From Chloroflexota bacterium (lineage in GTDB: Bacteria; Chloroflexota; Limnocylindria; Limnocylindrales; CSP1-4), in NCBI GenBank assembly GCA_021813655.1, contig JAKAJU010000128.1, forward strand, positions 1 through 45,706: a DNA stretch of 45,706 nt, read 5' to 3'. Of this stretch, positions 1 to 45,706 are shown piece after piece; the first letter of the stretch is position 1, and each line of letters starts with the position of its first letter. The notes beneath the pieces are model-generated. The model worked only from the letters and a program-made list of their open reading frames with translations, was not told the origin of the DNA and ran no database searches. A program made the position numbers and the translations under genes.

Positions 1-101
1 TCATGGGGTGCGGCCACGGTCGGCGCGGCGGCCATGGCCGGCGCGGCGGCCATGGCCGTGCCGTCGCTGTCGGGGGTGGTGCGGTCACGCCGTCTGGTCA
101 T
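1..101 (-). CDS. 5' end of an unidentified gene, cut by window edge
   Basis: The reading frame opens at an ATG (101-99) inside an ATGA overlap with the fmt stop codon and stays open to position 1, giving about 33 residues. They are basic at first (MTRRRDR) and then alanine-rich, with the hexamer AMAAAP twice, encoded by an exact 18-bp tandem repeat at 21-56. Genes after def-fmt in other bacteria often encode the 16S rRNA methyltransferase RsmB, but nothing in these few residues identifies a family. That a gene starts here is inferred from the translational-coupling pattern seen elsewhere in the window. Confidence 0.5.
   Translation of the reverse strand, partial: MTRRRDRTTPDSDGTAMAAAPAMAAAPTVAAPH
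21..56. repeat. 18-bp tandem repeat, two exact copies
   Basis: Two exact adjacent copies of an 18-bp unit (starting cggcgcggcgg, ending ccatggc). On the minus strand they are in frame in the partial gene and encode AMAAAP twice. Confidence 0.9.
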
Positions 102-1126
102 GTCGGCGCGGATTCTCGCACGCCCGACGCGGCGCGAACGGTGGAACCCACGAGCGCAGGCCGGCCCCGGCGCATCTCGGCCGCGCTCATGACCCGCCCT
201 CCCGCGAGCTGGAGGCGCGTGAGTCGCAGGAGCCCCTCGGACGTGGCGAGCGCGAGGCCGTCGCCGTCCGCGACGATCGACCCGACCGCGACGCCGGGCC
301 GCGCCGTGTCGCCGGGGGTCGCGGCGGCGCCATCGTGCACGATGAGCCGGCCCGCGGGGACCTCGACGAAGGAGCCGGGCCACGGGCGGAGCGCGCGGAT
401 CCGGCGCTCGAGGACGATGGCGGGCTGGGTCGGATCGAGGCGTCCGTCCTCCCGGCGCAGAGGCCGCGTCGACGTCGCGCCGTCGTCGGACTGGGGGACG
501 GCATCGATCTCCTCCCGAAGCCAGGGTCCCAGGGTGGCAGCCAGGAGCGCGACCCCGTCCGTCGCGAGCGCAGCCTCGAGATCCGGGGTGGACTCGGTCC
601 CGTCGAGGGGCCGCCGGGTCACCGCGACGATCGGCCCCGTGTCCACGCCCGCGTCCATCGCGATGACCGTCACGCCGGTCTCGCGGTCGCCGGCCGCGAT
701 CGCGGCGGGCACGGGCGTCGCGCCGCGGTGGCGCGGCAGGAGGGACGGGTGGACGTTGAGGAAGCCCCGGCGCGGGATGTCGAGGAGGGTCGCGGGGACG
801 ATCCGCCCGTAGTCCGCCACGACGGCCAGGTCCGGGTCCAGGTCGCGCAGCATGGCGACCGCCGCGGTGTCACGAAGCGTGGCGGGCTGGCGGAGGTCCA
901 GGCCGGCGCCGCGCGCGCGTGCGGCGACGGGCGTGGCGGTCGGGATGCCATCGCGTCCGGACGGCCGGTCGGGCGTCGACACGACGGCGACGGGCCTCGT
1001 CGCCGGATCCGCGAGCAGGCGGTCGAGCAGCGTGGCCGCGAACGGACCGGACCCGAAGAAGACGATCCGGGCGGGCCGGGCTGTCGCCGGGCGCGCACCG
1101 TGCGCGGACGGGAGCGGGCCGTCCAC
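98..1126 (-). CDS. fmt: Methionyl-tRNA formyltransferase
   Basis: Transfers a formyl group from 10-formyltetrahydrofolate to Met-tRNAfMet for translation initiation, in the cytoplasm. The 342 residues have the usual length and two-domain layout. The N-terminal Rossmann region opens with RIVFFGSGPFAA. The signature VHPSLLPRHRGATPV carries the catalytic His, and AMDAGVDTGPI carries the catalytic Asp. The C-terminal half holds the OB-like tRNA-binding domain (LRPWPGSF). The start is GTG, the only in-frame start before the conserved core; the first 18 residues are a Pro/Ala-rich extension. It lies 4 bp after def, the classic def-fmt pair, and its stop overlaps the next start as ATGA. Confidence 0.95.
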   Translation of the reverse strand: MDGPLPSAHGARPATARPARIVFFGSGPFAATLLDRLLADPATRPVAVVSTPDRPSGRDGIPTATPVAARARGAGLDLRQPATLRDTAAVAMLRDLDPDLAVVADYGRIVPATLLDIPRRGFLNVHPSLLPRHRGATPVPAAIAAGDRETGVTVIAMDAGVDTGPIVAVTRRPLDGTESTPDLEAALATDGVALLAATLGPWLREEIDAVPQSDDGATSTRPLRREDGRLDPTQPAIVLERRIRALRPWPGSFVEVPAGRLIVHDGAAATPGDTARPGVAVGSIVADGDGLALATSEGLLRLTRLQLAGGRVMSAAEMRRGRPALVGSTVRAASGVRESAPT

Positions 1127-1130
1127 CGCC

Positions 1131-1655
1131 TCAGCCGCGGTGCGCGAGGGCCTCGCGCTCCTCCTCGTCGACCCCCTCCTCCTCGAGCGAGCTCACCGGG
1201 ATGAGCTCGGTCTCGAGATCGGTGAGGTAGTCGATGAAGAGCTTGCCGTCGAGGTGATCGATCTCGTGCTGGAGAGCGCGCCCGAGGAGTCCCGATCCGC
1301 TGACCTTGTACTTCTTCCCTCTCCGGTCCTGCGCCACGACCCAGACCTTCTCCTTCCGGGTCACGTACGCGAAGAAGCCGGGGATCGACAGGCATCCCTC
1401 GAGGTCACGGTCCTCGCCGTCGGCGCGGACGATCCGCGGGTTCACGAGCTCGAGGAGCCGACCGCTCACCTCGACCACGGCCACGTCCAGGGCCTCACCG
1501 AGCTGCGGCGCAGCGAGGCCGACGCCGGGCGCGTGGCGCATCGTGTCGGTCAGGTCGTCGATGAGCTCGTGGAGGTACTTGCCGAACGAGTCGACGGGCT
1601 GGCCCTCGAGGCGCAGCCGCGGGTCGCCAAGGGTGAGGATGGGGAGCACGCTCAT
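1131..1655 (-). CDS. def: Peptide deformylase
   Basis: Removes the N-formyl group from nascent proteins; a metal-dependent cytoplasmic enzyme. The 174 residues include all three family motifs: GVGLAAPQ (residues 44-51), EGCLS with metal-binding Cys88, and HEIDH with His130, Glu131 and His134. An acidic, Glu-rich tail (about 150-170) follows the catalytic domain. It is upstream of fmt with only 4 bp between them, so the pair is one transcript that adds and removes formyl groups. A TATACT box ends 7 nt before the ATG and no Shine-Dalgarno sequence precedes it, so the message is probably leaderless. Confidence 0.97.
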   Translation of the reverse strand: MSVLPILTLGDPRLRLEGQPVDSFGKYLHELIDDLTDTMRHAPGVGLAAPQLGEALDVAVVEVSGRLLELVNPRIVRADGEDRDLEGCLSIPGFFAYVTRKEKVWVVAQDRRGKKYKVSGSGLLGRALQHEIDHLDGKLFIDYLTDLETELIPVSSLEEEGVDEEEREALAHRG

Positions 1656-1662
1656 GGCCGCG

Positions 1663-1668
1663 AGTATA
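1663..1668 (-). promoter_or_regulatory. -10 box TATACT of def-fmt
   Basis: TATACT on the minus strand, 7 nt upstream of the def ATG. Transcription would begin at or next to the A of the ATG, so the mRNA would be leaderless. No convincing -35 element is visible. Confidence 0.6.
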
Positions 1669-1718
1669 GCCGAGGGGTCCCGGAGCCCCGGCGCATCCAG
1701 GCGTGGAGCCCGGACACG

Positions 1719-4199
1719 TCAGAGCATGGATTCCGGGTCCACGTCCACGGTCCATGGCGACGGCGGTGTCCCCTCGAGGAGCCTGACGGGATCGGGCCCG
1801 CGCAGCGCGACGTTCCACCGCCACCGGCCCGCCCGGCGCGCGACGTACGCGGGAGCCGGACCGATGACCGCTGTCGCCGACGCCCGTGCGATCGCGCGGT
1901 CGCGGAGCGCGGTCGCCATCTCGAGCGCCGCGCGCCTGCCCGCCTCCCGGTCGGGCAGCGCGATCGTCAGCTTCACGAGCCGCCCGAACGGCGGCGAGCC
2001 CACGAGCCGCCGGAGCGCGAGCTCATCGTCGTAGAAGGCGGCGACGTCACCCGTCGCGACCGCGCGCATCACCGGGTGCTCCGGGAGGTACGTCTGGACG
2101 ATCGCCCGCCCCGGACGCGCGCCGCGGCCCGCCCGGCCGATCGCCTGGACGACGAGCTGGAGCGTCCGCTCGGCCGCCCGCTCATTGGGCAGGTTGAGGG
2201 CGACGTCCGCCGAGACCACGCCCACGAGCGTGACCTCGGGGACGTCGAGCCCCTTCGTCACGAGGCTCGTGCCCACGAGCACATCGAGGCGGCCCTCGCC
2301 GAACGCATCGATGACGCGCACCGCCTCGCCCTTCCGCTCGACGACGTCGCGGTCGAGCCGTCCGACGCGCAGCCCGGGGAAGCGCTCGGCCACCTCGCGC
2401 TCGATCCGCTCCGTCCCGCCGCCCAGGTACCGGACCCGCGCCGACCCACACCCGCGGCACCGCAGCGGCACCGGCGCCGACGCCCCGCAGTGGTGGCAGC
2501 GGAGCACCGCCGCCGCCTCGTGGTAGACGAGCGGGCGGTCGCAGTCGGGGCATGTCTCCACGCGCCCGCAGTCACGGCACAGGACCACCGACGCCGCCCC
2601 GCGGCGGTTCATCACGAGGATCGCGCGCTCGCCGGCGCCGACATCGAGGGCGGCGAGGGCCTCCGTCAGCCGCCGCGAGAGCAGCCCGCGGTTGCCCGCC
2701 GCGAGCTCCGCGCGGAGGTCGATGACCTCGACCGTCGGCGCCGCCCCGGACAGCCTCGCCGGCAGCGAGATCCGCGCGTACGTGCCGTCGGCCGCGCGAC
2801 CGAACGTCTCCACCGCGGGCGTCGCGCTGCCGAGGACGACCGCCGCGCCGGCGAGCGCGCCGAGGCGGATCGCGACGTCGCGGGCCTGCAGCCGAGGTAG
2901 CCGATCGCTCTTGTACGCGGGGTCGTGCTCCTCGTCGACGATGACGACCCCGACGTCCGCCAGGGGCGCCGTCACGGCGATGCGCGTCCCCACGACGACA
3001 TCGACGCCGCCCGCGCGGACCCGGCGCCACTCGTCCGCCCGTTCGCCCTCGCCGAGCGCCGAGTGGAGGACCGCGACCTCCGCGTCCAGGTCGGCGCGGA
3101 GGCGGTCGAGCAGCGGTGTGGCGAGCGCGACCTCCGGGACGAGGACGAGCGCGGGCCTGCCCGCGGCGAGCGACGCGGCGATCGCCTCCACGTAGACGGC
3201 GGTCCGTCCACCGCCCGTCACGCCGTCGATGAGCAGCGGCCGGGCGTCGCGCGCGTCGAGCGCCGCGCGGATCGCCGCCACGGCCGTCGCCTGCTCAGGC
3301 GAGAGCGAGGCGCCGGCCGGCCGTCCACCCCGACTGCCGGCGGCCCGTCCCTCGAGCGGACGGCGCGCTCGCTCGCGCACCTCCGCGACCGCGAGGCCGC
3401 GGCGCACGAGGGCAGCAGGGACGCCGGTCCCGTGGGTCGCGGCGATCCGCGCGGCGGGAGCTCCGTCGGGCTCGGCGCCGATCTCCGCAAGGGCGGCCTT
3501 CTGGCGTGCCCCGAGGGGCCGTGCGCGGGGGGACCGGGGCGCCGCGACGGTCGGCACCCCGTCGCACTCGGTCCCTCCCGACCGCTCCACGTCGGGCTGG
3601 GGACCGACGCCGGCCGCGGCGCGGCCGGCGTCGGTGAGGCGGAGCCATCGGTCGTACCGGGGCCCGGCCCCAGCCGCGCGGAGCTCCCAGGCGAGGTGGA
3701 TGAGCCCCCGGTCCTCGAGCTCGTGGAGGCGACGCAGCCCGGCCGCCCTTCCCGCGTCGCCGACGAGGTCGACCGCCGGACGCGGTCCGGCCTCCAGGCG
3801 CGCGAGGATGTCGCGGACCCACGGATCGTCGACGCCGGTGCTCCCCTCTCCCTCCGGATCGCGTTCGGCGACCAGCTCCAGCCTCTCGAGGGTGCGGGGC
3901 GGCAGCATCGCCCTGATCGTCGCCGCGAGCGGCGCGAGATACGTCTCCGAGATCCACGTGGCGAGCGCGAGCGAGAGCGGCGGCAGGATCGGGCCGTCCG
4001 CGCGGACCCGCGAGACCAGCGGCTTCGTGGGGACGGCGGGATCCGCGTCGAGCCGCGCGACGACGATCGCGAGGGCGCGGCGCCGGCCGAACTCCACGAG
4101 CACCGCCTCCCCGGGGACGACGTCGTCGGTCTCCGCGGTCAGGTGGTAGGTGTACGGCCGGTCCCCGCCCGCGCCGGCGGCATCGACGGCGACCTGCAC
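1719..4199 (-). CDS. priA: Primosomal protein N' (PriA) with altered Walker A
   Basis: PriA recognises stalled or collapsed replication forks and reloads the replicative helicase. The 826 residues have the family layout: N-terminal 3'-DNA-binding region (PYTYHL...VLVEFGRRRALAIVV), winged helix, helicase lobe with VIVDEEH, four Cys pairs for two zinc ions (CRDC, CPDC, CHHC, CRGC), then the second helicase lobe (QAIGRAGRG). The Walker A motif reads GVTGGGRT where the family has GVTGSGKT: the ATP-binding lysine is Arg332 (codon CGG, 3206-3204). The start is GTG; the frame stays open through the 109 bp back to gmk (Pro/Ala/Asp-rich) but offers no better start. Actinobacterial PriA proteins are known to be helicase-defective; this may be an intermediate state. 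Confidence 0.93.
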   Translation of the reverse strand: MQVAVDAAGAGGDRPYTYHLTAETDDVVPGEAVLVEFGRRRALAIVVARLDADPAVPTKPLVSRVRADGPILPPLSLALATWISETYLAPLAATIRAMLPPRTLERLELVAERDPEGEGSTGVDDPWVRDILARLEAGPRPAVDLVGDAGRAAGLRRLHELEDRGLIHLAWELRAAGAGPRYDRWLRLTDAGRAAAGVGPQPDVERSGGTECDGVPTVAAPRSPRARPLGARQKAALAEIGAEPDGAPAARIAATHGTGVPAALVRRGLAVAEVRERARRPLEGRAAGSRGGRPAGASLSPEQATAVAAIRAALDARDARPLLIDGVTGGGRTAVYVEAIAASLAAGRPALVLVPEVALATPLLDRLRADLDAEVAVLHSALGEGERADEWRRVRAGGVDVVVGTRIAVTAPLADVGVVIVDEEHDPAYKSDRLPRLQARDVAIRLGALAGAAVVLGSATPAVETFGRAADGTYARISLPARLSGAAPTVEVIDLRAELAAGNRGLLSRRLTEALAALDVGAGERAILVMNRRGAASVVLCRDCGRVETCPDCDRPLVYHEAAAVLRCHHCGASAPVPLRCRGCGSARVRYLGGGTERIEREVAERFPGLRVGRLDRDVVERKGEAVRVIDAFGEGRLDVLVGTSLVTKGLDVPEVTLVGVVSADVALNLPNERAAERTLQLVVQAIGRAGRGARPGRAIVQTYLPEHPVMRAVATGDVAAFYDDELALRRLVGSPPFGRLVKLTIALPDREAGRRAALEMATALRDRAIARASATAVIGPAPAYVARRAGRWRWNVALRGPDPVRLLEGTPPSPWTVDVDPESML

Positions 4200-4308
4200 C
4201 CAGCCGACGGGCTCGGCTGCCCCCGATCCGCCCGGCCGATCGGTCCGGCCGTCCGGGGCGGGAGCGTGGGCGTCCGGCGCAGGCGCGGAGGCGTCAGGCG
4301 CGAAGGGG

Positions 4309-4929
4309 TCAGACGCGGAGTCGTCGGTCGGCGTGTGCGAGCCGTTCGTCGTCGATGATCCCCACGATGGTGGCGGCCGTCCGGTCGATCTCGCCGGTCC
4401 GGTTCTCGACGACGTGATCGTATGCGTCCCGGCGAGCCAGCTCGTCCATCGCGTTGCGCTGGCGGATCTCCAGCTCGTGCGCGGATTCGGTCCCGCGCGC
4501 GCGCAGGCGAGTGAAGAGCTCCTCCGTCGACGGCGGCATGAGGAACACGAGGAGGGCGTCGGGGACCTCGCCCTTCACGGCCGCCGCACCCTGCACGTCG
4601 ATCTTGAGCACGACGTGGCGTCCTGCCGCGAGCGCGGCCCGGACGCTGTCGCGTGGCGTCCCGTACCAGTTGCCGTGGACCTCGGCGCACTCGAGGAACC
4701 CCGCGTCGTCCCGCATCCTGCCGAACGCCTCGGGAGTGAGGAAGCGGTAGTCGATCCCGTCGATCTCGCCGGGCCGGGGTGCGCGCGTGGTGCACGTGAC
4801 GACGTAGTGGTACGCGGACGCGCCCGGCAGCCGGCGCATGGCCGCGATGATCGTATCCTTCCCCACCCCCGACGGGCCGCTGATGATCACCAGGAGAGCA
4901 CCGGGCGCGCCGAGGACGGGCGGAGTCAC
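4309..4929 (-). CDS. gmk: Guanylate kinase
   Basis: Phosphorylates GMP to GDP with ATP in purine nucleotide recycling. The 206 residues match the family length. The P-loop is GPSGVGKD (residues 18-25). The GMP-binding region follows (TCTTRAPRPGEIDGIDYRF), then IDVQGAAAVK and the lid region. The start is GTG in a GTGA overlap with the rluD stop, so translation is probably coupled. It belongs to the lspA-rluD-gmk-priA run. rpoZ and coaBC, which often follow gmk in related gene orders, are absent. Confidence 0.95.
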   Translation of the reverse strand: MTPPVLGAPGALLVIISGPSGVGKDTIIAAMRRLPGASAYHYVVTCTTRAPRPGEIDGIDYRFLTPEAFGRMRDDAGFLECAEVHGNWYGTPRDSVRAALAAGRHVVLKIDVQGAAAVKGEVPDALLVFLMPPSTEELFTRLRARGTESAHELEIRQRNAMDELARRDAYDHVVENRTGEIDRTAATIVGIIDDERLAHADRRLRV

Positions 4930-5888
4930 CGGACGATCCTGTCGGAGGTCGGAAGGCCGCTGAGGGCGGCCGCCCGCACGCGGAGCCCCGAGAGCACCTC
5001 CTCGAGCTCCGCGGGGAGCGGCGCCTGGGCGCGGATGAGGTGGCCGTCGCCCGGCGACTGGAGCTCCAGGCGCCAGGCGTGCAGGAAGAGCCGGTGCAGG
5101 CCTTCGGGGCCCTTCCGGGCGGTGCCAGTCCCGTAGAGCGGATCCCCGGCGACGGCATGGCCCAGCGCCGCCATGTGCACGCGGATCTGGTGCGTCCGAC
5201 CCGTGATCAGGTCGACCTCGAGCAGCGTCCAGCCCGGCAGGCGCTCGCGCACCCGGTAGCCGGTCGTCGCGTGCTGGCCGTCCGCGGTGACCGCGCGCCG
5301 CAGGCGGTTGCGCGGGTCTCGCCCGATCGGCGCCTCGACCCGGCCGGCAGGCGCCTCCACGGCCCCTTCCACGAGGGCCATGTACGTCTTCTTCACGCGC
5401 CGCGCCTTGAGCTGGGCCATGAGGCTCGCCTGGGCCCGGTCGTCCTTCGCGACCATGAGCAGCCCCGAGGTGTCGCGGTCGAGCCGGTGGACGATCCCGG
5501 GGCGCATGACGCCGGCGATCCCCCCGTACGTCGTGCCGCGGGCGAGCAGGGCGTTCACGAGCGTCCCGCCGGCGTGCCCGGGCGCCGGGTGGACGACGAG
5601 CCCCGAGGGCTTGTCGACGATGAGGAGGTCGGCGTCCTCGTAGACCACCTCGAGCGGGATCGCCTCGGGCTCCAGCTCGAGGGGGGCGGGATCGGGAACG
5701 TCCACGCGGAGCGAGCTGCCGCCCGTGAGGATGACGTTCGCCTTCGTCGGGGCACCGTCGAGGTGGACGAACCCGTCGGTGATGAGCCGCTGGACGTACG
5801 ACCGCGACAGGCCGGTACGGTCCGCGGCGAACCTGTCGAGGCGCTCGCCCGCGGCCTCGGGCGGCACGGCCACCTCGAGCGTCCTCAC
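4926..5888 (-). CDS. rluD: RluA/RluD-family 23S rRNA pseudouridine synthase
   Basis: Isomerises specific uridines of large-subunit rRNA to pseudouridine. The 320 residues begin with an S4 RNA-binding domain (ERLDRFAADRTGLSRSYVQRLI), followed by the RluA-type catalytic domain. The catalytic Asp is in the signature GIVHRLDRDTSGLL, and GRTHQIRVHMAALGH is the second conserved block. I chose the GTG start at 5888 because it forms a GTGA overlap with the lspA stop and opens directly into the S4 domain; a longer reading frame to 5996 only overlaps lspA. RluA, RluC and RluD paralogues cannot be separated with certainty by eye. Confidence 0.92.
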   Translation of the reverse strand: MRTLEVAVPPEAAGERLDRFAADRTGLSRSYVQRLITDGFVHLDGAPTKANVILTGGSSLRVDVPDPAPLELEPEAIPLEVVYEDADLLIVDKPSGLVVHPAPGHAGGTLVNALLARGTTYGGIAGVMRPGIVHRLDRDTSGLLMVAKDDRAQASLMAQLKARRVKKTYMALVEGAVEAPAGRVEAPIGRDPRNRLRRAVTADGQHATTGYRVRERLPGWTLLEVDLITGRTHQIRVHMAALGHAVAGDPLYGTGTARKGPEGLHRLFLHAWRLELQSPGDGHLIRAQAPLPAELEEVLSGLRVRAAALSGLPTSDRIVR

Positions 5889-6427
5889 CGGGGCTCGTCG
5901 CCTCCGGCCGGTGTGGGCGTCTCGCCACCGAACCGCGCGCCCACCGACGGCAGGAGGGCGACCACGATGACGATGAGGATCCCGATGTCGATGCACGCGT
6001 CCGCGATGTTGAAGGTGAAGAAGCGCCAGCCGCCGATGCCGAGATCGACGAAGTCAACGACGTACCCGTAGCGGAACCGGTCGATCGCGTTGCCGACGGC
6101 TCCGCCGAGGAGCAACCCCAGCCCGACGGTCACGAGCCAGCCGCCGGACGCGGAGGTGCGCGCGTGGAGCCAGACGATGACCCCGATGACGAGAAGGCTC
6201 ACGAGGCCGAAGATGAGCGCGCTCTGCTGGAACAGGCCGAACAGCGCGCCCGCGTTGTGGATGTACCAGATCCGCACGAGGTCGCCGAGCACCTGTGCCG
6301 GCTGGCCGAGCGGATGGTTGGCGACGACGTACGTCTTGGCAGCCTGGTCCGCGACCACGACGACGGCCGCGACGGCCAGGAAGGCGACCCACCGACGCGC
6401 GGACGCGCCCGCGACGACGCGGTTCAC
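5885..6427 (-). CDS. lspA: Lipoprotein signal peptidase (signal peptidase II)
   Basis: Aspartic membrane protease that cleaves signal peptides of diacylglyceryl-modified prolipoproteins. The 180 residues have four transmembrane segments. All conserved blocks are present: DQAAK (27-31), HNAGALFGL (57-65), GGAVGNAIDR with catalytic Asp116, and FTFNIADACIDIG with catalytic Asp143. A soluble Pro/Gly-rich tail follows the last membrane segment. It is the first gene of the coupled lspA-rluD-gmk run, with ileS 34 bp upstream. The LysM lipoprotein at 41948-42310 is a likely substrate. Confidence 0.96.
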   Translation of the reverse strand: MNRVVAGASARRWVAFLAVAAVVVVADQAAKTYVVANHPLGQPAQVLGDLVRIWYIHNAGALFGLFQQSALIFGLVSLLVIGVIVWLHARTSASGGWLVTVGLGLLLGGAVGNAIDRFRYGYVVDFVDLGIGGWRFFTFNIADACIDIGILIVIVVALLPSVGARFGGETPTPAGGDEPR

Positions 6428-6461
6428 GCCTTGACCTCCCGGCCGTTCCCGATGCCCGGTG

Positions 6462-9400
6462 TCACGACGGTCCGCCCACCCGGCGCCGGACCCCGAACCG
6501 CAGGCTTCCGCCCTCGACCTCGATCTCCCCGACCGCGGCGTCGAGCGGGACCGGCCCGACCGCCACGGCGTCCGCGAGGGTCTCCGCGGCCAGGGCCGGG
6601 ATGAGGAGGGCGATCCGCGCCGCGGCCGGGCCCTCCTCGATCGCGAGGTCGATGCGCTCGTCCACGGTCAGGCCCATCTCGCGCCGGAGCTCCTGCACCG
6701 CGCGCTGGAGGTCGCGAGCCTCGCCTTCGACGCGGAGCTCCGGGGTCACGTTCGTGTCGAGGACGACGACGAGGCCGTGGTCGTGCGCGACGGCGGTCCC
6801 CGGTCGCGGCGTCGAGAGGATCTCCACCTCGTCGGGCGCGAGCGTCACGCCCGCGAGCGTCACGGAGCCGTCCGGGTGGAACTCGGCAGCGCCCTCGCGA
6901 GCTGCGGTCATCACGGCGGGGATCGCGGGCCCGAGCCGCTTGCCGATCTTCGGCAGGAGCGGCTTCACACGCCGCTCGACGAGGTCGGAGTCGCTCGCGA
7001 TGGGGATGATCTCCTTGACGTTGATCTCGTCCGCGAGGCGCCCGAGCATCTCCTCACGGTATCGCAGCCCAGCGTCCGTGAGGGCCACCCACGCGCGTCC
7101 GAGCGGCTGGCGCAGCTTGATGCCCGCCTGGCTCCGGAGGGAGCGGATGAGCTCGACGGCACGAGAGAAGACCGCCATCGAGTCCTCGAGGGCGGGATCG
7201 CGGAATCCCGCGAGCTCGGCGGACGGCCAGCGCGTGAGGTGGACGCTGTCGGGCGCCGTGGGGTCCACGGCCGCGACGAGGTTCCGATAGAAGGCCTCGG
7301 AGAGGAACGGGAGGATCGGCGCGGCGACCCGCGCGAGCCCGACGAGGGCAGCGTGGAGCGTCGCGAACGCCGCGTCGCGGTCGGCCGGGTCGCTCGACCG
7401 GGAGAAGCGCTTCCGGTTGAGCCGCAGGTACCAGGTCGAGAGGGCGTCGATGAACTGCGAGATCTCGCGAGCCGCCGCGTCGAGGTCGTAGTCGCCCAGG
7501 CGGTCGCCGACACGTTCCGCGAGGCCGGCAAGGCGGGACAGGATCCAGCGGTCGATCGCCAGGCGCTCGTCGAGCGGCGGCACCGGCCGCTCCGGGGTCC
7601 ATCCGGCGACCCGCGCGTAGGTGACGAAGAAGGAATAGACGTTCCACAGGACGAGCAGCTCGCGGCGGGCCTCGTCGGCCGCGTGCCAGCCGAAGAGGAT
7701 GTTGTCCTCGGGTCGGGCGTTCGCGTACATCCAGCGCATGACGTCGACGCCCATGCGCTCGGCCGCCTCGTCGAACTCGATCGCGTTGCCCCAGCTCTTG
7801 TGCATGGGGCGGCCGTCCTCGCCGAAGAGCGTCGCGTACCCGAAGATCGTCCGGAACGGCGGCTCCCGCCGCAGGACGGTGCTCATCGCGAGCAGCGAGT
7901 AGAACCAGTTCCGGAACTGGCCCGGGAAGCTCTCGGTGATGAAGTCGGCCGGGAACCACGTGCTCCAGTAGGCGGGATCCGTCCGGTAGTGCATCGTGGA
8001 GAACGGGACGATCCCGGCGTCGAGCCACGGGTTGCCCACGTCGCGGACACGCTCGACCGGGGCACCGCAGCCGGGGCACGCCACCTTGACGGAATCCACG
8101 TACGGCCTGTGCGGCGTGTGACCCTCGAGGACCTCCCAGCCCTCGACGGCGCGCTCGCGCAGCTCGTCTCGGCCGCCGATGACATCGATCGTCCCGCATG
8201 CCCGGCAGTCGTAGATCGGCAGCGCCAGCCCCCAGTAGCGCTTCTTGCTGATCATCCAGTCGTGCATGTTCAGGAGCCAGTCGAGCTCGCGCTCGTACCC
8301 GAACGACGGGATCCACCGGATCCGGTCCACGACCTCCATGATCTGGTAGCGGAGCGACGCGTCCACCTCGGCCGGCGTCAGCTCGGAGCGGGGCTTGTCG
8401 TAGACCGGTCCCATGCTGATGTACCACTCGTCGACGAGCCGGAAGACGAGCGGCGTGCCGCAGCGCCAGCAGTGCGGGTACCGGTGCGTGTACGGCTCCA
8501 CCCGGTGGAAGAACCCGTGGTGGCGGAGGCGCTCGAGGATCTGGTCGGTGACGTCGCGCACGTCGCGCCCCGAGAGCGCGTCGAAGCCCTCGATGAAGAT
8601 CCCGGACTCGTCGAGCGGGGCGATCATCGGGAGGCCGAGCTGCCTGCCGAGGGCGAAGTCCTCGGCGCCGCAGCCGGGGGCGATGTGGACGATCCCCGTG
8701 CCCTCCTCCTCTCCGACCTCGTCCCAGAGGACGACGCGGTGCTCGTAGTGGCCGCCGTCCGGGCCACTGCGTGCGAAGGCGGCGCGGACCGCCGGGAGGT
8801 CGTCGAAGGGCCCGCGATAGCGCCAGCCGACGAGCGCGCTCCCGGGCACCTCCTCGAGCACCTCGAAGCCCCCCTGGAGGGCCTGCTTGAGGGTCCCCTT
8901 CCCCAGCCACAGCACCTTGTCGTCCTGGCGGACCTTGACGTATCTCAGATCGGCACCGACCGCCGCCGCGACGTTGGACGTGAGGGTCCACGGCGTCGTC
9001 GTCCAGACGAGGAGCGCCTCACCGGGCCGGTCCACGAGCGGGAAGCGGACCGTCAGCCCGGGATCCTCCCGATCCTGGTAGCCCTCGGTCATCTCGTGCT
9101 GGCTGATGCCGGTGCCGCAGCGCGCGCACCACGGCATCGTGTCGTGGCCCTTGTAGAGCCACCCGCGGTGGTGGCACTCCGCGAGGAAGGCCCAGATGAG
9201 GTCGTTGTTCTCGTTGCTGAACGTGTAGTACGACCCGCCGAGCTCGGGCATCCCGAGGCGGCCGACGATCATCTCCACGGTGTCGGTGACCGGCCCGCCG
9301 GGGCCTTCCACCGTCACCGAGGCCGACGGGTCCGCCGCGAGCAGATCGCGGAGGCGGCGCAGCTCCTCCGGATCGTCCCAGTCCATCCAGTAGCCGAGTC

Positions 9401-9809
9401 GGACCGACTGCTCCGTCTGGCGCGCCGCGAACGTCAGGACCCGCTGCTTGCACAGGGACACGAACTCCGCGATCCCGTAGTCCTCGATGTCGCGCTTGCT
9501 CGTGAAGCCGAGGTCGCGCTCCACGTTGACCTCGACCCACAGTCCCTGGCAGTCGAAGCCGTTCTGCCAGCGCTGGTCCTCACCGAGCATCGCGTGGTAG
9601 CGCTGGAAGACGTCCTTGTACGTCCTGCCCCACGCATGGTGCACGCCCATCGGGTTGTTCGCGGTGATCGGGCCGTCGAGGAAGGACCAGCGCGGGCCGC
9701 CGGCGTTCTGGGCGCGCAGGCGCGCGAAGATGCGGCGCTCGCGCCAGAAGGCGAGCAGCGCATGCTCCTCGGCGACGAGGTCGGGCTTCGACGGGACGGC
9801 TGCGAACAT
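6462..9809 (-). CDS. ileS: Isoleucyl-tRNA synthetase with GVHH signature motif
   Basis: Charges tRNA-Ile with isoleucine; class Ia synthetase with a CP1 editing domain. The 1115 residues place it with the long type-2 enzymes. The usual HIGH motif is replaced: the block ANNPMGVHHAWGRTYKD aligns without gaps to the standard block, and HxGH becomes Gly-Val-His-His (residues 55-58). The KMSKS loop reads PMHKS (668-672), keeping only the second lysine (Lys671). The editing domain is present (VWTTTPWTLTSN and HIAPGCGAEDFALGR), as are Cys pairs WCARC, CWRC, CRAC and CPGC, then the anticodon-binding domain. I chose the ATG at 9809 because the family begins just before VPSKPD; a GTG at 9836 is also possible. 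No T-box is visible upstream. Confidence 0.95.
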   Translation of the reverse strand: MFAAVPSKPDLVAEEHALLAFWRERRIFARLRAQNAGGPRWSFLDGPITANNPMGVHHAWGRTYKDVFQRYHAMLGEDQRWQNGFDCQGLWVEVNVERDLGFTSKRDIEDYGIAEFVSLCKQRVLTFAARQTEQSVRLGYWMDWDDPEELRRLRDLLAADPSASVTVEGPGGPVTDTVEMIVGRLGMPELGGSYYTFSNENNDLIWAFLAECHHRGWLYKGHDTMPWCARCGTGISQHEMTEGYQDREDPGLTVRFPLVDRPGEALLVWTTTPWTLTSNVAAAVGADLRYVKVRQDDKVLWLGKGTLKQALQGGFEVLEEVPGSALVGWRYRGPFDDLPAVRAAFARSGPDGGHYEHRVVLWDEVGEEEGTGIVHIAPGCGAEDFALGRQLGLPMIAPLDESGIFIEGFDALSGRDVRDVTDQILERLRHHGFFHRVEPYTHRYPHCWRCGTPLVFRLVDEWYISMGPVYDKPRSELTPAEVDASLRYQIMEVVDRIRWIPSFGYERELDWLLNMHDWMISKKRYWGLALPIYDCRACGTIDVIGGRDELRERAVEGWEVLEGHTPHRPYVDSVKVACPGCGAPVERVRDVGNPWLDAGIVPFSTMHYRTDPAYWSTWFPADFITESFPGQFRNWFYSLLAMSTVLRREPPFRTIFGYATLFGEDGRPMHKSWGNAIEFDEAAERMGVDVMRWMYANARPEDNILFGWHAADEARRELLVLWNVYSFFVTYARVAGWTPERPVPPLDERLAIDRWILSRLAGLAERVGDRLGDYDLDAAAREISQFIDALSTWYLRLNRKRFSRSSDPADRDAAFATLHAALVGLARVAAPILPFLSEAFYRNLVAAVDPTAPDSVHLTRWPSAELAGFRDPALEDSMAVFSRAVELIRSLRSQAGIKLRQPLGRAWVALTDAGLRYREEMLGRLADEINVKEIIPIASDSDLVERRVKPLLPKIGKRLGPAIPAVMTAAREGAAEFHPDGSVTLAGVTLAPDEVEILSTPRPGTAVAHDHGLVVVLDTNVTPELRVEGEARDLQRAVQELRREMGLTVDERIDLAIEEGPAAARIALLIPALAAETLADAVAVGPVPLDAAVGEIEVEGGSLRFGVRRRVGGPS

Positions 9810-10004
9810 CTCCCCTCGAACGAAGAACGGCGCCACGTCCCGCCGGACGCGACGCCGTCACGTGGGCCGCGAGGGGGAGCGACATGGGATCGCCCCGCCC
9901 CATCCGGACGGTGATCGGAGTCCGGTAAGCGTCCCACAGCCGCGAACGGCCAGTCAACCCGACCCGCAGGCGCGTCGCCGCAGGAGTGCCGGACCGTTCC
10001 ACGG

Positions 10005-10010
10005 TATGCT
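10005..10010 (+). promoter_or_regulatory. -10 box TATGCT of the LytR-type gene
   Basis: TATGCT 11 nt before the ATG at 10022, implying a leader of only about five bases. The 5-bp inverted repeat ACCGT-TCC-ACGGT (9993-10005) abuts it and could be an operator. No good -35 is seen. Confidence 0.45.
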
Positions 10011-10021
10011 CTCCACCCGAC

Positions 10022-11821
10022 ATGACGATCCAGTCACACGCGCAGGACGATCGGCGCCCCACCGCGCGCTCCTCGTTCGCCGCCGCGTTCCTCTCGTTCA
10101 TCTTCCCGGGCCTCGGCCAGGCCTACGCAGGGGCGTGGGAGCGCGCGCTCGCCTTCGCCGCCATCCCCGTGCTCGTCCTCGCGCTTGCGGCGGGCATCGT
10201 GCTCCGCTATCGGACCGATCTGATCGGATACGTCATCCAGCCGACGATCCTCATCGCGCTCCTGGCGTTCTCGGCGGTCGTGCTCGTCTACCGAGCCGTG
10301 GCCGTGATCGACGCCTATCGGGTCGCCGACTTCGTCAACGGCTGGCGCGAGTCCGGCGACGGCCGGCTCGGCCCGCCCCGTCGCCACGCGAACCCGCTCG
10401 CGCTCGCCGGCCTCGGCGCGATCCTCCTCGTCATGCTCGCCGGTCATCTCGCCGTCGGCTACTACGGCGTGCAGGCGCTCGACCTCATCGGCAGCGTCTT
10501 CGGCGGCGGCGATCCGACGGACCAGATCGTCATCGCGGCTCCGAGCCAGTCCACGGCTCCCGGCCAGAGTCCCGCGCCGGCCACTCCGCTCCCGTCCGCG
10601 GGAGCCGGGGCGACGGTGACGCCGACCTCGATCCCCGAGTGGAACGGCACCGACCGGCTGAACATCCTCCTCGTCGGCGCCGACCAGCGCCCCGACCAGG
10701 GCTACTTCAACACCGACACCCTCATCGTCGTGAGCATCGACCCCACGACGAAGGAGGTGGCGATGTTCAGCCTCCCGCGCGACACCGTGGACGTCCCGCT
10801 CCCGCCGGACAGCCCCGCGCGGGCCGTCTACGGGGAGGTCTACGGCGGCAAGATCAACGGTCTCTGCATGGCGGCGAAGTCCCGTCCCGACATCTTCCCG
10901 GCGGGCTGCTTCGGCACGGTCAAGGAGGTCCTGGGCAACCTGTACGGCCTCGACATCAAGTACTACGTCGAGGTCAACTTCGACGGCTTCAAGGACGTCG
11001 TCGACGCCCTCGGCGGCGTGACGATCAACGTGCAGACCCCGGTCGTGGACGACTACTACCCGACCGACAAGGGCCAGCTCATGCGCGTCTACATCCCGTC
11101 GGGGATCCAGCACATGAGCGGCGAGCAGGCGCTCATCTACGCGCGGAGCCGCCACGGATCCTCCGACTTCGACCGCGGCCAGCGCCAGCAGCGCGTCATC
11201 CTCTCGCTCCGCCAGCAGGCGGACGTCGGGGCGATGATCCCGCGCATCCCCGACCTCGTGAAGAGTCTCAAGGCGGCGGTGCACACCGACATCCCGGTGA
11301 ACCTCCTCCCGCAGCTCGCGCAGCTCGCGGGCGAGATCGACATGTCGAAGCTGCGCTCGTACGTGTTCGCGCCGTCCTGGTGGGCCACCGAGGTCCGCTC
11401 CGGCGACCCGCGCGGGTACGTCATCGAGCCGAAGGTGGACCGGATCCGCTACGGCGTCCGGGCGGCATTCGCCGACAAGGCGGGCGACATCGCGCTCCGC
11501 GAGAAGGTGGCAGCCGAGAACGCGACCGTCTGGGTCCTCAACGGGACCGGAGCGACGGGCCAGGCCACGGACCTCGCGAGCTACCTGTCCTGGAGCGGGA
11601 TGCAGGCGTCCGCACCGAACCAGAAGCCCGACGAGCAGCCTGCCACGACCGTCGTCCGCGTCTACAACGGCGCGGAGAAGGAGATGCCGCAGACGGTCGC
11701 CTACCTGAAGAAGACATTCGGGGTGACACCGGAGCTCCTGGAGGATCCAGCCGTCCACGTGGACGTGATCGTCATCACCGCTCCCGACACGCCGAAGCTC
11801 CAGGCGCCGAACGCCCCCTGA
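10022..11821 (+). CDS. LytR-CpsA-Psr family cell-wall glycopolymer transferase
   Basis: LCP proteins attach secondary polymers such as teichoic acid or polysaccharide to peptidoglycan, outside the membrane. In 599 residues: several N-terminal hydrophobic segments beginning with FLSFIFPGLGQAYAGAW (about 23-150); a Pro/Ser/Ala linker (about 170-205); the LCP domain (about 213-395) with NILLVGAD, TDTLIVVSID, the Arg-containing FSLPRDT and the conserved Arg-rich block YARSRHGSSDFDRGQRQQ; and a C-terminal LytR_C domain (about 500-590, ATVWVLNGTGATGQA). I chose the ATG at 10022 because the hydrophobic domain follows and a TATGCT box lies just upstream. The multi-pass N-terminus differs from the single anchor of textbook LCP proteins. 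It points away from ileS. Confidence 0.92.
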   Translation: MTIQSHAQDDRRPTARSSFAAAFLSFIFPGLGQAYAGAWERALAFAAIPVLVLALAAGIVLRYRTDLIGYVIQPTILIALLAFSAVVLVYRAVAVIDAYRVADFVNGWRESGDGRLGPPRRHANPLALAGLGAILLVMLAGHLAVGYYGVQALDLIGSVFGGGDPTDQIVIAAPSQSTAPGQSPAPATPLPSAGAGATVTPTSIPEWNGTDRLNILLVGADQRPDQGYFNTDTLIVVSIDPTTKEVAMFSLPRDTVDVPLPPDSPARAVYGEVYGGKINGLCMAAKSRPDIFPAGCFGTVKEVLGNLYGLDIKYYVEVNFDGFKDVVDALGGVTINVQTPVVDDYYPTDKGQLMRVYIPSGIQHMSGEQALIYARSRHGSSDFDRGQRQQRVILSLRQQADVGAMIPRIPDLVKSLKAAVHTDIPVNLLPQLAQLAGEIDMSKLRSYVFAPSWWATEVRSGDPRGYVIEPKVDRIRYGVRAAFADKAGDIALREKVAAENATVWVLNGTGATGQATDLASYLSWSGMQASAPNQKPDEQPATTVVRVYNGAEKEMPQTVAYLKKTFGVTPELLEDPAVHVDVIVITAPDTPKLQAPNAP

Positions 11822-11850
11822 CGGCGGGGCTCCTGCGGGCCGGCCGATGC

Positions 11851-11872
11851 GGAGGCCGGGGAGCGGGCCTCC
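11851..11872. terminator. Hairpin between convergent genes
   Basis: Stem GGAGGCC / GGCCTCC with an 8-nt loop between the LytR-type gene and the aminotransferase, which converge here. There is no T-run, so intrinsic termination in either direction is an inference. Confidence 0.5.
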
Positions 11873-11878
11873 GTCCGG

Positions 11879-12862
11879 TCAGCGCGGATAGACCGGCGTC
11901 ACCCAGCTGGCGTACTCGGGGAGGATCCCCCGGACGGCGTCGAAGTAGCGCTGCTGGAGCCGCAGGGAGATGGGCCCCGGCCGCCCCGAGCCGACCTTCC
12001 GGTGGTCCACCTCGATGACGGGCGAGACCTGCGCCCCCGTCCCGCAGAGGAAGATCTCGTCGGCGACGTAGAGCTCGGTCCGGTCGATCGCGCGCTCCAC
12101 GACCGGGATGCCGAGGTCGCCCGCGATCTGGATGATGCCGGCGCGCGTGATCCCCTCGAGGATCTCGTCGGAGACGGCGGGCGTGACGAGGACGTCGTCG
12201 CGGACCATGAAGAGGTTCTCCGCGGAGCCTTCGGAGACGTGGCCGTCCCAGGAGAGCACGATCGCCTCGTCGTATCCGTCGAGCATCGCCTCGGTCTTCG
12301 CGAGAGCCGAGTTCACGTAGGCGCCGACGATCTTGCCGCGGGCCGGGATCGCGACGTCCGCGGTCCGGCGCCAGCTCGAGGTCATGCACCGGATCCCGGC
12401 GTCCGTGTCGATGTACGCGCCGAAGGGTGTCGCGACGATGTAGAACTCGTGCGCCAGGGCGTGGAGGCGAACACCGATCGCCTCGGTGCTCATGTAGACC
12501 GACGGGCGGATGTACGTGTCCTCGCGGAAGCCGTTCCGACGCGCGAGCTCGACGCAGAGCCCCACCCATTCGTCCACCGACGGCAGGCCCTCGTCCATGA
12601 AGAGGACCTTCGCGGAGTTCCGGATGCGCGCGATGTGCTCGCGCGCCTTGAGCACGTAGAGCTGCTCGTGCTCGGGGTTCCAGTACGCCCGGATCCCCTC
12701 GAAGACCGCGGTCCCGTACAGGAACGCGTGGGTCATGATCGAGACGTTCGCGTCGGCGAGCGGCACGAACGACCCGCGGAAGTAGCACGTGAGAGTCGAG
12801 GGGTCGCGGGCGATCTTCGTCGACGTGGACTCGATCGAGGGGGACTGCTGCTCCGTCACCAT
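11879..12862 (-). CDS. ilvE: Branched-chain amino acid aminotransferase
   Basis: PLP-dependent fold-type IV transaminase that interconverts Leu, Ile or Val with their 2-oxo acids. The 327 residues carry FEGIRAY, the conserved THAFLYGTAVFEG block, the PLP lysine (Lys177 in RGKIVGAY), EGSAENLF and GTGAQVSPV. Where E. coli IlvE has KAGGNY around the lysine, this protein has KIVGAY, a variant seen in other lineages, so substrate range could differ slightly. The start is an ATG preceded by GGAG; a TATACT box about 50 bp upstream would give a normal leader. It stands alone: converging with the LytR-type gene downstream and separated from the exchanger by 100 bp. Confidence 0.93.
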   Translation of the reverse strand: MVTEQQSPSIESTSTKIARDPSTLTCYFRGSFVPLADANVSIMTHAFLYGTAVFEGIRAYWNPEHEQLYVLKAREHIARIRNSAKVLFMDEGLPSVDEWVGLCVELARRNGFREDTYIRPSVYMSTEAIGVRLHALAHEFYIVATPFGAYIDTDAGIRCMTSSWRRTADVAIPARGKIVGAYVNSALAKTEAMLDGYDEAIVLSWDGHVSEGSAENLFMVRDDVLVTPAVSDEILEGITRAGIIQIAGDLGIPVVERAIDRTELYVADEIFLCGTGAQVSPVIEVDHRKVGSGRPGPISLRLQQRYFDAVRGILPEYASWVTPVYPR

Positions 12863-12912
12863 GGGGCTCCGCTCCGGCTCGCTCCCCCGTGGACTCCCGG
12901 GGGCCAGGCCCG

Positions 12913-12918
12913 AGTATA
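12913..12918 (-). promoter_or_regulatory. -10 box TATACT of ilvE
   Basis: TATACT on the minus strand, flanked by GG and CG exactly as in the def promoter, about 50 nt before the ilvE ATG. The leader contains a Shine-Dalgarno-like GGAGC. Confidence 0.55.
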
Positions 12919-12962
12919 CCGTCGGGGTCGGCCGCGTCCGCCCGAGGGAGGTCCGTGCCCCC

Positions 12963-14033
12963 TCAGGGAGGCGTCGGGGTCCCGGTGCCCACGCCGAGCA
13001 CGATGAGCCCGAGGAAGGCGATGTAGTACGCGCCGCCCACGAGGAGCCACCTGCCGCGGAGGATGCCGCGCACGCGCATCGGGACGAAGATCGTGAGCGA
13101 CGACGCGAACGCGATCGCGACGGACGCGAAGACGATCGGCGCGCTTCCCGAGGCGGACCACGCCGCGGGGGCGAACACGAGCGCGACGACGGTCGGGATC
13201 ATGCTCTGGAAGACCATCGCGCCGGTGATGTTGCCCATCGCGAGCGTGTCCTTGGACTGCCGGACCCAGATGACGCTGTTGAGCTTCTCCGGCAGTTCGG
13301 TGGCGATCGGCGCGACGATGAGCGCAAGGATCGCGGCGCTCACGCCGAGACCCGTCGCGAGGTGCTCCACGGCCCCGACGAAGACGAGCGCCCCACCGAC
13401 GATGAGCGCGAGTGCCGCCGCGACCTGGAGCGTGATGATGCGGAGGCGCGGCGGCACGCCCGCCGGCCGGCTCGGCGCGTCGAGCCTGCGGAGCCGGAGG
13501 GGCCTGAGGTCGTCGCTCCCGCCGCCGGCTCTCTCCGCACCGAAGTGCTCCCGGACGTAGAGCGCGTAGAGGACGATGAGGAGGGCCGCGACGGCCCAGC
13601 GCGGCCAGACGAGATCCGCCGGCAGGAACGCGGCGCCGATCGCGATCGCGTACCCGACGAAGAACCACCGGATGTCGTGGAAGATGACGGCCGGCTCCAG
13701 CAGCATCGTGTCGCCAAGGTCGCGCCCGTGCGCGACGCTCAGGACGGCGAGTGCCGTCACGAACATCGCGAGGGTCGACAGCATGAACGGCGCCCCGAGG
13801 ATCGCGCCGATGCCGATCTCGTTCGCGTGCGCCCCCCCGCCCGACCCGATGATCGCGACGATCGGGATCATCGTCTCCGGGAGCGCGGTGCCGACGGCGG
13901 CGAGGACGGACCCCACGGCGCCCTCGGCGAGCTGGAGCCGGTGACCGAACCACTCGATCCCGTTCGTGAAGAGCTCGGCGCCGGCGAGGATGAGGACGAA
14001 CGAGAGGGCGAGGACGACGACGTCCATCGTCAC
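12963..14033 (-). CDS. Cation/Ca2+ exchanger family (CaCA) membrane protein
   Basis: Antiporter of the sodium/calcium exchanger superfamily (YrbG-like), expected to exchange Na+ or H+ for Ca2+ or another divalent ion across the membrane. The 356 residues are largely hydrophobic, with two inverted alpha-repeats: AAVGTALPETMIPI near the start and APIATELPEKLNS in the second half, each with the ion-binding Pro-Glu. A charged cytoplasmic loop (about residues 155-190) separates the halves. The GTG start overlaps the DUF1634 stop as GTGA; an ATG two codons later (14027) is the alternative. It is the last gene of the rpsF-ssb-rpsR-TauE-DUF1634 run. The transported ion cannot be read from sequence. 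Confidence 0.9.
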   Translation of the reverse strand: MTMDVVVLALSFVLILAGAELFTNGIEWFGHRLQLAEGAVGSVLAAVGTALPETMIPIVAIIGSGGGAHANEIGIGAILGAPFMLSTLAMFVTALAVLSVAHGRDLGDTMLLEPAVIFHDIRWFFVGYAIAIGAAFLPADLVWPRWAVAALLIVLYALYVREHFGAERAGGGSDDLRPLRLRRLDAPSRPAGVPPRLRIITLQVAAALALIVGGALVFVGAVEHLATGLGVSAAILALIVAPIATELPEKLNSVIWVRQSKDTLAMGNITGAMVFQSMIPTVVALVFAPAAWSASGSAPIVFASVAIAFASSLTIFVPMRVRGILRGRWLLVGGAYYIAFLGLIVLGVGTGTPTPP

Positions 14034-14389
14034 GCCGCCCCGCTCGCGACGGCGACACTGGCCGCGATGACGACCAGGATCGCGACGGATACGATGACCA
14101 TCCGTCGCTGGCCGGTCCGCGCGAAGCCCACGAGCGATGCGAGCACGCGGAGCGTGGGCGTGACGATCGTGAGGATCAGGCCGAGCCAGAGGAACGAGGT
14201 CGGCTCGAGGCTCGCGAGCCCGCTGAGGATCGCCGCGGGATCGAAGGGCGGCGGAGGCGGCCCGAGCGGATCGACACCGCGGGCGACCATGAGCGCGACC
14301 CCGATCGCCATCATCGCGATGCTCGCCCCGATCCCCCATTGGAGCACACGCGCGACCGTCCGGTCGAGCGCCGCCGCCGCCCCGCTCAC
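14030..14389 (-). CDS. DUF1634 membrane protein
   Basis: Small membrane protein of 119 residues with three hydrophobic segments (about 17-37, 64-86 and 95-115). Spacing, RVLQWGIGAS near the start and TPTLRVLASL in the middle fit DUF1634, whose genes usually sit beside TauE/SafE exporters. No biochemical function is established for the family. Here it is tightly packed: its GTG start overlaps the exporter stop (GTGA) and its own stop overlaps the exchanger start. A role as a small partner or stability subunit of the exporter is inferred from this position. Confidence 0.8.
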   Translation of the reverse strand: MSGAAAALDRTVARVLQWGIGASIAMMAIGVALMVARGVDPLGPPPPPFDPAAILSGLASLEPTSFLWLGLILTIVTPTLRVLASLVGFARTGQRRMVIVSVAILVVIAASVAVASGAA

Positions 14390-15351
14390 CCGATCGCCCT
14401 CAGGGCCATCTGGACCGCCGTGTACGCGAGCACGACGACGAAGAGCAGCCGCAGGATCCGGACGTCGACCCGGTGCGCGACGCGCGACCCGGCGAGGGCG
14501 CCGAGGAAGACACCCACCGCGGTCGGCCCGGCGACGTACGGGTCGATCCCTCCGCGGAGGAAGTAGACGATCGCGCTCGCCGAGGCGGTGATGCCGATCA
14601 TCAGGTTGCTCGTCGCCGTGGCCACGCGCAGCGGCACGCCCATCGCGAGGTTCATGAGCGGGACCTTCACGATCCCGCCCCCCACGCCGAGGAGCGCCGA
14701 GACGACTCCGGCGAAGATGCTCCCGGCGACCCCGAGCGGGAACCGCTTCACCGCGTAGTCGGGGCCCGCGAGCGAGGCCACGAACGGCATCGAGGACGTT
14801 GGGCTCCGGCCCCGTGCGCCGGCCGACCCGCCGGCGGCGGTGCCGCGCTCGCGGTCGGCCGCGACCCGGGCATCCGGGACGGGATCCGCGGCGGGGACGT
14901 CGAGGGGGATCGCCTCATCCACCTCAGGCGACCCGTCGGCGACGGCCGGCGCGGGGGCAGGCTTCGCCAGCCCGCGGCGCGCCATCGTCACGGCCGTGTA
15001 CGCGAGAAGGAGCGCGAAGAGCCCGGCGAGCACGTTGTCCGGGAGCGCGAACGCGATGAGCCCGCCCACGAGCGCCCCGGATGCCGTGAACACCTCGAGG
15101 GCCATCCCGAGCCGCAGGTTCGCGATGTGGCGCTCCAGGTAGACCCCGGCCGCCGCGCTGCTCGTGACGATCACGCTGACGAGGCTGACGCCGACCGCCT
15201 CCCGGAGGGGCAGCCCGAACCCGAGCGTGAGCAGCGGGACGATGAGGACGCCGCCGCCGAGGCCCAGCAGCGACCCGAAGGCGCCCGCGGCAGCGCCCGC
15301 CCCGATGAGGACGAGGTCGACCGTCACGCGCGTACCGCCGTGCTGTGCCAC
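14386..15351 (-). CDS. TauE/SafE-family sulfite/organosulfonate exporter
   Basis: Membrane permease family associated with export of sulfite, sulfoacetate or other small anions. The 321 residues form two homologous halves, each opening with a glycine-rich loop: GSLLGLGGGVLIVPLL near residue 26 and SALLGVGGGIVKVPLM near residue 220. The halves are joined by an unusually long polar loop of about 75 residues (about 133-205) rich in Pro, Ala and Asp. The start is GTG at 15351; a GTG at 15327, right before the first helix, is also plausible. It follows rpsR by 39 bp and is translationally coupled to the DUF1634 gene. Confidence 0.88.
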   Translation of the reverse strand: MAQHGGTRVTVDLVLIGAGAAAGAFGSLLGLGGGVLIVPLLTLGFGLPLREAVGVSLVSVIVTSSAAAGVYLERHIANLRLGMALEVFTASGALVGGLIAFALPDNVLAGLFALLLAYTAVTMARRGLAKPAPAPAVADGSPEVDEAIPLDVPAADPVPDARVAADRERGTAAGGSAGARGRSPTSSMPFVASLAGPDYAVKRFPLGVAGSIFAGVVSALLGVGGGIVKVPLMNLAMGVPLRVATATSNLMIGITASASAIVYFLRGGIDPYVAGPTAVGVFLGALAGSRVAHRVDVRILRLLFVVVLAYTAVQMALRAIG

Positions 15352-15390
15352 CCGTCGCGGCGGATGGCACAGCGAACGCTCATCTCGCCG

Positions 15391-15660
15391 TCAGGGCCGC
15401 AGGTGCTGCGGCGCGTACGGCAGGAGCGCGACGTGGCGGGCGCGCTTCAGCGCGACCGAGAGCTCGCGCTGGTGGCCGGCGCACAGGCCGGTCTTGCGGC
15501 GCGGCTCGATCTTCGCTCGCTCCGAGAGGTACCGGCGGAGGCGGTTGACCTCCTTGTAGTCGATCTGCACGGTCTTGTCGGCGCAGAAGGCACAGACCTT
15601 TCGCCGCCGGCGGTCGCGGTAGTACTCGTCCCGCTTCTTCGAACGTGCGCCAGGTGCCAT
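15391..15660 (-). CDS. rpsR: Ribosomal protein S18
   Basis: Small-subunit protein that binds S6 on the platform of the 30S ribosome. The 89 residues include [10 protein letters not shown] and, further on, [10 protein letters not shown], together a likely zinc-binding set (three Cys and a His), so this is the C+ form. [19 protein letters not shown] is the conserved core. It is third in rpsF-ssb-rpsR, the usual bacterial order; rplI, which commonly follows, is missing and a TauE exporter takes its place. Confidence 0.96.
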
Positions 15661-15732
15661 CGGTGGTGGACTCCTCGTGTTGTGCGTCGCGTGCTGCGGT
15701 CGCGCCGGTCCGGTCCGACCGCGGTGTGGGCG

Positions 15733-16200
15733 TCAGAACGGCAGGTCGTCGAGATCCTCGTACGTCTCGCCCGTCCCCTGGGCCGCCGGAGCAGATCCGC
15801 CGCGACCACGCTGCGGGGAGGCCTCCGAGCGGCCGGAGGAGGCGTCGGGACCGGGCTCGCCCTCGTCCCGCGGGCGCGGGTCGAGGGGGGTCACCTGGTT
15901 CGCGACGAGCTCGGTCGTGTACCGCTTCTGGCCGTCCTTGTCCTCCCACTGGCGGGTCTGGAGGCGGCCTTCGACGTAGACCTTGCGGCCCTTGCGGAGG
16001 AACTCCGCGGTGCGTTCGGCGAGCGGGCCCCACGCGACGACGCGGAACCACTCCGTCTCTTCCTGCCAGTTGCCATCCTGGCCGCGGAAGTTGCGGTTCA
16101 CGGCGACGGTGAACTGGGTCACGGCCTGCCCGTTGGGCGTGTACCGCATCTCCGGGTCGCGCCCCAGGTTGCCGATGATCATCGCCTTGTTCAGCGACAC
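15733..16200 (-). CDS. ssb: Single-stranded DNA-binding protein
   Basis: Coats single-stranded DNA and recruits repair and replication partners. The 155 residues comprise the OB-fold (residues 1-108: NKAMIIGNLGRDPEMRYTPNGQAV, TEWFRVVAWGPLAE, VYVEGRLQTRQWEDKDGQKRY), a Gly/Ser/Pro-rich flexible linker, and the acidic tip DLDDLPF that binds partners such as PriA and RecJ, both encoded in this window. It lies between rpsF (18 bp upstream) and rpsR (72 bp downstream). Confidence 0.97.
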   Translation of the reverse strand: MSLNKAMIIGNLGRDPEMRYTPNGQAVTQFTVAVNRNFRGQDGNWQEETEWFRVVAWGPLAERTAEFLRKGRKVYVEGRLQTRQWEDKDGQKRYTTELVANQVTPLDPRPRDEGEPGPDASSGRSEASPQRGRGGSAPAAQGTGETYEDLDDLPF

Positions 16201-16218
16201 GGATCCGTCCCCCCGGCC

Positions 16219-16659
16219 TCAGTCGACGGCGGCCGGAGCCGCCTCGGACTCGGACTCGTCGATGCGCTCGCCGTCCGGCTCCACCTCGTCCTCGTCGACG
16301 GGCGGCGGCGGGACCTGGTCGCCCTCGCCCGCCTCGGCGCCGGCGGCCTCACCCTTCCGGGCGGCCCGAACAGGTCGCTCGATGCGGATGATCAGGTGCC
16401 GGATGACCTCCTCCGTGATGAGGAGGGTGCGCTCGATCTCCGCGATCGTCGTCGCGGGCGCCTCGAAGACCACGATGTGGTACTGGCCCTCGCGATGGCG
16501 ATCGATGGGGTACGCGAGCCGGCGGCGGCCCCAAGGCTGGACCTTCACGATCTGGCCGCCATCCGCGCCGATCATCCGCGTCGTCCGCTCGACGACCGCC
16601 TGGGTTCGCTCGTCCGGGGCGTCCGGCTTGAAGACGAGCATGAGTTCGTATCGGCGCAT
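16219..16659 (-). CDS. rpsF: Ribosomal protein S6
   Basis: Small-subunit protein pairing with S18. The 146 residues are longer than the usual 95-135 because of an acidic Ala/Glu/Asp-rich tail from about residue 103. The core has YELMLVFKPD, WGRRRLAYPI and GQYHIVVFEAP. The ATG has a strong Shine-Dalgarno (AGGAAGGAGAG, 16679-16669). A TACACT box at 16756-16751 would give an 85-nt leader, long enough for the S6:S18 autoregulatory RNA known in other bacteria; I cannot confirm that fold by eye. Confidence 0.95.
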   Translation of the reverse strand: MRRYELMLVFKPDAPDERTQAVVERTTRMIGADGGQIVKVQPWGRRRLAYPIDRHREGQYHIVVFEAPATTIAEIERTLLITEEVIRHLIIRIERPVRAARKGEAAGAEAGEGDQVPPPPVDEDEVEPDGERIDESESEAAPAAVD

Positions 16660-16750
16660 GCGCCAGGCTCTCCTTCCTGTGGGATATGCCCCGGTCGCGG
16701 GTCGCGTCGCGCGGACGTGAGCCGTCGCACGGAGCAGAAAGGCCGCGCGG

Positions 16751-16756
16751 AGTGTA
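16751..16756 (-). promoter_or_regulatory. Candidate -10 box TACACT of rpsF-ssb-rpsR
   Basis: TACACT on the minus strand about 92 nt before the rpsF ATG, in the divergent region shared with the CpaE-like gene. The -35 is not clear. Confidence 0.4.
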
Positions 16757-16780
16757 TCACGGTCCCGTCGCCAGACCGTC

Positions 16781-16786
16781 TATGCT
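16781..16786 (+). promoter_or_regulatory. Candidate -10 box TATGCT of the CpaE-like gene
   Basis: TATGCT identical to the box before the LytR-type gene. Transcription would start near 16793, giving a leader of about 29 nt that contains the GGAG Shine-Dalgarno (16812-16815) before the ATG at 16822. Confidence 0.45.
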
Positions 16787-16821
16787 CCCGGATGGTCGCA
16801 CCTCGTCCAGTCGGAGCACCC

Positions 16822-18057
16822 ATGTCCGAGACGCCGATCGTCCTCCTCTCCTCGGCTTCGTCCACCGTCGAGCGGCTGCGCTCGCCCCTCGAGGAGGAGG
16901 GGTATCGCGTCACGGTCGTCGAGACCGTCGACGCGGCGATCGCCGTCCTCGGGACCCAGGCCGTCCTCGTCGTCGCCGGCATGGCCGACGACGTGTCGGT
17001 GGCCGTGTGCCGGCGCGTCCGGGAGACGCCGGCTCTGCGGGGCCTGGGCATCTGCGTCATCACGGCGTCCGAGGAGGCGGACGTGCGCGTCGACATCCTC
17101 CGGGCCGGGGCCGACGAGGTCCTCCCCGACGGGGTCGATCCCCGTGAGCTCGACGCGCGCATCCAGGGGCTCCTCCTGCGGTCGACCCGTGCCGCCGCGG
17201 GGATCACGCTCGCCGCGGAGACCGCCGCGGCGCGGCGTTCCCGCCGCTCGATCGCGGTCTTCAGCCCGAGCGGCGGCGTCGGGACCACGACCATCGCGGT
17301 GAACGTCGCGCTCGCGCTCCTCGCGCGCCAGCCCGGGCGAGTCGCGATCGCGGACCTGCACCTCCCCTTCGGCCAGGTGGCGACGCATCTCGATATCCGT
17401 GCGCACCGGACGATCACCGACCTCGCGGGCGACGAGGGTGCGCTCGTCGACCCCTCGCTCCTGCCGACGTATGCCCAGCGCCACGCGTCCGGACTCTCCG
17501 TCTACGCCGCACCGGGCACGTGGGACCCGACGGCGATCATCACGCCGGAGATGACCAGCATCTTCATCGAGACGGCGACGCTCGCCCACGACCGGCTGGT
17601 GATGGATCTCGGCTCGGCCGTGGAGGAGAGGACATTCGCCGCCCTTGGGCGCGCTGACGTCGCGCTGCTCCCGGTCCGCCCGGACATCGCCGCCCTGCGG
17701 GCGCTCCGCTCGTTCGCGGACGCGCTCGCCGACCGTCAGATCGACCTGAGCCGGACCGCGTTCGTCGTCAACGACATCGCGGGCCGCGAGAGCCTGCGCC
17801 CGCGGGATGTCGAGACGGCGCTCGGTCGCGCCCCGGTGGCCGAGGTGCCGAACGATCCGATCGCATTCGTCCGCGCCGTCAACGAGGGGATCCCCGTGGT
17901 CATCGGCGCGCCCGAGTCGGCCGCCGCCGCCGCCCTGCTGAGGCTCGCCTCGATCGCGGTCGGCGACGCCGGATCCGCGCCCGAGGGGCGCCCCGCGAGT
18001 CCCCCCGAGAAGAGGTCGTCCGGGCTCTTCGGCGGGCTCTTCGGCAACCGCGGGTAG
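16822..18057 (+). CDS. CpaE/TadZ-like protein: pseudo-receiver plus MinD/ParA ATPase
   Basis: CpaE-type proteins position type IV (Tad) pilus machines or other polar complexes. The 411 residues have an N-terminal receiver-like domain (1-120) in which the phosphoacceptor position is Ala52 (VLVVAGMADD), so phosphorylation is unlikely. A MinD/ParA ATPase domain follows (about 140-385). Its P-loop is SPSGGVGTTT (148-157), lacking both the signature lysine and the Walker lysine. The C-terminus GLFGGLFGNRG could be a short membrane-touching helix. The ATG at 16822 has GGAG upstream; ATG 16792 would add 10 residues. No pilus gene is present within the window, so it is an orphan here. It is divergent from rpsF. 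Confidence 0.82.
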   Translation: MSETPIVLLSSASSTVERLRSPLEEEGYRVTVVETVDAAIAVLGTQAVLVVAGMADDVSVAVCRRVRETPALRGLGICVITASEEADVRVDILRAGADEVLPDGVDPRELDARIQGLLLRSTRAAAGITLAAETAAARRSRRSIAVFSPSGGVGTTTIAVNVALALLARQPGRVAIADLHLPFGQVATHLDIRAHRTITDLAGDEGALVDPSLLPTYAQRHASGLSVYAAPGTWDPTAIITPEMTSIFIETATLAHDRLVMDLGSAVEERTFAALGRADVALLPVRPDIAALRALRSFADALADRQIDLSRTAFVVNDIAGRESLRPRDVETALGRAPVAEVPNDPIAFVRAVNEGIPVVIGAPESAAAAALLRLASIAVGDAGSAPEGRPASPPEKRSSGLFGGLFGNRG

Positions 18058-18069
18058 CGTCCCTACCCG
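18051..18069 (+). terminator. Hairpin at the end of the CpaE-like gene
   Basis: Stem CGGGTAG / CTACCCG with a 5-nt loop; the TAG stop codon is inside the left arm. No T-run follows, so terminator function is tentative. Confidence 0.4.
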
Positions 18070-18136
18070 GAGCGCGGCGGCGAGAGCGCCTGGAGCCGTG
18101 AGCCGACGCGATCTCGACGCATCGGCCCTACCCGGC

Positions 18137-18364
18137 TCAGCCGAACCAGGTGACCCCCTCGTCCTCGCTCACGCGCGGGATGACGAGCAGGCGCCAGATG
18201 GTGTCGGGCGAGAGCGCCGTCCGGCGGGATACGAGCCGGACGAGACATCGTGTGTCCCCGGCGCACCGCCTGACCGCTCTGCGGTCGAGTCGTGGCCAGA
18301 GCGCGAGGGCTCGCTGCTCGAGCCGCGGTGCGCGGATCCGATCCGTCTCGCCGTGCGTCGACAT
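18137..18364 (-). CDS. Uncharacterised 75-residue basic protein
   Basis: A small gene with a clear Shine-Dalgarno (GGGAGG) about 6 nt before its ATG at 18364. The product is basic and Arg-rich, predicted mostly helical, with no signal peptide or membrane segment. Notable stretches are EQRALALWPRLDRRAVRRC, LVRLVSRRTALSPDTI and the acidic-aromatic end SEDEGVTWFG. The regular leucines and arginines and the compact length suggest a small folded domain. I do not recognise a named family; it may be a conserved hypothetical of Chloroflexota-like genomes. It converges with the CpaE-like gene and follows tRNA-Leu(TAA) on the same strand. Confidence 0.6.
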   Translation of the reverse strand: MSTHGETDRIRAPRLEQRALALWPRLDRRAVRRCAGDTRCLVRLVSRRTALSPDTIWRLLVIPRVSEDEGVTWFG

Positions 18365-18424
18365 CCGGCGCCTCCCTTCGGCTGCGCCTCTCTCGGAGCG
18401 TCGATGGTACGCCCGATCGCCGGA

Positions 18425-18510
18425 TGGTGCCGGGGGCGAGATTCGAACTCGCACGGGCTTGCGCCCGGCCGTGTTTAAGACGGCCGCGTCTGCCGTTCCG
18501 CCACCCCGGC
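18425..18510 (-). tRNA. tRNA-Leu (anticodon TAA)
   Basis: Acceptor GCCGGGG pairs with CCCCGGC; anticodon stem GCCGT/ACGGC holds loop CTTAAAC, anticodon TAA. The long variable arm CGGGCGCAAGCCCG and the TTCGAAT loop confirm a class II leucine tRNA. The 3' CCA is encoded. The 3' end of the acyltransferase frame runs into the first 36 bases of the gene. Confidence 0.95.
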
Positions 18511-20862
18511 GCGCATCGATGGTACGCGGCCGACGACGGCGAGGGTCGGGCGCCCGGCGACGGAGGCAGGCATCACCCCGAGCGCGGGCAGCCTGCCTTC
18601 GAGGCGCGACGCCAGCGCGGCGGCGAACGGCGTCGCGAGGTGGTGGGTGTCGCGATAGACGAGGAAGCGCCCGATCACCGCGGGGCACGGGCCGGTCGGG
18701 CAGACCCAGGGCGTCGGGTCGATGTACTCCGCCCCGGCCGCCGTGACGACCGCGGCCTCTGCCGCCGACCACGCCGCGTCCACCGCCGTCGTCACCGGGG
18801 TCGCGCACGCGAGCACGCTGTCGGGGTGCGCGGAGAGGCAGGCGGGCGGGTCGTCCGGAGCCTCCGGCGTCGCGCCGATGACCGCGAGCGACCCGGCAAG
18901 AGGCTTCAGCGTCGCGAGGGTCCGGCCGAGCCCGGCGGCGAGTGCCGCCTCACCGGCCGACCCGCCGACCTGCTGGCCATCGATGAGCGGTCGGACGCCC
19001 CGGCTGTCCGAGACGACGACGAGTGCCGGATGCTCCACGCCGATCCGCGCGATCGCGTTCCGGCGCCACGTGTCGCATTCGCCGTACTCGCGTCCGAGGG
19101 TGGAGCTCCACACGTGGATGTCGGCGGCGGTGCACGCGCTCTTGGTGAGGGAGACGAGACGCCATCCGCGATCGGACGCGATCCGCTCCACGGCGGGGAA
19201 CCATTGGGCGGCGTGGGAGTCGCCGAAGAGCACGACGGTCGTCTTCGACGTCACGTCACCGTAGGCGCAGCGCGGGGAGACGGTCGTCGCGGCGTCGAGA
19301 TGGCAGCCGTCCGCGTAGATCCGCGGGGCGTCCGAACGGACGGCGGCGAGCGACGGGACGAGATTCCCCGGTACCGGACCGTCGGGCGTAGGCGCCAGCG
19401 AGGCGGACGGAGCCGGAGCGCCCGATCCGCCCGGAACGCCCGATCCGCCCGGACCCGACGCGGACGGCGCGGGCGAGCCGCTCCCGGACGGCGAGGTGGG
19501 TGCCGACGGCGACGACGCGTCACCCGATGCCCCGGGCGCGCCCGGGGCATCGGTGGGAACGAGGCCCGCGAGCGCGTCGCCGCCGCTCGGGAGAGGCTCG
19601 GCGGCCGCGGCGCTCCCGGCGAGCCGGGCGGACGTGACCGTGCTCACGCCAAGCGCCACGACCGCCACCGCGAGCGAGAGGGCGCCCGCGAAGGCGAGGT
19701 TCCTGCGCGTGACGGTCCCGATGACGACGCCCCGACGGAGCGGATCCTCCACGAGGCGCTGCGAGAGCGCCGAGAGCGGGACCGCGACGAGGACCACGAG
19801 CGCGACACGCCCGGCGAGCGGGAGCGGTCCCCCGAGCGCGAGGGGGACGAGGACGAGCACCGGCCAGTGCCAGAGGTAGAGCGAGTAGCTGATGCGCCCG
19901 ATGTACCGGAACGGCCCCCAGCCGAGGATCGCCTGGTGGCGGAGCGTCCCGACGCGCGTGCCCGCGGCGATGACCGCGGCCGTGCCGGCGACGGGGAGCA
20001 CCGCGGCCCATCCCGGGAAGGGGGTCTCCGGCGTGATGACGATCCCGGACAGCGCGACGAGCGCGATGCCGCCCCACCCGAGCAGGGCCGCGCCGCGGAC
20101 CCGGATGCGCCCGAGCTCGGGCGCGCCGAGCGCCAGGAGGGCGCCCGCGCCGAGCTCCCAGGCGCGGGTCGGAAGAGAGAAGAACGCCCACGGCTCCTGG
20201 GCCCCTGTCAGGTAGAGGGAGAGGACGAAGGACGCTCCCGCCACGAGCAGGAACGGGACCGCCAGCCGTCGCCGCGAGCCCATCGCGAGCCGGCCGGAGA
20301 CCAGCACGAGCGCCGGCCAGAACAGGTAGAACTGCTCCTCCGCCGAGAGCGACCAGAAGTGGAGGATCGGCGACGGCGGAAGCGTGCTCTGCAGGTAGTC
20401 GGTCGCCTGCACGGCGAAGCGGACGTTCACGACGTACATCGCGGCGGCCGCCGCGTCGCCGGCCACGTCCACGAGCTGGAGCGGGTTGATGACGAGCGCC
20501 GACGCGACGACCGTCGCGACGAGGACGAGCGCCGACGCGGGGAGGATCCGGCGCGCACGCCGGGCGTAGAACCGCGGGAGAGAGATCGACCCCTTCTCCC
20601 GCAGCTCGCGGAGCAGCAGTCCCGTGATGAGGAAGCCCGACAGGACGAAGAAGACGTCGACACCGACGTAGCCCCCGGTGAACCCGGGGACGTCCGCGTG
20701 GTAGAGCAGGACGAGGACGACGGCGACCGCGCGGAGGCCCTCGAGGTCGGGCCGGAAATCGTGCGCCGCGGACGCCCGCGGAGCCGGAGCCTCGGGGGCG
20801 TCGAGCTCGAGCGGCGCCGGAACTGCCCTGCGAAGCCGGGTCGCGATCTCGTCCAGGTTCAG
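18475..20862 (-). CDS. OafA/YrhL-type acyltransferase with SGNH domain, CTG start
   Basis: Membrane acyltransferase that O-acetylates or acylates surface polysaccharide. In 795 residues: an acyltransferase-3 domain (about 36-390, FRPDLEGLRAVAVVLVLLYHA, YVGVDVFFVLSGFLITG, ten-odd membrane helices); a Pro/Ser/Gly linker (about 455-510); and an SGNH esterase-like domain with VVLFGDSHAAQW and a C-terminal DTHH dyad. Between the upstream TAG and residue 131 there is no ATG, GTG or TTG, yet the conserved first helix is coded there. The best start is CTG at 20862-20860, with AGGAG 4 nt upstream. The stop TAA (18477-18475) is the anticodon triplet of the tRNA-Leu gene, so the last 12 residues are tRNA sequence. 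Confidence 0.85.
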   Translation of the reverse strand: MNLDEIATRLRRAVPAPLELDAPEAPAPRASAAHDFRPDLEGLRAVAVVLVLLYHADVPGFTGGYVGVDVFFVLSGFLITGLLLRELREKGSISLPRFYARRARRILPASALVLVATVVASALVINPLQLVDVAGDAAAAAMYVVNVRFAVQATDYLQSTLPPSPILHFWSLSAEEQFYLFWPALVLVSGRLAMGSRRRLAVPFLLVAGASFVLSLYLTGAQEPWAFFSLPTRAWELGAGALLALGAPELGRIRVRGAALLGWGGIALVALSGIVITPETPFPGWAAVLPVAGTAAVIAAGTRVGTLRHQAILGWGPFRYIGRISYSLYLWHWPVLVLVPLALGGPLPLAGRVALVVLVAVPLSALSQRLVEDPLRRGVVIGTVTRRNLAFAGALSLAVAVVALGVSTVTSARLAGSAAAAEPLPSGGDALAGLVPTDAPGAPGASGDASSPSAPTSPSGSGSPAPSASGPGGSGVPGGSGAPAPSASLAPTPDGPVPGNLVPSLAAVRSDAPRIYADGCHLDAATTVSPRCAYGDVTSKTTVVLFGDSHAAQWFPAVERIASDRGWRLVSLTKSACTAADIHVWSSTLGREYGECDTWRRNAIARIGVEHPALVVVSDSRGVRPLIDGQQVGGSAGEAALAAGLGRTLATLKPLAGSLAVIGATPEAPDDPPACLSAHPDSVLACATPVTTAVDAAWSAAEAAVVTAAGAEYIDPTPWVCPTGPCPAVIGRFLVYRDTHHLATPFAAALASRLEGRLPALGVMPASVAGRPTLAVVGRVPSMRAGVAERQTRPS

Positions 20863-20933
20863 CGCACTCCTGCCGGCACGCGGCGGTCGCGCCGCTCCGC
20901 CGGATGTCCCCTCCCCCGGTCGACCACCGACGG

Positions 20934-20939
20934 ACTATA
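20934..20939 (-). promoter_or_regulatory. -10 box TATAGT of the acyltransferase
   Basis: TATAGT on the minus strand, 71 nt before the proposed CTG start, in the 109-bp gap after the DUF1801 gene. Confidence 0.5.
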
Positions 20940-20971
20940 CGCGGGGACCCGCGAACGTGCCGTCGCAGGCG

Positions 20972-21445
20972 TCAGCGCGCCGGACCGCGCGCGTCGTCCC
21001 ATCCGGATCTGCCGGGTCGTGGCGAGGTCGTGTCGAGGTCCAGGTGGCGCACGAGGTGGCCCAGCGAGGGCTCACGGGCGATCGCGACAGCCTCGCGCAG
21101 GTACGCCGCGACGAGGTACGCGTGGATCGCGTCCGGCGAGCTGAAGGTGAACCAGCGCGCCCGCTTCGTCTCCCCCGCGCCGCCGAGCACACGGGCCGGA
21201 TCGCGCAGCAGGACACCATGCGGGAAGCCGAGGTGGACGTGCACCCGTTCCGCCATCACCCAGGCGACGAACGGCGTCCGCCGCCCCGCGGGGACGTTGT
21301 AGCCGATGACGCGCCACCCGACCCGGACCCGCTCGATCGCGTCGGGGACTGTCTCCCGCACGATCGTCCGGAGGCGCTCGGCGAGCGCGGCCATCGAATC
21401 CGGGTACCCGGCGAGCAGCGCCTCGGGAGGAGGACAGTCGGTCAT
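20972..21445 (-). CDS. DUF1801-type protein
   Basis: A 157-residue soluble protein that fits the DUF1801 / YdhG-like fold: the N-terminal helix PDSMAALAERLRTIVRETVP, the core RVGWRVIGYNVPAGRRTPFVAWVM, HVHLGFPHGVLL and the C-terminal helix with YLVAAYLREAV. Members are small alpha/beta proteins of unknown biochemical function, sometimes linked to iron or stress. The last 20 residues are polar and disordered. The ATG has no good Shine-Dalgarno; an inverted repeat (21458-21478) sits just upstream. It is flanked by the tRNA cluster upstream and the acyltransferase downstream. Confidence 0.75.
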   Translation of the reverse strand: MTDCPPPEALLAGYPDSMAALAERLRTIVRETVPDAIERVRVGWRVIGYNVPAGRRTPFVAWVMAERVHVHLGFPHGVLLRDPARVLGGAGETKRARWFTFSSPDAIHAYLVAAYLREAVAIAREPSLGHLVRHLDLDTTSPRPGRSGWDDARGPAR

Positions 21446-21510
21446 CGGGGCATCGTCGCCCGTCGCGTCGCGACGGGCAAGTCCTCTCCGCGGCCCTCCG
21501 GAACGACAGA

Positions 21511-21530
21511 GCGGACCCTCGCGGGTCCGC
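21511..21530 (-). terminator. Terminator after the Phe-Gly-Gln-Cys tRNA cluster
   Basis: Stem GCGGACCC / GGGTCCGC with loop TCGC, 16 bp beyond the end of tRNA-Cys and followed on the minus strand by TCTGTCGTT. Position and strength fit an intrinsic terminator. Confidence 0.65.
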
Positions 21531-21545
21531 TGTTCGATCGGTGTG

Positions 21546-21622
21546 TGGAGGCGACGTCGGGATTCGAACCCGAGAATAGAGGTTTTGCAGACCTCCCCCT
21601 TAGGCCACTTGGGTACGTCGCC
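21546..21622 (-). tRNA. tRNA-Cys (anticodon GCA)
   Basis: Acceptor GGCGACG/CGTCGCC, anticodon stem GAGGT/ACCTC with loop CTGCAAA (anticodon GCA), TTCGAAT loop, discriminator T as expected for cysteine, encoded CCA. Confidence 0.96.
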
Positions 21623-21662
21623 CCGTGTTCCGCCGCGCGTCCGCGGCGCCGTGCGGGGTGGG

Positions 21663-21736
21663 TGGCTGCCCCTCGAGGATTCGAACCTCGGTTCTCGGAT
21701 CCAAAGTCCGCTGTCCTACCACTGGACGAAGGGGCA
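21663..21736 (-). tRNA. tRNA-Gln (anticodon TTG)
   Basis: Acceptor TGCCCCT/AGGGGCA, anticodon loop CTTTGGA (anticodon TTG), T-arm CGAGG-TTCGAAT-CCTCG, encoded CCA. The outermost anticodon-stem pair (27-43) reads G opposite A, a mismatch. Confidence 0.95.
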
Positions 21737-21792
21737 GCGGTCGAGATCCCGATACGGACGGACCCGGGGTCCGTCGATCTGATGAGAGGGGA

Positions 21793-21868
21793 TGGAGCGG
21801 AAGACGGGACTCGAACCCGCGACCCTCACCTTGGCAAGGTGATGCTCTACCAACTGAGCCACTTCCGC
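21793..21868 (-). tRNA. tRNA-Gly (anticodon GCC)
   Basis: Acceptor GCGGAAG/CTTCCGC, anticodon stem TCACC/GGTGA with loop TTGCCAA (anticodon GCC), TTCGAGT loop, encoded CCA. Confidence 0.96.
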
Positions 21869-21894
21869 TCGGAAACGCCACCACCGCTGCGTTC

Positions 21895-21970
21895 TGGTGC
21901 CGAGAGCCAGATTCGAACTGGCGACACCGCGATTTTCAGTCGCGTGCTCTACCGACTGAGCTATCTCGGC
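21895..21970 (-). tRNA. tRNA-Phe (anticodon GAA)
   Basis: Acceptor GCCGAGA/TCTCGGC, anticodon loop CTGAAAA (anticodon GAA), TTCGAAT loop, encoded CCA. First gene of the four-tRNA cluster Phe-Gly-Gln-Cys. Confidence 0.96.
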
Positions 21971-22010
21971 CCGTGGACGCCGCGGGTCAGGCCGCCCGTA
22001 CGGCTCGAAG

Positions 22011-22040
22011 AGGCTACCACGCCGCCCGGTGGGGTCGCAA
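22011..22040 (-). promoter_or_regulatory. Promoter of the Phe-Gly-Gln-Cys tRNA cluster
   Basis: On the minus strand TTGCGA (-35) is followed after 18 bp by TAGCCT (-10), about 40 bp ahead of tRNA-Phe. It is one of the few places in the window with a readable -35. Confidence 0.6.
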
Positions 22041-22066
22041 GGATGCTTCCCGTGCCGACGGCTCCC

Positions 22067-23059
22067 CTACTCCAGCCCCTTCAGGGCGGCGACCGCCTGG
22101 GCGTCCAGCGGCGGCTGCCCGTACATCGCCCGGAGCCGGTTCACCCGGTCGAGGACCGGCGGGTGCGTCGAGAAGAGGCCGATCCCGCGATCGGAGAGCT
22201 TCTTCATCGGGTTGACGATGTAGAGGTGCTGCGTCGCCCGGTTCGCGACCTCGAGAGGCTCCTGGTCGGCCGCGATCTTCATGAGCGCGCTCTCGAGGCC
22301 TGTCGGGTTGCGGGTGAGATCGACCGACGACGCGTCCGCGAGGTACTCGCGCTGGCGGCTGACGGCGAGCTGGACGAGGCGCGCCGCGATCGGGGCGAGG
22401 ATCGCGAGGACGATCGCGACGACGAACACGATCGCCTGGAGCCCGCTCCCGCCCCCCGACGAGCTCGAGCTGCGACGGCCGCGCCCGCCGACCACCCCGC
22501 CCCAGAATGTGAACTGGAGGAAGAGATCGGCGAGCAGCGCGATGCTCCCCACGAGGACGCCGACGAGCAGCGTGAACCGGATGTCGTAGTTGCGGACGTG
22601 GCTCAGCTCGTGGCCGATCACGCCCTGGAGCTCCTCGCGGTCGAGCTTCTGGAGAAGTCCGGTCGTGATCGCGATCGACGCGTGCCGGGGGTCCCGGCCG
22701 GTCGCGAACGCGTTCGGCGCGGAGTCGTCGATGATGTAGACGGCCGGCATCGGGACGCCCGCCGCGAGCGACATCTCCTGGACGACGTTCGTCAGCTGCG
22801 GAGCGCTCGTGCCGTCGACCCGGCGCGCCTTGGACGCGGCGAGGACGAGCGTGTCCCCGGAGAAGTAGCTCCCGGCCGCCATGAGCGCGCCCAGGAAGAG
22901 CGCGAGGACGGTCATCCCCACGATCCCCGTCCAGTCCCCGGTCAGCAGGAAGCCGATGGAGGCCCCGAGGACGATGAGGATCCACAGGACGATGAGCACG
23001 AGGAGGATCGAGTTCCGCTTGTTCGTCGAGATCTGCGAGCGGAACGACGTGGCGGCCAT
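22067..23059 (-). CDS. htpX: HtpX-like M48 membrane metalloprotease
   Basis: Zinc protease that degrades damaged membrane proteins. The 330 residues start with two membrane helices (about 17-40 and 44-66). The catalytic domain has GVIGHELSHVRNYDIR with His150, Glu151 and His154; a further membrane hairpin follows (about 163-215, interrupted by a Ser/Gly loop), then SRQREYLADASS with the third zinc ligand Glu. The end STHPPVLDRVNRLRAM is typical of the family. It follows lemA by 48 bp; the LemA-HtpX pair is common in many bacteria. Confidence 0.93.
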   Translation of the reverse strand: MAATSFRSQISTNKRNSILLVLIVLWILIVLGASIGFLLTGDWTGIVGMTVLALFLGALMAAGSYFSGDTLVLAASKARRVDGTSAPQLTNVVQEMSLAAGVPMPAVYIIDDSAPNAFATGRDPRHASIAITTGLLQKLDREELQGVIGHELSHVRNYDIRFTLLVGVLVGSIALLADLFLQFTFWGGVVGGRGRRSSSSSGGGSGLQAIVFVVAIVLAILAPIAARLVQLAVSRQREYLADASSVDLTRNPTGLESALMKIAADQEPLEVANRATQHLYIVNPMKKLSDRGIGLFSTHPPVLDRVNRLRAMYGQPPLDAQAVAALKGLE

Positions 23060-23107
23060 GACGAACTCGAGGGCGCGGCGGACGGGCGGCGGTCGGGTGG
23101 CGCCTCG

Positions 23108-23671
23108 CTAGCGGAGGGCGACGACCGGGACCTGGTCCGCCTCGGGCTCGGCCTCGAAGAAGTCGCGCTTCGTGAAGCCGAACGTCCCCGCGACGACGTT
23201 GCCGGGGAACGTCTGGATCGACGTGTTGAACTCGAGGACGGACGAGTTGTAGTACTGCCGGGCGAAGCTGATCTGGTTCTCCGTCGTCGTCAGCTGCTCC
23301 TGGAGGGCGAGGACGTTCTCGTTCGCCTTCAGGGTCGGGTAGTTCTCCGCGACGGCGAAGAGGGAGCGCAGGGCGCCGGTGAGCTGGTTCTCCGCGGCGG
23401 ACTGCTCGGCGACGCCCCGAGAGCCGGCTGCGACGGCATTCGCGCGGGCCTCCGTCACCTTCGTCAGGACGTCCTGCTCGAATCCCATGTAGTCCTTCAC
23501 CGCGGCAACGAGGTTCGGGACGAGATCGTGGCGCCGCTTCAGCTGCACCTCGACCTGGGCGAGCGACTCGTCGACGGTGTTGCGCTTCCGGACGAGGCCG
23601 TTGTAGAAGAGGATCGCCCCCAGAGCCACGATCACGACGATCGCGATGAGGACGATGAGGATGGCTTCCAT
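23108..23671 (-). CDS. lemA: LemA family protein
   Basis: Membrane-anchored helical protein of unknown molecular function, often coupled to HtpX. The 187 residues have one N-terminal membrane helix (about 3-24) followed by the family signature YNGLVRKRNTVDESLAQVEVQLKRRHDLVPNL split across two helices, and the conserved YNSSVLEFN and FPGN. The ATG at 23671 is preceded by GGAGG 6 nt upstream, which decides the start over a longer open frame. A TAGACT box lies about 44 bp upstream. It is followed by htpX. Confidence 0.94.
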   Translation of the reverse strand: MEAILIVLIAIVVIVALGAILFYNGLVRKRNTVDESLAQVEVQLKRRHDLVPNLVAAVKDYMGFEQDVLTKVTEARANAVAAGSRGVAEQSAAENQLTGALRSLFAVAENYPTLKANENVLALQEQLTTTENQISFARQYYNSSVLEFNTSIQTFPGNVVAGTFGFTKRDFFEAEPEADQVPVVALR

Positions 23672-23714
23672 GCGCGCCTCCGATCGGCTGGACCGTGGGT
23701 TGCGTCCCTGCGTG

Positions 23715-23720
23715 AGTCTA
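23715..23720 (-). promoter_or_regulatory. -10 box TAGACT of lemA-htpX
   Basis: TAGACT on the minus strand; TTGCAG lies upstream with a short 15-bp spacer. The leader would carry the strong GGAGG of lemA. Confidence 0.5.
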
Positions 23721-23777
23721 GCGTGCGCGGACAGGCTGCAACGGTCGGCGCGGGGGCCGTTCCGCGCGCGCCGGGTG

Positions 23778-23854
23778 TGGTGGGCGGTAAGGGACTCGAA
23801 CCCCTGACATCCTCGGTGTAAGCGAGGCGCTCTCACCAACTGAGCTAACCGCCC
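23778..23854 (-). tRNA. tRNA-Val (anticodon TAC)
   Basis: Acceptor GGGCGGT/ACCGCCC, anticodon loop CTTACAC (anticodon TAC), TTCGAGT loop, encoded CCA. It lies between a terminator upstream and lemA downstream; no clear promoter of its own is visible. Confidence 0.96.
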
Positions 23855-23883
23855 GGGGAGCCGCCCGGCCGCGGGTGGCCGGG

Positions 23884-23910
23884 AAAGAAAGACGCGCCCG
23901 GGGGCGCGTC
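23884..23910 (-). terminator. Rho-independent terminator after the two Leu tRNAs
   Basis: On the minus strand the stem GACGCGCC / GGCGCGTC with loop CCCG is followed directly by TTTCTTT. This is the clearest intrinsic terminator in the window and closes the Leu(CAG)-Leu(GAG) transcript. Confidence 0.88.
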
Positions 23911-23935
23911 AGAAGGTGCGACGGTCGACGGAGGG

Positions 23936-24020
23936 TGGTGCCCAGGCCGGGACTTGAACCCGGATGACTTGCGTCATACGCCCCTCAAACGTACGCGTAT
24001 ACCAATTCCGCCACCTGGGC
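23936..24020 (-). tRNA. tRNA-Leu (anticodon GAG)
   Basis: Acceptor GCCCAGG/CCTGGGC, anticodon loop TTGAGGG (anticodon GAG), long variable arm TGACGCAAGTCA, TTCAAGT loop, encoded CCA. Confidence 0.95.
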
Positions 24021-24058
24021 GCCGTATGCATCTGCGGTCCTGCCGGCCCGACGCTGCC

Positions 24059-24145
24059 TGGTACCGAGGAAGGGACTCGAACCCATACGCCCTTGCGGGC
24101 ACCAGCTCCTGAGGCTGGCGCGTCTACCAGTTCCGCCACCTCGGC
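24059..24145 (-). tRNA. tRNA-Leu (anticodon CAG)
   Basis: Acceptor GCCGAGG/CCTCGGT (terminal G-T pair), anticodon stem CCAGC/GCTGG with loop CTCAGGA (anticodon CAG), long variable arm GCCCGCAAGGGC, TTCGAGT loop, encoded CCA. Confidence 0.95.
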
Positions 24146-24173
24146 GAGGACCCGCCGCCCACCCTGAGCACGC

Positions 24174-26093
24174 TCACGGGCTTGCGGCGAGGCGCCATGT
24201 TAGCACATCCCAGAATCGGTCACCGAGGTCGCCAAGCTCCCGCGCGACGGGCCCGTCGACGGTCGAGCGGTAGGCGACGAGGTAGTCGCGGAAGGCGATC
24301 GGCGGCATGACCTCCTGGGTCGAGAGGTAGTCCTGGAGCGTCGCGTAGCGTTCCTTGCGGGCTGCCGTCGTCCCCGGCTTCCGCGCGTCCTCGAGGAGCT
24401 TGTCGAGGTCGGCGCTCTGCACCCCGGAGACGTTCGAGCCCCCCGGGCCGGCCTGCGTCGATGCCATGAGCGGGTAGAGATCGGGGTCGAGGCCGATGTT
24501 CGCATCGAAGACGACCGCGTCGAAGGCGTGGTCCCGGATCCGGGTGATGAACGTCGCGGCGGGAACCGCCTCGACCGTCGTCTTGATCCCGAACGCCGTC
24601 AGGTCCTTCGCGGCCGACTCGGCCACGGCGTTGAGGACCGGGTTCGCCGTCACGTCGAGCGCGAGGATCGTGAGCGTGAACGGCTTCGTCTGCTTCGGTG
24701 CGAACCAGCCCTTCGACGTCTTCTTCCAGCCGGCCTTCTTGAGCTCGGTCGTCGCGCGCGTGCGATCGAACGGCAGGAGCCTGCTCTTGGCCGAGGAGAA
24801 GGCCCAGGACGTCGGTGGGATCGGCGTCTCCGCGAGAGCGGCGTTGCCGAGGTAGATGTCCGAGACGATCGCCGCGCGGTCGAGCGCCATCTCGATCGCA
24901 CGGCGGAAGTGGAGGTCGCCGAATCGCGGATGGTCGGCGCGCAGGTTGAACGTGAGGCTCGTGAAGATCGCCGACGGGTAGCGCACGAGTCGGGTGCCGG
25001 GCACGTCCATCAGCCCGGAGGCCGTCGCCGGGTCGAGCCCGGACGCCGCGTCGAGGGCTCCCGCGCGGTACGCCGCGGCCAGGGAAGCCTCGTCGTCGAA
25101 GAATCGCATGTCGATCCGCGCGAGGCCCGACGCGGCGAGATCGATGGGGACCTCCTCGGTCGGCGACGCCGCCGGCGCACCCGATCCACCGGGCGCAGCG
25201 GTCTGGCCGGGGCTCGACGCGGGCGATCCGGACGGCGTCACGCTCTCGCTCGACGCGGGCGATCCGGACGGCGTCACGCTCTCGCTCGCCCCGGGCGCGC
25301 CGCTCGAATCCGGTGCCCCGCTCGCAGTCGTGGCGGCGCTCGCTCCGGGCGCCGCCGTTGCACCGGGCGACGGCGTGACCGTCGCGCCCGGGTCGACCGG
25401 GCCGGCGTAGCCGTCGGACGGCTCGAGGATCGCGTGGTCGCTGTCGATCTCGACGATCCGGTACGGCCCGTTGCCGATCGGCGCCCGCGCGAAGTCGGAG
25501 TCCGCGAGGGCGGTGACCGGCACTCCCTTGAGCAGGTGCTCGGGCAGGAGCGGCTGCCGTGCGAGCTCGACGAAGCCGCCGATCGGCTTGCCGAGCGTGA
25601 ACCTCACCGTCCGCGTGTCGACCGCCTCGGCGGTCACGTCCGACCACGAGGCGCCCGCGGGACCCGCGTACTCCTTGTCCTTCAGCATCCGGACGGTGTA
25701 GACCACGTCGGCCGACGTCACCGGCATCCCATCGTCCCACTGCGCGTCCGGGCGGATGACGAACGTGTACGTGCGGCCGGCGTCCGCGATCGCCCACGAC
25801 TCGCCGAGATCAGGCACGAGCGTCTGACCGGGCCCGAGGCCCACGAGCCCGCGGAAGACGAGGGCGACGATGTCGCGGTCCGCGCGCGTGCGCTGCGTCA
25901 GAGGCGTGAGCGACGAGGGACGTCCGACGACGCCGTCGCGGAAGGCCACGACGGGGGCGCCGACGATCGGCGACGGGGTCGGGAGCGTGACCTGGGTGCC
26001 GCCGGGCCGCGCGACGGGCAGCACGATACCGGCCGCGAGGACCATGAGGGCGAGGACGAACGCGAGGATGACCGCGCGGTCGCGATGAGGCAT
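24174..26093 (-). CDS. Membrane-anchored peptide/oligopeptide-type solute-binding protein
   Basis: Family 5 extracellular solute-binding protein (OppA/DppA fold), which delivers peptides or similar ligands to an ABC importer. The 639 residues start with one hydrophobic helix (8-28) without a lipobox Cys, so it is probably anchored by that helix. Domain markers are LVPDLGESWAIADAGRTYTF, FVIRPDAQWDDGMPVTSADV and NGPYRIVE. An 85-residue Pro/Ser/Ala/Gly insertion (about 231-315) then interrupts the fold at a loop that is normally short; it holds an exact 12-residue tandem repeat (270-293). The fold resumes at RIDMRFFDDEASLAAAYRAG. No permease or ATPase gene is nearby. Ligand unknown. Confidence 0.85.
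   Translation of the reverse strand: MPHRDRAVILAFVLALMVLAAGIVLPVARPGGTQVTLPTPSPIVGAPVVAFRDGVVGRPSSLTPLTQRTRADRDIVALVFRGLVGLGPGQTLVPDLGESWAIADAGRTYTFVIRPDAQWDDGMPVTSADVVYTVRMLKDKEYAGPAGASWSDVTAEAVDTRTVRFTLGKPIGGFVELARQPLLPEHLLKGVPVTALADSDFARAPIGNGPYRIVEIDSDHAILEPSDGYAGPVDPGATVTPSPGATAAPGASAATTASGAPDSSGAPGASESVTPSGSPASSESVTPSGSPASSPGQTAAPGGSGAPAASPTEEVPIDLAASGLARIDMRFFDDEASLAAAYRAGALDAASGLDPATASGLMDVPGTRLVRYPSAIFTSLTFNLRADHPRFGDLHFRRAIEMALDRAAIVSDIYLGNAALAETPIPPTSWAFSSAKSRLLPFDRTRATTELKKAGWKKTSKGWFAPKQTKPFTLTILALDVTANPVLNAVAESAAKDLTAFGIKTTVEAVPAATFITRIRDHAFDAVVFDANIGLDPDLYPLMASTQAGPGGSNVSGVQSADLDKLLEDARKPGTTAARKERYATLQDYLSTQEVMPPIAFRDYLVAYRSTVDGPVARELGDLGDRFWDVLTWRLAASP
24197..24207 (-). promoter_or_regulatory. 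Promoter TGTGCTAACAT of the Leu tRNA pair
   Basis: TGTGC-TAACAT on the minus strand, inside the last codons of the solute-binding protein gene and about 50 bp before tRNA-Leu(CAG). The same TGTGCTA core precedes secG and tatA. Confidence 0.5.
25213..25284. repeat. 36-bp tandem repeat, two exact copies
   Basis: Two exact adjacent 36-bp copies, starting ctcgacgcgggc, inside the solute-binding protein gene. They keep frame and encode SESVTPSGSPAS twice; a fragment of a further copy follows. Confidence 0.95.
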
Positions 26094-26180
26094 GCGCTGA
26101 CGAGAGCCTCGTTCGGGGGCCGGACCCGCCGGGGACCCGGGCTGGACCGGGGTGGCGCCTCGGCGCGCCGGGCGTGCGCG

Positions 26181-26405
26181 CTACTTGGTGACGACGATGT
26201 AGCTCGCGAGCGAGAAGACGACGAAGAAGACGCCCAGCACGATCGTGAACTGCCAGAGGCCCTTCTCGACGCCGCGCCGGCTCCGGTAGACCGCGGAGTC
26301 GCCGCCGAAGGTGCTCGAGAGGCCGACGCCGCGCGCCTGCATGAGGATGGCGGCGACGAGGGCGATGCTGACGACGATCTGGCCGACGGCCAGGATGGGA
26401 TTCAC
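26181..26405 (-). CDS. secG: Preprotein translocase subunit SecG
   Basis: Small membrane subunit of the SecYEG channel. The 74-residue product has two membrane helices (about 3-22 and 50-71) joined by the conserved loop GVGLSSTFGGDSAVYRSRRGVEK, matching the family's FGG core. The start is GTG at 26405, with AGGAGG 11 nt upstream and a TGTGCTACCAT promoter about 35 bp upstream. It stands between gpmI and the solute-binding protein; SecD and SecF are 11 kb away. Confidence 0.94.
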   Translation of the reverse strand: MNPILAVGQIVVSIALVAAILMQARGVGLSSTFGGDSAVYRSRRGVEKGLWQFTIVLGVFFVVFSLASYIVVTK

Positions 26406-26438
26406 GGTGCGCTGGACCTCCTGTCGGGGACGCGCCGG

Positions 26439-26449
26439 ATGGTAGCACA
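26439..26449 (-). promoter_or_regulatory. Promoter TGTGCTACCAT of secG
   Basis: TGTGC-TACCAT on the minus strand in the 92-bp gap after gpmI. It shares the TGTGCTA core with the tRNA-Leu and tatA promoters. Confidence 0.5.
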
Positions 26450-26497
26450 CGTCGCGGCAGGGTCCGCCCCAGCGCGGGCGCCGGGCGGCGCCCGGCG

Positions 26498-28135
26498 TCA
26501 CGCCGGCCGTCGGCCCTCCGGGACCAGGAGCGAGCGACCCGTCGTCTCCGGCCAGACCGGGAGGCCACCGAGCTCGCAGACGGTCGGCGCGATGTCCGCG
26601 AGGACGCCGTCACGAAGCCGTCGACCCGCGACGCAGCGTCCGGCCAGCAGGAGCGGGACCGGATTGAGCGAGTGCGCCGTGACCGTCCGACCCTCCGCGT
26701 CGCGCATCTCGTCCGCGTTGCCGTGATCCGCCGTGATCACCAAGAGCGCGCCCGGACCATCCGGGTCGGCCGCCTCGACCGACGCGAGCGCCGCCACCAC
26801 GCGCGAAAGGCAGACGTCCACCGTCTCGCAGGCGCGGATCGTCGCGTCCCAGACACCGGTGTGGCCGACCATGTCGGGGTTGGCGTAGTTCGCGACGATC
26901 AGGTCGTACGAGCCGGAGCCGATCGCGTCCACCAGGACGTCGGTGACGCCGGCCGCACTCATCTCGGGCTGGAGATCGTACGTGGCGACCTTCGGGCTCG
27001 GCACGAGCACGCGTTCCTCGCCCGGCCACGACACCTCCACGCCGCCGTTGAAGAAGTAGGTGACGTGCGCGTACTTCTCGGTCTCGGCGACATGCAGCTG
27101 ACGCCACCCTGCAGCGGAGGCGACCTCGGCGAGGGACGTCGCGGTCTCCGGCGGGAAGACGACGAGGACCGGCAGGCCGCCCTCGTACTCCGTCATCGTC
27201 GCCACGAGGAGATCGCGCGGCACGGGTCCGCTGTCCGCCCGGTCGAACGCATCGAACGAGGCGTCCGCGAGAGCGTGCGTGAGCTGCCGGGCACGGTCCG
27301 CCCGGAAGTTGCAGTGGACGACCGCGTCGCCGTCGAGGATGCGGCCGTCCACGCCCGCGACGAGCGTCGGCTGCACGAACTCGTCGTTCTCGCCCCGGGC
27401 GTAGCCGGACTCGGCGGCCCTGACCGCGCTCGGCGCCGTGAACGGCGCCACGCCGTGGACGATCGCCCGGTAGCCCGCCGCCGTCCGCTCCCATCGCTTG
27501 TCCCGGTCCATCGGGTAGTACCGGCCCGCGACCGTGGCGATCCGCGCGTCCGGATGGACGGCGGCGAGGCGGCCCTCGAGGTCGGGCACGAAGTCGATCG
27601 CCGACCTCGGCGGGGTATCGCGGCCGTCGAGGATGGCGTGGACACGGACGGCTCCGACGCCGCGCCTCGCCGCGAGCGCCGCCGCGGCGACGAGGTGGGT
27701 GTCGCGGGCGTGGACGCCTCCCGGACCCACGAGGCTGATGAGCTGGAGCGGACGGCCGCGCTCGACGGCCCTGTCGCATGCCGCGAGGAGCGCCGGGCGC
27801 TCGAAGAACGCGCCGGACGCGATCGCCGCGTCGATCCGCGGGAGATCCTGGAGCACCGGCCGGCCCGCGCCGATGTTGAGGTGTCCGACCTCCGAGTTGC
27901 CCATCTGGCCGTCGGGGAGCCCGACGGCCCCTTCGGACGCCCCGAGCACCGCGTGAGGCCAGCGCGCCAGGAGATCGCGCCACGCGGGCATCCGCGCCGC
28001 CGCGATCGCGTCGACGGCCGGATCGCGTCCCAGGCCGAACCCGTCGACGACGACGACGACGATGGGGCGCGGGCGCGCGGCTGCGCTGCTCCCGGATCCT
28101 GCGGCCGCGGCTCGCCCCTCGGCGGCCGCGCTCAC
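26498..28135 (-). CDS. gpmI: 2,3-bisphosphoglycerate-independent phosphoglycerate mutase
   Basis: Interconverts 3- and 2-phosphoglycerate in glycolysis using two Mn2+ ions and a phosphoserine intermediate. The 545 residues show VVVVVDGFGLG with metal ligand Asp31, the catalytic Ser81 in DGQMGNSEVGHLNIGAG, LDGRDTPP, NFRADRARQL, YANPDMVGHTG and TADHGNADEM with further metal ligands. The first 22 residues are Ala/Gly-rich. The start is GTG in a GTGA overlap with the tpiA stop. It is the last gene of the tatA-to-gpmI run. Confidence 0.96.
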   Translation of the reverse strand: MSAAAEGRAAAAGSGSSAAARPRPIVVVVVDGFGLGRDPAVDAIAAARMPAWRDLLARWPHAVLGASEGAVGLPDGQMGNSEVGHLNIGAGRPVLQDLPRIDAAIASGAFFERPALLAACDRAVERGRPLQLISLVGPGGVHARDTHLVAAAALAARRGVGAVRVHAILDGRDTPPRSAIDFVPDLEGRLAAVHPDARIATVAGRYYPMDRDKRWERTAAGYRAIVHGVAPFTAPSAVRAAESGYARGENDEFVQPTLVAGVDGRILDGDAVVHCNFRADRARQLTHALADASFDAFDRADSGPVPRDLLVATMTEYEGGLPVLVVFPPETATSLAEVASAAGWRQLHVAETEKYAHVTYFFNGGVEVSWPGEERVLVPSPKVATYDLQPEMSAAGVTDVLVDAIGSGSYDLIVANYANPDMVGHTGVWDATIRACETVDVCLSRVVAALASVEAADPDGPGALLVITADHGNADEMRDAEGRTVTAHSLNPVPLLLAGRCVAGRRLRDGVLADIAPTVCELGGLPVWPETTGRSLLVPEGRRPA

Positions 28136-28947
28136 CGCCGGTCGTCCGCGGGCCGCGATGCCGCCTCGACGACGGCTCGCGCGGTGGCGGTCACCGCCGC
28201 CCGAGCGACGATCCCCGCCATCTCGTCGGGCTTCAGGGAGGCGCCGCCGACGAGCGCCCCGTCGATCGACGGCTCCACGAGGAACTCCCCGACGTTCGCG
28301 GACGTGACGCTGCCGCCGTAGAGGACCGGCACGGAGTCCGCGAGGCGCGTCGAGCCGACCTCCGCGAGGACGGCCCGGATCGCCGCCGACATCGCGGCCG
28401 CATCGGCGCCGCTCGCGGTGCGTCCCGTTCCGATCGCCCACACGGGCTCGTAGGCGATGACCAGGCCGCCCGCGAGGAGCGTCTCGGAATCGATACGGGC
28501 GAGACAGCCGCGCACCTGGCCTGCGACGACGGCCTCCGCGCGCCCCGCGTCGCGGTCGGCCAGGACTTCGCCCACGCAGACGATGGGGCGCAACCCGCTC
28601 GCGAGCGCACGGTGCAGCTTCCGGTTGACCAGCGCGTCGGTCTCGCCCTGGTCGCGCCGGCGCTCGGAGTGGCCGAGGATCACCCACGTCGCGAGTCCGG
28701 CGAGCATCGGCGCCGAGATCGCTCCGGTGTACGCGCCCGAGGCCTCGTGGTGGACGTCCTGCGCGCCCACCTCGATCCCCTCGCCCGCGACGGCACGGCC
28801 CACGGCCGCGAGGGAGAGATAGGGCGGGCAGATGACGCGCACCACCTCGGGGTGGCGCGTCGCGGCCGCGAGGGAGGCGGCCAGCTCCCCCGCATCGGCA
28901 GGGGTCGTGTTCATCTTCCAGTTGGCGGCGATGACGACGTCTCTCAT
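28132..28947 (-). CDS. tpiA: Triosephosphate isomerase
   Basis: Interconverts dihydroxyacetone phosphate and glyceraldehyde 3-phosphate. The 271 residues form the classic TIM barrel with NWKMN (Lys11), GHSERR (catalytic His93), AYEPVWAIGTG (catalytic Glu167) and LYGGSV. A 20-residue Ala/Arg tail follows the barrel. It begins 7 bp after the whiA stop and is coupled to gpmI by GTGA. Confidence 0.97.
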   Translation of the reverse strand: MRDVVIAANWKMNTTPADAGELAASLAAATRHPEVVRVICPPYLSLAAVGRAVAGEGIEVGAQDVHHEASGAYTGAISAPMLAGLATWVILGHSERRRDQGETDALVNRKLHRALASGLRPIVCVGEVLADRDAGRAEAVVAGQVRGCLARIDSETLLAGGLVIAYEPVWAIGTGRTASGADAAAMSAAIRAVLAEVGSTRLADSVPVLYGGSVTSANVGEFLVEPSIDGALVGGASLKPDEMAGIVARAAVTATARAVVEAASRPADDRR

Positions 28948-28954
28948 GCGCACA

Positions 28955-29944
28955 TCATGACACCGCGCGGTGCCTTCCGACTGGGTGGTACGGACCAATG
29001 GCTCCGATCCGATCCGGCCTCGAGCGCCCTGAGGCAGCTCCCCCGCCCCACCGGTCGTCGCGCGCCACCCGGCCGCCGCGTGACCGGCGCGTAGCCGGCT
29101 CGTCGTCGTGGAGCGCGGCCGCCTCGATCCGCTCGAGCGCCCGCTGGACCGCCGATCGGTGGAGGCCGAGCGCCTCCGCCAGCTCGGTGAGTGTCGCCTC
29201 CGGCTCCTCGCGTCTCGCGTCGGCCACACGGCGCGTCCCCGGCGCGAGGTCGTCGAGGCGTCCCTCGCGCTCGAGCCGGTCGATCGCCTCGACCTGGCGC
29301 GAGGAGGCGGCCACCACGCGCTGGAGGTTGGCCGACTCGGCGTTGATGACCCGGTTGAGCTCGCCGCGGAGGGCCCGGGCGACCTGGCGCGCTTCGAGCT
29401 CGAGAAGCGACCCGCCGGCGCCGACGGTCCGCAGGAACGTCACGATCGTCTCGATGCTCTTCCACGTCACCACCCCCCGGCCACGCCGGACGCGCACGGC
29501 CGCGGGCAGACCGATGGACGCGAGACGGTCGGCGAGCTCAGCGGCGCGGCCGACCTCGACGACGAACTCGAGGTGCGCGCGGGATGCCGCGAGGCTCAGG
29601 GAGCCGCGCGACAGGAAGAGCCCCCGAAGGTACGCGGCGCGGCAGTGGTCGGCAGCCGTCGCCCAGTCGATGTCGGGGACCGGGTCGGCCACAGGCCTGA
29701 CGCGGTAGGCACGCCGGCCCGCGGCCGGCCGCAGGACCCGGCGCTCGCCGTCCTCGTGGCGCCCTTCGTCTCGAGCGATCTCGCGCTCGAGGCGCACCGC
29801 GAGACGGGCGACGGCCGGCTCGCGGGTCGTGAGCGCGACGCCGAGCCCGGCCATCTCTGCGCGACGGTCGCAGGCGCGTGCCGGGTCGATCCCGGACAGC
29901 TCTGCGCGGAGCGCGGAGACGAGGTCGCGCTCGTGCGTCGTCAC
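28955..29944 (-). CDS. whiA: DNA-binding protein WhiA
   Basis: WhiA combines a LAGLIDADG-homing-endonuclease-like domain with a C-terminal helix-turn-helix and regulates division or development in Gram-positive bacteria. In 329 residues the endonuclease-like region has AAYLRGLFLSRGSLSL and HLEFVVEV; the signature NRVINAESANLQRVVAASSRQVEAI is intact; the HTH is LTELAEALGLHRSAVQRALERI. About 50 basic, disordered residues extend past the HTH. The start is GTG in a GTGA overlap with yvcK. The rapZ-yvcK-whiA order is conserved in Gram-positive bacteria. Confidence 0.95.
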   Translation of the reverse strand: MTTHERDLVSALRAELSGIDPARACDRRAEMAGLGVALTTREPAVARLAVRLEREIARDEGRHEDGERRVLRPAAGRRAYRVRPVADPVPDIDWATAADHCRAAYLRGLFLSRGSLSLAASRAHLEFVVEVGRAAELADRLASIGLPAAVRVRRGRGVVTWKSIETIVTFLRTVGAGGSLLELEARQVARALRGELNRVINAESANLQRVVAASSRQVEAIDRLEREGRLDDLAPGTRRVADARREEPEATLTELAEALGLHRSAVQRALERIEAAALHDDEPATRRSRGGRVARDDRWGGGAASGRSRPDRIGAIGPYHPVGRHRAVS

Positions 29945-31254
29945 GCGGATCGCACGACCGACGCGCGGCGGCGACCGGGGCCGGCGCTCTCGGCGACCCG
30001 GACGATCGCGGCCGCCAGCTTGGCCGGATCGTGGTGGTGATGGTTCTCGGGGTCAAGGACGTCCTCGAGGATCAGGCGCGGCTCGGGCCGCGTCCGCGGT
30101 GGCCAGCGGAGCCGGACCGGCTCCACGCCGGGCTCCGCGGCGTCCGCCGGCGCCGGACGGCTGTTCGCGAGCACGACGTCCACCATCCCGGGTGCCGTGT
30201 GCCGCTCCAGGGTCTCGACGTGGGCGGCGAGATCGAATCCCTCGGTCTCGCCTCGCTGCGTCGCCACGTTGCAGACATACAGGCGGAGCGCCGGCGACGC
30301 GAGGACGGCGTCGCGGACCTCGGGCATGAGGAGCCCGGGCAGGATGCTCGTGAAGAGGCTCCCGGGCCCCACGACGATGACGTCCGCCTCCGCGATCGCG
30401 CGGAGGGCATCGGGCGAGGGCTCGATGTCGTCGGGCGAGAGCCAGACGCGCTCGATCCAGCGGGTGTGCGAGATCGCTGACTGACCGTTCACTTCGGTGC
30501 CGTCGTAGAGCGTCGCGTGCAGGACCGACGGTGTGCTGGAGACCGGCACGACGCGGCCGCGGACCGCGAGCACCCGGTTCATCCGCCGGACGCTCTCGGC
30601 GAAGTCCCCGCCGTCGAGCTCGTACATCGCCGCCAGGAGGAGGTTCCCCACGGGATGGCCGGCGAGCGAGCTGTCCTCCTCCGGGAAGCGGTACTGGAGG
30701 AGATCGCCCATGACCGGCTCGGCATCGGCGAGGGCGACGAGGCAGTTGCGGATGTCGCCCACCGCGGGAAGGCCGAGCTGCTCGCGCAGGCGGCCGGACG
30801 ACCCCCCGTCGTCAGCCACGCTCACGATGGCCGTGATGTTCGACGTGTGCTCCTTGAGGCCGCGCAGCAGCGTCGAGAGGCCGGTGCCGCCTCCGATCGT
30901 CACGACGCGTGGGCCGCGGGCGAGGAAGCGCTTCTGGTAGATGACCTCGACGAGGGGCTGGTCGCGGTCCTGCGCGAGGAACGGGCCGACGAGCACCGTG
31001 ATGACCCGCCAGGCGCCGAACGCGAAGACCGCGCCCCCCACGACGACGAGGATCGCGCCCCGGGCTGCGTACGGGAGGAACTGGAGCGTGACGACCGAGA
31101 CGACCGACTGGAGCGGCCCGCCCACCTCGAAATCGCGGTAGAACGCGCGGAGCGCGAACCCGCCCGCGAGGGCGAGCATGACGAGTCCGATGAAGGCGAC
31201 GAGGATCCAGCGCTTGATGCCGATCCCTGGCCGGAGCCACGGCCGGAGGCTCAT
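29941..31254 (-). CDS. yvcK: YvcK-family protein with N-terminal membrane helices
   Basis: YvcK (gluconeogenesis factor, UDP-sugar binding) governs carbon flux and cell-envelope processes. The 437 residues begin with two membrane helices (about 16-35 and 58-86) absent from B. subtilis YvcK. The conserved domain starts near 113: VVTIGGGTGLSTLLRGLK, SVADDGGSSGRLR, GDIRNCLVALAD, HPVGNLLLAAM, ADVIVVGPGSLFTSILPGLLM and VCNVATQRGETEGFD. A polyhistidine stretch (NHHHHD) lies near the end. The ATG at 31254 overlaps the rapZ stop as ATGA; a longer frame runs into rapZ and is rejected. Confidence 0.94.
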   Translation of the reverse strand: MSLRPWLRPGIGIKRWILVAFIGLVMLALAGGFALRAFYRDFEVGGPLQSVVSVVTLQFLPYAARGAILVVVGGAVFAFGAWRVITVLVGPFLAQDRDQPLVEVIYQKRFLARGPRVVTIGGGTGLSTLLRGLKEHTSNITAIVSVADDGGSSGRLREQLGLPAVGDIRNCLVALADAEPVMGDLLQYRFPEEDSSLAGHPVGNLLLAAMYELDGGDFAESVRRMNRVLAVRGRVVPVSSTPSVLHATLYDGTEVNGQSAISHTRWIERVWLSPDDIEPSPDALRAIAEADVIVVGPGSLFTSILPGLLMPEVRDAVLASPALRLYVCNVATQRGETEGFDLAAHVETLERHTAPGMVDVVLANSRPAPADAAEPGVEPVRLRWPPRTRPEPRLILEDVLDPENHHHHDPAKLAAAIVRVAESAGPGRRRASVVRSA

Positions 31255-32162
31255 GCCTGCTCGAGCTCCCGATGGAAGACCGCCACGGGAAGGTCGTCGC
31301 GCCCGCGCAGGCGCGTCGCGATCTCCTCGGCGATGACGATCGAGCGATGGTAGCCGCCGGTGCACCCGACCGCGATCGTCAGGCGCGTCTTCCCCTCGTC
31401 CACGTATGCCGGCACGACGAGCTCGAGGAGCTCGCCCACCTGGTCGAGGAACCGAGCCGCGAGAGGCTGCTCGAGGACGTACGTTCGGACCGGGCCGGTC
31501 AGGCCGGAGATCTGCTTGAGCTCGGGGACGTAATACGGGTTCTTCAGGAAGCGCACGTCGAAGACGATGTCCGCCTCGAGCGGGATGCCGAACTTGAACC
31601 CGAAGCTCACCACCTGGACGACGAGCCGGTCCGGGTCCACGTCGGACGGGATGCTCGCGAAGAGGCGCGCACGGAGCTCGCGGAGGGAGAGGTCCGAGGT
31701 GTCGATGATGATGTCGGCCTCCTCGCGGACCGTCGCGAGGAGTCGCCGCTCCTGCGCGATGGACCCGGCGATCCCCTTCTGGCCGGAGAGGGGGTGCCGG
31801 TGGCGCGTCTCGGAGAAGCGCCGGATGAGGACCTCGTCGCGCGCCTCGAGGAAGATGACGCGCGGGCGGATGCCGCGGGCGCTCAGGCTCGCGCGGACGG
31901 CGTCGAACGCGCTCTCGACGTCGCCGGCGCGGACGTCGAGGACGATCGCGACGTGCTCGAACCGGCCGGGGTCGTCGGCGACGAGCTCTCCGAGCGACGG
32001 CAGCAGCTCACCCGGGAGGTTGTCGACAGTCGTGTACCCGAGATCTTCGAAGAGCTTCGTGGCGGCCGTCTTCCCGGCGCCCGAGAGCCCGGTAAGGACG
32101 ACGACGCTCTGCTCCGCGGCCGAGCCGTCGTCGTCGCGCAGCACGTCCCTCGTGGCAGTCAT
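31251..32162 (-). CDS. rapZ: RapZ/YvcJ nucleotide-binding adaptor
   Basis: P-loop protein that in E. coli directs RNase E to the GlmZ sRNA and in B. subtilis (YvcJ) hydrolyses GTP. The 303 residues contain Walker A GLSGAGKT (about 25-32), VDNLPGELLP, the RRFSETRHRHPL block and a C-terminal domain with VSFGFKFGIP, DVRFLKNPYYVPEL and GCTGGYHRSIVIAEEIA. Its ATG overlaps the tatC stop and its stop overlaps the yvcK start (both ATGA). What it regulates here is unknown. Confidence 0.95.
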   Translation of the reverse strand: MTATRDVLRDDDGSAAEQSVVVLTGLSGAGKTAATKLFEDLGYTTVDNLPGELLPSLGELVADDPGRFEHVAIVLDVRAGDVESAFDAVRASLSARGIRPRVIFLEARDEVLIRRFSETRHRHPLSGQKGIAGSIAQERRLLATVREEADIIIDTSDLSLRELRARLFASIPSDVDPDRLVVQVVSFGFKFGIPLEADIVFDVRFLKNPYYVPELKQISGLTGPVRTYVLEQPLAARFLDQVGELLELVVPAYVDEGKTRLTIAVGCTGGYHRSIVIAEEIATRLRGRDDLPVAVFHRELEQA

Positions 32163-32950
32163 CGGCCCGTGATCCGCACCAGCTGGATCGAGACCTCGTA
32201 GAGGATGTACATCGTCACCCCGAGGATCACGGGGCTCACCGGGTCACCACCGGGCGTCGCGACCGCGGCGATGATCGCGATGACCAGGATCGCATGGCGG
32301 CGCCTGGCGGCGAGCGCCCGCGACGAGACGATGCCGACCTTGGACAGCAGCACGAGGACGATCGGGAACTCCATCGCCAGGCCGAACACGAGGAAGAGCA
32401 TCGAGACGAAGCCGAAGTACGCCTCGGCCGTGATGAGCGCCTGGAGGTCCGCGGACTGGAAGCTCAGGAGGAAGCCGGATGCGTACGGGAGGATGAGGTA
32501 CGCGACGGCGACGCCGAGGCAGAAGAAGAGCAGCGCGAGGGGGACCCACGGGCGGGCGAGCCGTCGCTCCCGCTGCGTGAGGCCGGGTGAGACGAACGCC
32601 CAGACCTCGTAGAGGATCACGGGCATCGCGACGATGATGCCGAAGACGAGCGCGATCTTGAGATTGATGAAGAAGGCGTCGCCCAGACCGGTGAAGACGA
32701 GCGGCTTGTCGATCTGGAGCGGCGCCTTGAGGAAGGCGATGATCCGGCCCGCGAGCCAGAACCCGACGGCGGTACCGATCGCGACCGCGACGATCACGAC
32801 GACGATCCGGTTGCGAAGCTCGCTCAGGTGATCGACGAGCGTCATCACCTTCTCGTCGCCGGCCTCGGCAGCCGGGACCGCTACCCCATCCGGGGCGTCG
32901 ATGGGCGTAGGGGTGAGGCCCTGCTCCTGGAGGGCGTCCGCCTCGGCCAT
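32159..32950 (-). CDS. tatC: Twin-arginine translocase subunit TatC
   Basis: Receptor subunit of the Tat pathway, which exports folded proteins with an RR signal. The 263 residues have six membrane helices and conserved DHLSELRNRI before the first helix, and YEVWAFVSPGLTQRERR in the first periplasmic/cytoplasmic turn. The N-terminal 40 residues are acidic and variable. It follows tatA by 21 bp and is coupled to rapZ. Only one TatA-type subunit is present in the window and no tatB. Confidence 0.95.
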   Translation of the reverse strand: MAEADALQEQGLTPTPIDAPDGVAVPAAEAGDEKVMTLVDHLSELRNRIVVVIVAVAIGTAVGFWLAGRIIAFLKAPLQIDKPLVFTGLGDAFFINLKIALVFGIIVAMPVILYEVWAFVSPGLTQRERRLARPWVPLALLFFCLGVAVAYLILPYASGFLLSFQSADLQALITAEAYFGFVSMLFLVFGLAMEFPIVLVLLSKVGIVSSRALAARRRHAILVIAIIAAVATPGGDPVSPVILGVTMYILYEVSIQLVRITGR

Positions 32951-32971
32951 GGCACTCAGGGCCGGGGCGGG

Positions 32972-33340
32972 TCAGCCCTGCGGCTGGACCGTGGACGCGT
33001 CGGACGGGGCGGCGGGCGTCTCGGCGGTCACGGCCGGCGCAGGAGCGGCGGCGACCGGCTCCGGGGCGGGAACCGCGGGTGCGGCGACGACCTGGGCGGG
33101 TGCGGCCGGCGGCGCGACCGGAGCGACGGGTGCCGCCACGGGCGCCTGGGGGGCCGGCGGGGCGGCCATCGTTGCCGTGTTCACCGTGTTGACCGTGTCG
33201 TTCACTTCCTGCGTGGCCTTGCGGAACTCGCGGATGCTCTTCCCGATGGCCGCGCCCACGTCCGGGAGCTTGCCCGGTCCGAGGATGAGGAGCGCGATCA
33301 CCAGGATGATGATCAGCTCGACGGGTCCGATGTTCGGCAT
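32972..33340 (-). CDS. tatA: Twin-arginine translocase subunit TatA with long Ala/Pro tail
   Basis: Pore-forming Tat subunit. The 122 residues start with the membrane helix ELIIILVIALLILGPGKLPD (about 8-27), where the usual FGP is LGP, then the amphipathic helix VGAAIGKSIREFRKATQEVN. From residue 58 a roughly 65-residue tail consists almost only of Ala, Pro and Val, which is longer than usual. Its promoter is the TGTGCTAGAGT element at 33415-33405, which includes the end of pyrF. Confidence 0.94.
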   Translation of the reverse strand: MPNIGPVELIIILVIALLILGPGKLPDVGAAIGKSIREFRKATQEVNDTVNTVNTATMAAPPAPQAPVAAPVAPVAPPAAPAQVVAAPAVPAPEPVAAAPAPAVTAETPAAPSDASTVQPQG

Positions 33341-33402
33341 CGTTCGTGGATCCCTCGCGGCTCGTTCGCTCGCAGCGGCTCGCCGGCCGCTCGAGAGGCG
33401 CC

Positions 33403-34263
33403 CTACTCTAGCACAGGGAGGCGGGCCGCCCACCCGGCGGCGGCCTCGGCGATCGCCACCCCGGGGTCCGCTGCGCCCGTCGCGGCGCCCGCGATCCCGC
33501 GTGAGACGTTGACGAGGAGACCCCCGCCCGGACCCGATCCGGCCGGCGGCGCCGTGGCGCGACCGTGGCGGAGCGCGGCTGCCGCGTCGCCGCCCTGCGA
33601 GCCCACCCCCGGGACGAGGAACGCGAGGCCGGGCGCGACCGCCCGGACGGCTTCCATCTCGGCGGGTGCGGTCGCCCCTACGACGAGACCGACGGTGCTC
33701 CCGGGGCCCCACCCGACGGCGCGCCGCGCGACGCGGAGGTAGAGGGCCTCCTCCGGGGCCGCGATGGCGGGGTCCGCGGCCACGCGCAGGTCCTGCAGCT
33801 CGCTTGCCCCGGGGTTCGACGTCCGGCACAGGACGTACACGAACCGGTCGACCCGCTCGAGGAGGGGTGCGATCGCCTCGGACCCGAGGTACGGGCTCGC
33901 GGTGAGAGCGTCGGCCCCGAGGACGTCGTAGAGCGCGACGGCGTGCCGAGCGGCCGTGCTGCCGATGTCGCCGCGCTTCGCGTCGGCGATGACGGGGACG
34001 TCGGCCGGGATCGCCGCGCGGATCCGTTCGAGTGCGCGCATCCCATCCGTCCCGAGCGCCTCGAAGAACGCGAGGTTCGGCTTCACCGCGGCGGCGCGCG
34101 GCATCCCCGCGTCGAGGAGGAGCCGGCAGAACGCCTCGACGCCTGCCACGTCCCCGCCGAACCCGTCGGGCAGCGACGCCGGGTCGGGATCGATCCCGAG
34201 GCAGAGCACGCTTCCGACGCGTCGTGTCCGTGCGCCGAGACGCGCGAGGAAGCCGTCGGTCAC
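33403..34263 (-). CDS. pyrF: Orotidine 5'-phosphate decarboxylase
   Basis: Last step of UMP synthesis. The 286 residues match the longer subgroup 2 of the family (about 270-290), not the short E. coli form. The catalytic block is DAKRGDIGST (94-103, with Lys96); CLGIDPDPASLP, AVKPNLAFFEALG, LVVGATAPAEM and LVPGVGSQGGD are also typical. The start is GTG in a GTGA overlap with the beta-propeller gene. No other pyrimidine gene is nearby. Confidence 0.94.
   Translation of the reverse strand: MTDGFLARLGARTRRVGSVLCLGIDPDPASLPDGFGGDVAGVEAFCRLLLDAGMPRAAAVKPNLAFFEALGTDGMRALERIRAAIPADVPVIADAKRGDIGSTAARHAVALYDVLGADALTASPYLGSEAIAPLLERVDRFVYVLCRTSNPGASELQDLRVAADPAIAAPEEALYLRVARRAVGWGPGSTVGLVVGATAPAEMEAVRAVAPGLAFLVPGVGSQGGDAAAALRHGRATAPPAGSGPGGGLLVNVSRGIAGAATGAADPGVAIAEAAAGWAARLPVLE
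33405..33415 (-). promoter_or_regulatory. Promoter TGTGCTAGAGT of tatA-tatC-rapZ-yvcK-whiA-tpiA-gpmI
   Basis: TGTGC-TAGAGT on the minus strand. The box covers the last codons of pyrF and the first base of its stop codon. Transcription would start near 33398, about 58 nt before the tatA ATG. Confidence 0.5.
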
Positions 34264-35534
34264 GGGACGGCGCTCGCCGAGGGCTCGACGGTCCCGGCCG
34301 GCGACGCGCTCGCCGCCGACACCGATGGCGCGGGCGTGGGCAGCTGGTCGGCGGGCACGAACCACGTGGCGCGGGACGCACCGTCGAGGCCCGCGAAATC
34401 GGTCAGGGGCTGGCTCTCGGACGCCTTCATCGACGCGCCCTTGCCGGTCAGGTCGACGATCCGCAGGTCGACCGCGAGGCCGTCGAGATGCATGTACACG
34501 AGCTGGTCGCCCCGCGGCGACCACGTGGGTGCCCACGAGTTGTCGTCGGTCGTCACGCGCAGGATCTCGGCGCCGGTCCTCGCGTCGAGGATCACGACGT
34601 TCGTCCCGAACGAGTCCGTGAGCGTCGCCGCGACGTACCGCCCGTCCGGGGACCAGTTCGGGCTCACGTAGCCGGGGCCTGTCACCGCCCCGAACCGCTT
34701 CTTCGCGGGGAGCCATCGCCAGATCGACGGCGCGCCGCGCGAGCCGTCGCGCGCGTTCTGGATGTAGAGGAGCGTCTTGCCGTCGGGGCTGTACGCCGGG
34801 TCCTGGTGGCCGAGCGGCGGGTTCTCGGGGACGGGGACCGGCGTGAGCTTCTCCGTCGTGAGATCGAACGTCTGCAGGACCACGTCCGAGCTCGACGGGT
34901 CCGGGAGGTCCGACACGAGCGCGATCGTCTTCCCGTCGGGAGCGGGCGCCGGCTGGAGGATGAACGCCTGCCACTCGCGGCCGCCCCCGTACTTGATGAG
35001 GCCGGAGAGGAGCGCCTCCGCGCCCGAGCCATCGGGGTGGATCCGCATGAGGATCGGATAGTCGAGGTCGTAGTACGCGGGGCGACCTTCGTTCTGGTAC
35101 AGACCGCGCTTGCTCTTGTGGGTCACGTAGTAGATCCACTGGCCATCGGCGGAGAACGCCGGGTCGGCGTCCGCGCCCGTCTTCGTCAGCTGCTTGGCGT
35201 CCGACCCGGTCTGGATCCAGAGGTTCCCCGCCTTCACGTACACGAGCGTGCCGGGGAACTGGACGCTCTTGTTCGTCTCGACGACGTTCGGCAGAGGGGT
35301 CGCGCCGGGCGGGCGGGCGGCGACACCGCTCCCGCCGCGATTGCCCGACCCGTGGCCTCCGGTCGGGAGGAACGGGATCTGCCCGGTGAAGAGCCCGAAG
35401 GTCACGAAGGCGGCGACGGCGAGCCCGATCGCCGCGAGCGCAGGGGCGAGGATCGGCCGACGGAGCCCGACGCCGTACGGGTCGCGCGCCGCGGCCGAGT
35501 CGTCGGTCCGCGGGTGCCGTCGCTGGGCGGTCAT
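34260..35534 (-). CDS. Membrane-anchored TolB-like beta-propeller protein
   Basis: A 424-residue protein with one membrane helix (about 28-50), a Gly/Arg/Pro linker, then repeated beta-propeller blades of TolB/WD40-like type. At least five blades show the signature x-SPDGK/R: FSADGQWIYYVT, APDGKTIALVS, SPDGKTLLYIQ, SPDGRYVAATL and SPRGDQLVYMHLDG. The C-terminus is a Pro/Ser/Ala tail. The propeller would lie outside the membrane; binding partners are unknown. It is coupled by ATGA to recJ upstream and by GTGA to pyrF downstream. No Pal or TolA is seen, so a true Tol system is unlikely. Confidence 0.85.
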   Translation of the reverse strand: MTAQRRHPRTDDSAAARDPYGVGLRRPILAPALAAIGLAVAAFVTFGLFTGQIPFLPTGGHGSGNRGGSGVAARPPGATPLPNVVETNKSVQFPGTLVYVKAGNLWIQTGSDAKQLTKTGADADPAFSADGQWIYYVTHKSKRGLYQNEGRPAYYDLDYPILMRIHPDGSGAEALLSGLIKYGGGREWQAFILQPAPAPDGKTIALVSDLPDPSSSDVVLQTFDLTTEKLTPVPVPENPPLGHQDPAYSPDGKTLLYIQNARDGSRGAPSIWRWLPAKKRFGAVTGPGYVSPNWSPDGRYVAATLTDSFGTNVVILDARTGAEILRVTTDDNSWAPTWSPRGDQLVYMHLDGLAVDLRIVDLTGKGASMKASESQPLTDFAGLDGASRATWFVPADQLPTPAPSVSAASASPAGTVEPSASAVP

Positions 35535-37279
35535 GCCAGCCGACCTCCGGCCCCGATCGTCGACGCCTCCACCGTCCCGGCCGGCGCGACGTCGCGCACC
35601 TCGAGCTGGAGGGAGTCGTAACCGCCGTACGTCCGGACGCCGACGCGCGCCGCGACGTCCACGCGGTCGCCCACGTGGAGCTGTGTCGCGAGGTCGTCGC
35701 GGCCGAAGGCGATCGCGTCGACGACGTCGCGTTGTCGGCGGAGGGTGAGCTGGGTATGGCCGCCGTTGGCGGCGCGCACGCGTGTCACGGTCATGTCGAG
35801 GACGGCGACCACGGGTGAGGGGTTCCCGGGGCCGGTCGGCTCGAGTACCTGGAGCTCACGTACGAGAGCGTAGTCGAGCGCGTCCGTCGGGATCGCGAGA
35901 TCGACCGCGAGCTCGGGCCGGGGATCCCGCGGCGCCGAGGCCGCGGCGATCGCCGTGAACCGCTCCACGAACTCGTCCCAGCGGTCGGCGACGAGATCGA
36001 AGCCGGCCGCGCCCGCGTGTCCGCCGTGACGCAGGAAGAGGCCGGGCCCGCACGCGACGAGGGACGAGGCAAGGTCGAGGCGGCCGGCCGATCGGCAGGA
36101 TGCGCGGACGACGCCGTCCATCCGCGCCCCGACGACGGCTGCACGGCCGTTCTCCTCCGCGAGGCGCGCCGCGACGAGGCCGACGATGCCGGGCAGCCAC
36201 GGCCCGTGGAGCGCGATCGCCGGCGCGGCGGCGAGCGCCGGATCCGCCGCGAGCGCGGCCCGAGCGTCGGCGAGCGTGGTGCGGAGGACCTCGCGGCGCA
36301 GCTCGTTCGCGGCCTCGAGCAGGTCGGCGATCGCCGCCGCCTCGTCCGGGTCGTCTGCGAGCAGGAGTGCGGCCGCCTGCTCGGCCTCGCCCACCCTGCC
36401 CGCAGCATTGAGACGCGGAGCGATCTGGAACGCCACGGTGTCGAGGTCGGCGGACTCCGGGCGGACGCCGGCGCGCGAGAGGATCGCGGCGAGCGCCGGC
36501 CGGGGGCGCTCGCGGATCGCCGCAAGCCCCAGGCGCGCGATCGCTCGGTTCTCGCCGAGGATGGGCGCCACGTCCGCGACGGTCCCGATCGTCGCGAGGT
36601 CGGCCAGATCGAGCGGGTCGGCGCTCCCCCCGAGCTCCTCGCTGAGGAGGCGCGCGACGGTGAACGCGACGCCGGATCCGGCGAGCCTCGCGTCCGGATA
36701 GGCGCTGTCGATGCGGTGGGGATTGACGAACGCGACGGCGCCCGGCACGCGGTCCGGGACGTGGTGGTGGTCCGTGACGATCACGTCGATGCCCGCCGCG
36801 CGCGCGACCTCGACCTCGTCGGGGCTGCTCGATCCGCAGTCGACCGTGATGAGCAGGGTCCTGCGCTCCGAGCGTGCGCGTTCGATCGCCGTGACGGAGA
36901 GGCCGTGGCCCTCCGCGAGCCTCGACGGGACGTATGGCGCCGCGTCGAGTCCGAGCGATCGGAGCGCGCGGACCAGGACCGCGAGTCCCGTCAGCCCGTC
37001 GGCGTCGAAGTCGCCGAAGACGAGCACGCCCTCGGCCTCGTGGACCGCTCGCCGCACGCGCGCCACGACGCGGTCGGCGTCGGGGAGGAGGTGCGGGTCG
37101 TTGAGGCCGTCCGTGGCCGGACCGAGGAACGCGTCGAGCCCTGCGGCGTCGCGTACCCCGCGACCGGCGAGGACCGTGGCGGCGGACCCGCCGATGCCGC
37201 GAGAGCGCGCGGCGTCGATGAAGGCAGCGTTCGGCGGGTCCCCGGCAGGGAGCCGCCAGCGGTACCGGGACGTGATCAT
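35531..37279 (-). CDS. recJ: Single-stranded-DNA exonuclease RecJ
   Basis: 5'-3' single-strand exonuclease in recombination and mismatch repair. The 582 residues have the DHH phosphoesterase motifs: FGDFDADGLTG (metal-binding Asps), TVDCGSSS, DVIVTDHHHVPD and the NAAGRVGEA block. The C-terminal DHHA1 region carries LRHGGHAGAAGF, then an OB-fold (DRVDVAARVGVRTYGGYDSLQLEVRD). The ATG at 37279 lies after a strong hairpin that separates it from secF. It can bind the SSB tip encoded in this window. Confidence 0.95.
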   Translation of the reverse strand: MITSRYRWRLPAGDPPNAAFIDAARSRGIGGSAATVLAGRGVRDAAGLDAFLGPATDGLNDPHLLPDADRVVARVRRAVHEAEGVLVFGDFDADGLTGLAVLVRALRSLGLDAAPYVPSRLAEGHGLSVTAIERARSERRTLLITVDCGSSSPDEVEVARAAGIDVIVTDHHHVPDRVPGAVAFVNPHRIDSAYPDARLAGSGVAFTVARLLSEELGGSADPLDLADLATIGTVADVAPILGENRAIARLGLAAIRERPRPALAAILSRAGVRPESADLDTVAFQIAPRLNAAGRVGEAEQAAALLLADDPDEAAAIADLLEAANELRREVLRTTLADARAALAADPALAAAPAIALHGPWLPGIVGLVAARLAEENGRAAVVGARMDGVVRASCRSAGRLDLASSLVACGPGLFLRHGGHAGAAGFDLVADRWDEFVERFTAIAAASAPRDPRPELAVDLAIPTDALDYALVRELQVLEPTGPGNPSPVVAVLDMTVTRVRAANGGHTQLTLRRQRDVVDAIAFGRDDLATQLHVGDRVDVAARVGVRTYGGYDSLQLEVRDVAPAGTVEASTIGAGGRLA

Positions 37280-37310
37280 GAGCCGGACCGTGCCACCCGA
37301 CGCTCGACGC

Positions 37311-37340
37311 GCGAGCCACCGGCCATCGCCGGTGGCTCGC
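37311..37340. terminator. 13-bp perfect hairpin between secF and recJ
   Basis: A perfect 13-bp stem (gcgagccaccggc and its complement) with loop CATC lies between the secF stop and the recJ start. No T-run follows on the minus strand. It likely insulates the two genes, though another RNA or protein-binding role is possible. Confidence 0.5.
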
Positions 37341-37390
37341 TGCGCGCGCGTCCGTGGGTCACGGCGCCCTGCCGCCGGAACGCGCCGGCG

Positions 37391-38575
37391 TCAGGCCGTC
37401 GCCCGTCGCGTCGTCTTCGCCGCTGCCGCGCGTTCGACTCGCCGCTTCGTGTCCCACTCCTCCCAGACGACGAGGAGCGGAGCCGCGACGAAGATCGAGG
37501 AGTACGTCCCCGAGATGATCCCGATGAGGAGCGCGAGGACGAAGTTGCGCAGCGACGGGCCCGCGAACAGCAGGAGCGCCGTCAGCGTGAAGACGACCGT
37601 CAGGCTCGTGTTGATCGACCGGCCGAGCGTCTGCATGATCGAGTGGTTGACGATGGCCGCGATCGGCTCGCCCGCGTGGCGCGCCTTGTTCTCGCGGACG
37701 CGGTCGTACACGACGATCGTGTCGTGGACGCTGAAGCCGATGACGGTGAGCATCGCCGTGATGAACAGACCGTCGATCTGCGTTCCGAAGAGGGTTCCGA
37801 GGACCGCGAAAACGCCCACCACGACGATGACGTCGTGGAGCAGCGCGATCAGCGCCGTGGCACCGAACTTGTAGTTGCGGAACCGGAACGTCATCCAGAG
37901 CATGATGCCGAGCGAGCCGAGGAGGATCAGGACGATCGCCTGCGTCGTCAGCTCCGCGCTGATGACCGGACCGATCGTCGTGAGCTCGCGGGTCGACTCG
38001 ATCGGGCCGAACTGCGCCTCGAGGGCGGTCGCGACATCGCCGAGCGGGCCGGTCGTGGGCTTCGTCGGTGCGACGGCAGCCGGGACCGACGGGAGCGGGC
38101 TCGCGGGTGCCAGGGACGGACCGGGCGCGGCGCTCGTGAGCGCGGCCGGGATCGTGGCGGACGGAGACGGGGACGCCCCGGTCGACGTCGCGACACCCGT
38201 CGATGCCGATGCGCCGGTGGAGGCGGGGACGCCCGTGGATGCCGATGCGCCCGTCGAAGCCTCCACCCCGGTCGAGGCGTCAGGCCCGCGGAGGCCCACC
38301 GGCTCGGTGCGGGCGAGGAGGAAGCCGCCATCGGTCTGGACGACGGTCGTGTCCCTGAGCCCGTTGGAGACGAAGACCGCGCGGACCTGGTCGGCCGACG
38401 GCGCCTGCTGGGCGAACTTGAACTCCCAGAGCGTGCCGCCGGTGTAGTCGATGGAGAACTGGAGCCCGACCTTGCCGCCCGTGATCGGCGTCAGCAGGAT
38501 GAAGAGCAGGCCAGGGATCGTGATCGCGAGGGAGAACGCGAAGAACCACTTCTTCCGCGCCATGATGTCAAACAC
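37391..38575 (-). CDS. secF: Protein-export membrane protein SecF with repeat insertion
   Basis: Partner of SecD that uses the proton motive force to pull exported proteins across. The 394 residues have the first helix (about 11-33), FSIDYTGGTLWEF, and a C-terminal five-helix domain with TTIGPVISAELT and SVHDTIVVYDRVRENKAR. Between residues about 97 and 175, inside the first extracytoplasmic domain, is a low-complexity Ala/Ser/Thr/Pro insertion. It holds a 12-residue repeat (ASTGASASTGVP and ASTGASASTGVA, then a partial third). Canonical SecF has only a short structured domain there. The GTG at 38575 has GGGGAGG upstream and overlaps the secD end; ATG 38563 is the alternative. Confidence 0.94.
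   Translation of the reverse strand: MFDIMARKKWFFAFSLAITIPGLLFILLTPITGGKVGLQFSIDYTGGTLWEFKFAQQAPSADQVRAVFVSNGLRDTTVVQTDGGFLLARTEPVGLRGPDASTGVEASTGASASTGVPASTGASASTGVATSTGASPSPSATIPAALTSAAPGPSLAPASPLPSVPAAVAPTKPTTGPLGDVATALEAQFGPIESTRELTTIGPVISAELTTQAIVLILLGSLGIMLWMTFRFRNYKFGATALIALLHDVIVVVGVFAVLGTLFGTQIDGLFITAMLTVIGFSVHDTIVVYDRVRENKARHAGEPIAAIVNHSIMQTLGRSINTSLTVVFTLTALLLFAGPSLRNFVLALLIGIISGTYSSIFVAAPLLVVWEEWDTKRRVERAAAAKTTRRATA
38189..38260. repeat. Imperfect 36-bp tandem repeat in secF
   Basis: Two adjacent 36-bp units identical at 29 of 36 positions, with a shorter third continuing to about 38171. They are in frame and encode the 12-residue ASTGASASTGV(P/A) repeats of SecF. Confidence 0.85.
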
Positions 38576-39962
38576 GGCCGCGCGCCTCCCCACGGACGCC
38601 GCGACCGGCAGCCGGACGCGTCAGGAAATCCTCCTCCGCGACGCCCCAGAGGCGCGCGTTTCTCGCGATGTCCGTGTGGACGACGCCGCGCAGGATCGTC
38701 CGGGTCACGGTGACCGCAGTGAACATCGACATGAGGACGCCGATGATGAGCACGAGGGCGAAGCCCTTGATCACCGAGGAGCCGAACCAGAAGAGGATCC
38801 CGGCGGTGATCAGGCTCGACACGTTCGAGTCGAGGATCGAGTTCCAGGCGCGGTTGAAGCCGGCCTCCACCGCGGCCGCGAGGCTCTTGCCGAGCCGCAG
38901 CTCCTCCTTCGTCCGCTCGAAGATCAGGATGTTCGCGTCCACCGCCATGCCGATCGAGAGGACGAAGCCGGCGATGCCGGCGAGCGTCAGCGTGACCGGG
39001 ATGAGCCTGAAGATCGCGAGCACGACGAGCGCGTAGTAGAGGAGCGCGAAGTCGGCGACGAGCCCCGGCAGTCGGTAGTAGATGATCATGAAGATGAGGA
39101 CCATCAGGATCCCGACGAGACCACCGAGAAGCGCGGCGTCGAGCGAGAACCCGGCCAGCGACGAGCTGATCGCCTGGACCGAGATCTCCTGGATCGGGAA
39201 CGGCAGGGAGCCGTAGCGCAGGATCGTCACGAGGTTGTTCATCTCGGCCGCCGTGAAGCCGCCGCCGCTGCCGCCGGTGATGATCCCCTGGCCGCCGGTG
39301 ATCGGGCTCTGGATGTACGGCGCCGACACGACCGTGCCGTCGAGCACGATCGCGAAGAAGTTCCCGACGTTCTTCGTCGTGTAGTCGGCGAAGAGCTTCG
39401 AGCCCTGGTCCTTCAGCGAGAACTGGACCGCGCGGCCCCCCGTGGAGTCGGTGCCCGGGTTCGCGCTGGAGATCTGGTCGCCCGAGAAGAGCGCGCTCGG
39501 CGCCGGCGTCGGGAGCGGTTCGTTCGCGGTCGCCCGCTCGGGCCCGGGGTTCGTGTTCGTGCCGAAGCGGTCCGTGGGCAGCGGGACGAAGTCGAGCCGG
39601 CCGGTGGAGCCGACGAGCTTCCGGATCGAGTCCGGGTCGCTGACCCCGGGGATCTCGACGACGATCCGGTCGGTCCCCTGCGTCTGCACGACCGGCTCGG
39701 AGACGCCCGTCGCGTTCACGCGGCGCTCGACGATGTCCTTGATCGTGTTCAGGTCCGCCGAGCTCGGCGACTTCCCGCCGGCGGGCAGGGCCTGGTAGAC
39801 GACCCGGAGGCCGCCCTGGAGGTCGAGGCCGAGCTTGGTCTCGACGGTCCGCGTCCCGCCGCTGGGATCCCCGAGCGCGGGCAGCTGGAGGCCCGGCCAG
39901 AAATCGATGAAGAGGGCGAGCACGCCGACGATGACGATGATGAACGGGGTGATTCTGCGCAT
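38568..39962 (-). CDS. secD: Protein-export membrane protein SecD
   Basis: Large extracytoplasmic-domain partner of SecF in protein export. The 464 residues start with a membrane helix (about 5-20), then KLGLDLQGGLRVVYQ, a periplasmic domain with RIVVEIPGV and GRAVQFSL, and the C-terminal five-helix region with GMAVDANILIFERTKEELRLGKS. A Pro/Ala/Ser-rich stretch (about 140-175) sits inside the periplasmic part, milder than in SecF. A TAGCAT box lies 9 nt before the ATG. It is followed by the overlapping secF; YajC is not in the window. Confidence 0.96.
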   Translation of the reverse strand: MRRITPFIIVIVGVLALFIDFWPGLQLPALGDPSGGTRTVETKLGLDLQGGLRVVYQALPAGGKSPSSADLNTIKDIVERRVNATGVSEPVVQTQGTDRIVVEIPGVSDPDSIRKLVGSTGRLDFVPLPTDRFGTNTNPGPERATANEPLPTPAPSALFSGDQISSANPGTDSTGGRAVQFSLKDQGSKLFADYTTKNVGNFFAIVLDGTVVSAPYIQSPITGGQGIITGGSGGGFTAAEMNNLVTILRYGSLPFPIQEISVQAISSSLAGFSLDAALLGGLVGILMVLIFMIIYYRLPGLVADFALLYYALVVLAIFRLIPVTLTLAGIAGFVLSIGMAVDANILIFERTKEELRLGKSLAAAVEAGFNRAWNSILDSNVSSLITAGILFWFGSSVIKGFALVLIIGVLMSMFTAVTVTRTILRGVVHTDIARNARLWGVAEEDFLTRPAAGRGVRGEARGRV

Positions 39963-39971
39963 CGGCCGGGG

Positions 39972-39977
39972 ATGCTA
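39972..39977 (-). promoter_or_regulatory. -10 box TAGCAT of secD-secF
   Basis: TAGCAT preceded by GGTG on the minus strand, 9 nt before the secD ATG. A nearly leaderless transcript is implied. Confidence 0.5.
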
Positions 39978-40030
39978 CACCATCGGCGGCCCGGCCGCCG
40001 GACGTCCGCAGCGCCGAGCCCGTGCCGGAC

Positions 40031-41881
40031 TCACTCGGCGAGGCCGGACAGGATCCTCTCGGCGAGCGCGGAGCCGATCCCGGGGACCGCCGCCACATCC
40101 TCGACGCTGGCCTCCCGGATGCGTCGCACGGACCCGAACGCCCGCAGCAGGGCGCGCTTCCGGGCGGGCCCGACGCCCGGCAGCTCGTCGAGCGCCGACC
40201 GGACCGCGCGCTTCGAGCGCAGGTCGCGGTGGTAGGTGATCGCGAACCGGTGCGCCTCGTCGCGGAGGCGCTGGACGAGGTGGAGCGCTGGTGAGGTGGA
40301 CGGCAGCACGACCGGGTCCGGCCGGTCCGGGAGGAAGAGCTCCTCGCGCTCCTTCGCCAGGCCGACGAACGGGAGGTCCGAGACCCCTGCCTCCGTGGCG
40401 GATGCGAGGGCGGCCCCGAGCTGGCCCTTCCCACCGTCGATGACGACGAGATCGGGCATCCGCCACCGGACCTCCTCGACCACGCCCTCCTCGCCCGCCG
40501 GTGCCCGGCGGAAGCGGCGCCGCATCACTTCGGCGTGGCTCGCGAAGTCGTCCTGGCCGGCGACGCCCTTGATGCGGAAGCGCCGGTACTCGGCGTTCGC
40601 GGGCCGCCCGTCCTCGAAGACCACCATGCTGGCGACGGTCTCGCGCCCCTGGATGGTGCTGATGTCGTAGCACTCGATGCGCGCGGGCGGGCCCGCCATC
40701 CCGAGCGCGATGGCCAGCTCCTCGAGGGCCTCCTGGGTCTTGCCCTCGTCGGCGAGCCACTTCGCCGCCTCGCGCTCGAGGGTCTCGGCGGCGTTGCGCG
40801 CCGCGAGGTCGAGCAGCTCCCGGCGCTCGCCCCGCTGCGGCACCCGGACCTCGGCCTTCCGGCCGCCCCGGCGCGCGGAGAGGAACTCGGCGACGGCATC
40901 CGCGTCGGGCGGCTCCACCGGAACGAGGATGGCCGGTGGCACGATCGCCGCGCGGAGGTAGTACTGCTCGATGAAGCCACCGACGACCTCGGCGTCGGAG
41001 GTGTCGCGTGGCGTCTCGAGGAGGAACACGTCCCGCCCCACGAGCTTCCCATCGCGGATGGCGAAGACCTGGACGGCCGCGCGCGCGTCGCGTCGCGCCA
41101 GGCCCAGGACATCGACCTGGGTTCGCGCGTAGGCCGCCATCTTCTGCGACTCCATCGTCCGCTCGATCGACCGCAGCTTGTCGCGCAGGACCGCCGCCTT
41201 CTCGAACTCGAGCGCCTCGGCGGCGCCCTCCATCTCGACGCGGACCTGCCGCGCGACAGCCTCCTGGCGGCCCTCCAGGAAGAGCTCGACCTGGGCGATG
41301 TCGGCGCGGTACGCCTCGCGCCCGATCGCCTCCACGCACGGGCCCTGGCAGCGCTTGATGTGGTACAGGAGGCAGGGGCGGCGGAGCGCCCGCTGGCCGT
41401 CGTGGATCTCGATCGTGCAGGTCCTGAACCGGAAGAGCCGGCGGATGAGGTCCATCGCCTCGTCCACGCTCTTCGCCGAGGCGTACGGCCCGAAGTACCG
41501 GCTGCCATCATCCCGGAGCTTCCGGGTCCGTTCGATCCGCGGGAAGTCGTCCGCGAGCGTGATCCGGATGTACGGGTAGCTCTTGTCGTCCTTGAGCCGG
41601 ACGTTGTACCGCGGCCGGTACCGCTTGATGAGGTTGGCCTCGAGGAGGAGGGCCTCGCTCACGGAATCGGTCAGGGTCCATTCGACGTTCGCGACCCGGT
41701 CGATGACGGTGCGGATGCGATGCGTCTCGCCCGCCGTCTGGCGCTGCCAGTAGCTCCGGACACGCGACCTGAGGTCCTGCGCCTTCCCGACGTAGAGGAC
41801 CTCGTCCCGGGGGTCACGGAGCAGGTACACGCCGGGGCGTGCGGGCAGTCGGCGGAGGGTCGCCTCGAGTCGGGGGTCCAC
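40031..41881 (-). CDS. uvrC: Excinuclease ABC subunit C
   Basis: Makes both incisions in nucleotide excision repair with UvrA and UvrB. The 616 residues have the N-terminal GIY-YIG nuclease (PGVYLLRDPRDEVLYVGKAQDLRSRV), the UVR motif (LEFEKAAVLRDKLRSIERTM), the RNase H-like second nuclease (IECYDISTIQGRETVASMVVF, VVIDGGKGQL) and tandem helix-hairpin-helix motifs (LDELPGVGPARKRALLRAFGS, VAAVPGIGSALAERI). The start is GTG; a TACGAT box ends only 6 nt before it, so the message is probably leaderless. Confidence 0.97.
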   Translation of the reverse strand: MDPRLEATLRRLPARPGVYLLRDPRDEVLYVGKAQDLRSRVRSYWQRQTAGETHRIRTVIDRVANVEWTLTDSVSEALLLEANLIKRYRPRYNVRLKDDKSYPYIRITLADDFPRIERTRKLRDDGSRYFGPYASAKSVDEAMDLIRRLFRFRTCTIEIHDGQRALRRPCLLYHIKRCQGPCVEAIGREAYRADIAQVELFLEGRQEAVARQVRVEMEGAAEALEFEKAAVLRDKLRSIERTMESQKMAAYARTQVDVLGLARRDARAAVQVFAIRDGKLVGRDVFLLETPRDTSDAEVVGGFIEQYYLRAAIVPPAILVPVEPPDADAVAEFLSARRGGRKAEVRVPQRGERRELLDLAARNAAETLEREAAKWLADEGKTQEALEELAIALGMAGPPARIECYDISTIQGRETVASMVVFEDGRPANAEYRRFRIKGVAGQDDFASHAEVMRRRFRRAPAGEEGVVEEVRWRMPDLVVIDGGKGQLGAALASATEAGVSDLPFVGLAKEREELFLPDRPDPVVLPSTSPALHLVQRLRDEAHRFAITYHRDLRSKRAVRSALDELPGVGPARKRALLRAFGSVRRIREASVEDVAAVPGIGSALAERILSGLAE

Positions 41882-41887
41882 GCCCCG

Positions 41888-41893
41888 ATCGTA
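41888..41893 (-). promoter_or_regulatory. -10 box TACGAT of uvrC
   Basis: TACGAT on the minus strand, 6 nt before the uvrC GTG, spaced much like the def box (7 nt). Confidence 0.5.
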
Positions 41894-41925
41894 CCGCCCC
41901 GGGGCGGAGCCTCCCGTCCGGGGCG

Positions 41926-41940
41926 GACCGGTGGCCGGTC
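41926..41940 (-). terminator. Hairpin after the LysM lipoprotein gene
   Basis: Stem GACCGG / CCGGTC with a 3-nt loop, 8 bp after the LysM stop on the minus strand. No T-run, so moderate support. Confidence 0.4.
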
Positions 41941-41947
41941 GCGAGGG

Positions 41948-42310
41948 CTACGGCGCCGGGATGATGAGGATCTGGCCGACCTTGAGCTCGCGCGGCTTCA
42001 CCTTCGGGTTCGCCGCCTGCAGTGCCTTGAGGGTGACCCCGAACTTGGCCGCGATGGCGATCATCGTGTCACCCTTCTTCACGCGGTACTTCTTCGTCGT
42101 CGGCGTCCCCGTCGCCGCGGGCTCAGCCGTCGCGGCGGGGGCGGCCGACTCGGTCGGGGGCAGCGTCTCGACGACGGCCGAGGACTGCGGCGAAGGGGTG
42201 TCGGGCGGCAGGCTGGGCAACGGCGTCGCCGTGCTTCCGCCGCACGCCGCCAGGGTGCCGGCGACGGTGATCGAGAGGCCGACGATGAGGAGCCGGGCGC
42301 CACCGCGCAT
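41948..42310 (-). CDS. LysM-domain lipoprotein
   Basis: Cell-wall-binding lipoprotein of 120 residues. The signal peptide has the lipobox LAAC (lipidated Cys23), a substrate for LspA encoded here. A Pro/Ser/Thr/Ala linker (about 27-68) leads to a single LysM domain (about 71-117: KKYRVKKGDTMIAIAAKF, LKALQAANP, LKVGQILIIP) that would bind peptidoglycan. The ATG at 42310 has GGAGGG upstream, which decides the start over a longer frame. A TAGACT box lies about 60 bp upstream. It follows polX and precedes uvrC; a link to either is not evident. Confidence 0.9.
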   Translation of the reverse strand: MRGGARLLIVGLSITVAGTLAACGGSTATPLPSLPPDTPSPQSSAVVETLPPTESAAPAATAEPAATGTPTTKKYRVKKGDTMIAIAAKFGVTLKALQAANPKVKPRELKVGQILIIPAP

Positions 42311-42366
42311 GAGCCACCCTCCGCTCGATCGGCGGCGTCGGGGATCTTCACCCGTGCCGCGGTGCA

Positions 42367-42372
42367 AGTCTA
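42367..42372 (-). promoter_or_regulatory. -10 box TAGACT of the LysM lipoprotein gene
   Basis: TAGACT on the minus strand, identical to the lemA box, about 56 nt upstream of the LysM ATG. Confidence 0.5.
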
Positions 42373-42482
42373 CGCTCACGGGACGGACGGGAGAACTGCG
42401 ATGTGGCGCGGGAGGGCGGCGCCGACGCGGGCGCGCGTCGCGTTGGCGCGCACCGTCCTGCGATCCGGCGCCGCGACGCTGC

Positions 42483-44306
42483 CTAGACCCGCTCCGGCTT
42501 GCCGGAGACCCAGGCGAGCAGCTCGGGGAGCGGCCGCGTGTTCACGACGTGTCGCGCCTCGACCCAGCCGCGTCGAGCCTGGTCCACGCCCCAGCGGAGG
42601 AAGTCGAGCTCGCTCGTCCGATGAGCGTCCGAATCGATCGCCACCAGGCAACCGGCCTCGATCGCCCGGCGCGCCCGCTCCGCCGACAGGTCGAGCCGCG
42701 GCGGCGACCCGTTGATCTCGAGCGCGGTGCCGGTCGCGGCCGCGGCCTCGAAGACAGCGTCCCAGTCGAGGTCGAGGTCGGCCCGCTCCTGGATCATCCG
42801 GCCGGCCGGATGCGCGATGACGTCGACATGCGGGCTCCGGATCGCGTTGAGGGTCCGCCGCGTGAGCTCGTCGCGCGACTGCCGCCGTGCCACGTGCACC
42901 GACGCGACGACGAGGTCGAAGCGCGCCAGGAGGTCGTCTGGGTAGTCGAGAGCGCCGTCGGCGCGCACCTCGAGCTCGCAGCCGTGCAGGAGCCGGAAGC
43001 CGGCCACCGCGCCAGCGGGCAGCGTCCCGACGGCGTCCTCGACCGCATACCGCGCGTTCAGCTCCGCGATGACGCGGCGCTGCTGCTCCACCCGCGCGGG
43101 CTCGAGACCGTGTGCGATGGCGAGGCTCTGCGAGTGGTCCGTCAGCACCTGGTACGCATGGCCGCGCCGCCGCGCGGCGTCCGCCATGACCTCGATCGCG
43201 TGCACGCCGTCGCTCCAGTCGGAGTGCGCGTGCAGGTCGCCGCGCAGGTCGCCCCGGGTGACCAGCGAGGGCAGCCGGCCCTCGCGAGCCGCAGCGATCT
43301 CGCCGCCGTCCTCGCGCAGCTCGGGTTCGACGTACGCGAGGTCGAGGAACCTGTAGACGGCGGCCTCGTCGGGGAGCGTGCGCAGCTCGGCGCCTGCGCC
43401 CGTCGCCGGCTCGCCGTCCGGGCCGAGCCGCAGGAAGCCCTTCTCCGACAGGCTCCAGCCGCGGTCGCGGGCGATCGCCCGCAGCGCCACGTTGTGTGCC
43501 GCCGACCCCGTGAAGTGGACGAGGTACGTGCCCGCCTCGCCGGGCGGCATGACCATGAGATCGACCTGGGGCCGGCGGAGCAGCGTCACGCTCGCCTTGG
43601 CGTGGCCGGCGCCGAGCACGCGGTCGACGACGCCCAGGCCCGTGAACCGGGAGATGACCGTGTCGGGGTCGTCGGTCTCGACGAGGAGGTCGAGGTCTCC
43701 GACCGTCTCGCGCCGCCGACGGAGCGAGCCCGCCTGGACGATGCGACGGACGCCCGGCGCTCCCTCCAGCTGCGCCACGAGGTCGTCCGCGACGGCCTGC
43801 GCCCGGTCGATGAGCATCCGCTGGGGCCGCTCCTCGAGCTGCCGGATGCCCTCGAGGATCCGCTGTTCCGTCCCGGCAGAGATGCCGCGCAGGCCCTGGA
43901 GCCGACCGGCCTCGGCGGCGTGGCGCAGGTCGTCGAGCGTCTCGACGCCGAGGCCCTCCCAGACAGCCCGGACGGTCTTCGGCCCGACGCCCGGCACCTC
44001 GAGCAGGTCCACGAGGCTGGCCGGCATCTCGGCCCGCAGGCTGTCGTGGAACGCCATGTGGCCGGTGGTCGCGAGCTCGACGATCTTGTCGCCGATCGCG
44101 CTGCCGACCCCCGGGACCGACCGCCGGTCGCCGGATGCGTATGCCGACGCGACCTCGAACGGGGCACGCGCGATCGCGTCGGCCGCCTTGCGGTAGGCCA
44201 GCACCTTGAACACGAGCTCGCCGCGGACCTCGAGCAGGTCGCCGATCTCGTGGAAGATCCGGGCCAGGTCGCCATTGCTGGGCACGGGTCGCTCGTCGGC
44301 GGGCAT
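42483..44306 (-). CDS. polX: DNA polymerase X with PHP exonuclease domain
   Basis: Family X polymerase fused to a PHP phosphoesterase, acting in base-excision and gap repair. In 607 residues: helix-hairpin-helix region (LLEVPGVGPKTVRAVWEGLG), nucleotidyltransferase core GSLRRRRETVGDLDLL with catalytic Asps and VDLMVMPPGEAGTYLVHFTGS, then the PHP domain with DLHAHSDWSDG, LTDHSQSL, VASVH, VIAHPAGR and DSDAHR, so all metal ligands are present. The ATG at 44306 has no Shine-Dalgarno; a weak CATCAT box ends 7 nt upstream and would make it leaderless. The UvrD-type gene diverges from it. Confidence 0.95.
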   Translation of the reverse strand: MPADERPVPSNGDLARIFHEIGDLLEVRGELVFKVLAYRKAADAIARAPFEVASAYASGDRRSVPGVGSAIGDKIVELATTGHMAFHDSLRAEMPASLVDLLEVPGVGPKTVRAVWEGLGVETLDDLRHAAEAGRLQGLRGISAGTEQRILEGIRQLEERPQRMLIDRAQAVADDLVAQLEGAPGVRRIVQAGSLRRRRETVGDLDLLVETDDPDTVISRFTGLGVVDRVLGAGHAKASVTLLRRPQVDLMVMPPGEAGTYLVHFTGSAAHNVALRAIARDRGWSLSEKGFLRLGPDGEPATGAGAELRTLPDEAAVYRFLDLAYVEPELREDGGEIAAAREGRLPSLVTRGDLRGDLHAHSDWSDGVHAIEVMADAARRRGHAYQVLTDHSQSLAIAHGLEPARVEQQRRVIAELNARYAVEDAVGTLPAGAVAGFRLLHGCELEVRADGALDYPDDLLARFDLVVASVHVARRQSRDELTRRTLNAIRSPHVDVIAHPAGRMIQERADLDLDWDAVFEAAAATGTALEINGSPPRLDLSAERARRAIEAGCLVAIDSDAHRTSELDFLRWGVDQARRGWVEARHVVNTRPLPELLAWVSGKPERV

Positions 44307-44430
44307 GTGACCAATGATGCATGAGGATCCTCCGGCGCCCTGACCGTGGCGCCAACGGCCGCTCGCACGCGGCTGCCTGCCGCCGGTCCGGGGTGATCCG
44401 TGGTCGACCGACCGCCGTGAGGATCGGCCG

Positions 44431-45706
44431 GTGGATCGCTCGCCCCACCCCTCCGTCGCCGCCCGGCTCGCGACCCTGTCCCCCGACCAGCGGGCGGCCG
44501 CGACCGCGCCGCCCGGCCCGGTGCTGTGCGTCGCGCCCGCAGGGAGCGGCAAGACGACCACGCTCGTCGCCCGGGTGGCATGGCTCGTGGACACCGGCGT
44601 CGACCCGGCGGCGATCGCCGCGATCACCTTCAACCGTCGTGCCGCCGAGGAGCTGGCCACACGCCTGGCCGACGTCCTTGCGCCGCTGGGCCATGCGGCC
44701 GACGCCGTACGCGTCCGGACGTTCCACGCACTCGGCCGGGAGATCCTCCGTGAGGCCGGCCGCCCGGTCGAGCCGCTCGTCGACCGCGCGCGCCTCCTGC
44801 GCCGTCTCTTCCCCACGGCCGACACCGCGGCGCGGACGCGGATCGACGACGCGATCTCTCGGAGGAAGCTCGATCCGGGTGGCAGGGGCGAGGCGCGAGC
44901 TGCGGGCGGGGCACGAGCCGCGGGCGGGGCGCGAGCGGCGAGCGCGACGGCGGATCCCGCGGTGCAAGCGTGCGTGGAGGCGGCGGTCGACGCATACGAA
45001 CGGGCGGTCCGCGACACGGGCGGCCTGGACTTCGACGATCTGGTGGCCGACGCGCTCCGGCTCCTGGCAGCCGATCCCGCGGTCCTCGCGCTCTGGCGCG
45101 CCCGGTGCGCGCACCTGCTCGTCGACGAGGTCCAGGACGTCGACGCGAGCCAGCTCCGGCTCGCGCTGCTCCTCGCCGCACCGGCCAACCGGATCTTCCT
45201 CGTCGGCGACGACGACCAGTCGATCTACGGCTGGCGGCTCGCGGACGTCCGGCGGATCCTCGGGCTGGCCGCCTCTCTGCCCGGTCTCCGCCGCGTGGAC
45301 CTCGTGACGAACCGCCGATGCCCGCGCCCGGTCGTCGAGCGGGCCGTCCGCCTCGTCGCGTGCAATCGCGAGCGCTTCGCGAAGGAGGTCAGACCGGGGC
45401 CTGCCGCCCGCGGGCGGCTCATCCTGGTCCCAGAGGCCGGCGACGAGGAGGCGACGCTCCGTGCCGTCGTCAGCTCATGGCCCGACGACGGGACGCACGC
45501 GATCCTCGCCCGGACGAATCGCGAGCTGCTGACCGGCCTGATCGTGGTCCTCGACCTGGGAATGGCGTTCCGGGCCGGCCGGATCCCCGAGATCGCGACG
45601 GACGCACGGGTGGACGCCGTCCTCGCGGCGGCGGCACGCGCGGACGGCCGGCTCCCGCCCGCAGCGCGCGTTCTCGCGGGCGCGCGCGTTCTCGCGGGCG
45701 CGCGCG
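44431..45706 (+). CDS. UvrD/Rep-type superfamily I helicase, 3' end cut by window
   Basis: A DNA helicase reading out of the window; 425 codons are visible with no stop. Starting at GTG 44431 (GAGG 8 nt upstream; a TGA at 44341 closes the frame above), it shows LSPDQRAA (Q motif), Walker A APAGSGKTTTL (residues 35-45), ITFNRRAAEELATRL (Ia), VRTFHALGREIL (Ib), LLVDEVQDVD (II), FLVGDDDQSIYGWRLAD (III) and VTNRRCPRPV (IV). A Gly/Ala/Arg repeat (151-170) interrupts the 1B region and a second 6-residue repeat lies at the window edge. It is divergent from polX, suggesting shared repair context. UvrD, PcrA or an AdnB-like type cannot be settled without the C-terminus. Confidence 0.9.
   Translation, partial: MDRSPHPSVAARLATLSPDQRAAATAPPGPVLCVAPAGSGKTTTLVARVAWLVDTGVDPAAIAAITFNRRAAEELATRLADVLAPLGHAADAVRVRTFHALGREILREAGRPVEPLVDRARLLRRLFPTADTAARTRIDDAISRRKLDPGGRGEARAAGGARAAGGARAASATADPAVQACVEAAVDAYERAVRDTGGLDFDDLVADALRLLAADPAVLALWRARCAHLLVDEVQDVDASQLRLALLLAAPANRIFLVGDDDQSIYGWRLADVRRILGLAASLPGLRRVDLVTNRRCPRPVVERAVRLVACNRERFAKEVRPGPAARGRLILVPEAGDEEATLRAVVSSWPDDGTHAILARTNRELLTGLIVVLDLGMAFRAGRIPEIATDARVDAVLAAAARADGRLPPAARVLAGARVLAGAR
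44893..44940. repeat. 18-bp degenerate tandem repeat in the UvrD-type gene
   Basis: Two full 18-bp units differing at two bases, plus a 12-bp partial unit, encoding ARAAGG-ARAAGG-ARAA in frame. Confidence 0.8.
45664..45706. repeat. 18-bp tandem repeat at the window end
   Basis: Two exact 18-bp copies (starting gcgcgcgttctcgc) and a third partial copy reaching the last base. In frame they encode ARVLAG repeated. Confidence 0.9.

Follow-up and report, generated by a model that had tools for sequence, protein, structure and literature searches.

A Chloroflexota PriA with arginine at the Walker A lysine position and an ATP pocket apparently kept under purifying selection

The window, i.e. the whole stretch of 45,706 nucleotides that was analysed, carries a complete priA gene followed by def and fmt (Table 1), a gene order which is ordinary. 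The priA reading frame lies on the minus strand, begins at 4199 and ends at 1719, and contains no internal stop. Its product scores above the gathering thresholds of PriA_3primeBD, DEAD, Helicase_C, Zn_ribbon_PriA and PriA_C, reaches 498 bits on TIGR00595 (cut-off 230) and fits the best PRK05580 model with 625 bits versus 122 bits on the best PRK14873 model. The predicted structure (mean pLDDT 91, pTM 0.90) shows a normal PriA fold with a regular P-loop between the strand comprising residues 321-326 and the helix comprising residues 332-345, and its closest match in the PDB is the PriA-ADP structure 4nl4. Judged by descent and domains, the protein is a PriA, and the 3.0 Mb draft genome carrying the window contains no second copy.

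Table 1. Features of the priA locus and its neighbours in the window.
Feature	Residues	Position	Strand	Basis
priA, complete, GTG start	826 aa	1719..4199	-	ORF call, family matches
N-terminal 3' DNA-end binding domain, PF17764		3900..4196	-	Pfam match
Walker A / motif I, GVTGGGRT	326-333	3201..3224	-	
Arg codon CGG, Walker A lysine replaced	332	3204..3206	- (read 3206-3204)	
Motif II, DEEH, intact	422-425	2925..2936	-	
Motif III, GSAT (GSATP), intact	457-460	2820..2831	-	
Cysteine-rich zinc region, eight cysteines, intact	541-584	2448..2579	-	
Motif V, GTSLVTKG, intact	643-650	2250..2273	-	
Motif VI, QAIGRAGR, including arginine fingers, intact	685-692	2124..2147	-	
PriA C-terminal domain, PF18074		1785..1991	-	Pfam match
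def, peptide deformylase, next downstream of priA		1131..1655	-	
fmt, methionyl-tRNA formyltransferase		98..1126	-	

The initial annotation had pointed out that Arg332 takes the place of the Walker A lysine while motif II, all eight zinc cysteines (541, 544, 550, 553, 568, 571, 581 and 584) and the later helicase motifs persist, and reading of the sequence bears this out. The last residue of motif V, Gly650, is exchanged for alanine in the congener L007 and for serine in L122. The Walker A lysine (GxGKT) is a mark of the active helicase, not of descent; it is absent from the window PriA, whose Walker A sequence does not support the status of an active helicase.

Arginine occupies this position in all four genomes of the genus as well as in the public record L008, encoded by CGG or CGT within open frames. 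As to the question, raised in the initial annotation, of whether the residue is fixed among relatives from the same phylum, it is fixed in the genus and recurs independently in the family. A sequencing error in a single strain, named there as a possible refutation, is ruled out by these congeners. In a broader form the objection would be that we are dealing with an artefact, be it a sequencing or assembly error, a degraded copy or a paralogue residing beside a normal PriA, and the source being a draft metagenome-assembled genome lends it some weight. Yet the differing codons and open frames of the congeners, the single PriA of the genome and dN/dS values well below 1 refute this reading, whose residual probability we regard as negligible. 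Arg332 is confirmed as more than chance or error.

Among the 27 genera sampled in the family CSP1-4, three harbour arginine (g1, the genus of the window, g8 and g13), 23 harbour lysine and one (g10) possesses a decayed PriA. The arginine is shared by every g8 genome whose PriA could be read (four of four). In the family alignment, the remaining 53 PriA rows that were readable all have lysine, encoded by AAG throughout. Arginine PriA was not found in other families of the same class. Neither was it present among those matches outside the arginine genera which were read from a scan of 400 genomes of the phylum, where a loose DNA pattern matched in 59 genomes and part of the matches were read; as this pattern requires the exact motif, other arginine variants may escape it. 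The matches read outside the arginine genera turned out to be MurQ-like (GITASGRT), peptidase-like or chance frames. A PriA with Walker A arginine occurs in a few uncultured Chloroflexota genera. Elsewhere, in family f5, the PriA proteins L142, L147, L148 and L150 have DEAH as motif II, not DEEH.

The PriA proteins of the arginine clades are poor in lysine (0.5-0.6%) and rich in arginine (12%), and the mean GC content of the arginine priA genes in g1 and g8 amounts to 0.77-0.78. Drift from lysine to arginine driven by high GC is ruled out, since several lysine genes are equally GC-rich, since the conserved PriA lysines K430, K649 and K743 remain lysine and since RecG, Mfd, UvrB and PcrA of the same genome retain their Walker A lysine. 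General lysine loss is therefore no explanation, and among the ATPases checked the exchange is specific to PriA. We would like to note that the window contains a further, UvrD-like helicase with an intact APAGSGKT motif (44431-45705, plus strand), which runs past the window end and whose frame overlaps a PolX-like reading frame on the opposite strand (42483-45188, minus strand).

In a maximum-likelihood PriA tree, built with the Walker A columns removed, the Walker A label changes four times, and three of these changes are forced by well-supported branches. The grouping of g1 and g8 into one arginine clade is rejected (p-AU 0.005), whereas that of g1 and g13 is not rejected by the topology test, the constrained tree even obtaining the better score. 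Hence, the exchange has arisen independently at least two times within the family, but not surely three times.

Two measures of selection on the motor diverge slightly. Only one of 22 ATP-site positions varies in g1 (G650A, in L007) and none does in g8, in contrast to 25-26% of all motor positions within the same two clades. The dN/dS of the motor ranges from about 0.08 to 0.18 in arginine pairs and from 0.05 to 0.18 in lysine pairs, so that the two ranges overlap, and it lies below that of the terminal domains; DEEH is intact in all arginine rows. Changes at conserved motor columns, counted with near relatives left out, are about twice as frequent in arginine rows (median 0.036) as in lysine rows (0.017), a difference to which a p-value cannot fairly be attached since the rows are phylogenetically non-independent and which hints at a mild relaxation. 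Taken as sequence evidence, these patterns indicate that arginine PriA retains its ATP pocket under purifying selection as its lysine relatives do. The constraint on the arginine fingers and the catalytic glutamate may mean that hydrolysis is retained, or it may serve structure and DNA binding only.

The first of these options leads to the reading that the arginine P-loop works and that the enzyme is still an active ATPase and helicase, perhaps by virtue of local compensation, for instance through the GGG/GAG loop or L324V/I. In its favour, motifs II, III and VI are all retained, purifying selection acts on the motor with undiminished strength, two independent fixations occurred without collapse, and the change is conservative in proteins so poor in lysine and rich in arginine. 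The same change, however, abolishes the ATPase of E. coli PriA and accompanies the inactive PriA of D. radiodurans (PMC4504706), and the lysines kept at positions 430, 649 and 743 and in other P-loop helicases deprive the conservative exchange of a general cause. If this reading were true, a natural SF2 helicase would turn over ATP at a useful rate with an arginine P-loop, and the rule that the Lys-to-Arg exchange inactivates the motor would be overturned; we consider it conceivable, yet rather unlikely.

The opposite reading is prompted by the PriA of L123 from genus g10 (locus 230-2416, plus strand, frame uninterrupted as far as the contig end). Here the motor lobes have diverged, Q303, G331, T333, Q685, R689 and R692 are lost, and TAASGAERV and VVGLAAGQ are found at the Walker A and motif VI positions, while DEEH is kept. 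All eight zinc cysteines are kept as well, and in the zinc region conservation is no lower than in its relatives. This protein is likely a true pseudohelicase and, as far as its sequence tells, displays what a PriA motor looks like once it is released from selection; lacking motor residues but keeping its zinc cysteines, it implies that a PriA devoid of a functional motor is seemingly tolerated in the family. As the topology test does not reject the grouping of g8 with g10 (p-AU 0.57), the decay in g10 may have followed the Lys-to-Arg change in g8. By extension, the arginine PriA of the window could be a purely structural pseudohelicase which has lost both ATP binding and hydrolysis, its motor being a scaffold and its motifs remnants. 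The existence of L123 as a possible sister of g8 would fit this, as does the correspondence of the substitution to that of the experimentally tested D. radiodurans pseudohelicase (PMC4504706). But a released motor decays, as L123 demonstrates, whereas the motor dN/dS of the arginine clades overlaps that of the lysine clades and the ATP-site residues stayed nearly invariant while about a quarter of the motor positions changed. We judge a purely structural role unlikely.

Other irregularities are found among the genomes compared. In G012, the genome that carries the decayed PriA, DnaB is represented by two neighbouring fragments which lie in different frames (C174:1558-2867), possibly owing to a frameshift or an assembly error. 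In the sister family f2 of the same order, whose genomes are small at about 1 Mb, the PriA proteins L154, L155 and L156 carry GxPGSGKS as Walker A, KA or KS in place of KG in motif V and GRLGRG in motif VI; their motor is divergent, and they sit on a long branch.

The reading we prefer, with a probability of roughly 0.5, is that of a fork-binding, DnaB-loading PriA which still binds ATP, with hydrolysis being weak or absent. The protein would be the single working PriA of the organism, recognising forks by its 3' DNA-end binding domain together with the zinc region and helping to return DnaB to the DNA. DnaB and DciA are both present in the window genome, DciA being the sole loader-type protein found there; the search for DnaC/DnaI in this genome gave only one weak match, a longer frame near DciA which we read as DnaA. 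With arginine at the Walker A position, ATP hydrolysis is very probably lost for the most part or altogether, so that little or no unwinding of the lagging strand would be expected, as in E. coli K230R. Since the nucleotide pocket is still selected, the motor likely binds ATP and changes shape, with turnover being absent or very slow; it is the selection pattern that suggests retained ATP binding. Whatever unwinding occurs would fall to RecG or PcrA/UvrD, or loading would take place at gapped forks. The initial annotation had suggested looking for another restart helicase, and a RecG-like helicase and PcrA/UvrD are indeed present in the genome; PcrA/UvrD-type helicases occur in 20 of 20 genomes checked. 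We infer both the loader role and the identity of the substitute helicase for the window PriA.

This reading preserves one half of what the initial annotation had proposed, namely that the Lys-to-Arg exchange normally abolishes hydrolysis and may leave a structural loader only. Loss of hydrolysis and unwinding is likely in view of the literature on K230R and on D. radiodurans PriA, precedents which made the idea a reasonable one. That the role is structural only, however, is not established, because the constraint on ATP site and motor persists in the arginine clades, unlike in L123.

Whether PriA needs its motor in replication restart is an old question, approached so far via K230R and one natural pseudohelicase. 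A single family containing lysine, arginine and fully decayed PriA, with at least two Lys-to-Arg changes, offers a natural series which could separate the PriA functions that need hydrolysis, ATP binding or neither.

The nearest relatives in kind are canonical PriA proteins of the same family (GVTGGGKT; for example L009, L012 and L089), which share about 64-67% full-length identity and the same domains and motifs with the window PriA but have the Walker A lysine, as do all 53 such alignment rows. The actinobacterial PriA proteins (PRK14873), which the initial annotation had invoked as a parallel, have degenerate motor motifs and are thought to lack helicase activity; the window PriA fits PRK05580 far better, and the closer parallel lies in Deinococcus-Thermus. 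E. coli PriA K230R (priA300) bears the identical substitution at the equivalent residue of an otherwise canonical motor, and according to work cited in PMC4504706 it has neither ATPase nor helicase activity, yet still assembles primosomes. The allele disables the PriA/PriC pathway only, with rep gaining importance (PMC9713433), and its product no longer unwinds joint molecules in the absence of RecG and RuvAB (PMC4752480). It is, however, a laboratory allele in an organism which also has PriB, PriC, DnaT and DnaC, whereas the arginine of the window lineage has been fixed in nature. Such natural fixation is shared by Deinococcus-Thermus PriA, which combines arginine at the Walker A lysine position with a poor motif II; the D. 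radiodurans protein exhibits no measurable ATPase and negligible unwinding, while its fork binding is near normal and it interacts with DnaB (PMC4504706). There, too, the DNA-binding function is kept and PriA is single, with no clear PriB or DnaT reported. The phylum is unrelated, though, and the origins of the arginine are independent; moreover, motif II is degenerate in Deinococcus-Thermus, whereas motifs II, III and VI of the window PriA are intact and under purifying selection. The exchange of lysine for arginine in PriA is thus already known from Deinococcus, and what differs here is the motor that has been retained and kept under selection.
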